A stretch of DNA of 45,482 bases, taken from Mycobacteriales bacterium. GTDB lineage: Bacteria > Actinomycetota > Actinomycetes > Mycobacteriales > SCTD01. A program made the position numbers and the translations under genes. Numbering within the stretch: the stretch's first letter is position 1; every line of letters starts with the position of its first letter. Location: the NCBI GenBank assembly GCA_030447385.1, contig JAUJOY010000002.1, positions 1 to 45,482 on the forward strand, given 5' to 3'. This document shows positions 1-45,482 of this stretch, one piece after another. A model generated the notes under the pieces. It saw only the letters and a program-made list of their open reading frames with translations, was not told the origin of the DNA and searched no databases.

Positions 1-839
1 CCGGCGGCCAGTCGCTCCTCGAGCTGCGCCGTCCGGTGAGCCCGCAGGGCCTCGCGCAACCCGTTAGGCAGCATGATCGCGCGCCGGCCGGCCCGGCTCT
101 TTGGCTCGTCGAACACCAAACCCTTGCCGACCAGGCGCTGCATCGAGCGTTTGACCGTGAGCGTGCCGGTGTCGAGGTCAATGTCCTCCCAGCGGAGGGC
201 GAGGGCCTCGCCCTGGCGGAGCCCGAGTGCGAGGGCGACTGACCATCGAGCCTCGTTGCGCAGCCCTCGCGCGGCGGCCAACAGCGCCCGAGCCTCAGTG
301 GCGCTGAAGGGGACGACCTCCTCCCGCCGCAGCGACGGTGCATCCACCAGCGAACAGACGTTGCGAGCGATCTTGCCGCGCTGCATCGCGACCTTGAGCG
401 CGCGCGACAGGATCCGGTGCAGCTGCAGGATCGTGGACGAGGCGAGGCCCTCGTCCGCAAGCTCGATGTACCACGCTTCCAGATGCTCTGGCTGGAGCCG
501 GTCGAGCCGGTGGTGTCCGACTGCCGGGACGATGCGCCCGTTGACCTTGCCGCGGTAGCCCTGCAGGGTCGAGGCCCTGACCTTGCGGATGGCGATCGTG
601 TCGAGCCAGTGGCCGAGCCACTCGGCGACCGTCGGGGCGCGACCGGCGGCCTGGACCATGCCGCTGTCGCGCTGATGCTCGAGGGCCCGCACCTTGCGTA
701 CGACCTCACCTCGCTTCGCCGCCGAGACATGCCTCCGGTCTCGCTGCCCCTCCCGCTTGAGGCCCATTGAGACGTAGCCGTGCCAACGCCCGACGGCGTC
801 TTGGTGGATGGAGCTCTCGCCGTACGCGGATCGGCTCAT
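1..839 (-). CDS. int: Tyrosine-type site-specific integrase, 3' end cut by window
   Basis: The reverse strand reads continuously from ATG at 839 to the window edge (279 residues) with no stop, so the C-terminal part lies to the left. The N-terminal part resembles an arm-type DNA-binding domain (residues 1-55), followed by a core-binding SAM-like domain (about 65-155) and the start of the catalytic domain. The first catalytic arginine is seen in ALGLRQGEALAL (R208), and a PKSRAGRR segment with the usual beta-strand lysine follows at about 246. The His-x-x-Arg box and the Tyr are off the window. GGAGAGG lies a few bases upstream of the chosen ATG; an in-frame ATG at 857 is an alternative start. 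The excisionase-like gene lies directly upstream on the same strand. The likely role is integration and excision of the element that ends near 8,003. Confidence 0.9.
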   Translation of the reverse strand, partial: MSRSAYGESSIHQDAVGRWHGYVSMGLKREGQRDRRHVSAAKRGEVVRKVRALEHQRDSGMVQAAGRAPTVAEWLGHWLDTIAIRKVRASTLQGYRGKVNGRIVPAVGHHRLDRLQPEHLEAWYIELADEGLASSTILQLHRILSRALKVAMQRGKIARNVCSLVDAPSLRREEVVPFSATEARALLAAARGLRNEARWSVALALGLRQGEALALRWEDIDLDTGTLTVKRSMQRLVGKGLVFDEPKSRAGRRAIMLPNGLREALRAHRTAQLEERLAA

Positions 840-902
840 CGAGGTCCTCTCCTTCATGCTGCCGTGGGGGCGCCGTCACGCCGGGGTGCCATCCCGCCCC
901 GA

Positions 903-1091
903 CTATGTCTGCATTGGGCTGCTCCGTCGGAGGGACGAGGCGAAACTGTGGACGGCGTCGGCGGGGACGCGCCGGCAGCGGCCGATGTGCACCGACGTGA
1001 GCTGGCCGCTCTGCAGAAGTTCGTACACCTTGGATCGCCCGATGCCCAGGGCTGCGGCCGCCTCGATTGGCGTCAGTAAGACCTTGTCCAT
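903..1091 (-). CDS. xis: Excisionase / AlpA-type helix-turn-helix DNA-binding protein
   Basis: This 62-residue protein has the compact winged-helix pattern of the excisionase and MerR-like HTH_17 families: LTPIEAAAALGIGRSKVYEL, then a wing with HIGRCRRVPADAV. Such proteins either bend attachment-site DNA to favour excision or act as transcription factors. It lies 63 bp upstream of the integrase on the same strand, the usual xis-int order in actinobacterial elements. A copy of the 41-bp repeat (1166-1206) lies about 75 bp upstream, oriented toward this gene. The role as Xis is inferred from size, fold and position; it could instead be a regulator. Confidence 0.82.
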   Translation of the reverse strand: MDKVLLTPIEAAAALGIGRSKVYELLQSGQLTSVHIGRCRRVPADAVHSFASSLRRSSPMQT

Positions 1092-1165
1092 GTCGTCTCC
1101 CTCAGGTGGCCGCTGGCTCGGCTGTCGACGACGCCGGTGGCGGTTGCGGCAAGATGCCCTCAGTC

Positions 1166-1206
1166 ACTGAAGGTGCGATCCGCGGGGGGTCTGTGACAAA
1201 GGATCA
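1166..1206 (-). repeat. 41-bp repeat, copy A (upstream of xis-int)
   Basis: Read on the reverse strand, this 41-bp stretch matches copy B at 2253-2293 at 37 of 41 positions, including an unbroken TGTCACAGACCCCCCGC core and a CGCACCTTCAGT end. The copies are inverted relative to each other about 1.05 kb apart. Each one reads toward the genes it precedes: this one toward xis-int, copy B toward mobC-relaxase. It could be an operator shared by two divergent operons, or a duplicated origin of transfer. Confidence 0.8.
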
Positions 1207-1232
1207 TGCAGATCTTTCCGTCGTGAGATTGC

Positions 1233-1352
1233 GGGCAAGGTTCGTGAGGGCGATGAGCAAGACAGTGGGGGTCCGGGCAAGACATCGGGCAAGACTGTCC
1301 ATGCCTGGGCTGAGGCCGGCGGGCAAGACTCTCTGACGCTGCGGGCAAGACT
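1233..1352 (+). repeat. Iteron-like cluster of GGGCAAGAC(T) units
   Basis: Six copies or near copies of GGGCAAGACT lie in one orientation at 1233, 1255, 1275, 1287, 1321 and 1343 (the first two are degenerate). The start-to-start steps are 22, 20, 12, 34 and 22 bp, close to multiples of one helical turn, so the units would face the same side of the DNA. No convincing gene covers the cluster. Arrays like this are typical binding sites for replication initiators, excisionases or partition proteins. It lies between the xis-side 41-bp repeat and a remnant gene. The function is inferred. Confidence 0.6.
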
Positions 1353-1675
1353 CATCAAGGAGGCGGCGGGACTCCCGAAGGAGGCCTCGAGGGCGCCGCG
1401 GACGAAGCGGAGGGCGCAGCCCCGCGCGCACACCCTGAGACGCCGGTCCCCCGCGTCGTGAGCTCTTGCCGTTGAAGCCGGCGTGCCATTTCCTGCGGCG
1501 GCACCGGCGGACGCGGAACACCCGGGCCAGGCCTCGTGGCTGCGCAGCTCGGTCGGCGCCAACCACGCTCGCAGTCTTGCCCGCAGACGGAGGAACAGGC
1601 AGAGCAAGTTATGGCTCCGGGGCCCAGACCGGGCGCTGCGCGCCCGGCCCGGCCCCCGTCGCCAAGGAGGAGAGT
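1353..1675. other. Gene-free stretch
   Basis: No reading frame here shows recognisable protein features on either strand. Long frames exist but look like GC-driven open frames rich in Arg, Pro and Ala. A single reverse-oriented match to the iteron core (AGTCTTGCCC) lies near 1571-1580. Confidence 0.4.
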
Positions 1676-1697
1676 GCTCGCCCGGGCGCGGGCGAGC
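1676..1697 (-). terminator. Hairpin, probable terminator after the 1711-2173 gene
   Basis: GCTCGCCC and GGGCGAGC form a perfect 8-bp GC stem around a 6-nt loop, about 14 bp beyond the stop at 1711 of the reverse-strand gene. No T-run follows, which is common for actinobacterial terminators. Confidence 0.45.
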
Positions 1698-1710
1698 GGG
1701 GACCAAGCCG

Positions 1711-2173
1711 TCACTCGCCGAGTTCGCGGCGGTAGTCGCCGAGGGGAAGCCAGACGGCGGCGTCGGTCTGGGTGACGCGCAGGTCGCGGTTCCAGTCGAA
1801 GTGTTGCTCCCAACGCTCCAGGCCGGCTCGGGCGCCTTCTGGGTCCTGCAGGGAGTACCAGGCCAGGCCGAGCAGGAAGTGCACATCGGACAGGACCATC
1901 TGGTTCTGGACCTCGCCGGGGTCGTGTGCGCGGGCCCGCAGCCGTCGGGTGATGGCGAGCAGCAGCGTCGCCGCCCCGACGTCGCTGTCGGGCCGGGAGG
2001 TCAACGGCCGGCAACGGCAGCAATGGCCCCCAGAGGATCAGCGCGGCCTGTAACAGGGAGCAGGTCAGGTCAGGTAGCCCCCGGCGGGCGGCGAGCCAAC
2101 CGATGACGGCACTGTCCTGCGCCATGGTCGGCTGCGGTGCACTGGTCGGGGTGTCACTTGCCGGATTGGTCAT
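1711..2173 (-). pseudogene. Unknown-function gene, apparently frameshifted
   Basis: Two reverse-strand frames join into one plausible protein of about 150 residues. The first runs from ATG at 2173 through an SAVIGWLAARRGLPDL segment and a hydrophobic patch. The second takes over at about 1995-2004, has helical repeats resembling a TPR-like motif (LSDVHFLLGLAWYSLQDPEG), and ends at 1711. The frames overlap at VDL/LTS, so a single-base indel or a ribosomal slip is needed to link them. A separate start at TTG 2004 for the downstream part is possible. I do not recognise the family. The gene lies between the two 41-bp repeat copies. Confidence 0.5.
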
Positions 2174-2252
2174 GTCGGCACGGTGTGCCGGGACGACGCC
2201 GTCTGTCAGCACCGCGGCGGAAACCGGTGGACAACTACCCCGTCAAACTTCT

Positions 2253-2293
2253 TGATCGTCTGTCACAGACCCCCCGCTGAACGCACCTTCAGT
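2253..2293 (+). repeat. 41-bp repeat, copy B (upstream of mobC-relaxase); candidate oriT or operator
   Basis: This is the partner of copy A (1166-1206). Copy B also contains a perfect short palindrome, GTCTGT-C-ACAGAC (2258-2270), directly followed by a C-rich tract. An inverted repeat beside a nick region is a common layout of transfer origins next to mobilization genes. It ends 33 bp before the GTG start of the mobC-like gene. A role as promoter or operator is equally possible. Confidence 0.75.
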
Positions 2294-2326
2294 AAGTAGG
2301 TGGATGGACTTCCGGGAGGGGCAGAC

Positions 2327-2770
2327 GTGAGCCAGGACCAGCAAGATGCCAGCCCGGCGAGCGACGGGCACCCGGCCGAGCGGCCCGTGGTGGTGCGGCA
2401 CCGGCAACACCGCTTCCCGGCCCGCAGCCGGGTGGTGAAGGTGCGCTACGACGAGCAGGAGTACGCCGCCCTCGCCGCCGCGGCAGGTCGGGCCCAGTTG
2501 ACCCCGAGTGGCTACCTGGCCCTGGCCGGCCTTGCCTCGGCGGGGGACGGTCCAGCGCCATCGCAGTCGGCCGACCGGGAGCTGCTCGCCGAGCTGCTGG
2601 TGCTGCGGACAGTGATCCGCCGGTACGCCGTCAACGTCAACCAGGCCGTCGCCGTGTTGCACAGCACCGGCGAGGCACCGCCGTGGTTGGCCCGGGCGGT
2701 CGCCGGCGCCCACCGGGCGGTGCTGAGCGCTGACGCGGCGACCCAGCGCGTGGGCCGCCGGATGGGCTGA
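2327..2770 (+). CDS. mobC: MobC-like relaxosome accessory protein
   Basis: The protein has 147 residues from GTG 2327, chosen because GGGAGGGG lies 5-6 bp upstream; a GTG at 2300 would add nine residues. A disordered N-terminus is followed by VVKVRYDEQEYAALAAAAGR and LTPSGYLALAGL, the ribbon-helix-helix-like pattern of plasmid mobilization relaxosome (MobC) proteins, then a helical region with RRYAVNVNQAV, a typical MobC-type NxxQ/NQAV segment. Such proteins bind near oriT and help the relaxase nick DNA. The stop lies 5 bp before the relaxase start, so the two are probably co-transcribed and translationally coupled. Confidence 0.78.
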   Translation: MSQDQQDASPASDGHPAERPVVVRHRQHRFPARSRVVKVRYDEQEYAALAAAAGRAQLTPSGYLALAGLASAGDGPAPSQSADRELLAELLVLRTVIRRYAVNVNQAVAVLHSTGEAPPWLARAVAGAHRAVLSADAATQRVGRRMG

Positions 2771-2775
2771 CCAAC

Positions 2776-4296
2776 GTGATCGGCAAGGTCTGCAAGCGCG
2801 GCAGCGACGTACGACGGCTGCTCGGCTACCTGTTCCGCGAGGGGCTAGCGGGTGAGCACGGCCTGACCGCCTCGCACACCGCGCCAAGGCTGATCGCAGG
2901 TTGGGACGGTGTCGACGGTCTCGAGCCGCCACACACGCCCGCCGGCGGGCGGGACCTGCGCCTGCTGGCGGCCGCGCTGAATGCCCCGTTGCTCGCGGCT
3001 GGCCTGGACCGGCAGGATTGGCAGGCAGCTCGGCCGGTCTACCACTTGGCCATCGCCGCGGCGGATGAGGACCGGCAGCTCTCAGACGAGCAGTGGGCCG
3101 ACATCGCCGCTGAGTACGTCGACCGGATCGGCCTCGCGCCCCGGGGCGACGAGGAGGCGGTGCGCTGGGTCGCGGTCCGGCACGCCGACACCCATGTCCA
3201 CGTCGTCGCGACCCTCGCTCGGCAGGACGGGAAGCGGGTCTGGCCACGAAACGACTTCTACCGCTCGCGCGAGGCCAGCCGGGCGGTTGAGGAGCGGTAC
3301 GGGCTGCGACAGACAAGCCCCGCGGATCGGACCGGTCCGCGTGAGGTCACCCGTCCAGAACGACGCCGTTACGCGGCGGACCAGCATCGCGCCCGCCAAG
3401 CAGGGCGTTCTCCGGCCGCCGGGCCGGATCGTGACGTCCTGCGCCGTCGGGTTCGCGTCGCCGCCGCTGGAGCTAACGACCTACCGACCTTCCTCGAGCG
3501 ACTGCGCGCTGACGGCGTTCTCGTCCGCGAGCGCTTCAGCCAGCAGGCCCCGGAGCGGATCACCGGCTACGCCGTTGCGCTGCCAGGCGAGGGGCAGCCG
3601 GTGTGGTTCGGGGGTGGGAAGCTCGCGCCGGACTTGAGCCTGCCCAAGCTGCAGGACCGGTGGATGCCGGAGCCGCGACGTCCTGACCCGTACCTGCGTC
3701 GACCAGGGCGAGAGGAGCGCGGCGAGGCGCTGACGTCGTTCGAACGCTTCCGCGTCCTCAAGCACGCGGAGTCGGCAGCCCAGGAGGCGGCCGATCATGT
3801 CCGGGCGTCGGCTGGCGACCCCACCGCCGCGGCGGACACGGCGTGGGCGGGCTCGGACCTGCTCGCAGCCACCGCTCGACTCGTAGACGGGCAACACGCC
3901 GGCCCTGTCACCCGCGCCGCCGACCTGTTCGAGCGCGCTGCCCGCGAGCGCAATCGGCGTGCGCCGCAGCCGTCGTCAGCCGGCCATCGCCTCCGTGGGG
4001 CGACGACGGCCGTGCTTGCCGTCCGCAGGCTGCTGCCCGCCGAGACCCGGCAGGTTTTGGCTCTGCTCGCACAGCTGCAGTCCTTGGCCACCGCGGTCGC
4101 CCATCTCCGCGAGACGCAAGGCCTCGCCGCCCAAGCGGCCGCCGCACGAGCCGCCGCCGAGCAACTCGCGACCGTAAGCACAGCCCAGAACGGTGTGCCT
4201 GCCACCCCACCGTCGAGCGACCGGATCGTGGTCTACGGCCCTGCCGCCGTCACTCACCGTCCGCCACAGCGGCCGGCCGGCAAGACTTTTCGGTGA
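2776..4296 (+). CDS. mobA: Relaxase / mobilization nuclease, MOBP-like
   Basis: The protein has 506 residues from GTG 2776. The N-terminal third has the relaxase signs: a candidate catalytic Tyr at 18 (LLGYLF), a VYHLAIAAA strand (His90) and the metal-binding three-His motif HADTHVHVVATL (H136, H140, H142). These fit the Relaxase/VirD2-like family, which nicks oriT and pilots the strand into the recipient. The C-terminal part is Arg- and Ala-rich helix with no recognisable helicase or primase. No coupling protein or type IV secretion genes are visible, so the element probably relies on a helper conjugation system. It forms a two-gene unit with the MobC-like gene. Confidence 0.87.
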   Translation: MIGKVCKRGSDVRRLLGYLFREGLAGEHGLTASHTAPRLIAGWDGVDGLEPPHTPAGGRDLRLLAAALNAPLLAAGLDRQDWQAARPVYHLAIAAADEDRQLSDEQWADIAAEYVDRIGLAPRGDEEAVRWVAVRHADTHVHVVATLARQDGKRVWPRNDFYRSREASRAVEERYGLRQTSPADRTGPREVTRPERRRYAADQHRARQAGRSPAAGPDRDVLRRRVRVAAAGANDLPTFLERLRADGVLVRERFSQQAPERITGYAVALPGEGQPVWFGGGKLAPDLSLPKLQDRWMPEPRRPDPYLRRPGREERGEALTSFERFRVLKHAESAAQEAADHVRASAGDPTAAADTAWAGSDLLAATARLVDGQHAGPVTRAADLFERAARERNRRAPQPSSAGHRLRGATTAVLAVRRLLPAETRQVLALLAQLQSLATAVAHLRETQGLAAQAAAARAAAEQLATVSTAQNGVPATPPSSDRIVVYGPAAVTHRPPQRPAGKTFR

Positions 4297-4373
4297 GCGG
4301 CCCTGTCAGCCGCGAGGCGCGCCGATGAAGTCGAAGTCCTCCCCACGGTGAGGTCACTCCCTAGGCTCGTTCC

Positions 4374-4580
4374 CTGATCACAGGCGAGCTGAAGGCCAAG
4401 ATCGACCGCGTCTGGGACGCGTTCTGGTCCGGCGGCATCTCGAACCCGCTCGAGGTCATGGAGCAGATCACCTACCTGCTGTTCATCCGGCGGCTCGACG
4501 ACCTGCACACCGCTGCCGAGAACAAGGCCAACCGCCTCGGCCAGCCGATCGAGAACGCCGTCTACCGTAAGAGCGAGGAT
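4374..4580 (+). pseudogene. hsdM: Type I modification methylase HsdM, N-terminal remnant
   Basis: From CTG 4374 the frame reads ITGELKAKIDRVWDAFWSGG, then a segment ending in YLLFIRRLDDLHTAAENKA. This is the conserved start of the HsdM N-terminal (HsdM_N) domain. Similarity stops near 4575 and the SAM-binding and NPPY parts are absent, so only about 65 of some 500 residues remain. The frame has a TAG four codons before CTG, so no better start exists. The remnant probably marks an earlier type I restriction-modification locus carried by the element. Confidence 0.78.
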
Positions 4581-4591
4581 CAACATCGAAC

Positions 4592-4780
4592 GTATGCTCG
4601 CGACGTACAACCGCCGGCCGCACTGCCGCGGAGGAAGCGCTTGCGAGGTACCCGGAGGCGCGGACGAGGACCAGGGACTTTGCGGCAAAACCGTGTTGGG
4701 CGGGCTGGAACACGACCGACAGGACGGCCGCTTCGCCGTACGGTGTGACCATCTCGATGGTCACGAGGAGTCAGGCATGA
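4592..4780 (+). pseudogene. Possible C-terminal scrap of an unrecognised protein
   Basis: An open frame without a convincing start reads EEALARYPEARTRTRDFAAK, then a CWAGWN motif, SPYGVTI and a TGA that overlaps the antitoxin ATG as ATGA. Such overlaps are typical of genuine gene ends in operons, and the frame has natural-looking composition, but I do not recognise the family. It may be the tail of a gene fused by deletion to the hsdM remnant. Confidence 0.25.
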
Positions 4781-5022
4781 GCGAGCGCACCGTCAGCGTG
4801 GCTGAGGCCAAGGCGCATCTCAGCGAGATCATCGCCGCCGCCGAAGCCGGAGAGGACGTGGTCATCACCAGGCGGGGCGAGCCGGTCGCCACCCTCTCGC
4901 CGCTGCCGAGGCCCAAGAGGAAGATCGACCTCGACTGGCTGCGTGAGATGACCGCCGGCATGCCCATGGGCGAGGACTCGATGACTGTCATCCGGCAGAT
5001 GCGCGACGACTACCGCTACTGA
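4777..5022 (+). CDS. vapB: Phd/VapB-type antitoxin
   Basis: The protein has 81 residues from ATG 4777 with upstream GAGGAG. The N-terminus, SVAEAKAHLSEIIAAAEAGE followed by VVITRRGEPVATL, is the Phd/YefM-type DNA-binding fold. The C-terminal tail (DLDWLREMTAGMP and following) would wrap around and neutralise the toxin. Its stop (TGA 5020-5022) overlaps an ATG at 5022 that begins the ancestral toxin frame. It likely represses its own operon. The partner toxin appears damaged. Confidence 0.88.
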   Translation: MSERTVSVAEAKAHLSEIIAAAEAGEDVVITRRGEPVATLSPLPRPKRKIDLDWLREMTAGMPMGEDSMTVIRQMRDDYRY

Positions 5023-5474
5023 TGCTGTAAGTGGACACCAGCCTCCTCGTGTCGCTGATCGCCGCGGAGCCGAGCACTGCGCCCACTCAGTCATGGCTCG
5101 CGCAGCAGTCCAGGGAGCAGCTCGTCATCAGTGACTGGGTCGGCACCGAGGTGGCCTCGGCTTTCGCCGCGATCCAGCGGAGCGGCGGCATCGACGATCG
5201 AGGACGTGTGCGGGCGGCCGCAAACCTCAAGGCGCTCGTCACCGCCGCCTTCACTGTCCTGCCGGTGTCTCGGCAGGCGTTCCGGGCCGCCGCTGACATG
5301 GCGGGACTCGCCGAGCTGCGTCTGCGCTCGGGCGACGCGTTGCACATCGCCGTCGCCGCGGAGCACGGCTCAGGTCTGGCCACCCGCGACGCCGCACAGG
5401 CCCAGGCAGCCGAGGCGCTCGCGTGCCGTCACGGCTGGTGGCGGGTGCTGCGAGCGGTCCGTCATGAGCGGCGG
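5022..5474 (+). pseudogene. vapC: VapC-type PIN-domain toxin, with early stop and 3' frameshift
   Basis: The PIN core runs from the VDTSLLVSLIA strand (first acidic residue) through SDWVGTEVASAFA to SGDALHIAVAAEHG and LATRD, matching VapC ribonucleases. The ATG at 5022, coupled to the antitoxin stop, reads ATG CTG TAA GTG GAC: a stop sits where VapC proteins usually have Tyr or a similar residue. Translation could restart at the GTG at 5031. Near 5418-5422 the frame also slips: a one-base insertion would give RVPSRLVAGAASGPS and a stop at 5474, a natural-looking VapC end. Unshifted, the protein runs on to 5582 with an Arg-rich tail. Active Asp/Glu positions appear present, so partial activity cannot be excluded. 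Confidence 0.7.
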
Positions 5475-5825
5475 CGGGATCACCGAGGGCGTCGTCGAAC
5501 AGGCCGCGCTCGACTGGTTCCGATCCCTGGGCTACGCCACCCTCGCCGGGGCCGTCCTCACGCCCGGCGGCACAGCGCCTAGCGCACGTCGTAGACCAGG
5601 TCGTCCTGACCGGTCGCCTGCGCGACGCGGCGCTTCGCATCAACCCCCACCTGCCGGCGGGCGTGGTCGATCAGGCCTTCACGCGCCTGCTTCGCGCAGA
5701 GTCGCAGAACGCCCAAGGCGGTCGAGCTCATCCTCGAGCAGCCTGAGCTGTTCGCGGCGCATGGGTGGGAGGCTGTGGACAACTGTTGTTATCCCTGCGC
5801 GTCGCACCCCCTAGTGCAACCTTGA
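5464..5825 (+). pseudogene. hsdR: Type I restriction subunit HsdR, fragments
   Basis: From ATG 5464 the frame reads ITEGVVEQAALDWFRSLGYA, the conserved start of HsdR. After about 38 residues lesions near 5579-5594 break it. A second frame then gives DQVVLTGRLRDAALRINPHL and PAGVVDQAFTRLLRAES, the next conserved part of the HsdR N-terminal nuclease region. From about 5717 a third frame gives AVELILEQPELFAAHGWE, resembling the extreme C-terminal helix of HsdR, and ends at 5825. The whole motor and most of the nuclease are deleted. The ATG overlaps the presumed ancestral end of the vapC frame. Confidence 0.72.
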
Positions 5826-5841
5826 GTGCCTAACCTTGCAC
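5814..5841. promoter_or_regulatory. Inverted repeat upstream of the Fic gene
   Basis: GTGCAA and TTGCAC form inverted 6-bp arms 16 bp apart, with AACCTTG also repeated directly inside (5818, 5832). It lies about 50 bp before the Fic-protein start and could be an operator. This is a weak pattern. Confidence 0.25.
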
Positions 5842-5893
5842 GCGCAGCTGTCACGGACAGGTTTGCGGGGTATCTCGACATCGAGGAGTGGGC

Positions 5894-7237
5894 GTGGCTG
5901 ACTGGGACGACGCGGTCTGGCCGGCCGCCGACTCCGCCCCTACCCGCGCAGACCGTCGCGGCGGGCCGTACAGCACCTATCGCCCCGACCTGCTCGTGGA
6001 GCGCCCGCTCACCCTGGCAGCCGACGTGTCCGAGCTGGCTGGTCGGGTCGAGGCCTCCGTCCGGCGGCTGGGCGAGTTGCCGGGCAGCCGCGGGCTCGAG
6101 GGACTCGCGCGCTTCCTGCTGCGCTCGGAGGCCATCGCCTCCTCCCGCATCGAGGGTCTCCAGGTCTCTCCGCAGCAGGTGAGCCTGGCGGAGGTCGCTG
6201 AGGAGGAGTCCCTCACCGCCGAGAACGTCAACCGGACCGCGAGGAAGGTCGCGGCGAACATCAGTGCGCTTCGCAGGGCCACTCATGAGCTCGCCGATGT
6301 GGAACGGCTGTCGGTGGCCGGCGTCGAGGGGCTGCAGACGCTTCTGCTCGCCGATGAACCACACCTGCACGGCGTCCGAGACGTGCAGAACTGGATCGGC
6401 GGGTCGGACTACCACCCATTGGCGGCGGAGTATGTACCGCCGGCGCCGCCCCTGGTGCCAGCGTTCGTCGCTGATCTGGTCGCGTACATGAACGGCGGTG
6501 ATCACGCTCCGCTCGTCCAAGCCGGCCTGGTGCATGCGCAGTTCGAGACGATCCACCCGTTCCGGGACGGCAACGGCCGGGTCGGGCGCGCCCTGATCCA
6601 CACGGTGCTAGTGCGACGCGGCCTCACTAGGCACGCCGTCCTGCCGATCAGCCCTGTGCTGCTGACTCGCTCGCAGGAGTACGTGCAGGGCCTGACGGAC
6701 TACCGCTACAGCGGCCCGGCCGCGAGCATGCAAGGGCAGCAGGGCGTCTCCCAGTGGCTCCGTGTTTTCTTGCAGGCGGTCGGGATCGCCGTCACACAGG
6801 CCGAGCAGTTCGCCGTCAGCCTGGAGGAGCTCCGTCTGCGCTGGGAGCAGGACCTCGCCGCGAAGCGGCGCGAGCAGAACCTTCGCGAAACGCCGCGCGC
6901 TGACTCGGCCACGTCACGGATCCTTGCGACCTTGCAGGAGCACCCGGTCCTGACGACGGCGAGTGTGATGCGACTGTTCAACGTCAGCAGGCCGGCGGCC
7001 GTGACCGCTCTGGACGAGCTGACCTCCGCTGGGGTGCTGTCCAAGCGGCGGCTCGACCGCCGCACCGGCGGCTACCTAGCCATGGACGTCTTCGCACTCA
7101 TCACCACCGCCGAGCGGCAACTGGCGAGCACCCGCTGGGACACCGGCACCGCCAAGCCGGCCAGACCCGCTCCGTACCCTGTCGACGGAGTGGGTCCCGC
7201 GCCCGGCGGTGGCGACTCGCCTGACATGGGGGGTTGA
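5894..7237 (+). CDS. Fic-domain protein (putative AMP-transferase) with C-terminal winged helix
   Basis: The protein has 447 residues from GTG 5894, preferred because GAGGAG ends 5 bp upstream; GTG 5888 is possible. The Fic active motif HPFRDGNGRVGR (221-232) is complete, with the catalytic His and the phosphate-binding Asn and Arg residues. The self-inhibitory (S/T)xxxE(G/N) motif is seen at residues 83-88 (SSRIEG), placing it among Fic proteins with an N-terminal inhibitory helix. The C-terminal 110 residues include a winged-helix-like region (VMRLFNVSRPAAVTALDEL). Family members AMPylate target proteins such as topoisomerases or themselves. It follows the toxin-antitoxin and RM remnants as cargo of the element and is likely intact. 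Confidence 0.88.
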   Translation: MADWDDAVWPAADSAPTRADRRGGPYSTYRPDLLVERPLTLAADVSELAGRVEASVRRLGELPGSRGLEGLARFLLRSEAIASSRIEGLQVSPQQVSLAEVAEEESLTAENVNRTARKVAANISALRRATHELADVERLSVAGVEGLQTLLLADEPHLHGVRDVQNWIGGSDYHPLAAEYVPPAPPLVPAFVADLVAYMNGGDHAPLVQAGLVHAQFETIHPFRDGNGRVGRALIHTVLVRRGLTRHAVLPISPVLLTRSQEYVQGLTDYRYSGPAASMQGQQGVSQWLRVFLQAVGIAVTQAEQFAVSLEELRLRWEQDLAAKRREQNLRETPRADSATSRILATLQEHPVLTTASVMRLFNVSRPAAVTALDELTSAGVLSKRRLDRRTGGYLAMDVFALITTAERQLASTRWDTGTAKPARPAPYPVDGVGPAPGGGDSPDMGG

Positions 7238-7240
7238 TCG

Positions 7241-7787
7241 ATGCCTCGTACCTGGCTGTCCGTGCGGGTCGACCTGGTGGGCGGCCGTGGTGAGGACCTC
7301 TGGCCGCGACCGGGCCGGATCTTCGCCGCGGCCCGGGCCATGACCTTCGGGCCAACTCGCCGCGGCCATCGACGATGCCTTCGGTCGCTGGGACCTGGCG
7401 CACCTGCACACGGTCGAACTCACCGACGAGACACTGCTCATCGGACCAGGAGATGCCTGGGACGACCCGCCGCAAGGCCAGCCGGTCGCGCGCACCGACC
7501 GGACGAAACTGTCCCGGCTGGCACTCGGCGAGCAGTTCGCCTACACCTTCGACCTCGGCGACGACTGGACCCACCTGTGCACGGTCGGTGACCAGCGCAT
7601 CGATCCGTACGAGGCGCTCGGGGAAGTGCCGGACCGGCCAGCGGCGTACTGGGGCTGGGGGAGCCTGCCCGATCAGTACGGGCGCCGGTTCGACGAGGAC
7701 GACGGCGAGACACCCGTGCCCCCGGACCCACGAGGATCCGACTTGCCTGCGATCCGGTACGACTGGGGGCCGCGCCGACGGGAGTGA
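7241..7787 (+). pseudogene. pRiA4b ORF-3-like protein, frameshifted
   Basis: From ATG 7241 the protein begins TWLSVRVDLVGGRGEDLWPR and then MTFG. At 7352-7353 one extra C shifts the frame. In the corrected frame it continues QLAAAIDDAFGRWDLAHLH, then LGEQFAYTFDLGDDWTHLC and DPYEALGEVPDRPAAYWGWG, ending at 7787. The FDLGDDWTH box and the preceding strands match the plasmid pRiA4b ORF-3 family, a widespread family of unknown function on mobile DNA. It starts 3 bp after the Fic stop, so the two were probably an operon. Confidence 0.75.
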
Positions 7788-7971
7788 AGCCCGGGGGCGC
7801 GCAAGCACCCGACTGGTTCCAGCGGGCACCGGGTGCAGCAATTCGTGGTGCCATCTTGGTTGCCTCTTGCCGAAATCCGCCCTCGTTCGCCAAGATCCGC
7901 AGAAGTGCCATACCGCCTCTGACCTGCGACGATGCACATCAGCGAACACGGGCGATTACTCTCAGTTTTCA

Positions 7972-8003
7972 CTCATAATCCCTCGGTCGTGGGTTCGAGT
8001 CCC
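7972..8003 (+). other. tRNA 3' fragment, candidate distal attachment site of the element
   Basis: The stretch reads like tRNA positions 32 onward: anticodon loop CTCATAA (CAT anticodon), a variable region, then the T-arm GTGGG-TTCGAGT-CCC. The 5' half (acceptor, D arm, anticodon stem) is missing: the upstream bases do not pair with TCCCT. Integration into tRNA 3' ends leaves such a direct repeat at the far end of the element while the intact tRNA stays at the integrase end. The + orientation fits an intact tRNA lying to the left of the integrase. The right-hand T-stem and acceptor strand are degenerate. Confidence 0.65.
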
Positions 8004-8020
8004 GTATGCGCAGGTCATGT

Positions 8021-8059
8021 GATGTCTCGGGACACCGTGCACAGGTGTCTCGAGACATC
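8021..8059. repeat. 15-bp inverted repeat, likely IS481-type element end
   Basis: GATGTCTCGGGACAC (8021-8035) and GTGTCTCGAGACATC (8045-8059) are inverted copies with one mismatch and a 9-bp spacer. The repeat lies just beyond the stop (8062) of the transposase remnant, so it is probably the terminal end of that insertion sequence. It is only about 18 bp from the tRNA fragment. Confidence 0.5.
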
Positions 8060-8061
8060 CT

Positions 8062-8433
8062 TCACGGTTTGGGTTGGGGTTGGTAGTCCAGGCTGGTGTC
8101 GAGGTGGAGTTCGCGTAGGAGCTCGCCGGTGTCGGTCAAGACTCGGATCTGCAGGTCCTTGACGAGTACAAGGACCCGTCTGCCGGCGTGACGGCGGCCG
8201 ATGCCGATGTGGTGCAGGCGGCTGTTGTGCCGCAGCGTGACGACGCCGCTGGCAGTCGAGGCGGTCCTGACCGACGCGGAAGTGGCCGGTGTCGATGGGG
8301 GTGCCGGTTGGAACTGCTGCGCGGCGGGCGGCGAAGGCCTCGGCGGGGGTGCGGCGGCCGATCGCGCGATGCGGCCGGTGGTTGTTGTAGTAGCGGACGA
8401 AGGTGTCGAGCTGTCGCTGCAGCGAGGTTAGTG
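8062..8433 (-). pseudogene. IS481-family transposase, C-terminal fragment (minus strand)
   Basis: The reverse strand reads SLTSLQRQLDTFVRYYNNHR and then RTPAEAFAARR, the end of the DDE integrase core of IS481-like transposases. After FRVGQDRLD (near 8258) the frame slips, and the other frame continues HNSRLHHIGIGRRHAGRRVL to a stop at 8062. The catalytic Asp-Asp-Glu region is not on this strand. Its missing upstream part matches the fragment at 8448-8536 on the opposite strand. Confidence 0.72.
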
Positions 8434-8447
8434 ACCGGGCGGCCGTT

Positions 8448-8536
8448 GGCTTCAGCCACAGCCGCCCCTACCACCCGCAGACCTGCGGCAAGGTCGAGCG
8501 CTTCCACCAAACGCTGAAAAAGCACCTGGCGACCCG
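8448..8536 (+). pseudogene. IS481-family transposase, inner fragment (plus strand)
   Basis: The forward strand reads SHSRPYHPQTCGKVERFHQT then LKKHLATR. This is the segment around the third catalytic acid (the Glu in GKVERFH) that in an intact transposase comes directly before the minus-strand fragment. The two pieces therefore face each other across about 15 bp, as expected after an inversion with one endpoint inside the gene. Confidence 0.65.
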
Positions 8537-9054
8537 TGGTCGCTGGGCCGGTCACCGGGCCCGGTGTCGGCCAGCAGCGTCCGCCAGCACATCGCGGTGC
8601 CGCGGCAGCTGCCTCAAGGCGGCGCAGATCGACGGGCACCTCGATACGCTGCCACTGCTCGCGGTGAAGATGCCGCGCAGCCACTCCCGGCAGCCGACCG
8701 TGCTGACGTCGCGAGGCCTTCGAGATGATCGAATGCGCCCCGGTGGACTGGCGGTGCGAGCGCGACCGCGCTGGTTCACGTGGCTGCGGCTCGGGGAGCT
8801 GCTCCGGTCCGCTGTCAGACCACCTGGATGCACCGGACCCGACCGATGAGGGGGCGGTGGTCCCAGCCCGTCGGGACGTCGATGAGCCAAGAGCAACTTC
8901 TACCGCGACACCTGGAAGCCGGCACGCGTGGCCGCCGACCGCCCCTGGTGAGACCCGGGACAACCTCCGAGCCGCATCACCAGATGCCCCGCCTATTCGA
9001 CTGCGAAGCCGAGGCGACGCCGTTACCGCCCGCCAACTTTCCCAGACGGACCAA
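8537..9054. other. Decayed DNA with an integrase scrap
   Basis: No intact gene is seen. At 8892-8951 the forward frame reads SNFYRDTWKPARVAADR before a stop, resembling the SNFYR segment just before the catalytic box of actinobacterial tyrosine integrases. The match is short and uncertain. The rest looks like worn transposon or phage DNA. Confidence 0.35.
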
Positions 9055-10575
9055 CTAGCACGCGGCGGGTCGGTAGCTGGAGTCGCGAAGAAGCTCCGCC
9101 CACGCGAAGCGTTCCTCCACAATCCTCTTGCTGGGGTCCCATGGGCTCTTGCCGAGTCCCTGCTCGCACACGACAACCCGATCGGTGTAGGGGACCGGTC
9201 CATCGACCACGCGGATGTAGGCGTAGCCGGTATTGTCGTTCTCCCTCGTCTCCAGGAGGAGATCTTCCGGGTCGATAATGATGCGGACGACGTAGAATCC
9301 CGCCTTCATCGTGCCGTCCATGTCAGCAACTGTGTCGTAGGGCAGGAACTGATCCGGCCGCTGCCAACGGTAGATGTCACCCCACCCGCGTTCCAGCGTC
9401 ATCGTGGTGTTGCAGTTGTCCACCCAGGGGAAGGAGGCGAACTGGTCGTCCTGCTCGGCGCTGAACCACTCGGCGAAGCCCTGCGAGAAGGTGCAGTAGC
9501 CCTCCTTCTTGCCGGCGCTGACCGGGATCAGCGCGTTCCCCTGGTGGTAGGGAGGTGCCGCTTCCGGGCTGGGCGCCGAGAACAGCTGGTAGGAAACCAT
9601 GTCGTCGAAGTGACGGTGCCCATGCGAGGCGTGGAAGGTGCCCGTCCCGGCCTCGACCTCCAGGTAGTTCTGCTCGCGGTCGTTGTCGTCGTACTTCCCG
9701 GGCGTCCCGTCTGCCATGTACACCCTTTGGTGAGCGACATCCTGGTCGTTGAACCGGAGGTTCAACGGGCCGTCACCCACGTTGTAGACGCCGGCCGAGA
9801 AGCGCAAGCACATGGAGCTCTCAGGTTCCTCGTCCGGATGGCAGCTGACGTTGGGCGCCCCCGGCGGGTTTCTGCGGTCGAGCGCCGTGCCGGGCTGCGG
9901 GCTGGCGGGTGCGATGAAGCCGAACTCCGACGGCAGCCAAGGCACCAGGTTGGGAGCCAGCAGGTCAGGTTCTTGCGCGGTCGCACCCTCCAGAACGGCG
10001 CGAACGCGATATCCCCAGTTCTCGACGTCGGGCCCCATGACTCGGATCTGCCATCTGCCCGGCTGGGCACCGGGCACCTTGATGTCGATGTTGAAGGCCT
10101 GGAAGAAGCCGAAGGGTGAGTCGGGGCACACGTACGGAAAACCCGGGTCGGTTGCACGACGGCCAGCGGGATCCCGCAGCTCAAGCGCGAAGCACTCGCC
10201 ACGCATCGAGGAGTCAACGGCCACCCGCAGCGTCCCGGCCGCGGGCTGCGGCACATCCACGTCGTACAACTTGCAGTAGCCAGACTTGGTCAGGCAGGGA
10301 TCGGCTGCAGCCTGCGCGTCGGGTGACGCGAAGTAGTAGGCAAGGACGCCTGGCAGCCCAGCTCGTGAGCTGACGACGTAGTCCCCGTCCGCATACGCGG
10401 AGCTGCCGGGCGTCAGCTCCCCCATGTGCACCGGCTGGGGCAGCGCATCAGGGACCGCGATCGAGGCGTTCGCCGGCGTCAGGCCGGAGCTCAGCAGGCA
10501 CAGCAGGCAGGCCAGCCCAAGAAAAAGCGAGCCGGGCGCCGAGATCCTCGCTGGAGCTGCTTGTCGTGGACGCAT
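9055..10575 (-). CDS. Secreted lysyl-oxidase-like protein
   Basis: The protein has 506 residues from ATG 10575, chosen because it begins a clear signal peptide (charged start, then SLFLGLACLLCLLSS and cleavage after ANA at about 37). The middle has beta-sandwich-like regions. The C-terminal part (about 205-480) carries the lysyl oxidase copper site HGHRHF (318-323) after FHAS, then a Tyr (YQLF), and the family's GWGDIYRW and DPEDLLLETRENDN segments. Eukaryotic enzymes deaminate lysine side chains; bacterial members are mostly uncharacterised and exported. The gene is monocistronic, with a worn zone on one side and a 500-bp gap on the other. Cysteines are paired enough for extracellular disulfides. 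Confidence 0.8.
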   Translation of the reverse strand: MRPRQAAPARISAPGSLFLGLACLLCLLSSGLTPANASIAVPDALPQPVHMGELTPGSSAYADGDYVVSSRAGLPGVLAYYFASPDAQAAADPCLTKSGYCKLYDVDVPQPAAGTLRVAVDSSMRGECFALELRDPAGRRATDPGFPYVCPDSPFGFFQAFNIDIKVPGAQPGRWQIRVMGPDVENWGYRVRAVLEGATAQEPDLLAPNLVPWLPSEFGFIAPASPQPGTALDRRNPPGAPNVSCHPDEEPESSMCLRFSAGVYNVGDGPLNLRFNDQDVAHQRVYMADGTPGKYDDNDREQNYLEVEAGTGTFHASHGHRHFDDMVSYQLFSAPSPEAAPPYHQGNALIPVSAGKKEGYCTFSQGFAEWFSAEQDDQFASFPWVDNCNTTMTLERGWGDIYRWQRPDQFLPYDTVADMDGTMKAGFYVVRIIIDPEDLLLETRENDNTGYAYIRVVDGPVPYTDRVVVCEQGLGKSPWDPSKRIVEERFAWAELLRDSSYRPAAC

Positions 10576-11078
10576 GGTCGAATCCCCAGGTAACCGGCAC
10601 CACCAAGACGCAGCACGATCACCATGCAGGTCCTCGATGACGAGCCCGGCATGTGTTGCCTCCACGCCGATTTCCCGCTGGGGCCATCCGCTGGCAACTC
10701 CCCACACCAGCCGCCGCCCGCTGCCTGCCATGACCGCCCCCGTCACGCTGCCGGCTACGCGACCCCCTCGGCCGTCGCCAAGCAACGCGTTGACACTGAC
10801 CCGGCAACTGCCTCAAGTCAATCCTCAACCAGGGCTGCAAGCACTTCTGTCGGGTTAATGACACACGCCCCGGCGAGGATGTTCTTCGTGTGACTTCGTC
10901 CGGTCACTGGGCCGGGAGGCCCCTGCCATGGACGGTGTGCCTGAGCCGGCCGGAGGCTGGTGCAGATTCGACCACACGTCGGTGACGCTCGGCTGCAACA
11001 GCCGCTACGGCTCGTGCCAGGGCTGAGCCGGCGCAAATGCGAGATACCGACACGCTTTACGGGCGACGTAGATCCCGT
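10576..11078. other. Gene-free stretch between two minus-strand genes
   Basis: No convincing coding frame. A 32-codon frame starts at ATG 10934 or nearby but has no family resemblance. TTGACA occurs near 10790 on the forward strand, without a clear partner box. Confidence 0.35.
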
Positions 11079-11297
11079 TCAGTCGGCGAAGACGAAGACC
11101 TGCAGAACCGGAATGAGCAGCGCCGCGATCCCCAGCGCGATCCCCACGAGCGCGCTCCGGCTTCGCTGCTCAGTCAGGGAGACAGCACCCAGCACGATGG
11201 CGATCAGGGCCAGCGCTGCCCCCAACGCCAGGGCGCCGAACAGGTACGTGACGACAACAGCCGCGGCGCCGACGAGCGGGAGCGGCGCGGTCGGCAC
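11079..11297 (-). CDS. Small membrane protein, two predicted helices
   Basis: The protein has 72 residues, nearly all hydrophobic. Two membrane spans (about 8-40 and 47-70) are separated by a polar TEQRSRSALVG loop. The span pattern and the loop resemble DUF4190-type or similar small actinobacterial membrane proteins, but the family is not certain. The start is GTG at 11297. Confidence 0.55.
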   Translation of the reverse strand: MPTAPLPLVGAAAVVVTYLFGALALGAALALIAIVLGAVSLTEQRSRSALVGIALGIAALLIPVLQVFVFAD

Positions 11298-11587
11298 ACA
11301 GCGAGGCTAACGAACCGGTGGCAGAGCTCCCATCGGCTCGTACAGGCCAGGTTGGTAGGGCGCTGCGGGCGTGCAGTCGCCCCACGCATCATCGCCCACA
11401 CCCGCTGCTCGACCGAGGTCCCTGGGCGCTGCTGGGAACTCGGCCAGCCCCGCTGATGACCAGATCGACGATGGCCGCGGCATCTCGCAGATCGTTGCCG
11501 AACGGGGCGAAGTCTTGCCGGTCAGCCTCCAGGAGAGCTGGCGCAACTCCAGCAAGGACCTGCACGTCCCGCACGCCGGCGGCGCGC
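11298..11587. other. Intergenic stretch with a possible gene scrap
   Basis: On the reverse strand 11389-11577 an open frame reads EADRQDFAPFGNDLRDAAAI then VDLVIS. This faintly recalls the LRD-ADTAA-LDLVISVD box near the end of TPR/heptosyltransferase-like proteins. It is too short to call. Confidence 0.2.
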
Positions 11588-11836
11588 TCAGGCGAGCGGT
11601 AGGCCGTTGGAGTCAGGGACCTTGCGCAACACGATGAGGATGAAGTCGACGATCGCCCAGATGCCGAGGCCACCGAGGGTCAGCAGCTTGAGGACGCCGA
11701 GCCCGGTGTATCCCAGGTAGAAGCGGTCGACGCCGAGCCCGCCGAGGAAGAACGACAGCAGGATGGCAGTCGTGTAGCTCTTGCTCGACGCGGGCGCAGG
11801 TGCGCCCGCCGCGTCGGCGATCGACGGAGCGGTCAC
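11588..11836 (-). CDS. TM2 domain-containing membrane protein
   Basis: The protein has 82 residues from GTG 11836 with GGAGGAA 5 bp upstream. An Ala/Pro-rich start is followed by the TM2 domain: a first span ([20 protein letters not shown]), a turn ([15 protein letters not shown]) and a second span ([12 protein letters not shown]). The GxDRFYLG core is diagnostic of the family, whose role in bacteria is unknown. It stands alone. Confidence 0.88.
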
Positions 11837-12442
11837 GAGTTCCTCCAGAGGTCCAGTGGAGCGGGACGCTACTGCCTGCGGCCGCCAGTGGTGGCGGCTT
11901 TCCGCATGTCGACACGGCAGATCATTCCGGCTCGATTCTGCAGTCGCAGGATCCAGCGAGAGCGCAGCTGGAGCGGCCGTCCTCGGTGTCGAAGATTCGC
12001 TCGGTGGCGCCTCCGCTGGGACAGTCGTGACGCTCGGCATCAGAAGCAGGAGCGTGCCTGCCCGGGCAACCGACGTCCTGACCTGTCGCGGTGTGCAGAA
12101 GCACCGGCAGAATGCCGCGGACGGCTTCGTCTTCCTGCTGCTGATGGTCCTCGCCGGCTTCACTCCGTCGAAAGGCCTTCCGCCCGACCTCTGCCTCGAA
12201 GGCGAGGCCACCGAGGAATGCATCGATCGAATCTCTGGATCGGCAACAGCGGTCGCGAGACTCTGGCTCGGCATCTGCAGTTCATCGCGTCACACCGACA
12301 CCGGCCGGACTTCGCCACAGGTCCGCTTCTCCACCGCGGACGGCAGCCACCGGGGGCTTGCCGCGGTGCCCGCTGAGGTCTCGCCGGGCATCCTCATGTT
12401 CGGACCGACGAGCACGGTTCGGGCAGGTTGCCGACTTCCCCC

Positions 12443-12495
12443 CAACGCATCTACGGGTGCATTCTCGCTTGCAGAGTGCACCCGCAGATGCGTTG
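12443..12495. repeat. 53-bp palindrome, copy 1
   Basis: Arms of about 23 bp beginning CAACGCATCT and ending AGATGCGTTG pair with two mismatches around a short loop. The same palindrome recurs at 12584-12632. It would make a long cruciform or RNA hairpin. It resembles repeated extragenic palindromes or the ends of a miniature transposable element. Confidence 0.75.
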
Positions 12496-12583
12496 CTGGG
12501 CCTTCAGCGCAGTGCATGCGGTCGCGAAAGGTCGTCTGCCGGTGAGTGCTGGAGCAAGGCGGAGAGGCGATCAGTCACAAGCG

Positions 12584-12632
12584 ACGCATCTACGGGTGCA
12601 CTCTCAACCTCAGAATGCACCCGTAGATGCGT
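12584..12632. repeat. 49-bp palindrome, copy 2
   Basis: ACGCATCTACGGGTGCA-x-TCT pairs with its inverse over 21 bp with one mismatch and a 7-nt loop. The arm is the same as in copy 1, 138 bp upstream. The two copies bracket about 90 bp of unrelated DNA. Confidence 0.75.
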
Positions 12633-12841
12633 TGGGGGGGCCGACTTCAGGGTCACGGTGACGCGCGTCGGCATCGTCGTCTCCATCGGGGCACTCCCGG
12701 TGGAGATCGCCCCGCCTCCGGCGGCTGGCGACGCGGCACAGAAGGGCACACCCTCCCTTCCATCGAGCTGCGAACCCCAACCGGCCCCAGTCAGCCGGAG
12801 TCCGGGTGGTGTGAGCCGGGGGAGTGGCGCGCCCTTGCCGG

Positions 12842-13828
12842 CTACTGCAGCGGGAACGGCGGCTGGCGCCAGGGTGGGTCATCGACGACCTCGATGGCGA
12901 CCACCCACTTCACCCACCAGAAGCCGCGCCGCCCGGGGGCGACGAGCCGCCGGGGTGCCCCATGTCCCGGCGACAGGGGCTGCCCCCCTACTGAGGTGGC
13001 CAGCAGGAGATCCTTGGCCTGCTCCACCGGGAACCTGCGGCGGTACCCGGTCGTCGAGATCACGTCGATGCTGCGAGCCCCCGCCGGAAGCGCACCGAGG
13101 AGGTGGTCGAGGTGGATGCCGCGCCATCGCTGTGTCGCGAACCATCCGCCGGTGCAGTCCAGAACAGCCTCGACCTCGTCGTCGAGGCCGCCGATGTCGA
13201 CCGGCACGCCGTTCACGAGCAGTGGCGCATCGCGCCGGGCCCGAGGCGGCACCACGTCGGTGAACCACTGCGTCACGGGCATGCGGGACGGCACGAACGA
13301 CCCGCGCTCGGTCGATCCTGTGCCCTGCTGTGCGAGCGACTCGGGGCCGAGGCGCCGCGTGAGCCCGACCGCGGCCAGCGCACCTGCGCCCAGCAGCCCG
13401 GCCGCCAGCAGGGTGCGCCGGGACAGGTCGGTCGCACGCGGCCGCTGCGGATGGGTCACCAGGTGCATGGTCAGCAGCGGGATCGCGAGCAGGGCCGTGG
13501 CCACGTGGAGCTGTAGAGCGGTGATGCCCAGGACGGTGGTGAAGCCCACGACCTCCTGCACCACGCCCGTGCTGATGCTGATCAACAGCAGGACAGCGAG
13601 CAGCCAACCGGCGCGTCGACCCGGATGTGCCGGGCGGGCGAGGCCCCGCCGCGCCACCGCCTGCTTCCACGGCACCAGCAGCAGCAGGGCCAAGCCCGAG
13701 GCGGCGTGCGCAGTCGTGACCAGCGACGTCGTGGGCGGCGCCCCCACAGCGAAGGAGGCTGTCCCGGTGGCCAGCGCCGTTGCGACGAGGGCGAGCAGCG
13801 CGAGGTTCGTCCGACGTCCACCTCGCAT
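12842..13828 (-). CDS. Membrane-anchored molybdopterin-dependent oxidoreductase (sulfite-oxidase-like)
   Basis: The protein has 328 residues from ATG 13828. The N-terminal half holds about four membrane helices (roughly 8-28, 35-54, 72-92, 103-125) with His residues suited to a heme-b anchor, then an ARRTLLAAG-like helix before residue 160. The C-terminal half is the oxidoreductase molybdopterin-binding domain: DCTGGW (the Cys that would ligate Mo), HGAPRRLVAPGRRGFWWVKW and AIEVVDD. YedY- and sulfite-oxidase-like proteins reduce or oxidise small S or N compounds at the membrane. The substrate is unknown. The mod operon at 27,866-30,980 could supply the metal. Confidence 0.83.
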   Translation of the reverse strand: MRGGRRTNLALLALVATALATGTASFAVGAPPTTSLVTTAHAASGLALLLLVPWKQAVARRGLARPAHPGRRAGWLLAVLLLISISTGVVQEVVGFTTVLGITALQLHVATALLAIPLLTMHLVTHPQRPRATDLSRRTLLAAGLLGAGALAAVGLTRRLGPESLAQQGTGSTERGSFVPSRMPVTQWFTDVVPPRARRDAPLLVNGVPVDIGGLDDEVEAVLDCTGGWFATQRWRGIHLDHLLGALPAGARSIDVISTTGYRRRFPVEQAKDLLLATSVGGQPLSPGHGAPRRLVAPGRRGFWWVKWVVAIEVVDDPPWRQPPFPLQ

Positions 13829-14204
13829 ACAGCCTCACTACCCGGTCATCTGCCGGCTAGCAGCGAGTCTGCAACCTCACGCGCTCGGGTACACGTGGCG
13901 CAACCAGATGGACAACGCCTGCCCGTGCCGCTCGTCGGGCCCGCCACCCGCACGGGTAGACGGTGACGAGGCCAGCATGACCGGCCGATCGACGGGAAGC
14001 CGGCGATGCCTGTTCGCGCTGGCTTCCCCGCCTTCGCCTGCCACGAGCCACCGCCGGAGGTCCCGGCGACCGCCAGGTCCGTACCCGGCGCTTGGAGACT
14101 GACCGCGTCTGCCTGAAGCTGCAGGGGGCTCCGGCGGACACGGCTGACCGAGCAGGGGGCGTCCTGGCCGTACCACTGCTGGTGCCCGCGCTGACGCCGC
14201 GGGC
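13829..14204. other. Gene-free stretch
   Basis: No recognisable gene. An open forward frame without a start codon runs from about 13,984 to 14,220 but lacks family resemblance. The flanking genes are both on the reverse strand. Confidence 0.3.
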
Positions 14205-14666
14205 CTACGCGGTGGGGTAGTCGCCGAGCACCTCCGTGCCGGATGCGGCCGCCAGCTCCGCGAGGCGCTCCGGGTCGGACAGCAACGCCGGCTCTCCTTT
14301 CCGAACAACGTCGTCGAAGAACCGCTCGAAGCCGGGCGGTGAGACCAGCGTCAACAGGCGGACAGGCTCGTCGCCAACGCGCCGCAGACCGTGTGGGAGC
14401 CCCCGCGGGACGAGCAGGAACGATCCCGCCGTTGCCAGCATCTCGCTGGTGTCGAGCCAGACGGCGACCTCACCGGACAAGACGTAGAAGGCTTCCTCGG
14501 ACTCCAGGTGCCTGTGCAGCGGCGTCGGCCCTCCCCAGAACTCCTCCTCCACCAGGACGTATGCACCGCGCGTGGCCTCGCGGTCGGCCTTCGTCGTGTA
14601 GGTCGATCCGAGCGCGCTCAACCGTGCGCCTCCTCCTGCTCGCACGAACGTCACTCGCCCCCCCAT
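14205..14666 (-). CDS. Cupin-domain protein
   Basis: The protein has 153 residues from ATG 14666. One double-stranded beta-helix cupin domain is seen: PLHRHLESEEAFYVLSGEVA (metal ligands H51, H53 and a Glu at 57-58) and, 30 residues on, VPRGLPHGLRRVG (H92). A C-terminal helical tail follows (FERFFDDVV, LAELAAASG). Members of this type range from small-molecule dioxygenases to sugar-binding sensors. The function here is not predictable. There is no operon partner. Confidence 0.85.
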   Translation of the reverse strand: MGGRVTFVRAGGGARLSALGSTYTTKADREATRGAYVLVEEEFWGGPTPLHRHLESEEAFYVLSGEVAVWLDTSEMLATAGSFLLVPRGLPHGLRRVGDEPVRLLTLVSPPGFERFFDDVVRKGEPALLSDPERLAELAAASGTEVLGDYPTA

Positions 14667-14785
14667 GGGACAGCTGCAGACCAACGCCAGGACGCTGTCA
14701 GCCCCACGCGCACGAGGTCAAGCAGAGCCGGCTCTCGTCCTGGAGAGCAGCCACGAGCTCGGTCACGGCTTGACGTCCGGCTCGC

Positions 14786-15313
14786 CTACGGCACGGACGG
14801 CGATGTCAGCCACCGGTCGGTCTGCCTGGGGGAGCGCATGCGGAGAACTCTCGTGTCGTCGAGGACTTCTTCCCACTCCCGGGTGCGCGCCCGCTTCCGG
14901 GAGAAGGACCGGAAGTGCCAGACGATGATCGAGTTGCGCGACAGCGCCTGCCGCCACGTCTCGGTGTTGCCGTTGCAGATCGGTCAGCCGACAAGACGCA
15001 TGAACGTGCGGCGCAGGAGTCGTCCGAGCGACACCCACCGCGGGTAGTCCAGGGCCACGATGGTCTCGGCGCGCGCAAGGACGATGTCGAGCCACTGGGA
15101 GTACGCGGTGTCGATGATCCAGTGCTCACCGGCGCAGACGTTCGCCACCCGCCGCCGCTGTTCCTCGCCAGGAACCTCGGTCCAGCCTGGCTCCCAGGTG
15201 AGGTCGTCCATGCAGTGCCAGGGCAGCCCCGTCCGCCTCGAGATCGCAGCCGCCAACGTGGACTTGCCCGATCCGGTGACGCCGTAGACGAGGATGCGCT
15301 CTCCTCCGGACAC
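14786..15313 (-). pseudogene. P-loop adenylate-kinase-like protein, broken by an in-frame stop
   Basis: From GTG 15313 the protein reads ILVYGVTGSGKSTLAAAI (Walker A), then HCMDDLTWEPGW and IVALDYPRW, a small nucleotide-kinase-like (AAA_17/adenylate-kinase-related) family. Codon 110 (14984-14986) is TGA, yet the same frame continues NGNTETWRQALSRNSIIVWH and FRSFSRKRAR, the family's conserved C-terminal part, to a stop at 14786 (176 codons in all). CGA to TGA is the simplest change, since Arg is common at this point. It is either a pseudogene, a truncated 109-residue protein, or a sequencing error. Confidence 0.72.
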
Positions 15314-15382
15314 GGCAGACCAGTCTAGGGTCCGTGGGACGCCACCTCTGGCGGCCGCGCACCGCGAGGGCGGCTCTCGTGG

Positions 15383-16537
15383 CTACCCTCGCGATCCGTG
15401 GGCGTGGTCGCACAGCCGCGTCTGGCCCTCGGCGATGCGCCCACCGGCGATCCCCTCCAGGGCGGCGAAAGGCCCGCATGAGTGGGGTGTGATCCACACG
15501 TGCACCATCGGGGAGGTGAGCGGCTTCACCAGCCCGGCCGGGCACGTGCCGTCGGCACGCGTGATCCCGCCCACGCGCCCCGCGCGCGTGAAGCACAGAT
15601 CGTCGTGGGTGTGCCACTGCACGAGGGCGCCGCCCACGTCGGGGACCTCGTCGAGTCCGGTGCCTGGCGGCAGCATGTACATCGCTGCGACGAGCCGCCG
15701 GCCGCCCTTCGAGGTGTCGTAGACCAGCGACTCGGGACGGTCCGGGTCGAGGGTGACGTCATCGTTGAGGAACGCCTCTGAGATCAGGTGCTCGGTCCCG
15801 GTGAAGCCGTCGCCGATGCTGCGGAAGCCGGCCTGCTCGGCCCTCGCCGCGTCCGCCCACCGTGGCAGGCGCGAGACCGTGACCGCCACGAGGTTCTCGG
15901 CCGCGGCCTGCTGCGCCGGGGTCACGCCGGGCATCCCGCTGAGGTCGATGGGCCTGCTCGGGTCGTACGGCACGGGCTCGCGGACTGCGGCGACCTGGGC
16001 CGATCCTGCTGCCGGATCGTGCCCGTGCCCGGGAGCGGCATCGCGGTGTGTCCGCGAGGTCACGGCACCGACGACGGCCACTGCCGACACGAGCAGGACC
16101 ACGGGCCAGGTGATCAACGGCCGGCCCAGCGCCCGGCCGGGCAGCGATGCTGCGGCGAGCAGCGCGGACAGCCCCGCCAGCGACGCGGCCGCCGCGTCGG
16201 CCGTCCGCACCGGCTCGGGCGAGTCCAGACCCGCGACGAAGGGCAGGCCGATGAGCTTGGCGGTCAGCCACCCCATCAGCGCAGCGCCTCCGAGTGCGAG
16301 GCCGAGGACGGCCAGCCGTCGTCCGCCACGGGTCAGTGCGGCGGCGCCCCAGAGGAGCTGCGCGGCGGCCAGAGCGGCGAATCCGGCCGCCGCAGCCGGG
16401 TGCTCGGCATGCGAGAAGACCGCAGCCACGTGCACAGCGCCGGCTCCCGCCGAGGCGGCTCCGGCCGGCCCCAGGTCGGTGGTCCGCCGTGCGCGCGGCT
16501 GCGCCCCATCCCGTGGAGCGGCCGTGCTCAGGGTCAC
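15383..16537 (-). CDS. Multi-span membrane protein with extracytoplasmic HTHDD-type domain
   Basis: The protein has 384 residues. About five membrane spans fill residues 20-165 (for example AGFAALAAAQLLWGAAAL and PLITWPVVLLVSAVAVVGAV). A long non-membrane domain follows, with TGTEHLISEAFLNDD, VQWHTHDDLCF and VHVWITPHSCGPFAALEG segments. The His/Asp-rich WHTHDD motif and the conserved Cys suggest metal or ligand binding outside the membrane. I know no assigned function. The gene is divergent from the dioxygenase-like gene at 16723, so the two may share regulation. Confidence 0.8.
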   Translation of the reverse strand: MTLSTAAPRDGAQPRARRTTDLGPAGAASAGAGAVHVAAVFSHAEHPAAAAGFAALAAAQLLWGAAALTRGGRRLAVLGLALGGAALMGWLTAKLIGLPFVAGLDSPEPVRTADAAAASLAGLSALLAAASLPGRALGRPLITWPVVLLVSAVAVVGAVTSRTHRDAAPGHGHDPAAGSAQVAAVREPVPYDPSRPIDLSGMPGVTPAQQAAAENLVAVTVSRLPRWADAARAEQAGFRSIGDGFTGTEHLISEAFLNDDVTLDPDRPESLVYDTSKGGRRLVAAMYMLPPGTGLDEVPDVGGALVQWHTHDDLCFTRAGRVGGITRADGTCPAGLVKPLTSPMVHVWITPHSCGPFAALEGIAGGRIAEGQTRLCDHAHGSRG

Positions 16538-16722
16538 GGCTAGAGGCTAGTTCGCGGCAGGCGCGCGCAGAAGGTGTCGGCCGCGTACGAGCACGCGGGA
16601 TGAGCCTCGTCCAGCCGGTCTCCAGGCAGGGGACAGGCTGGCTGCAGGTCGCCGGGGCATTGTTGTCGCATGTCGCCGGGGTAGTCCCGGTGGCCTCGGA
16701 GCTCAAACGGACAGGTGGCACG

Positions 16723-17634
16723 GTGGAGCACAGCGAGATCCACGGGGACGTACGGCGCAGCAGGCTGCTGATCAGCCGCCGCAGGGCGCTGTGCCTGGGT
16801 GGCACGATCGGGCTGGGGACCCTGCTCGCGGCCTGTGCAGGTGACAGCTCCAGCACTCGCTCGCCGGGGACATCCTCCTCCGGGACAGGGGGGCCGCTCG
16901 TGCCCTCCACGAGGGCGCCGGACGACATCGTGGCGGCGCTGGAGGGAGCCCGCACGTGCACGACCTCGCCGGAGCAGACGCAGGGCCCGTACTGGTTCGA
17001 CGTCGACAGCATTCGGTCCGACATCAGGGAGGAGCGCCCGGGCACCGTCCTGCGCCTCGCGCTGCGCGTGCAGGACGTGTCCGCCTGCTCCACCGGTGGG
17101 CAGGCGGCACCTGTCGCCAACAGCGTCGTGGAGATCTGGCACTGCGACGCAGGCGGGTTGTACAGCGGCTTCGAGTCCGGCTCCATCGGAGCCGGCGGCG
17201 GCGCTCCGGACCGCCGTGCAGCGCAGAGCCCGGGCAGCGGCCAGAGGAGCTCGGGGGGGACCTCGGACGGGTCCTACGCATCGGGGGACCGCGAGGCCGC
17301 GACCACGGACGACGGGACCTACCTCAGAGGTGCGCAGGTCGCTGACAGCAACGGGATCGTCCAGTTCACCACGATCTTCCCGGGCTGGTACCGGGGCCGG
17401 ACCCCGCACCTCCACCTCAAGGTCCACCTCAACCGCGAGACCGTCCTCACGACCCAGCTCTACGTCGAGGACGCGCTCGCCGACGAGGTGTACGGGGTCG
17501 CCCCCTACAACGGCCGCGCGGGGCGTAGGACCCGGAATGCCGGGGACGGCATCTTCAGCGAGGAGGCCGTCCTGACCGTGCGCAAGCAGTCCGACGGGTA
17601 CCTGGGCCTGATCAACCTCGGCGTCGACGTCTAG
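16723..17634 (+). CDS. Exported intradiol ring-cleavage dioxygenase-like lipoprotein
   Basis: The protein has 303 residues from GTG 16723; ATG 16600 is an in-frame alternative. The N-terminus has SRRRALCLGGTIGLGTLLAAC, a Tat-like or Sec lipoprotein signal with a lipobox Cys. The catalytic domain has EQTQGPYWFD, VVEIWHCDAGGLYSGF, GIVQFTTIFPGWYRGRTPH and LHLKVH, giving the two Tyr and two His ligands for Fe(III) of protocatechuate/catechol dioxygenases. Family members cut aromatic diols. An exported form may act on phenolics outside the cell or serve another oxidation. The loop at 200-230 is long and Gly/Ser-rich. Confidence 0.85.
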   Translation: MEHSEIHGDVRRSRLLISRRRALCLGGTIGLGTLLAACAGDSSSTRSPGTSSSGTGGPLVPSTRAPDDIVAALEGARTCTTSPEQTQGPYWFDVDSIRSDIREERPGTVLRLALRVQDVSACSTGGQAAPVANSVVEIWHCDAGGLYSGFESGSIGAGGGAPDRRAAQSPGSGQRSSGGTSDGSYASGDREAATTDDGTYLRGAQVADSNGIVQFTTIFPGWYRGRTPHLHLKVHLNRETVLTTQLYVEDALADEVYGVAPYNGRAGRRTRNAGDGIFSEEAVLTVRKQSDGYLGLINLGVDV

Positions 17635-17666
17635 CGCGCGCCGGCTGGGCATCCGGGCGGACGGCG

Positions 17667-18938
17667 TCAGGCGCCGACGGCGGGGCAGCTCGCGGTCTGC
17701 TCCACGGGCTCCTCCTCGTCCGCATGCGCGATGTGGGTGAGCTGCTTCCAGATGAGCGCGACGAACACCGCCGAGCCGACGAAGCCGAACCAGAAGGGGG
17801 CGGTGAGCCCCCACTCCCGGGCGAGCAGGCCGCCGACCGCCGCCCCCAGGACGAGCCCGCCGTACACGCCCATGGTGTTGACGCTGCCGACGCGGCCCTG
17901 CAGCTGCGGGGGTACGGCGCGCTGGCGAACGGTGAGCGAGGTCGTCCCCCACACGAAGGCGTGTGCGCCGAACACGAAGAAGATCAGCATCGCCACGACG
18001 GGAACCGTGGTGAGAGCCAGCGCGAGATGGGTGAGGGTCTCGATGACGAGGCCGATCCGCATGATGTTGCCCAGGCTGACGTGGCGGGTGATCCAGCCGT
18101 ACGCGGTCGTGCCCGCCAGGCCGCCGACCGCCGAGATCGTGGTGAGGAGGCCGAAGCCGATCTCGCCCATTCCCAGCCGGTCGGTCGCGTAGAGCACGAG
18201 CACCGACCAGGCGGCGCCGAACGTAATGTTGAAGATGAAGATAGTGAGGACCAGCGTCCGCACCGCGGCGTGCTGACGGACCCACCGGAAGCCCTCGGCG
18301 ATGTCCTGCCGGACATGCCGCGAGGTAGCCGGGTCTGCCCCGTGTACAGGCAGGACCAGCCGGGACACGAAGACGGCCCCCATCGTGACCAGCACCGCCT
18401 GCAGCACGAACGGCCACGCCATGCCGGCGGCGAACAGCGCGGCGCCGAGCGGAGGCCCGGCCAGCTGGTTGACCGTGATGAAGCCGCTGAGCAGGCGGGC
18501 GTTGGCGATGCCGAGGTCCTGGCGCTTCACCAGCATGGGCAGCAGGGTGCTCGAGGTGTTGTCGGCGAACACCTCTGCCGTCCCGACGAGGAACAGCGCG
18601 AGCAGCACCACCCCCACCGACACCAGGTCGGTGACGATGGCCATCGTCAGCACGAGGAGCACCACCGCTCGGACGAGGTCGACCGTGACCACGATCGTCC
18701 GGCGGTTCAGCCGGTCGGCCAGCGCACCGGCGTACAGGCCGAAGAGCAGCCAGGGGAGCTGCTGCAGGAGCACCGCCAGGGCGACGAGCAGCGGATCGCG
18801 GGTCTGGGAGGCGACCAGCAGCGGGCCCGCGGCGAGCGCCATGCCGTCGCCGAGGTTGGAGAACCACGACGACGCGAGCAGCCAGCGAAAGCCCCGGCCG
18901 AGGCGCTGCGGGGCGACCGCCTCGAGGATCCGGCTCAC
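17667..18938 (-). CDS. MFS transporter, EntS/MFS_3-like exporter
   Basis: The protein has 423 residues with about 12 membrane spans. SSWFSNLGDGMALAAGPLLV in the first span and the loop GALADRLNRRTIVVTVDLVR between spans 2 and 3 are the MFS signature. The halves are joined by a loop near 200-215 (DIAEGFRWVRQH, typical of the MFS_3/enterobactin-exporter type). The substrate is unknown; relatives export siderophores or drugs. The start is GTG 18938. It is convergent with the dioxygenase-like gene. Confidence 0.88.
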   Translation of the reverse strand: MSRILEAVAPQRLGRGFRWLLASSWFSNLGDGMALAAGPLLVASQTRDPLLVALAVLLQQLPWLLFGLYAGALADRLNRRTIVVTVDLVRAVVLLVLTMAIVTDLVSVGVVLLALFLVGTAEVFADNTSSTLLPMLVKRQDLGIANARLLSGFITVNQLAGPPLGAALFAAGMAWPFVLQAVLVTMGAVFVSRLVLPVHGADPATSRHVRQDIAEGFRWVRQHAAVRTLVLTIFIFNITFGAAWSVLVLYATDRLGMGEIGFGLLTTISAVGGLAGTTAYGWITRHVSLGNIMRIGLVIETLTHLALALTTVPVVAMLIFFVFGAHAFVWGTTSLTVRQRAVPPQLQGRVGSVNTMGVYGGLVLGAAVGGLLAREWGLTAPFWFGFVGSAVFVALIWKQLTHIAHADEEEPVEQTASCPAVGA

Positions 18939-19054
18939 TGCCGCAACCCTATTGCGGCGCCGGCGCCCGCACTCGGCTTCCGCCCTGGACAGGTGGTGAA
19001 CAGAAGCGCCGAGCCGGGAGCACAGTGTCGGGCACCGACGACGAGGGGGACACG

Positions 19055-19300
19055 ATGCCGAGGTTCATGGACTACCACGACGACCTGAAGCTTCCGCCGG
19101 AGGCGATCGAGCAGATCGGCCAGGGGACGCGCGACGGCGCGGTCGACGAGTTCGGGGTGCGCCAGCTGGAGCTCTACTACAACCCCGACGGGAAGGTGTA
19201 CTGCCTCCTGGAGGGCCCGGACGAGGAGGCGATCCGCAAGCACCACGCCGCCCTGGACGTGCCGTGCGGCGACGTGCACCGGGTGGAGAGCCTGCTCTGA
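19055..19300 (+). CDS. DUF4242 family protein
   Basis: The protein has 81 residues from ATG 19055, chosen because GAGGGGGA lies just upstream. PRFMDYHDDLKLP, then VRQLELYYNPDGKVYCLLEG and HHAALDVPCGDVHRVESLL are the DUF4242 ferredoxin-like fold. Relatives have been linked to nickel binding or SCO4226-like roles. Cys and His residues are suitably placed for metal. Confidence 0.82.
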   Translation: MPRFMDYHDDLKLPPEAIEQIGQGTRDGAVDEFGVRQLELYYNPDGKVYCLLEGPDEEAIRKHHAALDVPCGDVHRVESLL

Positions 19301-19307
19301 GGGGCTC

Positions 19308-19610
19308 GTCGGCGGGCCGCTGGAAGCGGCCTGCGGCGTCCTCTGCAGCCCAGTGGAGGACGACATCGGTGCGCCGCCTCAGCCCGAGCTTGGCCAGGAT
19401 GCTGCGGACATGGCTCTCGACCGGGATGAGGGCCAGCAGCCGGCTGCGCCCACGCCGGTCCCGGGCGAACCCCGCGCGCACGGTCTTGCCAGCGCCGGCG
19501 TAGCAGCGTGGCTGCCGCCGCCTCGTCGCCGAGCGCGACGGCCGCGTCGACCAGGGCATGCAGGGTGCCGAGGCTGCTGGTCGGCAGCCAGGTCGTCATC
19601 ACGGTCGAGA
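19308..19610 (-). pseudogene. LuxR-family regulator, C-terminal remnant
   Basis: The reverse strand has VESHVRSILAKLGLRRRTDVV (19372-19434), the recognition helix and end of a LuxR/NarL helix-turn-helix, then LHW. The upstream part of the HTH is deleted or frameshifted (RDRRGRSRLLALIP), and a helical piece LHALVDAAVALGDEAAAATL lies in another frame. No start or intact sensor region remains. Confidence 0.6.
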
Positions 19611-19652
19611 CCGGGCTCCCGGCCCCCGTTGCTCCCGGGAAAGGGGGGCCGG

Positions 19653-19838
19653 CTAGACCTGCGGCTCGGCGGGAAAGCGGTCCGGGTGCACCGTGGTGAG
19701 GTGCTGGTCGAGCTCGGGCTGCGCCTCGCGCTTCCCCGCGAACATCCGGCCCTCCCAGCCGCAGGGGCACCGGGCGAAGGCGACACCCGGGATCGCAACG
19801 ATGGTCGGGTCGGCCAAGGAGAACGGGTCGACGGTCAT
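19653..19838 (-). CDS. Small protein with a Cys2-His2-like metal site
   Basis: The protein has 61 residues from ATG 19838. CPCGWEGRMFA and HLTTVHPDRFP supply two Cys and two His about 20 residues apart, a zinc-ribbon or C2H2-like pattern seen in small actinobacterial hypothetical proteins. The function is unknown. It is divergent from the hsp20 gene. Confidence 0.6.
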   Translation of the reverse strand: MTVDPFSLADPTIVAIPGVAFARCPCGWEGRMFAGKREAQPELDQHLTTVHPDRFPAEPQV

Positions 19839-19966
19839 CGCGAAAACGTAGACCGGCCGCGCCGACTGGTCGATTCGAGCCGCCCGTGCGGACGGCAGCG
19901 GTGCGTCACGCCACGTCCCGTCGCCCGACGGGACTGCCGACCCGAGAAACTCGGTGACTGCAGAAA

Positions 19967-19987
19967 CCTGAGTGGAGGTGTAGCAAG
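19967..19987 (+). promoter_or_regulatory. Weak HAIR-like element upstream of hsp20
   Basis: CCTGAGT-7 bp-TAGCAAG fits the HspR-binding HAIR consensus (CTTGAGT-N7-ACTCAAG) at 10 of 14 positions, about 67 bp before the first Hsp20 start. The second half is poor, so this is tentative. Confidence 0.28.
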
Positions 19988-20053
19988 GTCGCAGAGCGGG
20001 AACAGAGGGGTTGCAGCATCCGCCCCACCACCTCATCGGGAAGGAGAACACCG

Positions 20054-20485
20054 ATGCTGATGCGTTTCGACCCGTTCCGTGAGCTCGACCAGGTAGCGCA
20101 GCAGGTCTTCCGTCAGACCGCCCGCCCGGCCGGTGCGCCGATGGACGCCTACCGGCGCGGCGACGAGTTCGTCGTCGAATTCGACCTCCCCGGAGTGGAC
20201 CCGTCCAGCATCGACCTCACGGTCGAGAAGAACGTCCTGAACGTCACCGCCACCCGCAGCCGCGAGTTCCGCGACGGCGACGAGGTCCTGATCGCCGAGC
20301 GGCCGCAGGGCGAGTTCCGCCGGCAGCTGTTCCTCGGCGAGCAGCTGGACACCGAGCACATCCAGGCCGACTACGACAACGGGGTCCTCACCCTTCGCCT
20401 CTCCGTCGCCGAGCAGGCCAAGCCGCGCAAGGTGGAGATCAGCGGCGGCAGCCGGCAGAAGGAGATCATCGGTTCTTCGTCATGA
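20054..20485 (+). CDS. hsp20: Hsp20/alpha-crystallin small heat-shock protein
   Basis: The protein has 143 residues from ATG 20054, with AAGGAGAA 7 bp upstream. RFDPFRELDQVAQQVF at the N-terminus, then the alpha-crystallin domain (about 30-125) with FVVEFDLPGVDPSSIDL, GEFRRQLFLGE and the closing DNGVLTLRLSVAE. These are holdase chaperones. A second family member begins 90 bp downstream. Confidence 0.93.
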   Translation: MLMRFDPFRELDQVAQQVFRQTARPAGAPMDAYRRGDEFVVEFDLPGVDPSSIDLTVEKNVLNVTATRSREFRDGDEVLIAERPQGEFRRQLFLGEQLDTEHIQADYDNGVLTLRLSVAEQAKPRKVEISGGSRQKEIIGSSS

Positions 20486-20574
20486 TCCGCACCGCTCGAC
20501 GGCGTCCGTCCGCTCCCGGATGGGCGCCGTCAGCGAGTCTGCGCCAGAACAGCTCTGACAGGAGGAGGCACAGG

Positions 20575-21039
20575 ATGAACCTGCCGATCCCGCGCCACCG
20601 CGACGTCCCGCGGGAGCCCGAAGCCGACTTCGACCGGCTCCACCGCTCCCTGGTCAGTGACCTCGACCGGTGGCCGCACTTCGCCAACGACCTGATCGCG
20701 ACCTTGCGCGACGTCGTCCCGCTCGCCGACATCACCGAGTCCGACGCGAGCTACGTGCTCGAGATCGAGCTCCCCGGCGTCGCGCGGGAGGGCATCTCCC
20801 TCGAGGTCGCGTCCGGCCGGCTCGTCGTCACGGGTGAGCGGCGCGAACGCCAGCGCGTGGGTCTGCTGCGCCACCGCACCCGCAGCACCGGGCGGTTCCG
20901 GCTCGTGGCCGGCCTGCCGGTGGACGTGGATGCGGAGGGTGTGCAGGCAGAGCTCGACTCGGGCGTGCTCACCGTCACCATTCCCAAGGCCGAGCACGCA
21001 CGTCGACGCCGCATCCCGATCGGCACCAGGGGCAGCTGA
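20575..21039 (+). CDS. Hsp20/alpha-crystallin small heat-shock protein (second copy)
   Basis: The protein has 154 residues from ATG 20575, with a strong GGAGGAGG upstream. The crystallin domain spans about 55-145: YVLEIELPGVAREGISLEVA, VVTGERRERQ, GRFRLVAGLP, DSGVLTVTIPKAE. It is clearly diverged from the first copy, so not a recent duplicate. It may form mixed oligomers with it. The gap between them has no terminator-like hairpin. Confidence 0.9.
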   Translation: MNLPIPRHRDVPREPEADFDRLHRSLVSDLDRWPHFANDLIATLRDVVPLADITESDASYVLEIELPGVAREGISLEVASGRLVVTGERRERQRVGLLRHRTRSTGRFRLVAGLPVDVDAEGVQAELDSGVLTVTIPKAEHARRRRIPIGTRGS

Positions 21040-21160
21040 GGCGCTCGGCCGGCGCCACCACGCCGGCGTCCGTGCGCGCGTGGTGGGTAGCGTCGGCGCG
21101 GTCGGCCCCGCGCCGCCGGTCGGCCGCGACCGGTGCCCGCCGGGCGGCCGGAGGAGGGCG

Positions 21161-21634
21161 ATGCCCGCGCGGTCCGCCGTGGCGCCGGACCTGCCCGCGC
21201 GCCCGTTGCACCTGCAGCCGCGGTGGATGCTGCTCGTCTTCCTCGGCGGAGCGGTGGGCGCGCTCGCCCGTTTCGTCATCAGCTCCGTCGCCGTGCGGGG
21301 TGAGCAGGCATTCCCCTGGGCGACCTTCGGCACGAACGTCGCCGGCGCCTTCGCGCTCGGGATGCTGCTCGAGGGCCTGTCCGGCAACGGGGCTGATGTC
21401 GGTGCGCGTCGGGCCATCCGGATCGGCGTCGGCACCGGGGTGCTGGGTGCCTTCACGACCTACTCCGCTCTGGCGGGTGAGAGCGCGCTGCTCGTCCGGG
21501 AAGGCGCTCCGGCCCTTGCCGTGGGGTACGCGGTCGGCAGCGCCCTGGCAGGTCTCGTCGCGGCAGCGGCCGGCATGGCCGCCGTCGCGGTCGTCGCGCG
21601 TCGGCAGCACCTCCACGGCGGGCGCGATCGATGA
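21161..21634 (+). CDS. crcB: CrcB/Fluc fluoride channel subunit 1
   Basis: The protein has 157 residues from ATG 21161, with GGAGGAGGG upstream. GGAVGALARFVI, FPWATFGTNVAGAFALGML and GTGVLGAFTTYSALAGE are the family's signature segments, with the Asn and Phe pore residues, in four membrane spans. Fluc channels export fluoride as dual-topology dimers. A second, different subunit follows, suggesting a heterodimer. No fluoride riboswitch is visible upstream. Confidence 0.93.
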   Translation: MPARSAVAPDLPARPLHLQPRWMLLVFLGGAVGALARFVISSVAVRGEQAFPWATFGTNVAGAFALGMLLEGLSGNGADVGARRAIRIGVGTGVLGAFTTYSALAGESALLVREGAPALAVGYAVGSALAGLVAAAAGMAAVAVVARRQHLHGGRDR

Positions 21635-21641
21635 GTTGTCG

Positions 21642-22016
21642 ATGAGCCCCGGACTGGCTCTCGGCGTCAGCCTTGCCGGGGGCGCCGGCGCCCTGTTGCG
21701 CTTCGTCCTCGACGGCGTGCTGTCCACGCGGTGGCGCACCCCCTTTCCGTACGCGATCCTGCTCGTCAACGTCAGCGGCAGCCTCCTGCTGGGGGTGCTC
21801 ACCGGGCTGGTGCTGGACCGCGGGGCGTTCCCGTCCGTGGCCACGGTCCTCGGGACCGGGTTCTGCGGCGGGTTCACCACCTTCTCGACCGTGTCGTACG
21901 CGAGCGTTCGCCTTGCGCGGGAGGGACGGCCAGGTCTGGGCGCCCTGAACGCGATCGGGTCGCTGGTGCTCTGCGTGGCAGCGGCAGCCGCGGGACTGGC
22001 CCTTGCGGGCGGGTAG
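21642..22016 (+). CDS. crcB: CrcB/Fluc fluoride channel subunit 2
   Basis: The protein has 124 residues from ATG 21642, 7 bp after the first subunit's stop. GGAGALLRFVLDG, PYAILLVNVSGSLLLGVLTG and GTGFCGGFTTFSTVSY match CrcB. Tandem pairs in Gram-positive genomes typically encode heterodimers with fixed opposite topology. Confidence 0.93.
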   Translation: MSPGLALGVSLAGGAGALLRFVLDGVLSTRWRTPFPYAILLVNVSGSLLLGVLTGLVLDRGAFPSVATVLGTGFCGGFTTFSTVSYASVRLAREGRPGLGALNAIGSLVLCVAAAAAGLALAGG

Positions 22017-22260
22017 CACGCCCAGCGCGTGTGCCGGCCGGCGATCGGGACAGGTACTTCTGGGTAGGAGAGCGCCATCCGTGGGTGACGCTGCTGCCCC
22101 CGCGCGACGGGCGGGTCGAGCGGCATAGGATCGACCTGTCGAACGACTGCACAGCGGAACCCGGAAGGACCTGCCCCGCGTTGACCCAGTCGGTGTCTGA
22201 CGACCCTCCGAGTACCAGCGCGCGCCGCCCCCGACCGGACGACTTGGCGGGTACGGCGCG

Positions 22261-23664
22261 ATGACCGAGCTGCTGCTGCTCGCGCTGTCGCTGGTCCTGG
22301 TCGCGGCGTGCGGGGCGTTCGTAGCGGCGGAGTTCTCCCTGCTCACCGTGGACCGGGCCACCGTGGAGCGGCGCGCGGCCGAGGGTGAGCGCAGCGCCCG
22401 CGGCATCGCCTCGGCGCTCAGCAGCCTGTCGACGCAGCTGTCCGGAGCGCAGGTCGGCATCACGATCACCAACCTGGCCATCGGGTTCCTCGCCGAGCCG
22501 TCGATCTCCCGGCTCGTCGACGGGCCACTGGAGGCGGCCGGTGTCCCATCGGGAGCCGTACCCGGGATCTCCGTCGCACTCGGGCTCCTCGTGGGAACGG
22601 CCCTGACGATGGTGTTCGGGGAGCTGGTGCCGAAGAACATCGCCATCGCCCGCCCGTACGGCACGGCGCGGGCCACGCAGGGCTTCCAGCGCACCTTCTC
22701 CAAGTCGATGGCGTGGCCCATCCGGGGGCTGAACAGCCTCGCCAACCGCATCCTGCGCGTGTTCGGGATCGAGCCGCAGGAAGAGCTGGCGTCGGCCCGC
22801 AGCCCCGAGGAACTGGCTGCGGCCGTACGCCGATCGGCGCACGAGGGGGTGCTCGAACCCCCTACGGCGCACCTGCTGGAGCGCACCCTGTCCTTCGGCG
22901 ACAAGATCGCCGCCGACATCATGACCCCCCGCGTGCGGGTGCAGTTCGTCGACGGGCAGGCGCCGGTGACCGCGGTGATCGAGGCGACGCGGAGTACCGG
23001 CTTCTCGCGCTTCCCGGTCGTTCCGGGCCACGACACCGACAACGTCGTCGGGGTGGTCCACATCAAGCAGGCCGTCGCTGTCCCTGTGGATCAGCGCGAC
23101 CGGGTCCTGGTCCGCGACGTCATGAGCGAGCCCGTGGTGGTGCCGAGCACCCTCGAGCTCGACCCGCTGCTGGCGCTGCTGCGGGAGCAGGGGATGCAGA
23201 TCGCCGTCGTGGTCGACGAGTACGGCGGCACGGACGGGGTCGTGACCCTCGAGGACGTCGTGGAGGAGATCGTCGGCGACATCACCGACGAGCACGACCG
23301 GATCGGCCAGCACGCCCGCCGCAGCCTCGACGGGTCCTGGTCGCTGTCGGGCCTGCTGCGCCCGGACGAGGTGCGCGACCTGACGGGTGTGGCGCTCCCG
23401 GAAGGAGAGGCCTACGACACGATCGCCGGACTGGTCATGGACCGGCTCGGCCAGGTCGGGGCGGTCGGTGACGCCGTCACCGTCAAGCTGGATCGACCGG
23501 TGATCGTCAGCGATCTCGAGGCGGACGACGAACCCGATCCTCAGGTGGCCGTGCTGACGGTGGAGCGGCTGGACGGACGCAGGGTCGACCGCGTGCGGCT
23601 GACCCTGCTCGATGCCGAGGCGGCAGCGGCGCAGGCCGAAGCGCACATCGAGGAGGCCCGGTGA
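22261..23664 (+). CDS. CNNM/CorC-type membrane protein with CBS pair
   Basis: The protein has 467 residues from ATG 22261. The order is: an N-terminal CNNM (DUF21) membrane domain (about 1-190; AAEFSLLTVDRATVE, GAQVGITITNLAIGFLAEP, MVFGELVPKNIAIA), a CBS pair (about 215-340; ADIMTPR, QIAVVVDEYGGTDGVVTLED) and a C-terminal CorC/HlyC-type domain (DGSWSLSGLLRPDEV and GDAVTVKLDRP). Relatives are linked to magnesium/cobalt efflux. It overlaps the next gene by 4 bp. Confidence 0.93.
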   Translation: MTELLLLALSLVLVAACGAFVAAEFSLLTVDRATVERRAAEGERSARGIASALSSLSTQLSGAQVGITITNLAIGFLAEPSISRLVDGPLEAAGVPSGAVPGISVALGLLVGTALTMVFGELVPKNIAIARPYGTARATQGFQRTFSKSMAWPIRGLNSLANRILRVFGIEPQEELASARSPEELAAAVRRSAHEGVLEPPTAHLLERTLSFGDKIAADIMTPRVRVQFVDGQAPVTAVIEATRSTGFSRFPVVPGHDTDNVVGVVHIKQAVAVPVDQRDRVLVRDVMSEPVVVPSTLELDPLLALLREQGMQIAVVVDEYGGTDGVVTLEDVVEEIVGDITDEHDRIGQHARRSLDGSWSLSGLLRPDEVRDLTGVALPEGEAYDTIAGLVMDRLGQVGAVGDAVTVKLDRPVIVSDLEADDEPDPQVAVLTVERLDGRRVDRVRLTLLDAEAAAAQAEAHIEEAR

Positions 23665-24719
23665 GCGACAGCGTGGCGCTGACCGTGGCGCTGGTGCTGC
23701 TGGGCCTGAACGCGTTCTTCGTGGGGGCGGAGTTCGCGCTGGTCTCCGCCCGCCGTACGCAGATCGAGCCCCGGGCCGCCGCCGGGTCGCGCGCCGCGCG
23801 CCGCACCCTGCGGGCGATGGAGAACGTCTCGCTGATGATGGCCGGCGCCCAGCTCGGCATCACCGTGTGCTCCCTCGGCCTCGGGGCTGTGGGTGAGCCG
23901 GCGGTGGCGCACCTGATCGAGCCGGTCTTCGAGCAGATCGGCCTGTCGGAGCGGCTGCTGCACCCCATCGCCTTCACGCTGGCGATGACGGTCGTCGTCA
24001 CGCTGCACGTCGTCGTGGGCGAGATGGTGCCGAAGAACATCGCGCTGGCAGGCCCCGAACGAGCGGCCCTGGTCCTGGGGCCGGCGCTGGCGGCGGTCGT
24101 AGCGGTCCTCCGGCCGTTCATCGCGGGCCTGAACGCGATCGCCAACGGGGTGCTGCGGCTGCTGGGGATCGCCCCGAAGGCCGAGATCACCTCGGCCTTC
24201 ACCCGCGAGGAGGTGTCCGGCCTGGTGGAGGAGTCCCATCGCAAGGGGCTCCTCGACGCGGACGAGTACAACCTCCTCGCCGGTGCCCTCGGGTTCCAGG
24301 AGCGCACCGTCTCCTGCGTCCTGCTGCCCAGCGACGCGCTGGTGACCGTCGCCCGCCGCGCCAGCGCCGCGGAGGTCGAGCAGCGCTGCGCGCAGACCGG
24401 CTACTCGCGGCTGCCCGTGGCCGACAATGGGGCGCTGATCGGGTACCTGCACGTGAAGGACCTGCTCGAGACCGACCCCGTACGCCGTCAGCGACCCATG
24501 TCGGACAAGTGGATCCGGCCGCTCGCGACCGTTCAGGTCAACGACCGGCTGCACCGCGCGCTCGAGGTCATGAAGGCGCGAGGGGCCCACATGGCGCGGG
24601 TCACCGAGGACGACGGGGAGGTCCTCGGTGTCGTGGCCCTGGAGGACGTGCTCGAAGAGCTCGTGGGGGAGATCCGCGACGCGAGCCAGTCGACGCCGGC
24701 CTCGAGGAGCCGCCGCTGA
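23661..24719 (+). CDS. CNNM-type CBS membrane protein lacking the CorC/HlyC tail
   Basis: The protein has 352 residues from GTG 23661, overlapping the upstream stop. The CNNM domain (AEFALVSARRTQIEPRAAAG, GAQLGITVCSLGLGAVGEP, HVVVGEMVPKNIALAG) and CBS pair (SRLPVADNGALIGYLHVKD, GVVALEDVLEELVGEI) are present, but the protein ends there, so it lacks the C-terminal CorC domain of its neighbour. The pair probably acts together. Confidence 0.92.
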   Translation: MSDSVALTVALVLLGLNAFFVGAEFALVSARRTQIEPRAAAGSRAARRTLRAMENVSLMMAGAQLGITVCSLGLGAVGEPAVAHLIEPVFEQIGLSERLLHPIAFTLAMTVVVTLHVVVGEMVPKNIALAGPERAALVLGPALAAVVAVLRPFIAGLNAIANGVLRLLGIAPKAEITSAFTREEVSGLVEESHRKGLLDADEYNLLAGALGFQERTVSCVLLPSDALVTVARRASAAEVEQRCAQTGYSRLPVADNGALIGYLHVKDLLETDPVRRQRPMSDKWIRPLATVQVNDRLHRALEVMKARGAHMARVTEDDGEVLGVVALEDVLEELVGEIRDASQSTPASRSRR

Positions 24720-24729
24720 GCGGGTCGGT

Positions 24730-25464
24730 CTAGGGGCCCGGCCGGCCGTCGACGGCAGCGGCGACCAGCGCCTCAGCCACCTCGCGCAGCTTGCGGTTGG
24801 ACTTCTGCGACAGCACGACGAGCCGGTTGAAGGCCTCCTCCGCGCTGCACCGCCGGGACGCCATCAGGATGCCCTTCGCCTGCTCGATGACAGCCCGCGA
24901 CTGCATCGCCGTCTGCAGCTGCTCGGCCACACGGCCCTGCGCCTCGTACAGGTGCATGTTCGCAAGGGCGACGCCCGCGTACGCCGCGAACGTGACCGCC
25001 AGCTCGCGGCCGTCCTCGTCGAAGCTGGCGGGAGAGGTGCTGTAGATGTTGAGGGCGGCGCTGACCTCGCGCTGGACCGGCACGGGCACCGACAGCGAGC
25101 GGTGCACCCCTCGGTCCAACGCGATCGGGGTCCAGTCCGGCCAACGGGTCTCGGTGGCCACGTCGGCGATGTAGACCACCGCCCCGCCCAGCGTGCCGTC
25201 CAGGCCCGGACCGTGCCCATGCTCGTACTGCCGCTCGTCGAGGTCCTGAGCGAGCGGCCCGGTGGACGCGACGGTCGTCGGGCAGTCGCCGTCGAGGAAG
25301 GTCACGGAGACCTCATCCGCCCCGGGGACGACCCGCTTGGTGAGGCGGGCGACGGTCGCCATCACCGTCTCCAACGAGTGGTCGGCGAGGGTGAGGCGAC
25401 CGAGCTGTGCGAACGCGTCCTGCGGGTCGAGCGGGTGGGCAGATGTGGTGTCGGTGTCGGTCAT
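24730..25464 (-). CDS. GAF-ANTAR transcription antiterminator
   Basis: The protein has 244 residues. The GAF domain covers about 18-165 (VSVTFLDGD, YEHGHGPGLDG, SLSVPVPVQREVSAALNIYS, FAAYAGVALANMHLYE). The ANTAR domain covers about 175-235 (SRAVIEQAKGILMASRRCSA EEAF, NRKLREVAEALV). ANTAR proteins bind paired RNA hairpins to prevent termination. The ligand and signal are unknown. It is convergent with the CNNM pair. Confidence 0.9.
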   Translation of the reverse strand: MTDTDTTSAHPLDPQDAFAQLGRLTLADHSLETVMATVARLTKRVVPGADEVSVTFLDGDCPTTVASTGPLAQDLDERQYEHGHGPGLDGTLGGAVVYIADVATETRWPDWTPIALDRGVHRSLSVPVPVQREVSAALNIYSTSPASFDEDGRELAVTFAAYAGVALANMHLYEAQGRVAEQLQTAMQSRAVIEQAKGILMASRRCSAEEAFNRLVVLSQKSNRKLREVAEALVAAAVDGRPGP

Positions 25465-25666
25465 GGGGGCCCCAGCGGGCGAAACACCATGCCGGATCGG
25501 CCCAGAGCTTCGGCAGCAGTCGTGGCGGTGCCGGGTCGCAGCCCGGTACTGACGGGGGAAGGTCCCCTCACGCTGCGCCAGGGAACACGCCTCGCGTCCG
25601 CAGGAGATGCGGCCCAGGCCCTGAGCGTACCTCGCGGGAACCGGACCACCGGACCCGGAAGCGGGC

Positions 25667-26089
25667 TCAGTCCTGGTCGTAGACCCCGCGGACGACCGCC
25701 ACCACCTGCTCGGGCGAGGCGTGCTCGGCGATGTCGGTCTCGCTCACGACGCCCACCAGGGTGTGCCCGTCGATGACCGGAAGCCGCTTGACCTGGTGCT
25801 GCGCCATCGTGCGTACGAGGTCGTCGAGGCTGTCGTCCGCGCCGATCGTGACCGGCTTGCCCTCACCGAGCTCGCCGGCCTTCGTCGAGCCCGGGTCCTT
25901 GCCCTGCGCGAGGACCTTGATCACGATGTCCCGGTCGGTCAGCATCCCCTTGAGCCGCTCGTCGTTGCCGCAGATCGGCAGGGCGCCGACTCCGAGCGAG
26001 TCCATCTTGCGGGCCGCGTCGAGCACCGTCTCGTCCTCCCGGACGCACTCCACCCCACCGGTCATGATCTCCCGTGCCGTGCTGGCCAT
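25667..26089 (-). CDS. CBS-domain protein
   Basis: The protein has 140 residues from ATG 26089, with AGGAGAAG upstream. Two CBS motifs are seen: AREIMTGGVECVREDETVLD with GVGALPICGNDERLKGMLTDR, and QVKRLPVIDGHTLVGVVSETD. CBS pairs bind adenosyl nucleotides. It resembles stand-alone stress-related CBS proteins of actinobacteria. It is divergent from the serine-hydrolase gene. Confidence 0.9.
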   Translation of the reverse strand: MASTAREIMTGGVECVREDETVLDAARKMDSLGVGALPICGNDERLKGMLTDRDIVIKVLAQGKDPGSTKAGELGEGKPVTIGADDSLDDLVRTMAQHQVKRLPVIDGHTLVGVVSETDIAEHASPEQVVAVVRGVYDQD

Positions 26090-26246
26090 CCGCTTCTCCT
26101 GTCGTCGTGGTTGTCGCTGCTGGTTCCTGACCGTCCCCTCTTCCGGATCGACCAACCACGTCCGAACGAGCGGCTGCCGGTCCGGCGGAAGGTGGGCCGG
26201 TCGATACGAGGAAGCCGCACCGCCCGATCCGCGGCACACTGCGAGC

Positions 26247-27253
26247 GTGGGGGAGGAGATCGGGGCGGCGGTCGACCGGGTGGCCGAGGGCAGCGGGTTC
26301 TCCGGCGCCGTGCGGGTCGACCTCGAGGGGACAGCCGTGTTCGCCCGCGCGTACGGCTCCGCCGTCCGGGGGTGGCAGATCCCGAACACGGTGGACACCC
26401 GGTTCAACATCGCCAGCGGGACCAAGGGGCTCACCGCGTTGACCGTCCTGTCCCTGGTCGAGGACGGGCTTGTCGAGCTGTCGACGCCCGTGCGCACCCT
26501 GCTCGGCGGGGACCTGCCGCTGATCGACGACCGGGTGACGGTCGAGCACCTGCTTGCCCACAGGTCCGGGATCGGCGACTACCTCGATGAGGATGCGCAG
26601 GAGGTGGACGACTACGTCATGCCGGTGCCGGTTCACCGGCTCGACAGCACCGAGTCCTACCTCGCGGTCCTGGACGGGTATCCGATGGTCTTCCCGCCCG
26701 GGGAGCGGTTCTGCTACTGCAACGGCGGTTTCGTCGTGCTCGCGCTCTGCGCCGAACGTGCAGCGGGCAAGCCGTTCGCGCAGCTGCTCGACGAACGCGT
26801 GTCCCGGCCGGCCGGCCTGACCGACACGGCGTTCCTGCGCTCGGACCAGCTCCCGGGCAGGACCGCCCTCGGCTACCTCTCGGGCTTCGACGGCCAGCGC
26901 ACGAACCTCCTTCACCTGCCGGTGTGCGGTTCCGGTGACGGCGGCGTCTACACCACGCTGGCGGATGTCACCGCGCTGTGGGCGGCGGTGTTCGGCGGGC
27001 GCATCATCAGCCCTGCGACCCTCGCGGAGATGGTGCGGCCCAGGAGTGCCCTGCCGGACGGGAAGTCGCGCTACGGACTGGGGCTCTGGCTGTCCGGCAG
27101 ACGGAGGCCGTGCTGCTGGAAGGGTGCGATGCGGGGGTGTCCTTCCGCAGCCTGCACTCCCCGAGCTCGAGCAGCACCTGGACCGTCGTCTCGAACACCT
27201 CGGAAGGAGCGTGGCCCGTGGCCCGAGCGGTGGAAGGGCTGGTGGGCCGGTGA
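26247..27253 (+). pseudogene. Serine beta-lactamase-like hydrolase, 3' frameshift
   Basis: From GTG 26247, FNIASGTKGL gives the SxxK active site (S57, K60), and FCYCNGGF the YxN motif. Near 27,100 (LWLSGRR) one base is missing. In the other frame the sequence continues QTEAVLLEGCDAGVSFRSLH and TWTVVSNTSEGAWPVARAVE, typical of the family's C-terminus, ending at 27253. Uncorrected, translation gives an Arg/Pro-rich tail. The catalytic residues precede the lesion, but the C-terminal strands that complete the fold would be lost. It could be a sequencing error. Confidence 0.75.
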
Positions 27254-27262
27254 CCCCCGGCC

Positions 27263-27850
27263 GTGAAGCACATCGGGATCGTGCTGTTCGACGGGGTCGA
27301 GGAGCTCGACGCGGTCGGCCCCTGGGAGGTCCTCGCGTACTGGACCGTCACCTGTCCGCAGGACGGCTACGCCGTGCTGTGCCTGTCCGCCGACGGGGGA
27401 CCGGTCCGGTGCGCGAAGGGCCTGACGGTGCAGGCGCACTCCAGCTTCGCCGACGCACCGGCCCTGGACGTGCTCGTCCACCCGGGTGGTCAGGGTGTCG
27501 CTCCCCAGCTGAGCGATGGCGCGTACCTCGACTGGATCCGCCGGCAGCGGGCGCACGTGCCTCTGCTCACCAGCGTGTGCACCGGCTCGCTCGTGTACGC
27601 GGCCGCGGGCCTGCTGGCCGGCCGGCCGGCGACGAGTCACTGGGCCTCGCTCGGGATGCTGCGCGATCTCGACCCGAGCATCGACGTGCGCGGACGTGAG
27701 CGGTTCGTCGACGACGGGGACGTCGTCACCGCGGCAGGGGTGTCCGCGGGCATCGACATGGCCCTGCACCTGGTGGCCCGGCTGGCCGGCGTTGAGCGGG
27801 CGCAGGAGGTCCGTCGCGGCATCCAGTACGACCCGGCACCGCCGGTCTGA
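27263..27850 (+). CDS. DJ-1/PfpI family protein (isonitrile hydratase-like)
   Basis: The protein has 195 residues from GTG 27263. IGIVLFDGVEELDAVGPWEV at the start, then VLVHPGGQG and the nucleophile elbow VPLLTSVCTGSLVYAAAGLL (C106), followed by LAGRPATSHW and the AAGVSAGIDMALHLV end. This group includes isonitrile hydratases and the N-terminal domain of FtrA-like regulators. Here only the DJ-1 domain is present. It begins 10 bp after the damaged hydrolase gene. Confidence 0.9.
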   Translation: MKHIGIVLFDGVEELDAVGPWEVLAYWTVTCPQDGYAVLCLSADGGPVRCAKGLTVQAHSSFADAPALDVLVHPGGQGVAPQLSDGAYLDWIRRQRAHVPLLTSVCTGSLVYAAAGLLAGRPATSHWASLGMLRDLDPSIDVRGRERFVDDGDVVTAAGVSAGIDMALHLVARLAGVERAQEVRRGIQYDPAPPV

Positions 27851-27865
27851 CCCGGCGAACCGCGA

Positions 27866-28960
27866 TCAGGCGGGGTAGGTGTGGATCTCGGTGGCCTTGA
27901 CGGCCGCCCACACGCGGGAGCCGAGCGTGAGGTCGAGGTCGGCGACAGCAGCCGTGGTGACATCCGAGAGCACCGGGGGATCTCCCTCGACCTGGACGCG
28001 CACGATGTCGCCGTGCTGCTCCAGGCCGGTGATGCGCCCCGGCCAGCTGTTGCGCGCCGACCCCGCCGGCTGCTCGCGGTGCAGCGCCACCGCCGAGGGC
28101 CGGAAGGCGAGGAAGACCGGCCCCTCCCGCGCGGAGCTGGTCGACACGGCGCCCCCGCCGTCGAGCTCGACCGAGAACTGGTGGGCGACACCGCGGTAGA
28201 GGTTCAGCCCCATGAGGCGTGCGACGTAGTCGGTTCGTGGAGCTCGCGCGACCTCACGCGGCGTGCCCTGCTGGACGACTCGTCCGGCCTCGAGCACCAC
28301 GAGCCAGTCGCTCAGCACCATCGCATCGAGGGGGTCGTGCGTGACCAGGACCGTGCAGCCGGGGAAGGCCGCGAGGTGGCGCCGCAGGTCTGACCGGACC
28401 TGCATCCTGGTGCCGACGTCCAGAGCGGCCATGGGCTCGTCTAGAAGCAGCAGCCGGGGGCTGGGGGCCAGAGCCCTTGCCAGCGCGACCCGCTGGGCCT
28501 GCCCGCCCGACAACGCCGCGGGCTTCACGGCGGCGAGCTCGTCCACCCCCAGGTGCCTCAGCCAGTCGGCGGCCTGCGCACGCGCCGGCCGTCGTGGCAG
28601 CTTCGCCGACCTCAGCCCGAACGCCACGTTCTCGAGCGCGCTGAGGTGGGGGAACAGCAGGTAGTCCTGGAAGACCATGCCGACCGATCGCTGCGCAGGC
28701 GGGACGAACAGGTTGCGGCTGGGCTCGTCCAGGGGGCGCCCGTCGAGGTGCAGGTGTCCCCCACTGAGGCGTTCCAGGCCGGCCAGGCAGCGCAGCGCCG
28801 TCGACTTCCCCGCACCGTTGGGGCCGAGCAGCGTCACGACCGAGCCCGGGAGGAGGCGCAGCGGCAGGTCCAGCGAGAAGCGGGGGCGCTCCAGGCGCAG
28901 CGCCGCGGAGACTCCCCTGTCGGTCGAGCCGGCGCGGAGATCCTGTCGGGCTGTGTTCAC
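27866..28960 (-). CDS. modC: Molybdate ABC transporter ATP-binding protein
   Basis: The protein has 364 residues from GTG 28960, which overlaps the modB stop as GTGA. Walker A is GPNGAGKST, the ABC signature LSGGQAQRVALARAL, and Walker B RLLLLDEPMAALD, with the switch His in VLVTHDPLDAM. The C-terminal TOBE/Mop region (GRITGLEQHGDIVRVQVEGD, SRVWAAVKATEIHTYP) marks it as molybdate/tungstate type. It is the last gene of the reverse-strand mod operon. Confidence 0.93.
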   Translation of the reverse strand: MNTARQDLRAGSTDRGVSAALRLERPRFSLDLPLRLLPGSVVTLLGPNGAGKSTALRCLAGLERLSGGHLHLDGRPLDEPSRNLFVPPAQRSVGMVFQDYLLFPHLSALENVAFGLRSAKLPRRPARAQAADWLRHLGVDELAAVKPAALSGGQAQRVALARALAPSPRLLLLDEPMAALDVGTRMQVRSDLRRHLAAFPGCTVLVTHDPLDAMVLSDWLVVLEAGRVVQQGTPREVARAPRTDYVARLMGLNLYRGVAHQFSVELDGGGAVSTSSAREGPVFLAFRPSAVALHREQPAGSARNSWPGRITGLEQHGDIVRVQVEGDPPVLSDVTTAAVADLDLTLGSRVWAAVKATEIHTYPA

Positions 28961-29808
28961 GACGGGCCGCCGCCGGTGAGCCAGCGGTCGCGCAGGCTGA
29001 CAAGGACCGCAAGCGAGACGCCGAGCAGCACCAGCGACAGCGCGATCGCCGCAGGAGGGTCGCTCTCGAGGGCGAGGTAGACCGCGATCGGCATGGTGCG
29101 GGTGACCCCGGGAAAGCTGCCCGCGAAGGTGATCGTGGCGCCGAACTCGCCGAGCGCCCGCGCGAAGCAGAGCACCGCGCCTGCGCTGATCCCGGGCGCG
29201 ACGAGTGGCAGGGTGACCCGCCGGAGGATGAGCAGCCTGGATGCGCCCAGCGTCGCGGCCGCGTCCTCGTACCGCCGGTCGCTCGCCCGCAGCGCGCCCT
29301 CCACCGCGAGGACGAGGAAGGGCATGGCGACGAAGGCCTCGGCGATGACGACAGCCGTCGTCGTGAAGGGCAGGGTCAGGCCGAACCACGCGTCCAGGTA
29401 GCGGCCCGCGAGCCCCCGGCGTCCGAGCAGCAGCAGCAGCGCGACACCGCCGACGACTGGGGGGAGGACGAGGGGAACCGTGACCAGTGCGCGCAGCACG
29501 CGGCGCCCCCGGAACTGCCCCCGGGCGAGGACCCATGCGAGCGGGACGCCCAGGACCAGGCACAGCACCGTCGCGGCGGTGGCGCAGAGCAGGGACAGCC
29601 GCAGCGCGTCGCCGACCTCCGGCCGCGCGAGCAGCTGGGGCAGGCTCCGCCACGGTGCACGGACGACGAGGGCGACGAGGGGCAGGACCAGGAAGGCCAC
29701 GGCCAGGGCAGCCGGCAGGTAGAGCAGCGGGGGCACTCCAGCACCCCGGTCCGGCGACCGCGGCCGGTCTGCGGCCGCCTCAGGGAGCGTCGAAGCCTGC
29801 GGCGGCAA
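28957..29808 (-). CDS. modB: Molybdate ABC transporter permease
   Basis: The protein has 283 residues and about six membrane spans. The ABC permease EAA loop appears as YEDAAATLGASRLLILRRVT, and PFTTTAVVIAEAFVAMPFLV and CFARALGEFGATITFAGSFP are ModB-like (the ALGEFGA box). The start overlaps the modA end by about 29 bp; a later start is possible. Confidence 0.92.
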   Translation of the reverse strand: MPPQASTLPEAAADRPRSPDRGAGVPPLLYLPAALAVAFLVLPLVALVVRAPWRSLPQLLARPEVGDALRLSLLCATAATVLCLVLGVPLAWVLARGQFRGRRVLRALVTVPLVLPPVVGGVALLLLLGRRGLAGRYLDAWFGLTLPFTTTAVVIAEAFVAMPFLVLAVEGALRASDRRYEDAAATLGASRLLILRRVTLPLVAPGISAGAVLCFARALGEFGATITFAGSFPGVTRTMPIAVYLALESDPPAAIALSLVLLGVSLAVLVSLRDRWLTGGGPS

Positions 29809-30589
29809 GAGCCTTCCGTCCTTCCCCGGACAGGACGTAGTCCACGAAGGCCGCTGCAGCGGCGGGAGCGCGGGACCCCGCGAGGGTCGCGATCGGGTAG
29901 TCGTTGACGGCCCGGTCCGCCTCGGCGAAGCCGATCCCCCGCACCGAGGAGCCGGCGGCGCGTACGTCGGTGCGGTAGACCAGCCCGGCGTCCACCTCTC
30001 CCAGCCGCACCTTGCTCAGGACAGCCTTGACGTCCTGCTCGAGCGTGTCCGGCAGGGGTGTGACGCCGGCAGCGGCCAGGGCTGCGCGGCTGGCCGTCCC
30101 GCACGGCACCTGCGCCTCGCACAGGGCGATCGTCAGCTCGCGTCGGGCGAAGTCGCTCAGGCCCGTCACGTCGCCGGGGTTGCCTGGCGGAACGACGATC
30201 TCCAGCCGGTTGCGGGCGAACACCCTCGGCGCCGGCCCTCGGCCGGTGCCGGTGACCGTCGTCATCGCCGCGGGCGCCGCTGCGGCGAACACATCTGCCG
30301 GAGCACCGGACACGATCTGCTGCGCCAGCGCCGAGCTCGCACCGAAGTTGAAGGTGACGGTCGTACCCGGATGATCCTGCTGGAACCCGCGCCCGATGTC
30401 GCCGAAGGCCTCGGCCAGGGAGGCCGCCGCGAAAACGGTCACGACGCCGTCCGAGGTGCGTCCGGACCCGTCCGGGGCGCTGCCGGCGCCGGCGGCCCCG
30501 CACCCCGACAGCAGCGCCGCCGCGAGCGCTACGAGCACGTGTCGCAGCGGTGGGCAGGACCCTGACCGGCGGGGTCTGCGTTCAGGCAT
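29780..30589 (-). CDS. modA: Molybdate ABC transporter substrate-binding lipoprotein
   Basis: The protein has 269 residues. The lipoprotein signal ends LVALAAALLSGC. VFAAASLAEAFGDIGRGFQQ, FNFGASSALAQQI and GAPADVFAAAA are the ModA oxyanion-binding segments. LGEVDAGLVYRTDVRA and the closing LSGEGRKALAAAGF fit the family. It overlaps the regulator gene by 8 bp, so the operon is tightly coupled. Confidence 0.93.
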   Translation of the reverse strand: MPERRPRRSGSCPPLRHVLVALAAALLSGCGAAGAGSAPDGSGRTSDGVVTVFAAASLAEAFGDIGRGFQQDHPGTTVTFNFGASSALAQQIVSGAPADVFAAAAPAAMTTVTGTGRGPAPRVFARNRLEIVVPPGNPGDVTGLSDFARRELTIALCEAQVPCGTASRAALAAAGVTPLPDTLEQDVKAVLSKVRLGEVDAGLVYRTDVRAAGSSVRGIGFAEADRAVNDYPIATLAGSRAPAAAAAFVDYVLSGEGRKALAAAGFDAP

Positions 30590-30980
30590 GCGGGTCGCGT
30601 TCGACCACCACGTCGGTGGCCTTGATGGAGGCGACGGCGACCGTGCCCACTTCGAGCCCGAGGTCGTCGGCCGCCTCGCGGCTCATCAGCGAGACCACGC
30701 GGAATGGCCCGGCCTGCAGCTCCACCTGCGCCATCACCGTGTCCCGGGTGACGTTGGTGACGATGCCGCGCAGGCTGTTGCGGGCCGACCGCGAGGCGGC
30801 GAGGGGGCTGGCCGGGTCACCCAGCTCTCTGGCCAGCGCGGCGAGCTCGACCCCGTCGACCACGAGCCTGCCGCTGCCGGTGCGGACCAGCGACAGCCGG
30901 CCCTGGTCGGCCCAGCGCCGCACCGTGTCGTCGCTGACGCCGAGCAGCACCGCCGCCTCCCCGACCCTCAGCTGCGGCAT
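30582..30980 (-). CDS. HTH-TOBE molybdate-responsive regulator (ModE-like)
   Basis: The protein has 132 residues. An N-terminal MerR/excisionase-like HTH (LRVGEAAVLLGVSDDTVRRW, then a wing GRLVVDGVELAAL) is followed by a molybdate-binding TOBE/Mop domain (SARNSLRGIVTNVTRDTVMA, VVSLMSREAADDLGLEVGTV, IKATDVVVER). It is the first gene of the operon with modABC and probably senses molybdate and represses the operon. It differs from the classical E. coli ModE, which has a LysR-type HTH and two TOBE domains. Confidence 0.85.
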   Translation of the reverse strand: MPQLRVGEAAVLLGVSDDTVRRWADQGRLSLVRTGSGRLVVDGVELAALARELGDPASPLAASRSARNSLRGIVTNVTRDTVMAQVELQAGPFRVVSLMSREAADDLGLEVGTVAVASIKATDVVVERDPHA

Positions 30981-31053
30981 GACCGTGATGCTACCGCCGC
31001 ATCTGCGGCGGTGCGAGGAGCGGCTGCGGTCCCCAAGCAGCTCGTTTGTGCTC

Positions 31054-31731
31054 TCAGCGGCTGCGCGAGCGCGACGTGCTCGTGAAGCGCTCGAGGCTGC
31101 CCGAGGCCTGGTAGGCCTGCTCGAACAGCATCGGCCCCAGCCGCCCGCTCATCGTCGCCTCCCGGGCCACCGTGCGGTGGGTCTCGCTGTAGACGGTGCC
31201 ACCGCCGCGGAAGCGGTAGGTGCTGCTGCTGCGGACGGGATCGCCTACTGCCGTCCAGGTCGTCTCCACAGGCACCGAGCCGAGGTTCGTCCCGCCTCCG
31301 TCCGGGTTGTGCGGGTCACCTGGCGTCGATGCTCTGAGCGTGCCCGACAACGTGGCCGTGTCACCCTTGCGGCTGGAGGTGAAGGTGACGGCCTGACCCT
31401 CCATCTGGCGGGCCCCGGTGTAGACGCAGCCGTTGGGAGAGCCGTGCTGGTCCGGGTCCGGGTAGACCCCGGGCGGGCACTCGAAGTCGACGATGTAGGC
31501 GAACACGTCCGCGACTCCCGGCGACGTCTCGAAGGCCTGCAACGAGCCGACGTGCACGTTGCCGAAGGTGGGGTTGTCGAAGTCGAAGTACTGCACCCAG
31601 TCCGTGACCCCGACGAAGCCCGTGGTCCGGCTGAGGTAGCTGTCCCCGGCCTGCGCCGGGACGGCGGTGGTGAGAAGCGCCGGGACCGTGGCGACGGCAA
31701 CGGCGGCGAGGCGGATCGACGTAGGTGACAT
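31054..31731 (-). CDS. Secreted protein of unknown function
   Basis: The protein has 225 residues from ATG 31731, with AGGAGAA upstream. The signal peptide (LAAVAVATVPALLTTAVPAQ, cleavage after AQA) is clear. The mature part is beta-rich with two Cys (FECPPG, NGCVYTG) and ends Ser/Arg-rich. I do not recognise the family. It lies in the same direction as, and 65 bp downstream of, the haloperoxidase-like gene. Confidence 0.7.
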   Translation of the reverse strand: MSPTSIRLAAVAVATVPALLTTAVPAQAGDSYLSRTTGFVGVTDWVQYFDFDNPTFGNVHVGSLQAFETSPGVADVFAYIVDFECPPGVYPDPDQHGSPNGCVYTGARQMEGQAVTFTSSRKGDTATLSGTLRASTPGDPHNPDGGGTNLGSVPVETTWTAVGDPVRSSSTYRFRGGGTVYSETHRTVAREATMSGRLGPMLFEQAYQASGSLERFTSTSRSRSR

Positions 31732-31796
31732 GGCGGTTCTCCTGGGTGCGGAAGGCGGACCCACGGTGCTGCTGCGCCGCGGGACGGAGCGGGACG

Positions 31797-33206
31797 TCAG
31801 CTGGTGGGGTAGCGGCGCGTGGTCAGCCGCGCGAGGACGAGGGCGCCGACCGCATCGCCCTGGGCCTTGCCGGCCTCGATGCCGTGCGGGAAGTGGATGC
31901 CGCCGTAGAGCCGCGACCGCGCGGCGCTGTCGGCCGCGTGGAAGAAGTCGGCCCAGCTACGGGTCCGGCGGGTGATGCCCACGGTGGTCGCCCGCGCCGT
32001 GTCATCGACGGGGAACCGGCCGAGCAGCGAGGTCAGGACGGTCGCCGCGGCGCGTGAGGCCACCGAGTGACCGGAGGTGTGCTCGGGGAACTGAGGGGTG
32101 TTCACCCAGGTGGACCACATGGGGTCGACGTGCCTGCGGACGTAGGTCACCGGTCGCAGCAGGTTGTGCCGGTACTTCCAGGTCCAGCAGTTCAGAAATG
32201 CGTCGTGCAGGGTGACGGCGGTGAGCAGCAGGGCTTCCACCGTGGTGTCCAGGGCCAGCCCGCGCTGCTCCGCGGCCTGGATGACGATGGACATCCAGTG
32301 GCCTGCCGGAAGCCCGGAGAAGACCGGGTTGTCGGTCCAGAACCTCGCCAGGTCCCGCTGCTCATCGGTGTTCTCGTGGCTCTGCCGATAGGTCGACATC
32401 GCGTCCTGCCAGAAGGCTGAGCCAGGCTGGCTCGAGAACGGGAGCGGCAGAGCCGGCTCGACCTCGTCGGTCGTGCGGAGCACCATCGGTCGTACGAGGT
32501 GGCAGTGCGGCTCGATGGCGGTGCCGAAGTTCGGGGGTGTCGGCACCCACAGGGACGGACCAGTGGGCGGGGCGTACGGCCGGGCGAGCGCGTCGGCGTG
32601 CCCGTCGCCGCTGACCCAGCGAACGATCTCGTGTGCGACGGCCGACCCATGCGCGGTGGACGCGCTGACCCTGGAAGGTGAGATCCCGCTGATGCGGGCG
32701 TCCTCGGCATCGCGGCTCTCGGCCTCGGCCAGCACGCTGCGGCCGCGGTCGGGTATGGCGGGGAAGAGCCCGCGCAGGACGGTGCTGGCGGCGGCGCCGA
32801 CCACGCTGGGCCAGAACACCTGGCCGGGTGCAGCGGTCCGCGGCAGCCCGCCCAGCTGGGCGAGCCGCCCCTGCGTGCTGATGGACGCCGGCATCCCGCC
32901 GACGAGCGCTTCGTAGCAGGCGACCGCGACAGCCGCGTACGCACGGGCGGCGCTCGGCGGCGTCAGGCCCTGCAGGGCCACCACGTCGTACGCGGCCCGC
33001 GTCCACCGCGCCGCAGCGGTAGGACCGTGCCTGGCGACCAGCACCGGTCCGGCCGCGTGCGGCTCCGGAACGGCCGCACGGGCCGCGCCGGGCCGAACAA
33101 GCAGCGCTGCGGCTGTTCCTGCCGTGCCGACGAGCAGCGCCCGCCGGTCGAGCTGCAGCGGTGCGTGCTGCGTGCCGATCTGCTGTGAAGCCTGCTTCCA
33201 CCCCAT
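31797..33206 (-). CDS. Exported vanadium-dependent haloperoxidase-like (PAP2-type) protein
   Basis: The protein has 469 residues from ATG 33206. A Tat-like signal (DRRALLVGTAGTAAALLVRP, then GAARA) exports it. The vanadate/phosphate site is seen as K-x6-RP in WKYRHNLLRP, TSGHSVASRA and SRLYGGIHFPHGIEAG with the final His. The family includes bromo/chloroperoxidases and acid phosphatases; the halide specificity cannot be read. A perfect hairpin lies just upstream of its start. Confidence 0.87.
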   Translation of the reverse strand: MGWKQASQQIGTQHAPLQLDRRALLVGTAGTAAALLVRPGAARAAVPEPHAAGPVLVARHGPTAAARWTRAAYDVVALQGLTPPSAARAYAAVAVACYEALVGGMPASISTQGRLAQLGGLPRTAAPGQVFWPSVVGAAASTVLRGLFPAIPDRGRSVLAEAESRDAEDARISGISPSRVSASTAHGSAVAHEIVRWVSGDGHADALARPYAPPTGPSLWVPTPPNFGTAIEPHCHLVRPMVLRTTDEVEPALPLPFSSQPGSAFWQDAMSTYRQSHENTDEQRDLARFWTDNPVFSGLPAGHWMSIVIQAAEQRGLALDTTVEALLLTAVTLHDAFLNCWTWKYRHNLLRPVTYVRRHVDPMWSTWVNTPQFPEHTSGHSVASRAAATVLTSLLGRFPVDDTARATTVGITRRTRSWADFFHAADSAARSRLYGGIHFPHGIEAGKAQGDAVGALVLARLTTRRYPTS

Positions 33207-33219
33207 GACGAGCCCCCCC

Positions 33220-33239
33220 GGCTCATCCCCCGATGAGCC
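33220..33239 (-). promoter_or_regulatory. Perfect hairpin in the 5' region of the haloperoxidase gene
   Basis: GGCTCATC and GATGAGCC are exact inverse copies around CCCC, 14 bp upstream of the ATG at 33206. In mRNA it would be an 8-bp stem next to the ribosome-binding region. In DNA it would be an operator half-site pair. Confidence 0.45.
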
Positions 33240-33466
33240 ACTACCCCTCAGACGCAGCCGAGGGCTACACGGTTGCGTCACCTCAGGATGTGTCTTCGCG
33301 CCGGCTGCTCGAGGGGGCAGCCGGAGCGGAGGCGGTGGGCATCCAGGCGCCGTCCGAGTTGCGGTGCCGGCGCGGCGCGCGGTGGCCGGCGCCGACTCGG
33401 GTGTACCCAGGCCTTGCCGGTGCGTCGTTGCCCGGAAGTGTCAGACGCCGGTCCTAGGTTCCAGTC

Positions 33467-34636
33467 ATGCGGCTCCTGCACACCTCCGACTGGCACCTGG
33501 GCCGGTCGCTGCACCGCACAGACCTGCGGGATGCGCAGGCTGCCTACCTCGACCACCTCGTGGAGGTGGTCCGCGCCGAGCGGGTGGACGCGGTGCTCGT
33601 GTCCGGTGACGTCTACGACCGTGCGGTTCCACCGCTGAGCGCGGTGGAGCTGTGCGAGTCGGCGCTGGTGCGGCTGCGCGAGGCGGGCGCCCGAGTGGTG
33701 CTGATCAGCGGCAACCACGACTCCGCGACGCGGCTCGGTTTCGGCACCAGGCTGGTGGAGGCCGCCGGGATCCACCTGCGCACGCGGGTGGCGGACTGCG
33801 CGACACCGGTGGTGCTTTCGGACGACGACGGCGAGGTCGCCGTCTACGGCATCCCCTACCTCGAGCCCGAGGCGGTGCGCACCCAGCTGCCTCCCGATCC
33901 CGCCGACGCGGCGGCGGAGGTGCCGCGGGGGCATCGGGGCGTGCTGGGCCGCGGGTTGGCCTGCGTGCGTGCCGACCTCGGGACGCGGGCGACCCACAGG
34001 TCGGTGGTGCTCGCGCACGCGTGGGTGACCGGCGGCTCGGCCAGTGACAGCGAGCGCGACGTGACCGTCGGCGGTGTGGCGCAGGTGCCGGCGGCGCTGT
34101 TCGAAGGCTTCACCTACACCGCACTGGGGCACCTGCACGGGCCGCAGGCGCTCGCGCCCGGGCTTCGCTACAGCGGCTCCCCGCTCGCCTACTCCTTCTC
34201 CGAGGCCGGGCACGTGAAGGGCTCGGAGCTGGTCGAGCTGGGCGCACAAGGCCTGAGCCGGGTCGAGCACGTCCCCGCGCCGGTCCCGAGGCGGCTCTCC
34301 TGCCTGCGGGGGACGCTGCGGGAGCTGCTCGGCTCGCCGGTGTTCGAGGAGCAGCGGGGCGACTGGCTGACCGTCGTCTACACCGACGCCGCCCGCCCGG
34401 AGGACGCGATGGAGCGGCTGTCGGCGCGCTTCCCGCACATCCTCGTCCTGCGGCACGAGCCCGAGGGGGTGACGCCTGACGGGCTGTCCTACGGCGCCAG
34501 GGTGGCCCAACGCAGCGATCTCGAGGTGGGACTTGCCTTCGTCGAGCACGTTCGGCACACTCCGGCCGCCACAGGTGAGCGCCGCCTTTTGGCGCAGGCA
34601 CTGGAGGCCGGGCGGCTCGCGGCGACGGGGGCCTGA
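33467..34636 (+). CDS. sbcD: SbcD nuclease subunit
   Basis: The protein has 389 residues from ATG 33467. The calcineurin-like metallophosphoesterase motifs are complete: LHTSDWHLGR, LVSGDVYDR, LISGNHDSATR, VVLAHAWVTGG and LGHLHGPQ. With SbcC it forms the Mre11-Rad50-type nuclease that cuts DNA hairpins and ends. Its stop overlaps the sbcC start. Confidence 0.95.
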   Translation: MRLLHTSDWHLGRSLHRTDLRDAQAAYLDHLVEVVRAERVDAVLVSGDVYDRAVPPLSAVELCESALVRLREAGARVVLISGNHDSATRLGFGTRLVEAAGIHLRTRVADCATPVVLSDDDGEVAVYGIPYLEPEAVRTQLPPDPADAAAEVPRGHRGVLGRGLACVRADLGTRATHRSVVLAHAWVTGGSASDSERDVTVGGVAQVPAALFEGFTYTALGHLHGPQALAPGLRYSGSPLAYSFSEAGHVKGSELVELGAQGLSRVEHVPAPVPRRLSCLRGTLRELLGSPVFEEQRGDWLTVVYTDAARPEDAMERLSARFPHILVLRHEPEGVTPDGLSYGARVAQRSDLEVGLAFVEHVRHTPAATGERRLLAQALEAGRLAATGA

Positions 34637-37590
34637 TGAGGCCTCACCACCTGCGCTGCACCGCGTTCGGACCCTTCGCGGCCACGGTCGACGTCGACCT
34701 GGACCTGCTGTCCGCGAGCGGTCTGTTCCTCCTGCACGGTGAGACCGGCGCCGGCAAGACGACCCTGCTCGACGCCCTCGGCTTCGCCCTCTACGGCACC
34801 GTCCCGGGGGAGCGGGCCAAGGCCGGGCGGCTGCGCTCGGACCACGCCGACCAGGGAGTGCGCACGCAGGTGCAGCTGGAGGTCACCCTCTCGGGCCGGC
34901 GCCTGCGCATCACGCGCAGTCCGCAGCAGCAGCGGGCCAAGCTGCGCGGCAGCGGCACGGTGGTCGAGCAGGCGCGGGTGCTGCTCGAGGAGCAGGTGTG
35001 CGGTGCGTGGCGGCCGCTCTCCACCCGGGTCGGGGAGGCCGACGCCGAGATCCACGAGCTGGTGGGGATGTCCGCCGAGCAGTTCTTCCAGGTCGTGCTC
35101 CTGCCGCAGGGCGAGTTCGCCCGGTTCCTGCGGGCCGGGTCCAAGGCTCGCGGCGAGCTGCTCGAGAAGCTGTTCGGCACCGACCGCTTCCGCGCGGTCG
35201 AGGAGTGGCTGGCACATCGGCGGCTCAGCGCGTTCCGCGACGTTGAGGCGGCGCAGGCGAGGGTGGCTCTGTCCGCGGCGCTCGTCGCCCAGGCGGCGGG
35301 GGCCGCGGCGGACGACGCAGCTGGTTCCGAATGGGCCGACGAGCTGCTCGCGCAGGCGCGCCGCCACCTGTCCCACGCGCAGGCTGCCGCGGTGAGCCGC
35401 GCCGCGGTCCGTGACGATGCCCGACGTCGGGCCGACGCTGCTGCGACACTCGACGCCGCGCAGACCCGCAGGCGGTCCCTGCTGGCCGAGGCGGCCGAGC
35501 TCGCCGTCCAGGAGCCGGCCATCGTCGCTCTGTCGGCGGAGTGCTCGGCTGCTGCGCGCGCCGCGTCGGTTGCCGGCAGCCTCGAGCAGGCCGCGCGGCG
35601 CCGCGCCGAGGTCGAGCGGGCCCGGCAGGGTGTGACTGCGGCGCGCGACCTCCTGCCCGGGATCGGGCTGAGCCAGGATTTGGCGGCCCCCGCGCTGCGG
35701 CTGGCGGCGGAGCAGGCCCATGCTCGGTGCGGTCACCTGGAGGCGCTCCGCACGCTGGCCACAGCGATGGCCGAGGACGAGACGTCGGCGGCCGAAGCCC
35801 TTGCCGAGCGGGCTGCTCACGCCGAGCGGGCGGAGCAGGTGGGCGGACAGCTGGCTTCGCTCCCCGCGCGGCTGCGGCAGCTGTCCGAGCGCGTTCTGTG
35901 TGCGCGCGCCGCGGCTGTGCGGCTGCCCGCCGCCCGCGCCCAACAGGTTGCACTGCGTGAGGCGGTCGCTGACGAGATCGCTGCCGGCACTCTCGACGCC
36001 GACCTGGGGCAGCTGGGCGAAGAGCTCCTGCTGGCTCGGGAGTCGGCAGTCGGCCTTCGGGACAAGGCTGCGGAGGTGCGTGAGGCGCGCCTCGATGACG
36101 TCCGCTTCGAGCTCGCCTCGATGCTCGTCGAGGGCGACCCCTGCGCCGTGTGCGGGTCGACGTCCCACCCCGACCCGAGCCAGGTGCGGGGCGAGCGCGT
36201 CACGAGGGACGACGAGGACGCGGCCCGGTTCTCCTACGAGGCGGCTCAGCGTCAGGTGGAGGAGCTGGGCGTGCGCATGGCCGCGGCCCAGGTCGAGCGT
36301 GACGGGCGACGTGCCCGCCTCGCGCGGTGGTCGGGGCTCGACCTCGCGCAGGCACTCGCCGCGGCCGAGGTCGAGGTGCGTGCGCTCGAGCCGCTCGTTG
36401 CAGGGCTGGAGGCGGAGGAGGCGGCTGTGCGCGCGCTGGACGAGGAGCAGTCGACGCTCGAGCAGCAGCGCTCGGCGTTGGAGGTGGCGATCGAGGCCTC
36501 GACCCGCCGGGCGCTGGAGGCCGGTGCGCGCGCAGCACGCGCGCGCGCGGATCTGGCCCGCGAGCTGCGCGGAGCGGTCGATCTCGATGCAGCCCTGAGC
36601 GCGTCCACCGCCCTCCACCAGGCTGCCGAGCAGGCCGTGGCCGCGCAGGCCGACCTGGAGCGGGCCGAGCAGGAGCAGGCCGCAGCGACGCGCGACGCGC
36701 ACCGTGCTGCGGTCGGCGCGGGCTTCGTCGACGTCGGGCAGGCCGCCTCCGCGTGCCGGCCGGGCGGCTGGCGCGCCGCCGCCGAGCAGACTCTGCGCGC
36801 CCACGGCGACCGCCTCGCCGCCAGCGCCGCGGCTCTGGCCGACGCCGACCTGCAGGTCGCGCTGGCGCCGCCTGCCCCGGTCGCCGCGGCGGCAGCGCAG
36901 CTCCGGGAGGCCGACCACGCTCTCGAGGAGGCCACCGCTCTGGCCGCGACGGCACGGTCGCGGGCAGAGGCACTGGAGGACCTCGTCCCCCGGCTTCGCG
37001 CGGCGCGAGCCGAGCTGGAGCCGGCAGTGGCGCGCGCGCAGGAGGTCAGGGAGCTGGCCGACCTGTGCAACGGCGCCGGGACCAACCAGCTGAGGATGAC
37101 GCTGTCCTCCTTCGTGCTCGCCGCCCGACTGGAGGAGGTCGCTGCGGCCGCCAGCGTGCGCCTGCTCCGGATGACGCAGGGGCGCTACACCCTCGTGCAC
37201 AGCGCAGGCACCGCTCGCGGCGGTGCTCGCTCGGGGCTCGGGCTGCTCGCCCGGGACAGCTGGACCGGGCAGGACCGGGAGACGAGCACCCTGTCCGGCG
37301 GCGAGACCTTCCTCGCCAGCCTGGCCCTCGCGCTGGCGCTGACCGACGTGGTGACCGCCGAGGCGGGCGGGGCCAGGATGGATGCCCTGTTCGTCGACGA
37401 GGGGTTCGGCACCCTCGACGAGGACACCCTCGACGAGGTGATGGACGTGCTCGACGGACTGCGGGAGGGAGGTCGGCTGGTCGGTCTCGTCAGCCACGTG
37501 GCGGAGCTGCGCGCGCGGGTGCCGGCTCAGGTGCACGTACGCAAGGGGCGTACGGGCAGTGATGTGGTTCTCGTCGGCTGCGGACCCTGA
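34636..37590 (+). CDS. sbcC: SbcC ATPase subunit
   Basis: The protein has 984 residues from ATG 34636. Walker A (HGETGAGKTTLLDALGFALY) near residue 36 and Walker B (MDALFVDEGFGTLDED) near 915 flank a long Ala/Glu/Arg-rich coiled coil. The zinc hook CAVCGSTSHP is near residue 505, and the ABC signature LSGGETFLASLALALAL near 885. The length is normal for the family. Confidence 0.95.
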   Translation: MRPHHLRCTAFGPFAATVDVDLDLLSASGLFLLHGETGAGKTTLLDALGFALYGTVPGERAKAGRLRSDHADQGVRTQVQLEVTLSGRRLRITRSPQQQRAKLRGSGTVVEQARVLLEEQVCGAWRPLSTRVGEADAEIHELVGMSAEQFFQVVLLPQGEFARFLRAGSKARGELLEKLFGTDRFRAVEEWLAHRRLSAFRDVEAAQARVALSAALVAQAAGAAADDAAGSEWADELLAQARRHLSHAQAAAVSRAAVRDDARRRADAAATLDAAQTRRRSLLAEAAELAVQEPAIVALSAECSAAARAASVAGSLEQAARRRAEVERARQGVTAARDLLPGIGLSQDLAAPALRLAAEQAHARCGHLEALRTLATAMAEDETSAAEALAERAAHAERAEQVGGQLASLPARLRQLSERVLCARAAAVRLPAARAQQVALREAVADEIAAGTLDADLGQLGEELLLARESAVGLRDKAAEVREARLDDVRFELASMLVEGDPCAVCGSTSHPDPSQVRGERVTRDDEDAARFSYEAAQRQVEELGVRMAAAQVERDGRRARLARWSGLDLAQALAAAEVEVRALEPLVAGLEAEEAAVRALDEEQSTLEQQRSALEVAIEASTRRALEAGARAARARADLARELRGAVDLDAALSASTALHQAAEQAVAAQADLERAEQEQAAATRDAHRAAVGAGFVDVGQAASACRPGGWRAAAEQTLRAHGDRLAASAAALADADLQVALAPPAPVAAAAAQLREADHALEEATALAATARSRAEALEDLVPRLRAARAELEPAVARAQEVRELADLCNGAGTNQLRMTLSSFVLAARLEEVAAAASVRLLRMTQGRYTLVHSAGTARGGARSGLGLLARDSWTGQDRETSTLSGGETFLASLALALALTDVVTAEAGGARMDALFVDEGFGTLDEDTLDEVMDVLDGLREGGRLVGLVSHVAELRARVPAQVHVRKGRTGSDVVLVGCGP

Positions 37591-37641
37591 CCCGGTACGC
37601 CCGCGCTCGCGCGGCTCGCGAGCCCGGCCAGGTCCGGCCGG

Positions 37642-38439
37642 TCAGGAGACGTCCCACCACAGGCTCACCCGCTCGGACGGGAACGGCAGGCCGGGCAGGA
37701 GGGCGGCCAGCTCGGGTTCGCGCTCGGGCGGCAGGCACAGCTGCCGGCACCAGAAGGCCGCCTCCACACCGGCGGCGCGCGTGTCGTCGCGCGGGGTGGC
37801 GGTGCACGCCTCCGCTCGCACCGGGAATCCGGCATCCCGCAGCGCCTCGAGTGCGAGCGCCGCCGTGGGTCCGCTGGGCCGATCGAGGTCCCAGAAGTGA
37901 CGCCACAGCGGCGCGCGTGTCACCTGTGGATGGCGCTGGGTGATCTCCAGGACCACCCGGCGCTCCGCGTGCTCGTGCAGCGCCCTCGCGAACGCGACAA
38001 GGTCCGGGGCGTTGTAGAGCACGTGGTGACAGACCACGACGTCGGCCTTCGGCGCCTGCTCCGCGACGTCGGGCCAGCCGCCGAGCAGCGTGCGGGCCGG
38101 GATGCCCCGCTCGGCGGCGGTCTGCTCGAACAGCCGGAGCATGTCCGGCTGGCGGTCGACCCCGACCACAGCCGTCGCCGGCGGCGTCACCGCGAAGGCC
38201 GCAGCGCCCCCGCCGCAGCCGACATCCAGCACCGTGCCACCTGCGCCGAGCGGCTCCGCGGCCCGCTGGCTCGCCAGCGACAGGGGGCTGCCCTGCGGCG
38301 GGGCGGCGAACATCTCCGGGGAGAACACGTGCGGCCGACGCGGTGCCCCCTCGAGGATCTGCGTCGGCACGGTCCAGGCCGCCAGCTCCTCGGCCCACCG
38401 CCGAGCCGCAGCCCTCCCGGAGTCCGAGGATGTCGCCAT
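37642..38439 (-). CDS. SAM-dependent methyltransferase
   Basis: The protein has 265 residues from ATG 38439. Motif I is TVLDVGCGGGAAAF, followed by VVGVDRQPDML and DVVVCHHVLYNAPDL. The C-terminal region (FWCRQLCLPPERE) is variable. The substrate is unknown. It is convergent with sbcC. Confidence 0.88.
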   Translation of the reverse strand: MATSSDSGRAAARRWAEELAAWTVPTQILEGAPRRPHVFSPEMFAAPPQGSPLSLASQRAAEPLGAGGTVLDVGCGGGAAAFAVTPPATAVVGVDRQPDMLRLFEQTAAERGIPARTLLGGWPDVAEQAPKADVVVCHHVLYNAPDLVAFARALHEHAERRVVLEITQRHPQVTRAPLWRHFWDLDRPSGPTAALALEALRDAGFPVRAEACTATPRDDTRAAGVEAAFWCRQLCLPPEREPELAALLPGLPFPSERVSLWWDVS

Positions 38440-38547
38440 CCAGCCGAGGCTAGACCCCCTCCGGAGCACGGCTTTCGGTCGGATGTCGCTGTGCGCTGGC
38501 GCCCGCCAGCCGTCCGCCGGCCGCTCGTCAGCGGTGCCCGCTGCGAC

Positions 38548-41064
38548 TCAGCGGTGCGGGCGACCCACCGCCGCCGGCCGCGGACCGATCACCGGGGCTC
38601 CCGATCCGTCGCGCCGGCCATGGGTGGCGGGCAGATCCACCGGATCCCCGCTCGTGGTGGCTGCCCAGGCGGGGGCCCTTCCGGCCCAGCCCAGCACCAG
38701 CAGCGCCTCCCCCGACAGCAGCCGATGGCAGCGGACCCCGCCGGTGGCCCGTCCCTTGCGGGGGTACTCCGACAGCGGCGTGACCTTCACCGACGACGCC
38801 GTGCCCGGCCCCCTGGTCCGTCCCTCGGGAGGCAGACCGCCGGCGGTCACGACAACCGGCTCGTCCACGACGTCCAGCACGCCTTCAGGCGCCCTCAGGT
38901 CCACCACGCTGAAGCCCACGACGACCGCTCCTGGCATCAGCCTCATGCCCGCCATCCCCGCGGCGGCCCGGCCCTGCGGTCGTACGGCTGAAGCCGGGAA
39001 GCGAAGGAGGTCACCGGTCGAGGCGAACAGCACGAGCTCGTCCTCGCCGTCCACCAGCTCGGCCGCGCCGACGACCTCGTCACCCGCCCGCAGCGCGAGG
39101 ACCTCCACCGCATCGCCCTTCGCCGGCCACTCCGGGGCCACCCGCTTGATGACCCCCGACGCGGTGGCGAGCACCAGGCCGGGACCGCCGTCGCGCAGGG
39201 AGGTCAGGCCCAGCACCCGCTCGCCACGCTCGAGCGCCGCGAACTCCGTGGCGGGTGCGCCACCGCGCAGCGACAGCGCCCCTGTCGTCACAGCGGGCAC
39301 CGTGGGCAGGTCGAGCACCCCGACCCGCAGCACCCTCCCGGCCGACGTCAGCAGGCCGATCCGCCCGCGGGTGGTCGTCCGGACACCGGCGACGACGGCG
39401 TCGTGGCGGCTCCGCCCGGTGCGCCTGCGTCCGGCGCCGTCCGCCGGGTCGGCGTGCAGCGGCGTACGCGCCAGCAAACCCGACGAGGACAGGACGACGT
39501 CACACGGCTCGTCCACGACCTCGAGTGAGGCGGCCCGCGAGGTGACGAGGGCCCTGAGGTCGCCGCCGACGAGGACGGTCCGCCGCGGCGTGCCGTGCTC
39601 GGCCGCGACCTCCGCCAGCTCCTCCCCGATCACTGCGCGCAGCAGCCCCTCGTCGGTGAGCAGCGAGGTCAGGTAGGTGATCGTCTCCCGCAGCTCGGCG
39701 AGCTCGGTCTCGAGCTTGGCGACCTCCAGCGCCACCAGCCGGCGCAGCTGCATGTCGAGCACGTGACCCGCCTGCAGGTCGCTCAGCCCGAGCAGCGCGA
39801 TCAACGAGGCTCGGGCCTCGCCGATGTCGCGTGAGCCGCGGATGATGCGTACGACGTCGTCGATGTTCGCGAGCGCGAGCAGCAGGCCCTCGACCAGGTG
39901 AGCACGCTCCTCGGCCTTGCGCAGCCGGAAGCGGGACCGCCGGGTGACGACGTCGACGCGATGCGCGAGGAACACCTCGAGCAGGGACACCAGGCCGAGC
40001 GTGCGTGGCTGGCCGTCGACCAGCGCCACGTTGTTGATGCCGAAGCTCTCCTCGAGCGGGGTCAGCCGGAACAACTCCGCCAGCACCGCCTGACCCGAGA
40101 ATCCCGCCTTGAGCTCGAACACCAGGTGGGTGCCCAGCTGGCGGTCCGTCAGGTCCTTGACGTCGGCGATCCCCTGGAGCTTCTTGCTCGTGACGAGCTC
40201 CTTGACCTTGGCGATGACGCGCTCGGCCCCCACGCCGAAGGGCAGCTCGGTGATCGTGATGGAGCTCTTGCCACGCGGTAGTGGCCCGATCTCGGCAGTC
40301 GCCCGGATGCGTACGACGCCCCGGCCGGTCTCGTAGGCGGCGCGGACCTCGGTCATGCCGAGCAGCTGCCCGCCCGTCGGCAGGTCCGGGCCGGGGACGA
40401 AGCGCATCAGCTCGTCCAGGTCGGCCGACGGATGCGCGAGCAGGTGCCGCGCCGCGTCGACGACCTCGACGAGGTTGTGCGGGATCATGTTGGTGGCCAT
40501 GCCGACGGCGATCCCGGACGCGCCGTTGACCAGCAGGTTGGGCATCGCCGCAGGCAGCACGGACGGCTGCTGCAGCGACCCGTCGTAGTTGGGCTCGAGG
40601 TCGACGGTCTCCTCGTCGAGCCCGTCGGTCAGCAGCAGCGCTGCCGGCGTCAACCGGCACTCGGTGTACCTGCTCGCTGCCGCGGAGTCGTCGGGCGAAC
40701 CCCAGTTTCCGTGCCCGTCGATCAGCGGCACCCGCATCGCGAACGGCTGCGCGAGGCGCACCATCGCGTCGTAGATCGCCCCGTCGCCGTGCGGGTGGTA
40801 CTTGCCCATGACGTCCCCGACGACGCGGGCGCTCTTGACGTAGGGCCGGTCGGGGCGCAGGCCGGAGTCGGCCATCGAGTAGAGGATCCGCCGGTGCACC
40901 GGCTTCAGGCCGTCCCGCGCGTCGGGCAGCGCCCGGGAGTAGATGACCGAGTAGGAGTAGTCGAGGTAGCTCGACTCGATCTCCTGCACGACGTCGGTGT
41001 CGAGGATCGTGCCCTCGCCCACGAAGGGCGGGATCGTGCTGCTGCTGCTCCGCTTGCGGGCCAT
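38548..41064 (-). CDS. parC: DNA topoisomerase IV subunit A
   Basis: The protein has 838 residues. The breakage-reunion domain has the catalytic Tyr133 in AAASRYTE, the [11 protein letters not shown] winged-helix region and GKYHPHGD. The C-terminal beta-propeller blades (about 500-815) are rich in Ala and Gly. With ParE it decatenates chromosomes. It is called ParC rather than GyrA because the pair stands apart from a gyrA-type neighbourhood and next to DUF3145 in actinobacterial order; this is partly inference. Confidence 0.9.
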
Positions 41065-41108
41065 CAGAGGAGGCCCATCAGGGCAGGCCCATCACAGCAG
41101 GGCCATCC

Positions 41109-41270
41109 GCTGCAGGCGGGCGCCGTGCTCGGTGCCACCAGTGCCCGGGCTCAGCCTGCGGCTGGCACCCAGAACAGCTCGGCGAGGCCGCTGCAGGCGG
41201 GCGCCGTTCTCGGTGCCACCAGTGCCCGGGCTCAGCGTGCGGCTGGCACCCAGAACAGCTCGGCGAAGCC
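41109..41270. repeat. Tandem duplication of an 81-bp unit between parE and parC
   Basis: Units 41109-41189 and 41190-41270 are nearly identical, with a few substitutions (for example GTG/GTT and CCT/CGT). Each holds an inverted pair GGTGCCA...TGGCACC. The unit lies in the 230-bp gap between the parE stop and the parC start and has no ORF of its own on the parE-parC strand. The period of 81 is a multiple of three. Confidence 0.85.
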
Positions 41271-41294
41271 GGGAGCGGCGGGTCGAGGCAGGGC

Positions 41295-43400
41295 TCATGT
41301 GTCCAGGAGCTCCTTGTTGACGCGGGCGGCGCTGCTGACGATGAAGTCCCGCCGGGGCGCCACGTCGTTGCCCATGAGCAGCTCGAGCACCCGCTCGGCC
41401 GCGTCGACCTCGCCCGGGTTGATCCGGCGCAGCGTGCGTGAGGCCGGGTGCATGGTCGTCTCGGCCAGCTGGTCCGGGTCCATCTCCCCCAGCCCCTTGT
41501 AGCGCTGGATCTGGCCCTTCACCTTCGCGCCGCGCGCCGCGATCTTGCGCAGCTCGGCCTGCATCTGCTTCTCGCTGTAGGTGTAGATGGGCTCCTTGCC
41601 CCCGACGACCTCGATGCGGTGCAGCGGCGGCACCGCGGCGTAGAGCCGGCCGGACTCGAGGACCGGCCGCATGTAGCGGGCGAACAGGGTGATGAGCAGG
41701 CAGCGGATGTGCGCGCCGTCGACGTCGGCGTCGGTCGTGATCACGACCTTGCCGTAGCGCATCTGCTCGAGGTCGAACGTCCGGCCGGTCCCGGCGCCGA
41801 CGACCTGGATGATCGAGGCGCACTCGGCGTTGGACAACATCTCGGAGACGCCGGCCTTCTGGACGTTGAGGATCTTGCCGCGCAGGGGCAGCAGTGCCTG
41901 GAACTCCGAGTTGCGGGCGAGCTTGCCGGTGCCGAGCGCGCTGTCACCCTCGACCAGCCACAGCTCCGTGCGCGACACGTCGGGAGAGCGGCAGTCGGCC
42001 AGCTTGGCCGGCAGGGTCGAGGTCTCGAGGGCGTTCTTGCGCCGGGCGGCGTCCTTCGAGGCTCGCGCGGCCAGCCGTGTCCGCGCCGCGGCAGCCACCT
42101 TGTCGAGCACGACGCGGGCCTGCGCCCGGCGCTTCTTGTTGTCGAGGAACTCGGCTCTGAGGCCGCGGGCCACGACCTCGGCGACGATCTTCGTGACGGC
42201 GGGCGTGCCCAGCTCGTCCTTGGTCTGCCCGAGGTACTGCGGCTCCGGGACGCGGACCGTCACGACGGCGGTCAGCCCCTCGAGCACGTCGTCCTTGACC
42301 ACCGGCTCCTCGCTGGCCCGCAGCACGCGGCCTGCCCGGAGGGCCTCGTTGACCGTGCGCAGCAGCGCGCGCTCGAAGCCGTTCTGGTGGGTGCCGCCGT
42401 GCGGGGTCGCCACGACGTTGCAGAAGGACTGCACCGTGGTGTCGTAGCCCACGCCCCAGCGCAGCGCGACGTCCACCTCGCAGTGCCGCTCGACGGTGCG
42501 GGTGGTCATGTGCCCCGTGTCGTCGAGCACCGGGACCGTTTCGGAGTAGTTGCCCGACCCCAGCAGGTGCACCGGGTCGCAGACCGCGGCGTCGCCTGCC
42601 AGGTGCTCGACGAAGTCGGCTGTCCCGCCGTCGAACCGGAACGTCTCCTCGACCCGCTCGCCCGCCCGGGAGTCGGCAAGGACCAGCGTCAGCCCCGGGA
42701 CGAGGAACGCCGTCTGGCGCAGCCGGTCGTGCAGCGCCGCGACGTCCACTGCCGAGCCTTTGCTGAACAGCGCCAGGTCGGGCCACCAGCGCAGGCTGGT
42801 GCCGGTCGCGGGCAGCCCCTTGCCCCGCGGCGCACGGCCGGCCACGGACAGGCCGTCGCGGGGCGTGAAGTCCGCGCCCGGGCCCGGTCCTGCGAACACA
42901 CCGGGCACCCCGCGGGAGAACGACATCGTGTGGACCCGGCCGCCGCGGCGTACCTCGACGTCGAGCCGCTGGGACAGGGCGTTGACGACGGAGGCGCCCA
43001 CCCCGTGCAGGCCGCCGGAGGTCTTGTAGCCGCCGCCCCCGAACTTGCCGCCGGCGTGCAGCTTGGTCAGCACCAGCTCGACCCCGGTCAGCCCGCTGCG
43101 CCGCTCGACGTCGACCGGGATCCCGCGTCCGTCGTCCGTGACCTCGACCGACCCGTCGCCGTGCAGGGTCAGCTCGATCCGGGCGCAGTGACCGGCCAGG
43201 GCCTCGTCGACGGCGTTGTCGACGATCTCGTACGCCAGGTGGGTCAGGCCGCGGGAATCGGTCGAGCCGATGTACATGCCAGGGCGCTTGCGCACCGCCT
43301 CCAGGCCCTCGAGGACCTGCAGGTGCTTGGCGGTGTAGCCGCTGCCGTCGCTCGGAGGAGGGGTGCGGGCAGCCGGGCTGGTCACGTCGTCCTCTCGCAT
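41295..43400 (-). CDS. parE: DNA topoisomerase IV subunit B
   Basis: The protein has 701 residues from ATG 43400. A GTG at 43385, with a better-placed GAGAGG, would give 696. GHKL motifs: EIVDNAVDEALAGH and DDGRGIPVD and GGLHGVGASVVNAL. The TOPRIM acidic sites: LVEGDSALG and TTDADVDGAHIR. The length fits ParE, and the GyrB-type insertion is absent. It is in the same direction as parC and 230 bp upstream. Confidence 0.92.
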   Translation of the reverse strand: MREDDVTSPAARTPPPSDGSGYTAKHLQVLEGLEAVRKRPGMYIGSTDSRGLTHLAYEIVDNAVDEALAGHCARIELTLHGDGSVEVTDDGRGIPVDVERRSGLTGVELVLTKLHAGGKFGGGGYKTSGGLHGVGASVVNALSQRLDVEVRRGGRVHTMSFSRGVPGVFAGPGPGADFTPRDGLSVAGRAPRGKGLPATGTSLRWWPDLALFSKGSAVDVAALHDRLRQTAFLVPGLTLVLADSRAGERVEETFRFDGGTADFVEHLAGDAAVCDPVHLLGSGNYSETVPVLDDTGHMTTRTVERHCEVDVALRWGVGYDTTVQSFCNVVATPHGGTHQNGFERALLRTVNEALRAGRVLRASEEPVVKDDVLEGLTAVVTVRVPEPQYLGQTKDELGTPAVTKIVAEVVARGLRAEFLDNKKRRAQARVVLDKVAAAARTRLAARASKDAARRKNALETSTLPAKLADCRSPDVSRTELWLVEGDSALGTGKLARNSEFQALLPLRGKILNVQKAGVSEMLSNAECASIIQVVGAGTGRTFDLEQMRYGKVVITTDADVDGAHIRCLLITLFARYMRPVLESGRLYAAVPPLHRIEVVGGKEPIYTYSEKQMQAELRKIAARGAKVKGQIQRYKGLGEMDPDQLAETTMHPASRTLRRINPGEVDAAERVLELLMGNDVAPRRDFIVSSAARVNKELLDT

Positions 43401-43454
43401 CCTGTGGGGGTCCCAGTGTCGCCGATCCGCATCCTGACCGGAGGGTGCGACACG

Positions 43455-44510
43455 ATGCCGGACGTGGGTGCTGCGGGGCGCGACCTGACGGCTCTGCCGA
43501 AGGCGCACCTGCACCTGCACCTGGCCGGTTCGATGCGCCCGGCCACGCTGGTGGAGCTGGCCGGGGCCCAGGGCCGGCGGCTGCCCGGGGAGCTGCTCGC
43601 CCCGGCCGGGACGCGGCTGGACGTCACGGCTCGTAGGGGGTGGTCGCGGTTCCAGCGGCTGTACGACGCGGCCCGAGAGGTCGTGGCCGGGCCGGGCGAG
43701 GTGCGGCGCCTGGTCGGCGAGATCGCGCAGGACGAGCGGGCCGCCGGCTCGGGCTGGGTCGAGGTGCAGGTCGACCCGTCGTCGTACGCGTCCCGCCTGG
43801 GCGGGCTCCAGCCGACCGTCGAGCTCGTGCTCGACGCCATGCGGGAGGCCGCCGACACCACGGGCACCGGGATGGCCCTGGTGATCGCCGCCAACCGCAC
43901 GCGTCACCCGGGCGACGCCGAGACGCTCGCGCGGGTCGCGAAGCGGTTCGCCGGCAAGGGGGTCGTCGGCTTCGGGCTCTCCAACGACGAGACCCGGGGC
44001 CGGCCGGAGGAGTTCGCCAAGGCGTTCCGGATCGCGCGCGACGCCGGCCTGCTGTCCGTCCCCCACGCCGGCGAGCTGCGCGGCATCCGCAGCGTGCACG
44101 GGGCGGTCGAGGCGCTGCACGCCGACCGGCTCGGCCACGGCGTACGCGCCGTGGAGGACCCCGCCACCATGGCGCTGCTCGCGGAGCGCGGTGTCGTGCT
44201 CGAGGTCTGCCCGGCGTCCAACGTCGCCCTCGGCGTGGCGGGCGCGGTGGAGCTGGTGCCGGTGCGCGAGCTGCGGGCGGCCGGCGTGCGCGTCGCCCTC
44301 GGCGCGGACGACCCGTTGCTGTTCCGCTCGGGTCTGGTCGACCAGTACGCCGCGGTGCGCGACCAGCAGGGGCTGTCCGACGAGGCGCTCGCTGCTCTGG
44401 CGGCCGATGCCGTACGCGGCAGCGCGGCTCCCGACGACGTCCGCGCGCGGCTGCTGAGCGGCATCGAGGCGTGGCTGAGCTCCGCGCCTGCCGGAGGCTC
44501 GGCCTCGTGA
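43455..44510 (+). CDS. add: Adenosine deaminase
   Basis: The protein has 351 residues from ATG 43455. The metal site HLHLHLAGS is near residue 18; the family's usual HLDG Asp is Ala here. SVPHAGELRG holds the catalytic His and Glu. LGHGVRAV and LGADDPLLF complete the zinc site and the proton-shuttling Asp pair. It deaminates adenosine to inosine. The Asp-to-Ala swap could narrow or alter substrate use. It is divergent from parE. Confidence 0.88.
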   Translation: MPDVGAAGRDLTALPKAHLHLHLAGSMRPATLVELAGAQGRRLPGELLAPAGTRLDVTARRGWSRFQRLYDAAREVVAGPGEVRRLVGEIAQDERAAGSGWVEVQVDPSSYASRLGGLQPTVELVLDAMREAADTTGTGMALVIAANRTRHPGDAETLARVAKRFAGKGVVGFGLSNDETRGRPEEFAKAFRIARDAGLLSVPHAGELRGIRSVHGAVEALHADRLGHGVRAVEDPATMALLAERGVVLEVCPASNVALGVAGAVELVPVRELRAAGVRVALGADDPLLFRSGLVDQYAAVRDQQGLSDEALAALAADAVRGSAAPDDVRARLLSGIEAWLSSAPAGGSAS

Positions 44511-44888
44511 GGCGTGGCGCGCCGCTCCGGGCGGGCCGCTCCCGGGCGGATGATCTTCTGAGTCGTGGATGCGCACAGGACACGCCGGCGTGTCGCGTAC
44601 CGATCCACGATCCGGAAGATCACCAGGGGGTCCGGGTCAGCGGCGGGCGGCGGCCGGCGGGCGGCCGGGTAGCGGTCAGCGGCATGATCATCAGGGGAGC
44701 CCCGGGGACCGGCGGACCGGCCAGGTGGGGCAGGGCAGCCGTGGGCCTGCGAAGGGGCCGGCGGCCTGGCCATGGCCTCGCTGGTCACGTCGCGTCATCA
44801 GTGGCACCATGAGCCTCAGAAGTCACAGCATGTTGCTCCCGTTACCGAGGCCGTCGGGGAAGGCGCACCTCGTCCACAGGGAGGCACC
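44511..44888. other. Intergenic stretch holding a long palindrome
   Basis: No gene is visible. It contains the palindrome at 44552-44621 and GC-rich DNA up to the GTG of the DUF3145 gene. Confidence 0.45.
44552..44621. repeat. 70-bp nested palindrome after the adenosine deaminase gene
   Basis: The outer arms (19 bp, 16 matches, GATCTTC...TCGTGGAT and its inverse) and the perfect inner 16-bp palindrome GACACGCCGGCGTGTC share one centre at 44586/44587, with unpaired 8-bp interior loops. It could be a terminator, a cruciform, or the binding site of a large symmetric protein. Confidence 0.75.
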
Positions 44889-45374
44889 GTGTCCACCGGC
44901 GTGCTCTACGTCCACTCCTGCCCACCCGCCATGTGTCCCCACGTCGAGTGGGCCGTGACCGCGGTGCTGGGTAGGCGCGCCCGCATGGAGTGGACCGACC
45001 AGGTCTGCGCCCCGGGTCAGCTGCGCGCCGAGCTGAACTGGCGGGCCCGGCCCGGCACCGCCGGGCGGCTGGCGGCGGCGCTGCGCGGCTGGACGGTCCT
45101 GCGCTACGAGGTGACCGAGGAGCCGAGCCCGGGGCTCGACGGGGAGCGCTACAGCATCACGCCCTCGCTCGGTGTCTACCGCGCCACGACCAGCGCCAAC
45201 GGCGACGTCCTCGTCGGGGAGGACCGGCTGCGCGCCCTGCTGGGGACCCTCGGCGGGCCGGCGCTGGCGCAGGGGCTCGACGCCCTGCTCGGCAGCGCAT
45301 GGGACGCCGAGCTGGAGCCCTACCGCGAGGGCGGTGACGGCGCTCCGGTCACCTGGCTGCACCAGGTCGTCTGA
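44889..45374 (+). CDS. DUF3145 family protein
   Basis: The protein has 161 residues from GTG 44889, chosen because GGGAGG lies just upstream. STGVLYVHSCPPAMCPHVEW and AVTAVLG, then ALRGWTVLRYEVTEEPSPG and YSITPSLGVYRATTS, are the DUF3145 signature. It is an actinobacterial family of unknown function, often near parE-parC. Confidence 0.9.
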   Translation: MSTGVLYVHSCPPAMCPHVEWAVTAVLGRRARMEWTDQVCAPGQLRAELNWRARPGTAGRLAAALRGWTVLRYEVTEEPSPGLDGERYSITPSLGVYRATTSANGDVLVGEDRLRALLGTLGGPALAQGLDALLGSAWDAELEPYREGGDGAPVTWLHQVV

Positions 45375-45386
45375 CCCGGGGCGCAG

Positions 45387-45482
45387 CAGGCCGACCGCCA
45401 GGCAGGCCGAACGCCAGGCAGGCCGACCGCCAGGCAGGCCGACCGCCAGGCAGGCCGACCGCCAGGCAGGCCGACCGCCAGG
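45387..45482. repeat. Tandem repeat, 16-bp unit, six copies to window end
   Basis: The unit CAGGCCGACCGCCAGG occurs six times without gaps, the second copy having A for C at one position. It starts 12 bp after the DUF3145 stop and continues off the window. It is a minisatellite-like array, and 16 bp rules out an in-frame coding repeat. Confidence 0.85.

Follow-up and report, generated by a model that had tools for sequence, protein, structure and literature searches.

A short directional site before the predicted excision and mobilisation operons in a family of putative mobilizable elements

The window, i.e., the whole 45,482-nt stretch analysed here, begins inside a tyrosine integrase gene (1–839, minus strand; PF00589/PF14659), which is cut by the contig start. 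An xis gene on the same strand (906–1091) encodes a protein of 62 amino acids with an excisionase-like HTH_17 domain (PF12728, E = 3e-10). On the plus strand, a mobC gene (2327–2770), for which the GTG start at 2327 was our choice, encodes a NikA-like protein (PF21983, E = 2e-5, just under the curated cut-off). The relaxase gene (2776–4296, plus strand; PF03432, E = 2e-13) is an open frame for 506 amino acids. The genes expected of an IME, namely an own integrase and xis together with an own relaxase and a NikA-like mobC, are all present in the window. The ends or attachment repeats of the window element itself were not found, the contig starting inside int. Positions 1–4500 had no Rfam hit, even at E values as high as 1. 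Genes for a Phd/YefM antitoxin, a PIN-domain toxin-like protein, and a Fic-domain protein were noted beyond the relaxase gene on its right (4777–5399 and 5888–7237).

Two inverted copies of one site lie between xis and mobC. As delimited by the comparison of the inverted pair and by relatives, copy 1 (1166–1211, minus strand) reads toward xis-int, while copy 2 (2248–2293, plus strand) reads toward mobC-relaxase. Positions 1166–1206 agree with the reverse complement of 2253–2293 at 37 of 41 positions, and the widened pair (1166–1211 and 2248–2293) is identical at 40 of 46. In 20 order-1 Markov sequences of 4,400 nt each, the top 41-nt inverted match reached 28–30 of 41. With 30/41 as the best value of this model, the inverted 41-bp pair of 37/41 identity described in an earlier, sequence-only reading is confirmed, as is the aim of each copy at its own operon. 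That reading also mentioned a palindrome. A 13-bp palindrome, GTCTGTCACAGAC, is indeed present in one copy of the window pair (copy 2, 2258–2270), but it does not hold as the key feature, since it occurs in only one of the 19 sites collected below; a shorter palindrome, CTGTCACAG, is exact in 11 of them. In the window genome, a 17-mer core of the site is found in these two places only, with up to two mismatches allowed. It was absent from eight other genomes of the genus (at most one mismatch), and the exact 17-mer had no match among viral contigs.

A looser form of the site, GTCACAG-N13-CGCACYTWC (mostly TGTCACAG), was first seen upstream of related relaxases. It was found 19 times in seven related genomes: eight times before mobC(-relaxase), eight times before xis(-int), and three times before other predicted ORFs. 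The mobC-side sites are those of the window and of the loci labelled C11, C9, G500:C300, G472, G001, G006:C31, and G002:C77 (the last with a 12-nt spacer). The xis-side sites are those of the window, C9:37 kb, C9:421 kb, G472, G002:C160, G500:C167, G006:C231, and G007:C5 (degenerate); the two sites of C9 share an identical 29-nt core. The remaining three belong to G500:C300, where a small ORF and a transglycosylase/M23 gene follow, to C1:171 kb, and to G007:C61. Locus L003, of equal length to G500:C300 and with identical site letters, was taken as the same record and counted once.

The looser pattern matched the window genome seven times without mismatch and three more times at two mismatches; the reversed-pattern control gave six matches in all. 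Six of the seven exact sites are located beside mobC or xis homologues and one (C1:171 kb) beside a hairpin block and repeats, while none is clearly at a host gene. Throughout the order, 15 of 397 genomes matched, five of them from the window's own family, and the control with the reversed pattern matched 12 genomes by our count. The ten matches outside the family had no mobC, relaxase, xis, or int match nearby and were, for this reason, treated as chance. A search for the CTTRC variant retrieved three of the 397 genomes, including G716. Eight stretches of viral contigs matched the looser pattern. Matches to mobC, relaxase, or xis were absent from all of them, and just one (L082) had a weak integrase match.

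The sequence-only reading had suggested looking for the core beside other mobC–relaxase pairs and had named its absence there as evidence against a common function. The exact core was absent in relatives, but the looser one was present before mobC in eight of the ten relaxase loci that include an N-terminus among 24 genomes of the family. The two exceptions are G553, whose relaxase is ~42% identical, and G500:C152, in which a mobC was not detected. Among 21 more distant relatives on genome contigs, 20 (34–42% identical, some with under 1 kb of sequence upstream of the relaxase) lacked the site, and one, L003 (55%), carried it, so that the absence named beforehand applies to part of the relatives. 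In G553 and one Streptomyces locus, none of the repeats upstream of mob had, in our judgement, a counterpart upstream of int. Relatives are also encoded by 282 plasmid records, every one less than 60% identical. Eight of 12 xis homologues of at least 50% identity had the site, including one degenerate copy and the C9:421 kb homologue, which was found via the site itself; the four homologues without it were those of G500:C81, G530, G411, and G472:C338. A relaxase of this family was not found in G530, G411, and G007, although G007 nevertheless holds two copies of the site. Since most of these genomes are incomplete, such absences of site or relaxase are weak evidence.

The genes for MobC, relaxase, Xis, Int, and a small ORF are recurrent in these elements, and the integrases differ among them. 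At 35.6 kb in the C9 relative, a tRNA-Arg gene adjoins the integrase gene. The genome contains the 23-nt end of this tRNA twice, once in the tRNA-Arg gene and once at C9:68031, the latter within a partial tRNA of ~50 bp that was not called as a tRNA gene. These direct repeats of the tRNA-Arg end enclose an element of ~32 kb (35.6–68 kb; L052, L177). The pair came from a whole-genome search; no tRNA-end repeats were detected within the collected locus sequences. tRNA genes are located near the integrases of G472, G002:C160, G006:C231, G007:C5, and C9:421 kb, and none was found near G500:C167, C11, G006:C31, and G002:C77. The position of the C9 relative between tRNA-Arg end repeats indicates a family whose members integrate in tRNA genes and carry mobilisation genes, and the elements are here taken as tRNA-integrating mobilizable elements. 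The C9 element has a broken relaxase gene and, as judged by eye, an ORF resembling a metal-transport P-type ATPase.

Several further features lie between the two copies in the window. A cluster of GGGCAAGAC-type repeats (1231–1352, plus strand) is located upstream of the xis-side copy, with one more repeat at 1573–1584 (minus strand). Similar clusters were seen upstream of other site copies (L003, L085, L088, L089, L113, and L175), and the 12-mer count of these repeats over the whole window was just mildly above chance. Roles as iterons or as arm sites for the integrase are conceivable. A block composed of GAGCAAGTTA and a hairpin (1602–1664, plus strand) is present on the mob side in seven elements as well as at C1:171 kb and G007:C61. 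It was at no xis-only locus in a pattern scan of all collected loci, and it was unrecognised at G002:C77. Five of the 14 predicted pairs of its hairpin show two-sided compensatory changes in at least one of eight sequences; other pairs are broken in some of the eight, and the covariation term is small (-0.39). The block is a lead, i.e., a candidate oriT that would be separate from the shared site. It is followed by the small ORF (1711–2004, minus strand), which has no Pfam match; the region 1602–2041 is 76% identical to that of G007:C61. Inspection by eye revealed a similar-looking small ORF near the relaxase of C9 and, at G007:C61 (L175, L176), the site, block, and repeats near a serine-recombinase-like ORF. 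Judging from the latter locus, the site module may perhaps be independent of tyrosine integrases.

When both strands were scanned, all 16 mobC and xis sites pointed into their gene, although these are not 16 independent cases, as homologous sites share their direction by descent. With the start codons chosen by us, the distance from the CGCACYTWC end to the start codon is 37–57 nt for mobC and 55–78 nt for xis. Two of the three sites before other genes (L003 and C1:171 kb) have an ATG at exactly position +8. All 19 sites have a purine at this position, and 16 of them have T at +7. If +8 were the transcription start, TGTCAC would be placed at -37 to -32. Neither sigma-70 promoters nor terminators were predicted in 1000–2450, and the expected -10 position is occupied by G+C-rich sequence. 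The missing sigma-70 match would be compatible with dependence on an activator or on a specialised sigma factor, yet it is a weak point of reading the site as a promoter.

The two copies within an element resemble each other more than copies from different elements do. The comparison included five pairs (window, C9, L003, G472, and G006) in all 120 possible pairings; the linkage in G006 was inferred from two contig ends, with only 10 nt of sequence upstream of its xis copy, and the second copy of L003 precedes a transglycosylase gene, not directly xis. The true pairing ranked first of 120, with a mean identity of 0.68 over ~55 nt against 0.62 for the average of all pairings. The CGCACYTWC half agrees in all five true pairs, and four of the 120 pairings do as well. 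For the 12 nt upstream of the site the true pairing stood at 6/120; the downstream flank carried a weaker within-pair signal (11/120), and the 13-nt spacer none (77/120). The spacers of the window pair agree at 11 of 13 positions, as compared to 4, 4, 3, and 8 of 13 in C9, L003, G472, and G006, respectively. The window pair may, from these letters, have been homogenised recently, which is not obviously so for the other four. The relaxases of C9 and G006 are 85% identical over 191 aa, and both of their site copies differ alike (CCTTC versus CTTAC): CGCACTTAC occurs in both copies of G006 and CGCACCTTC in both copies of C9. Two site variants are present in each of the genomes G002 and G007, which speaks against a single host factor. 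Both copies of an element seem to be read by one factor.

These data suggest a shared promoter-operator of ~60 bp before xis-int and mobC-relaxase, through which one factor would switch both operons; we give this reading an even chance. One factor would recognise the site at the two operons, transcription would change on its binding to the promoter-operator, and excision would be switched together with DNA processing for transfer. The factor would be encoded by the element: MobC would autoregulate its own operon and also control xis-int. The shared operator proposed in the sequence-only reading thus gains partial support from a common site before both operons, its conservation in relatives, and its matching within elements. 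A bolder version, to our mind somewhat unlikely, makes the relaxosome the master switch: its binding site would have been copied to the excision promoter, so that the proteins preparing the DNA for transfer would themselves license or restrain excision, with no dedicated regulator.

The first candidate for binding the shared site is MobC, alone or together with the relaxase. The structure model of this protein is of low confidence (pLDDT 62), with helices at 43–55 and 60–71 and no strand called; the helices could fit a ribbon-helix-helix fold. In a comparison of the MobC profile with solved structures, a NikA chain was matched only at E = 0.089. The MobC segment NALKVLYDD, which we take, as in NikA, to be the contact strand, is identical in C9, G472, and G006, whose sites differ. 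The NxNQ core of the MobC family motif L/FxxxG/SxNxNQxAxxxN, as given in the accessible part of PMC3132442, is present in six of six aligned MobC proteins; the remaining motif fits just in part by eye.

Because the presumed contact strand of MobC does not follow the site variants, a regulator supplied by a helper conjugative element becomes a serious rival. In this alternative, the shared operator would be bound by a regulator of the helper or of the host, as in the case of AcaCD. No PF12696 coupling protein was matched in the window genome, so that a helper would be needed, and the same design is documented for MGIVmi1 and SGI1 in the available sections of PMC4542580. The matching of copies within elements and the two variants per genome in G002 and G007, however, fit an element-encoded factor better than a helper or host regulator, which we consider unlikely. 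Alternatively, a single relaxase might nick both copies, which would then be transfer origins, with one located next to xis-int. The complement of the site contains TAAGTGCG, which we take to resemble the IncQ nick region, in four of 19 sites, and a place before mobC is usual for an oriT. A precedent with two oriTs exists in ICEclc (PMC6561031, in the portion available). Folding energies of hairpins beside the putative nick were, however, like those of shuffled sequences, and none stood out. The fixed direction toward start codons, which includes genes other than mobC, and the separate conserved hairpin block on the mob side (1602–1664) also disagree with nicking at both copies, and two direct copies flanking mobC-relaxase (C9, G472) would risk splitting the element. 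We rate this possibility below the shared operator and find it distinctly unlikely.

If the site were instead recognised as a promoter by an alternative sigma factor of the ECF type, this would agree with the lack of a predicted sigma-70 promoter in 1000–2450, and TGTCACA resembles the ECF41 -35 element. ECF41 promoters continue with N16 and then CGTC, but the spacing at the shared site differs from this, and such a sigma factor is hard to reconcile with seven exact sites in the window genome of which none is clearly at a host gene. Although TGTCACA occurs 11 times in the accessible part of PMC3426412, we hold this reading to be highly improbable. The closely similar spacers of the window pair, as opposed to those of the other pairs, could reflect chance, transposon ends, or an inverted duplication that arose locally and recently and has no function. 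This interpretation is contradicted by the recurrence of the arrangement in C9, G472, G500:C300 (with another second gene), and probably G006, where the halves of the site are kept and the spacers have diverged; it seems scarcely credible to us. The shared promoter-operator remains the reading that we prefer.

For most ICEs, according to the available sections of PMC11963761, the coordination of excision and transfer is unclear. The element family described here provides an answer that can be tested, with a single short site, two operons, and few candidate binders in common. The site can also be used as a tag to find such elements, and the hairpin block is a concrete candidate for oriT. No description of this element family or site was recognised in a limited literature search.

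Several characterized systems resemble parts of this arrangement, as far as the accessible parts of the respective reports go. In ICEMlSym-R7A, the control of excision and transfer is intertwined through RdfS, a winged-HTH excisionase that binds attP and promoters (PMC11963761). Its binding sites have no apparent consensus motif in the text available, and its gene heads the transfer operon, whereas a sharp motif precedes two operons here. ICEclc possesses two related sites, oriT1 and oriT2, for one relaxase (PMC6561031), which would be a likeness if both copies were transfer origins; the copies in the window family, in contrast, resemble control sites with a set direction, and there is a hairpin block apart from them. 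TraA of pIP501 and MobM of pMV158 are transfer proteins that bind a site overlapping their own promoter at oriT (PMC4981023, PMC6540685), and MobM additionally acts on the promoter of an antisense RNA (PMC6540685, PMC4981023). They differ from the window family in that the second copy of the site precedes xis-int here and the binder is putative. The islands MGIVmi1 and SGI1 are integrated, mobilizable elements in which sites for a single regulator precede both xis and genes for mobilisation or conjugation, as is proposed for the window; in MGIVmi1, sites upstream of xis and of a mobI-like gene are targets of AcaCD from IncA/C plasmids (PMC4542580). These islands belong to another phylum, have other sequences, and depend on an activator from a helper plasmid, so that the likeness is one of design only. 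The design is known in principle from the AcaCD-controlled islands, and the site family reported here would be a variation on this known kind of control.
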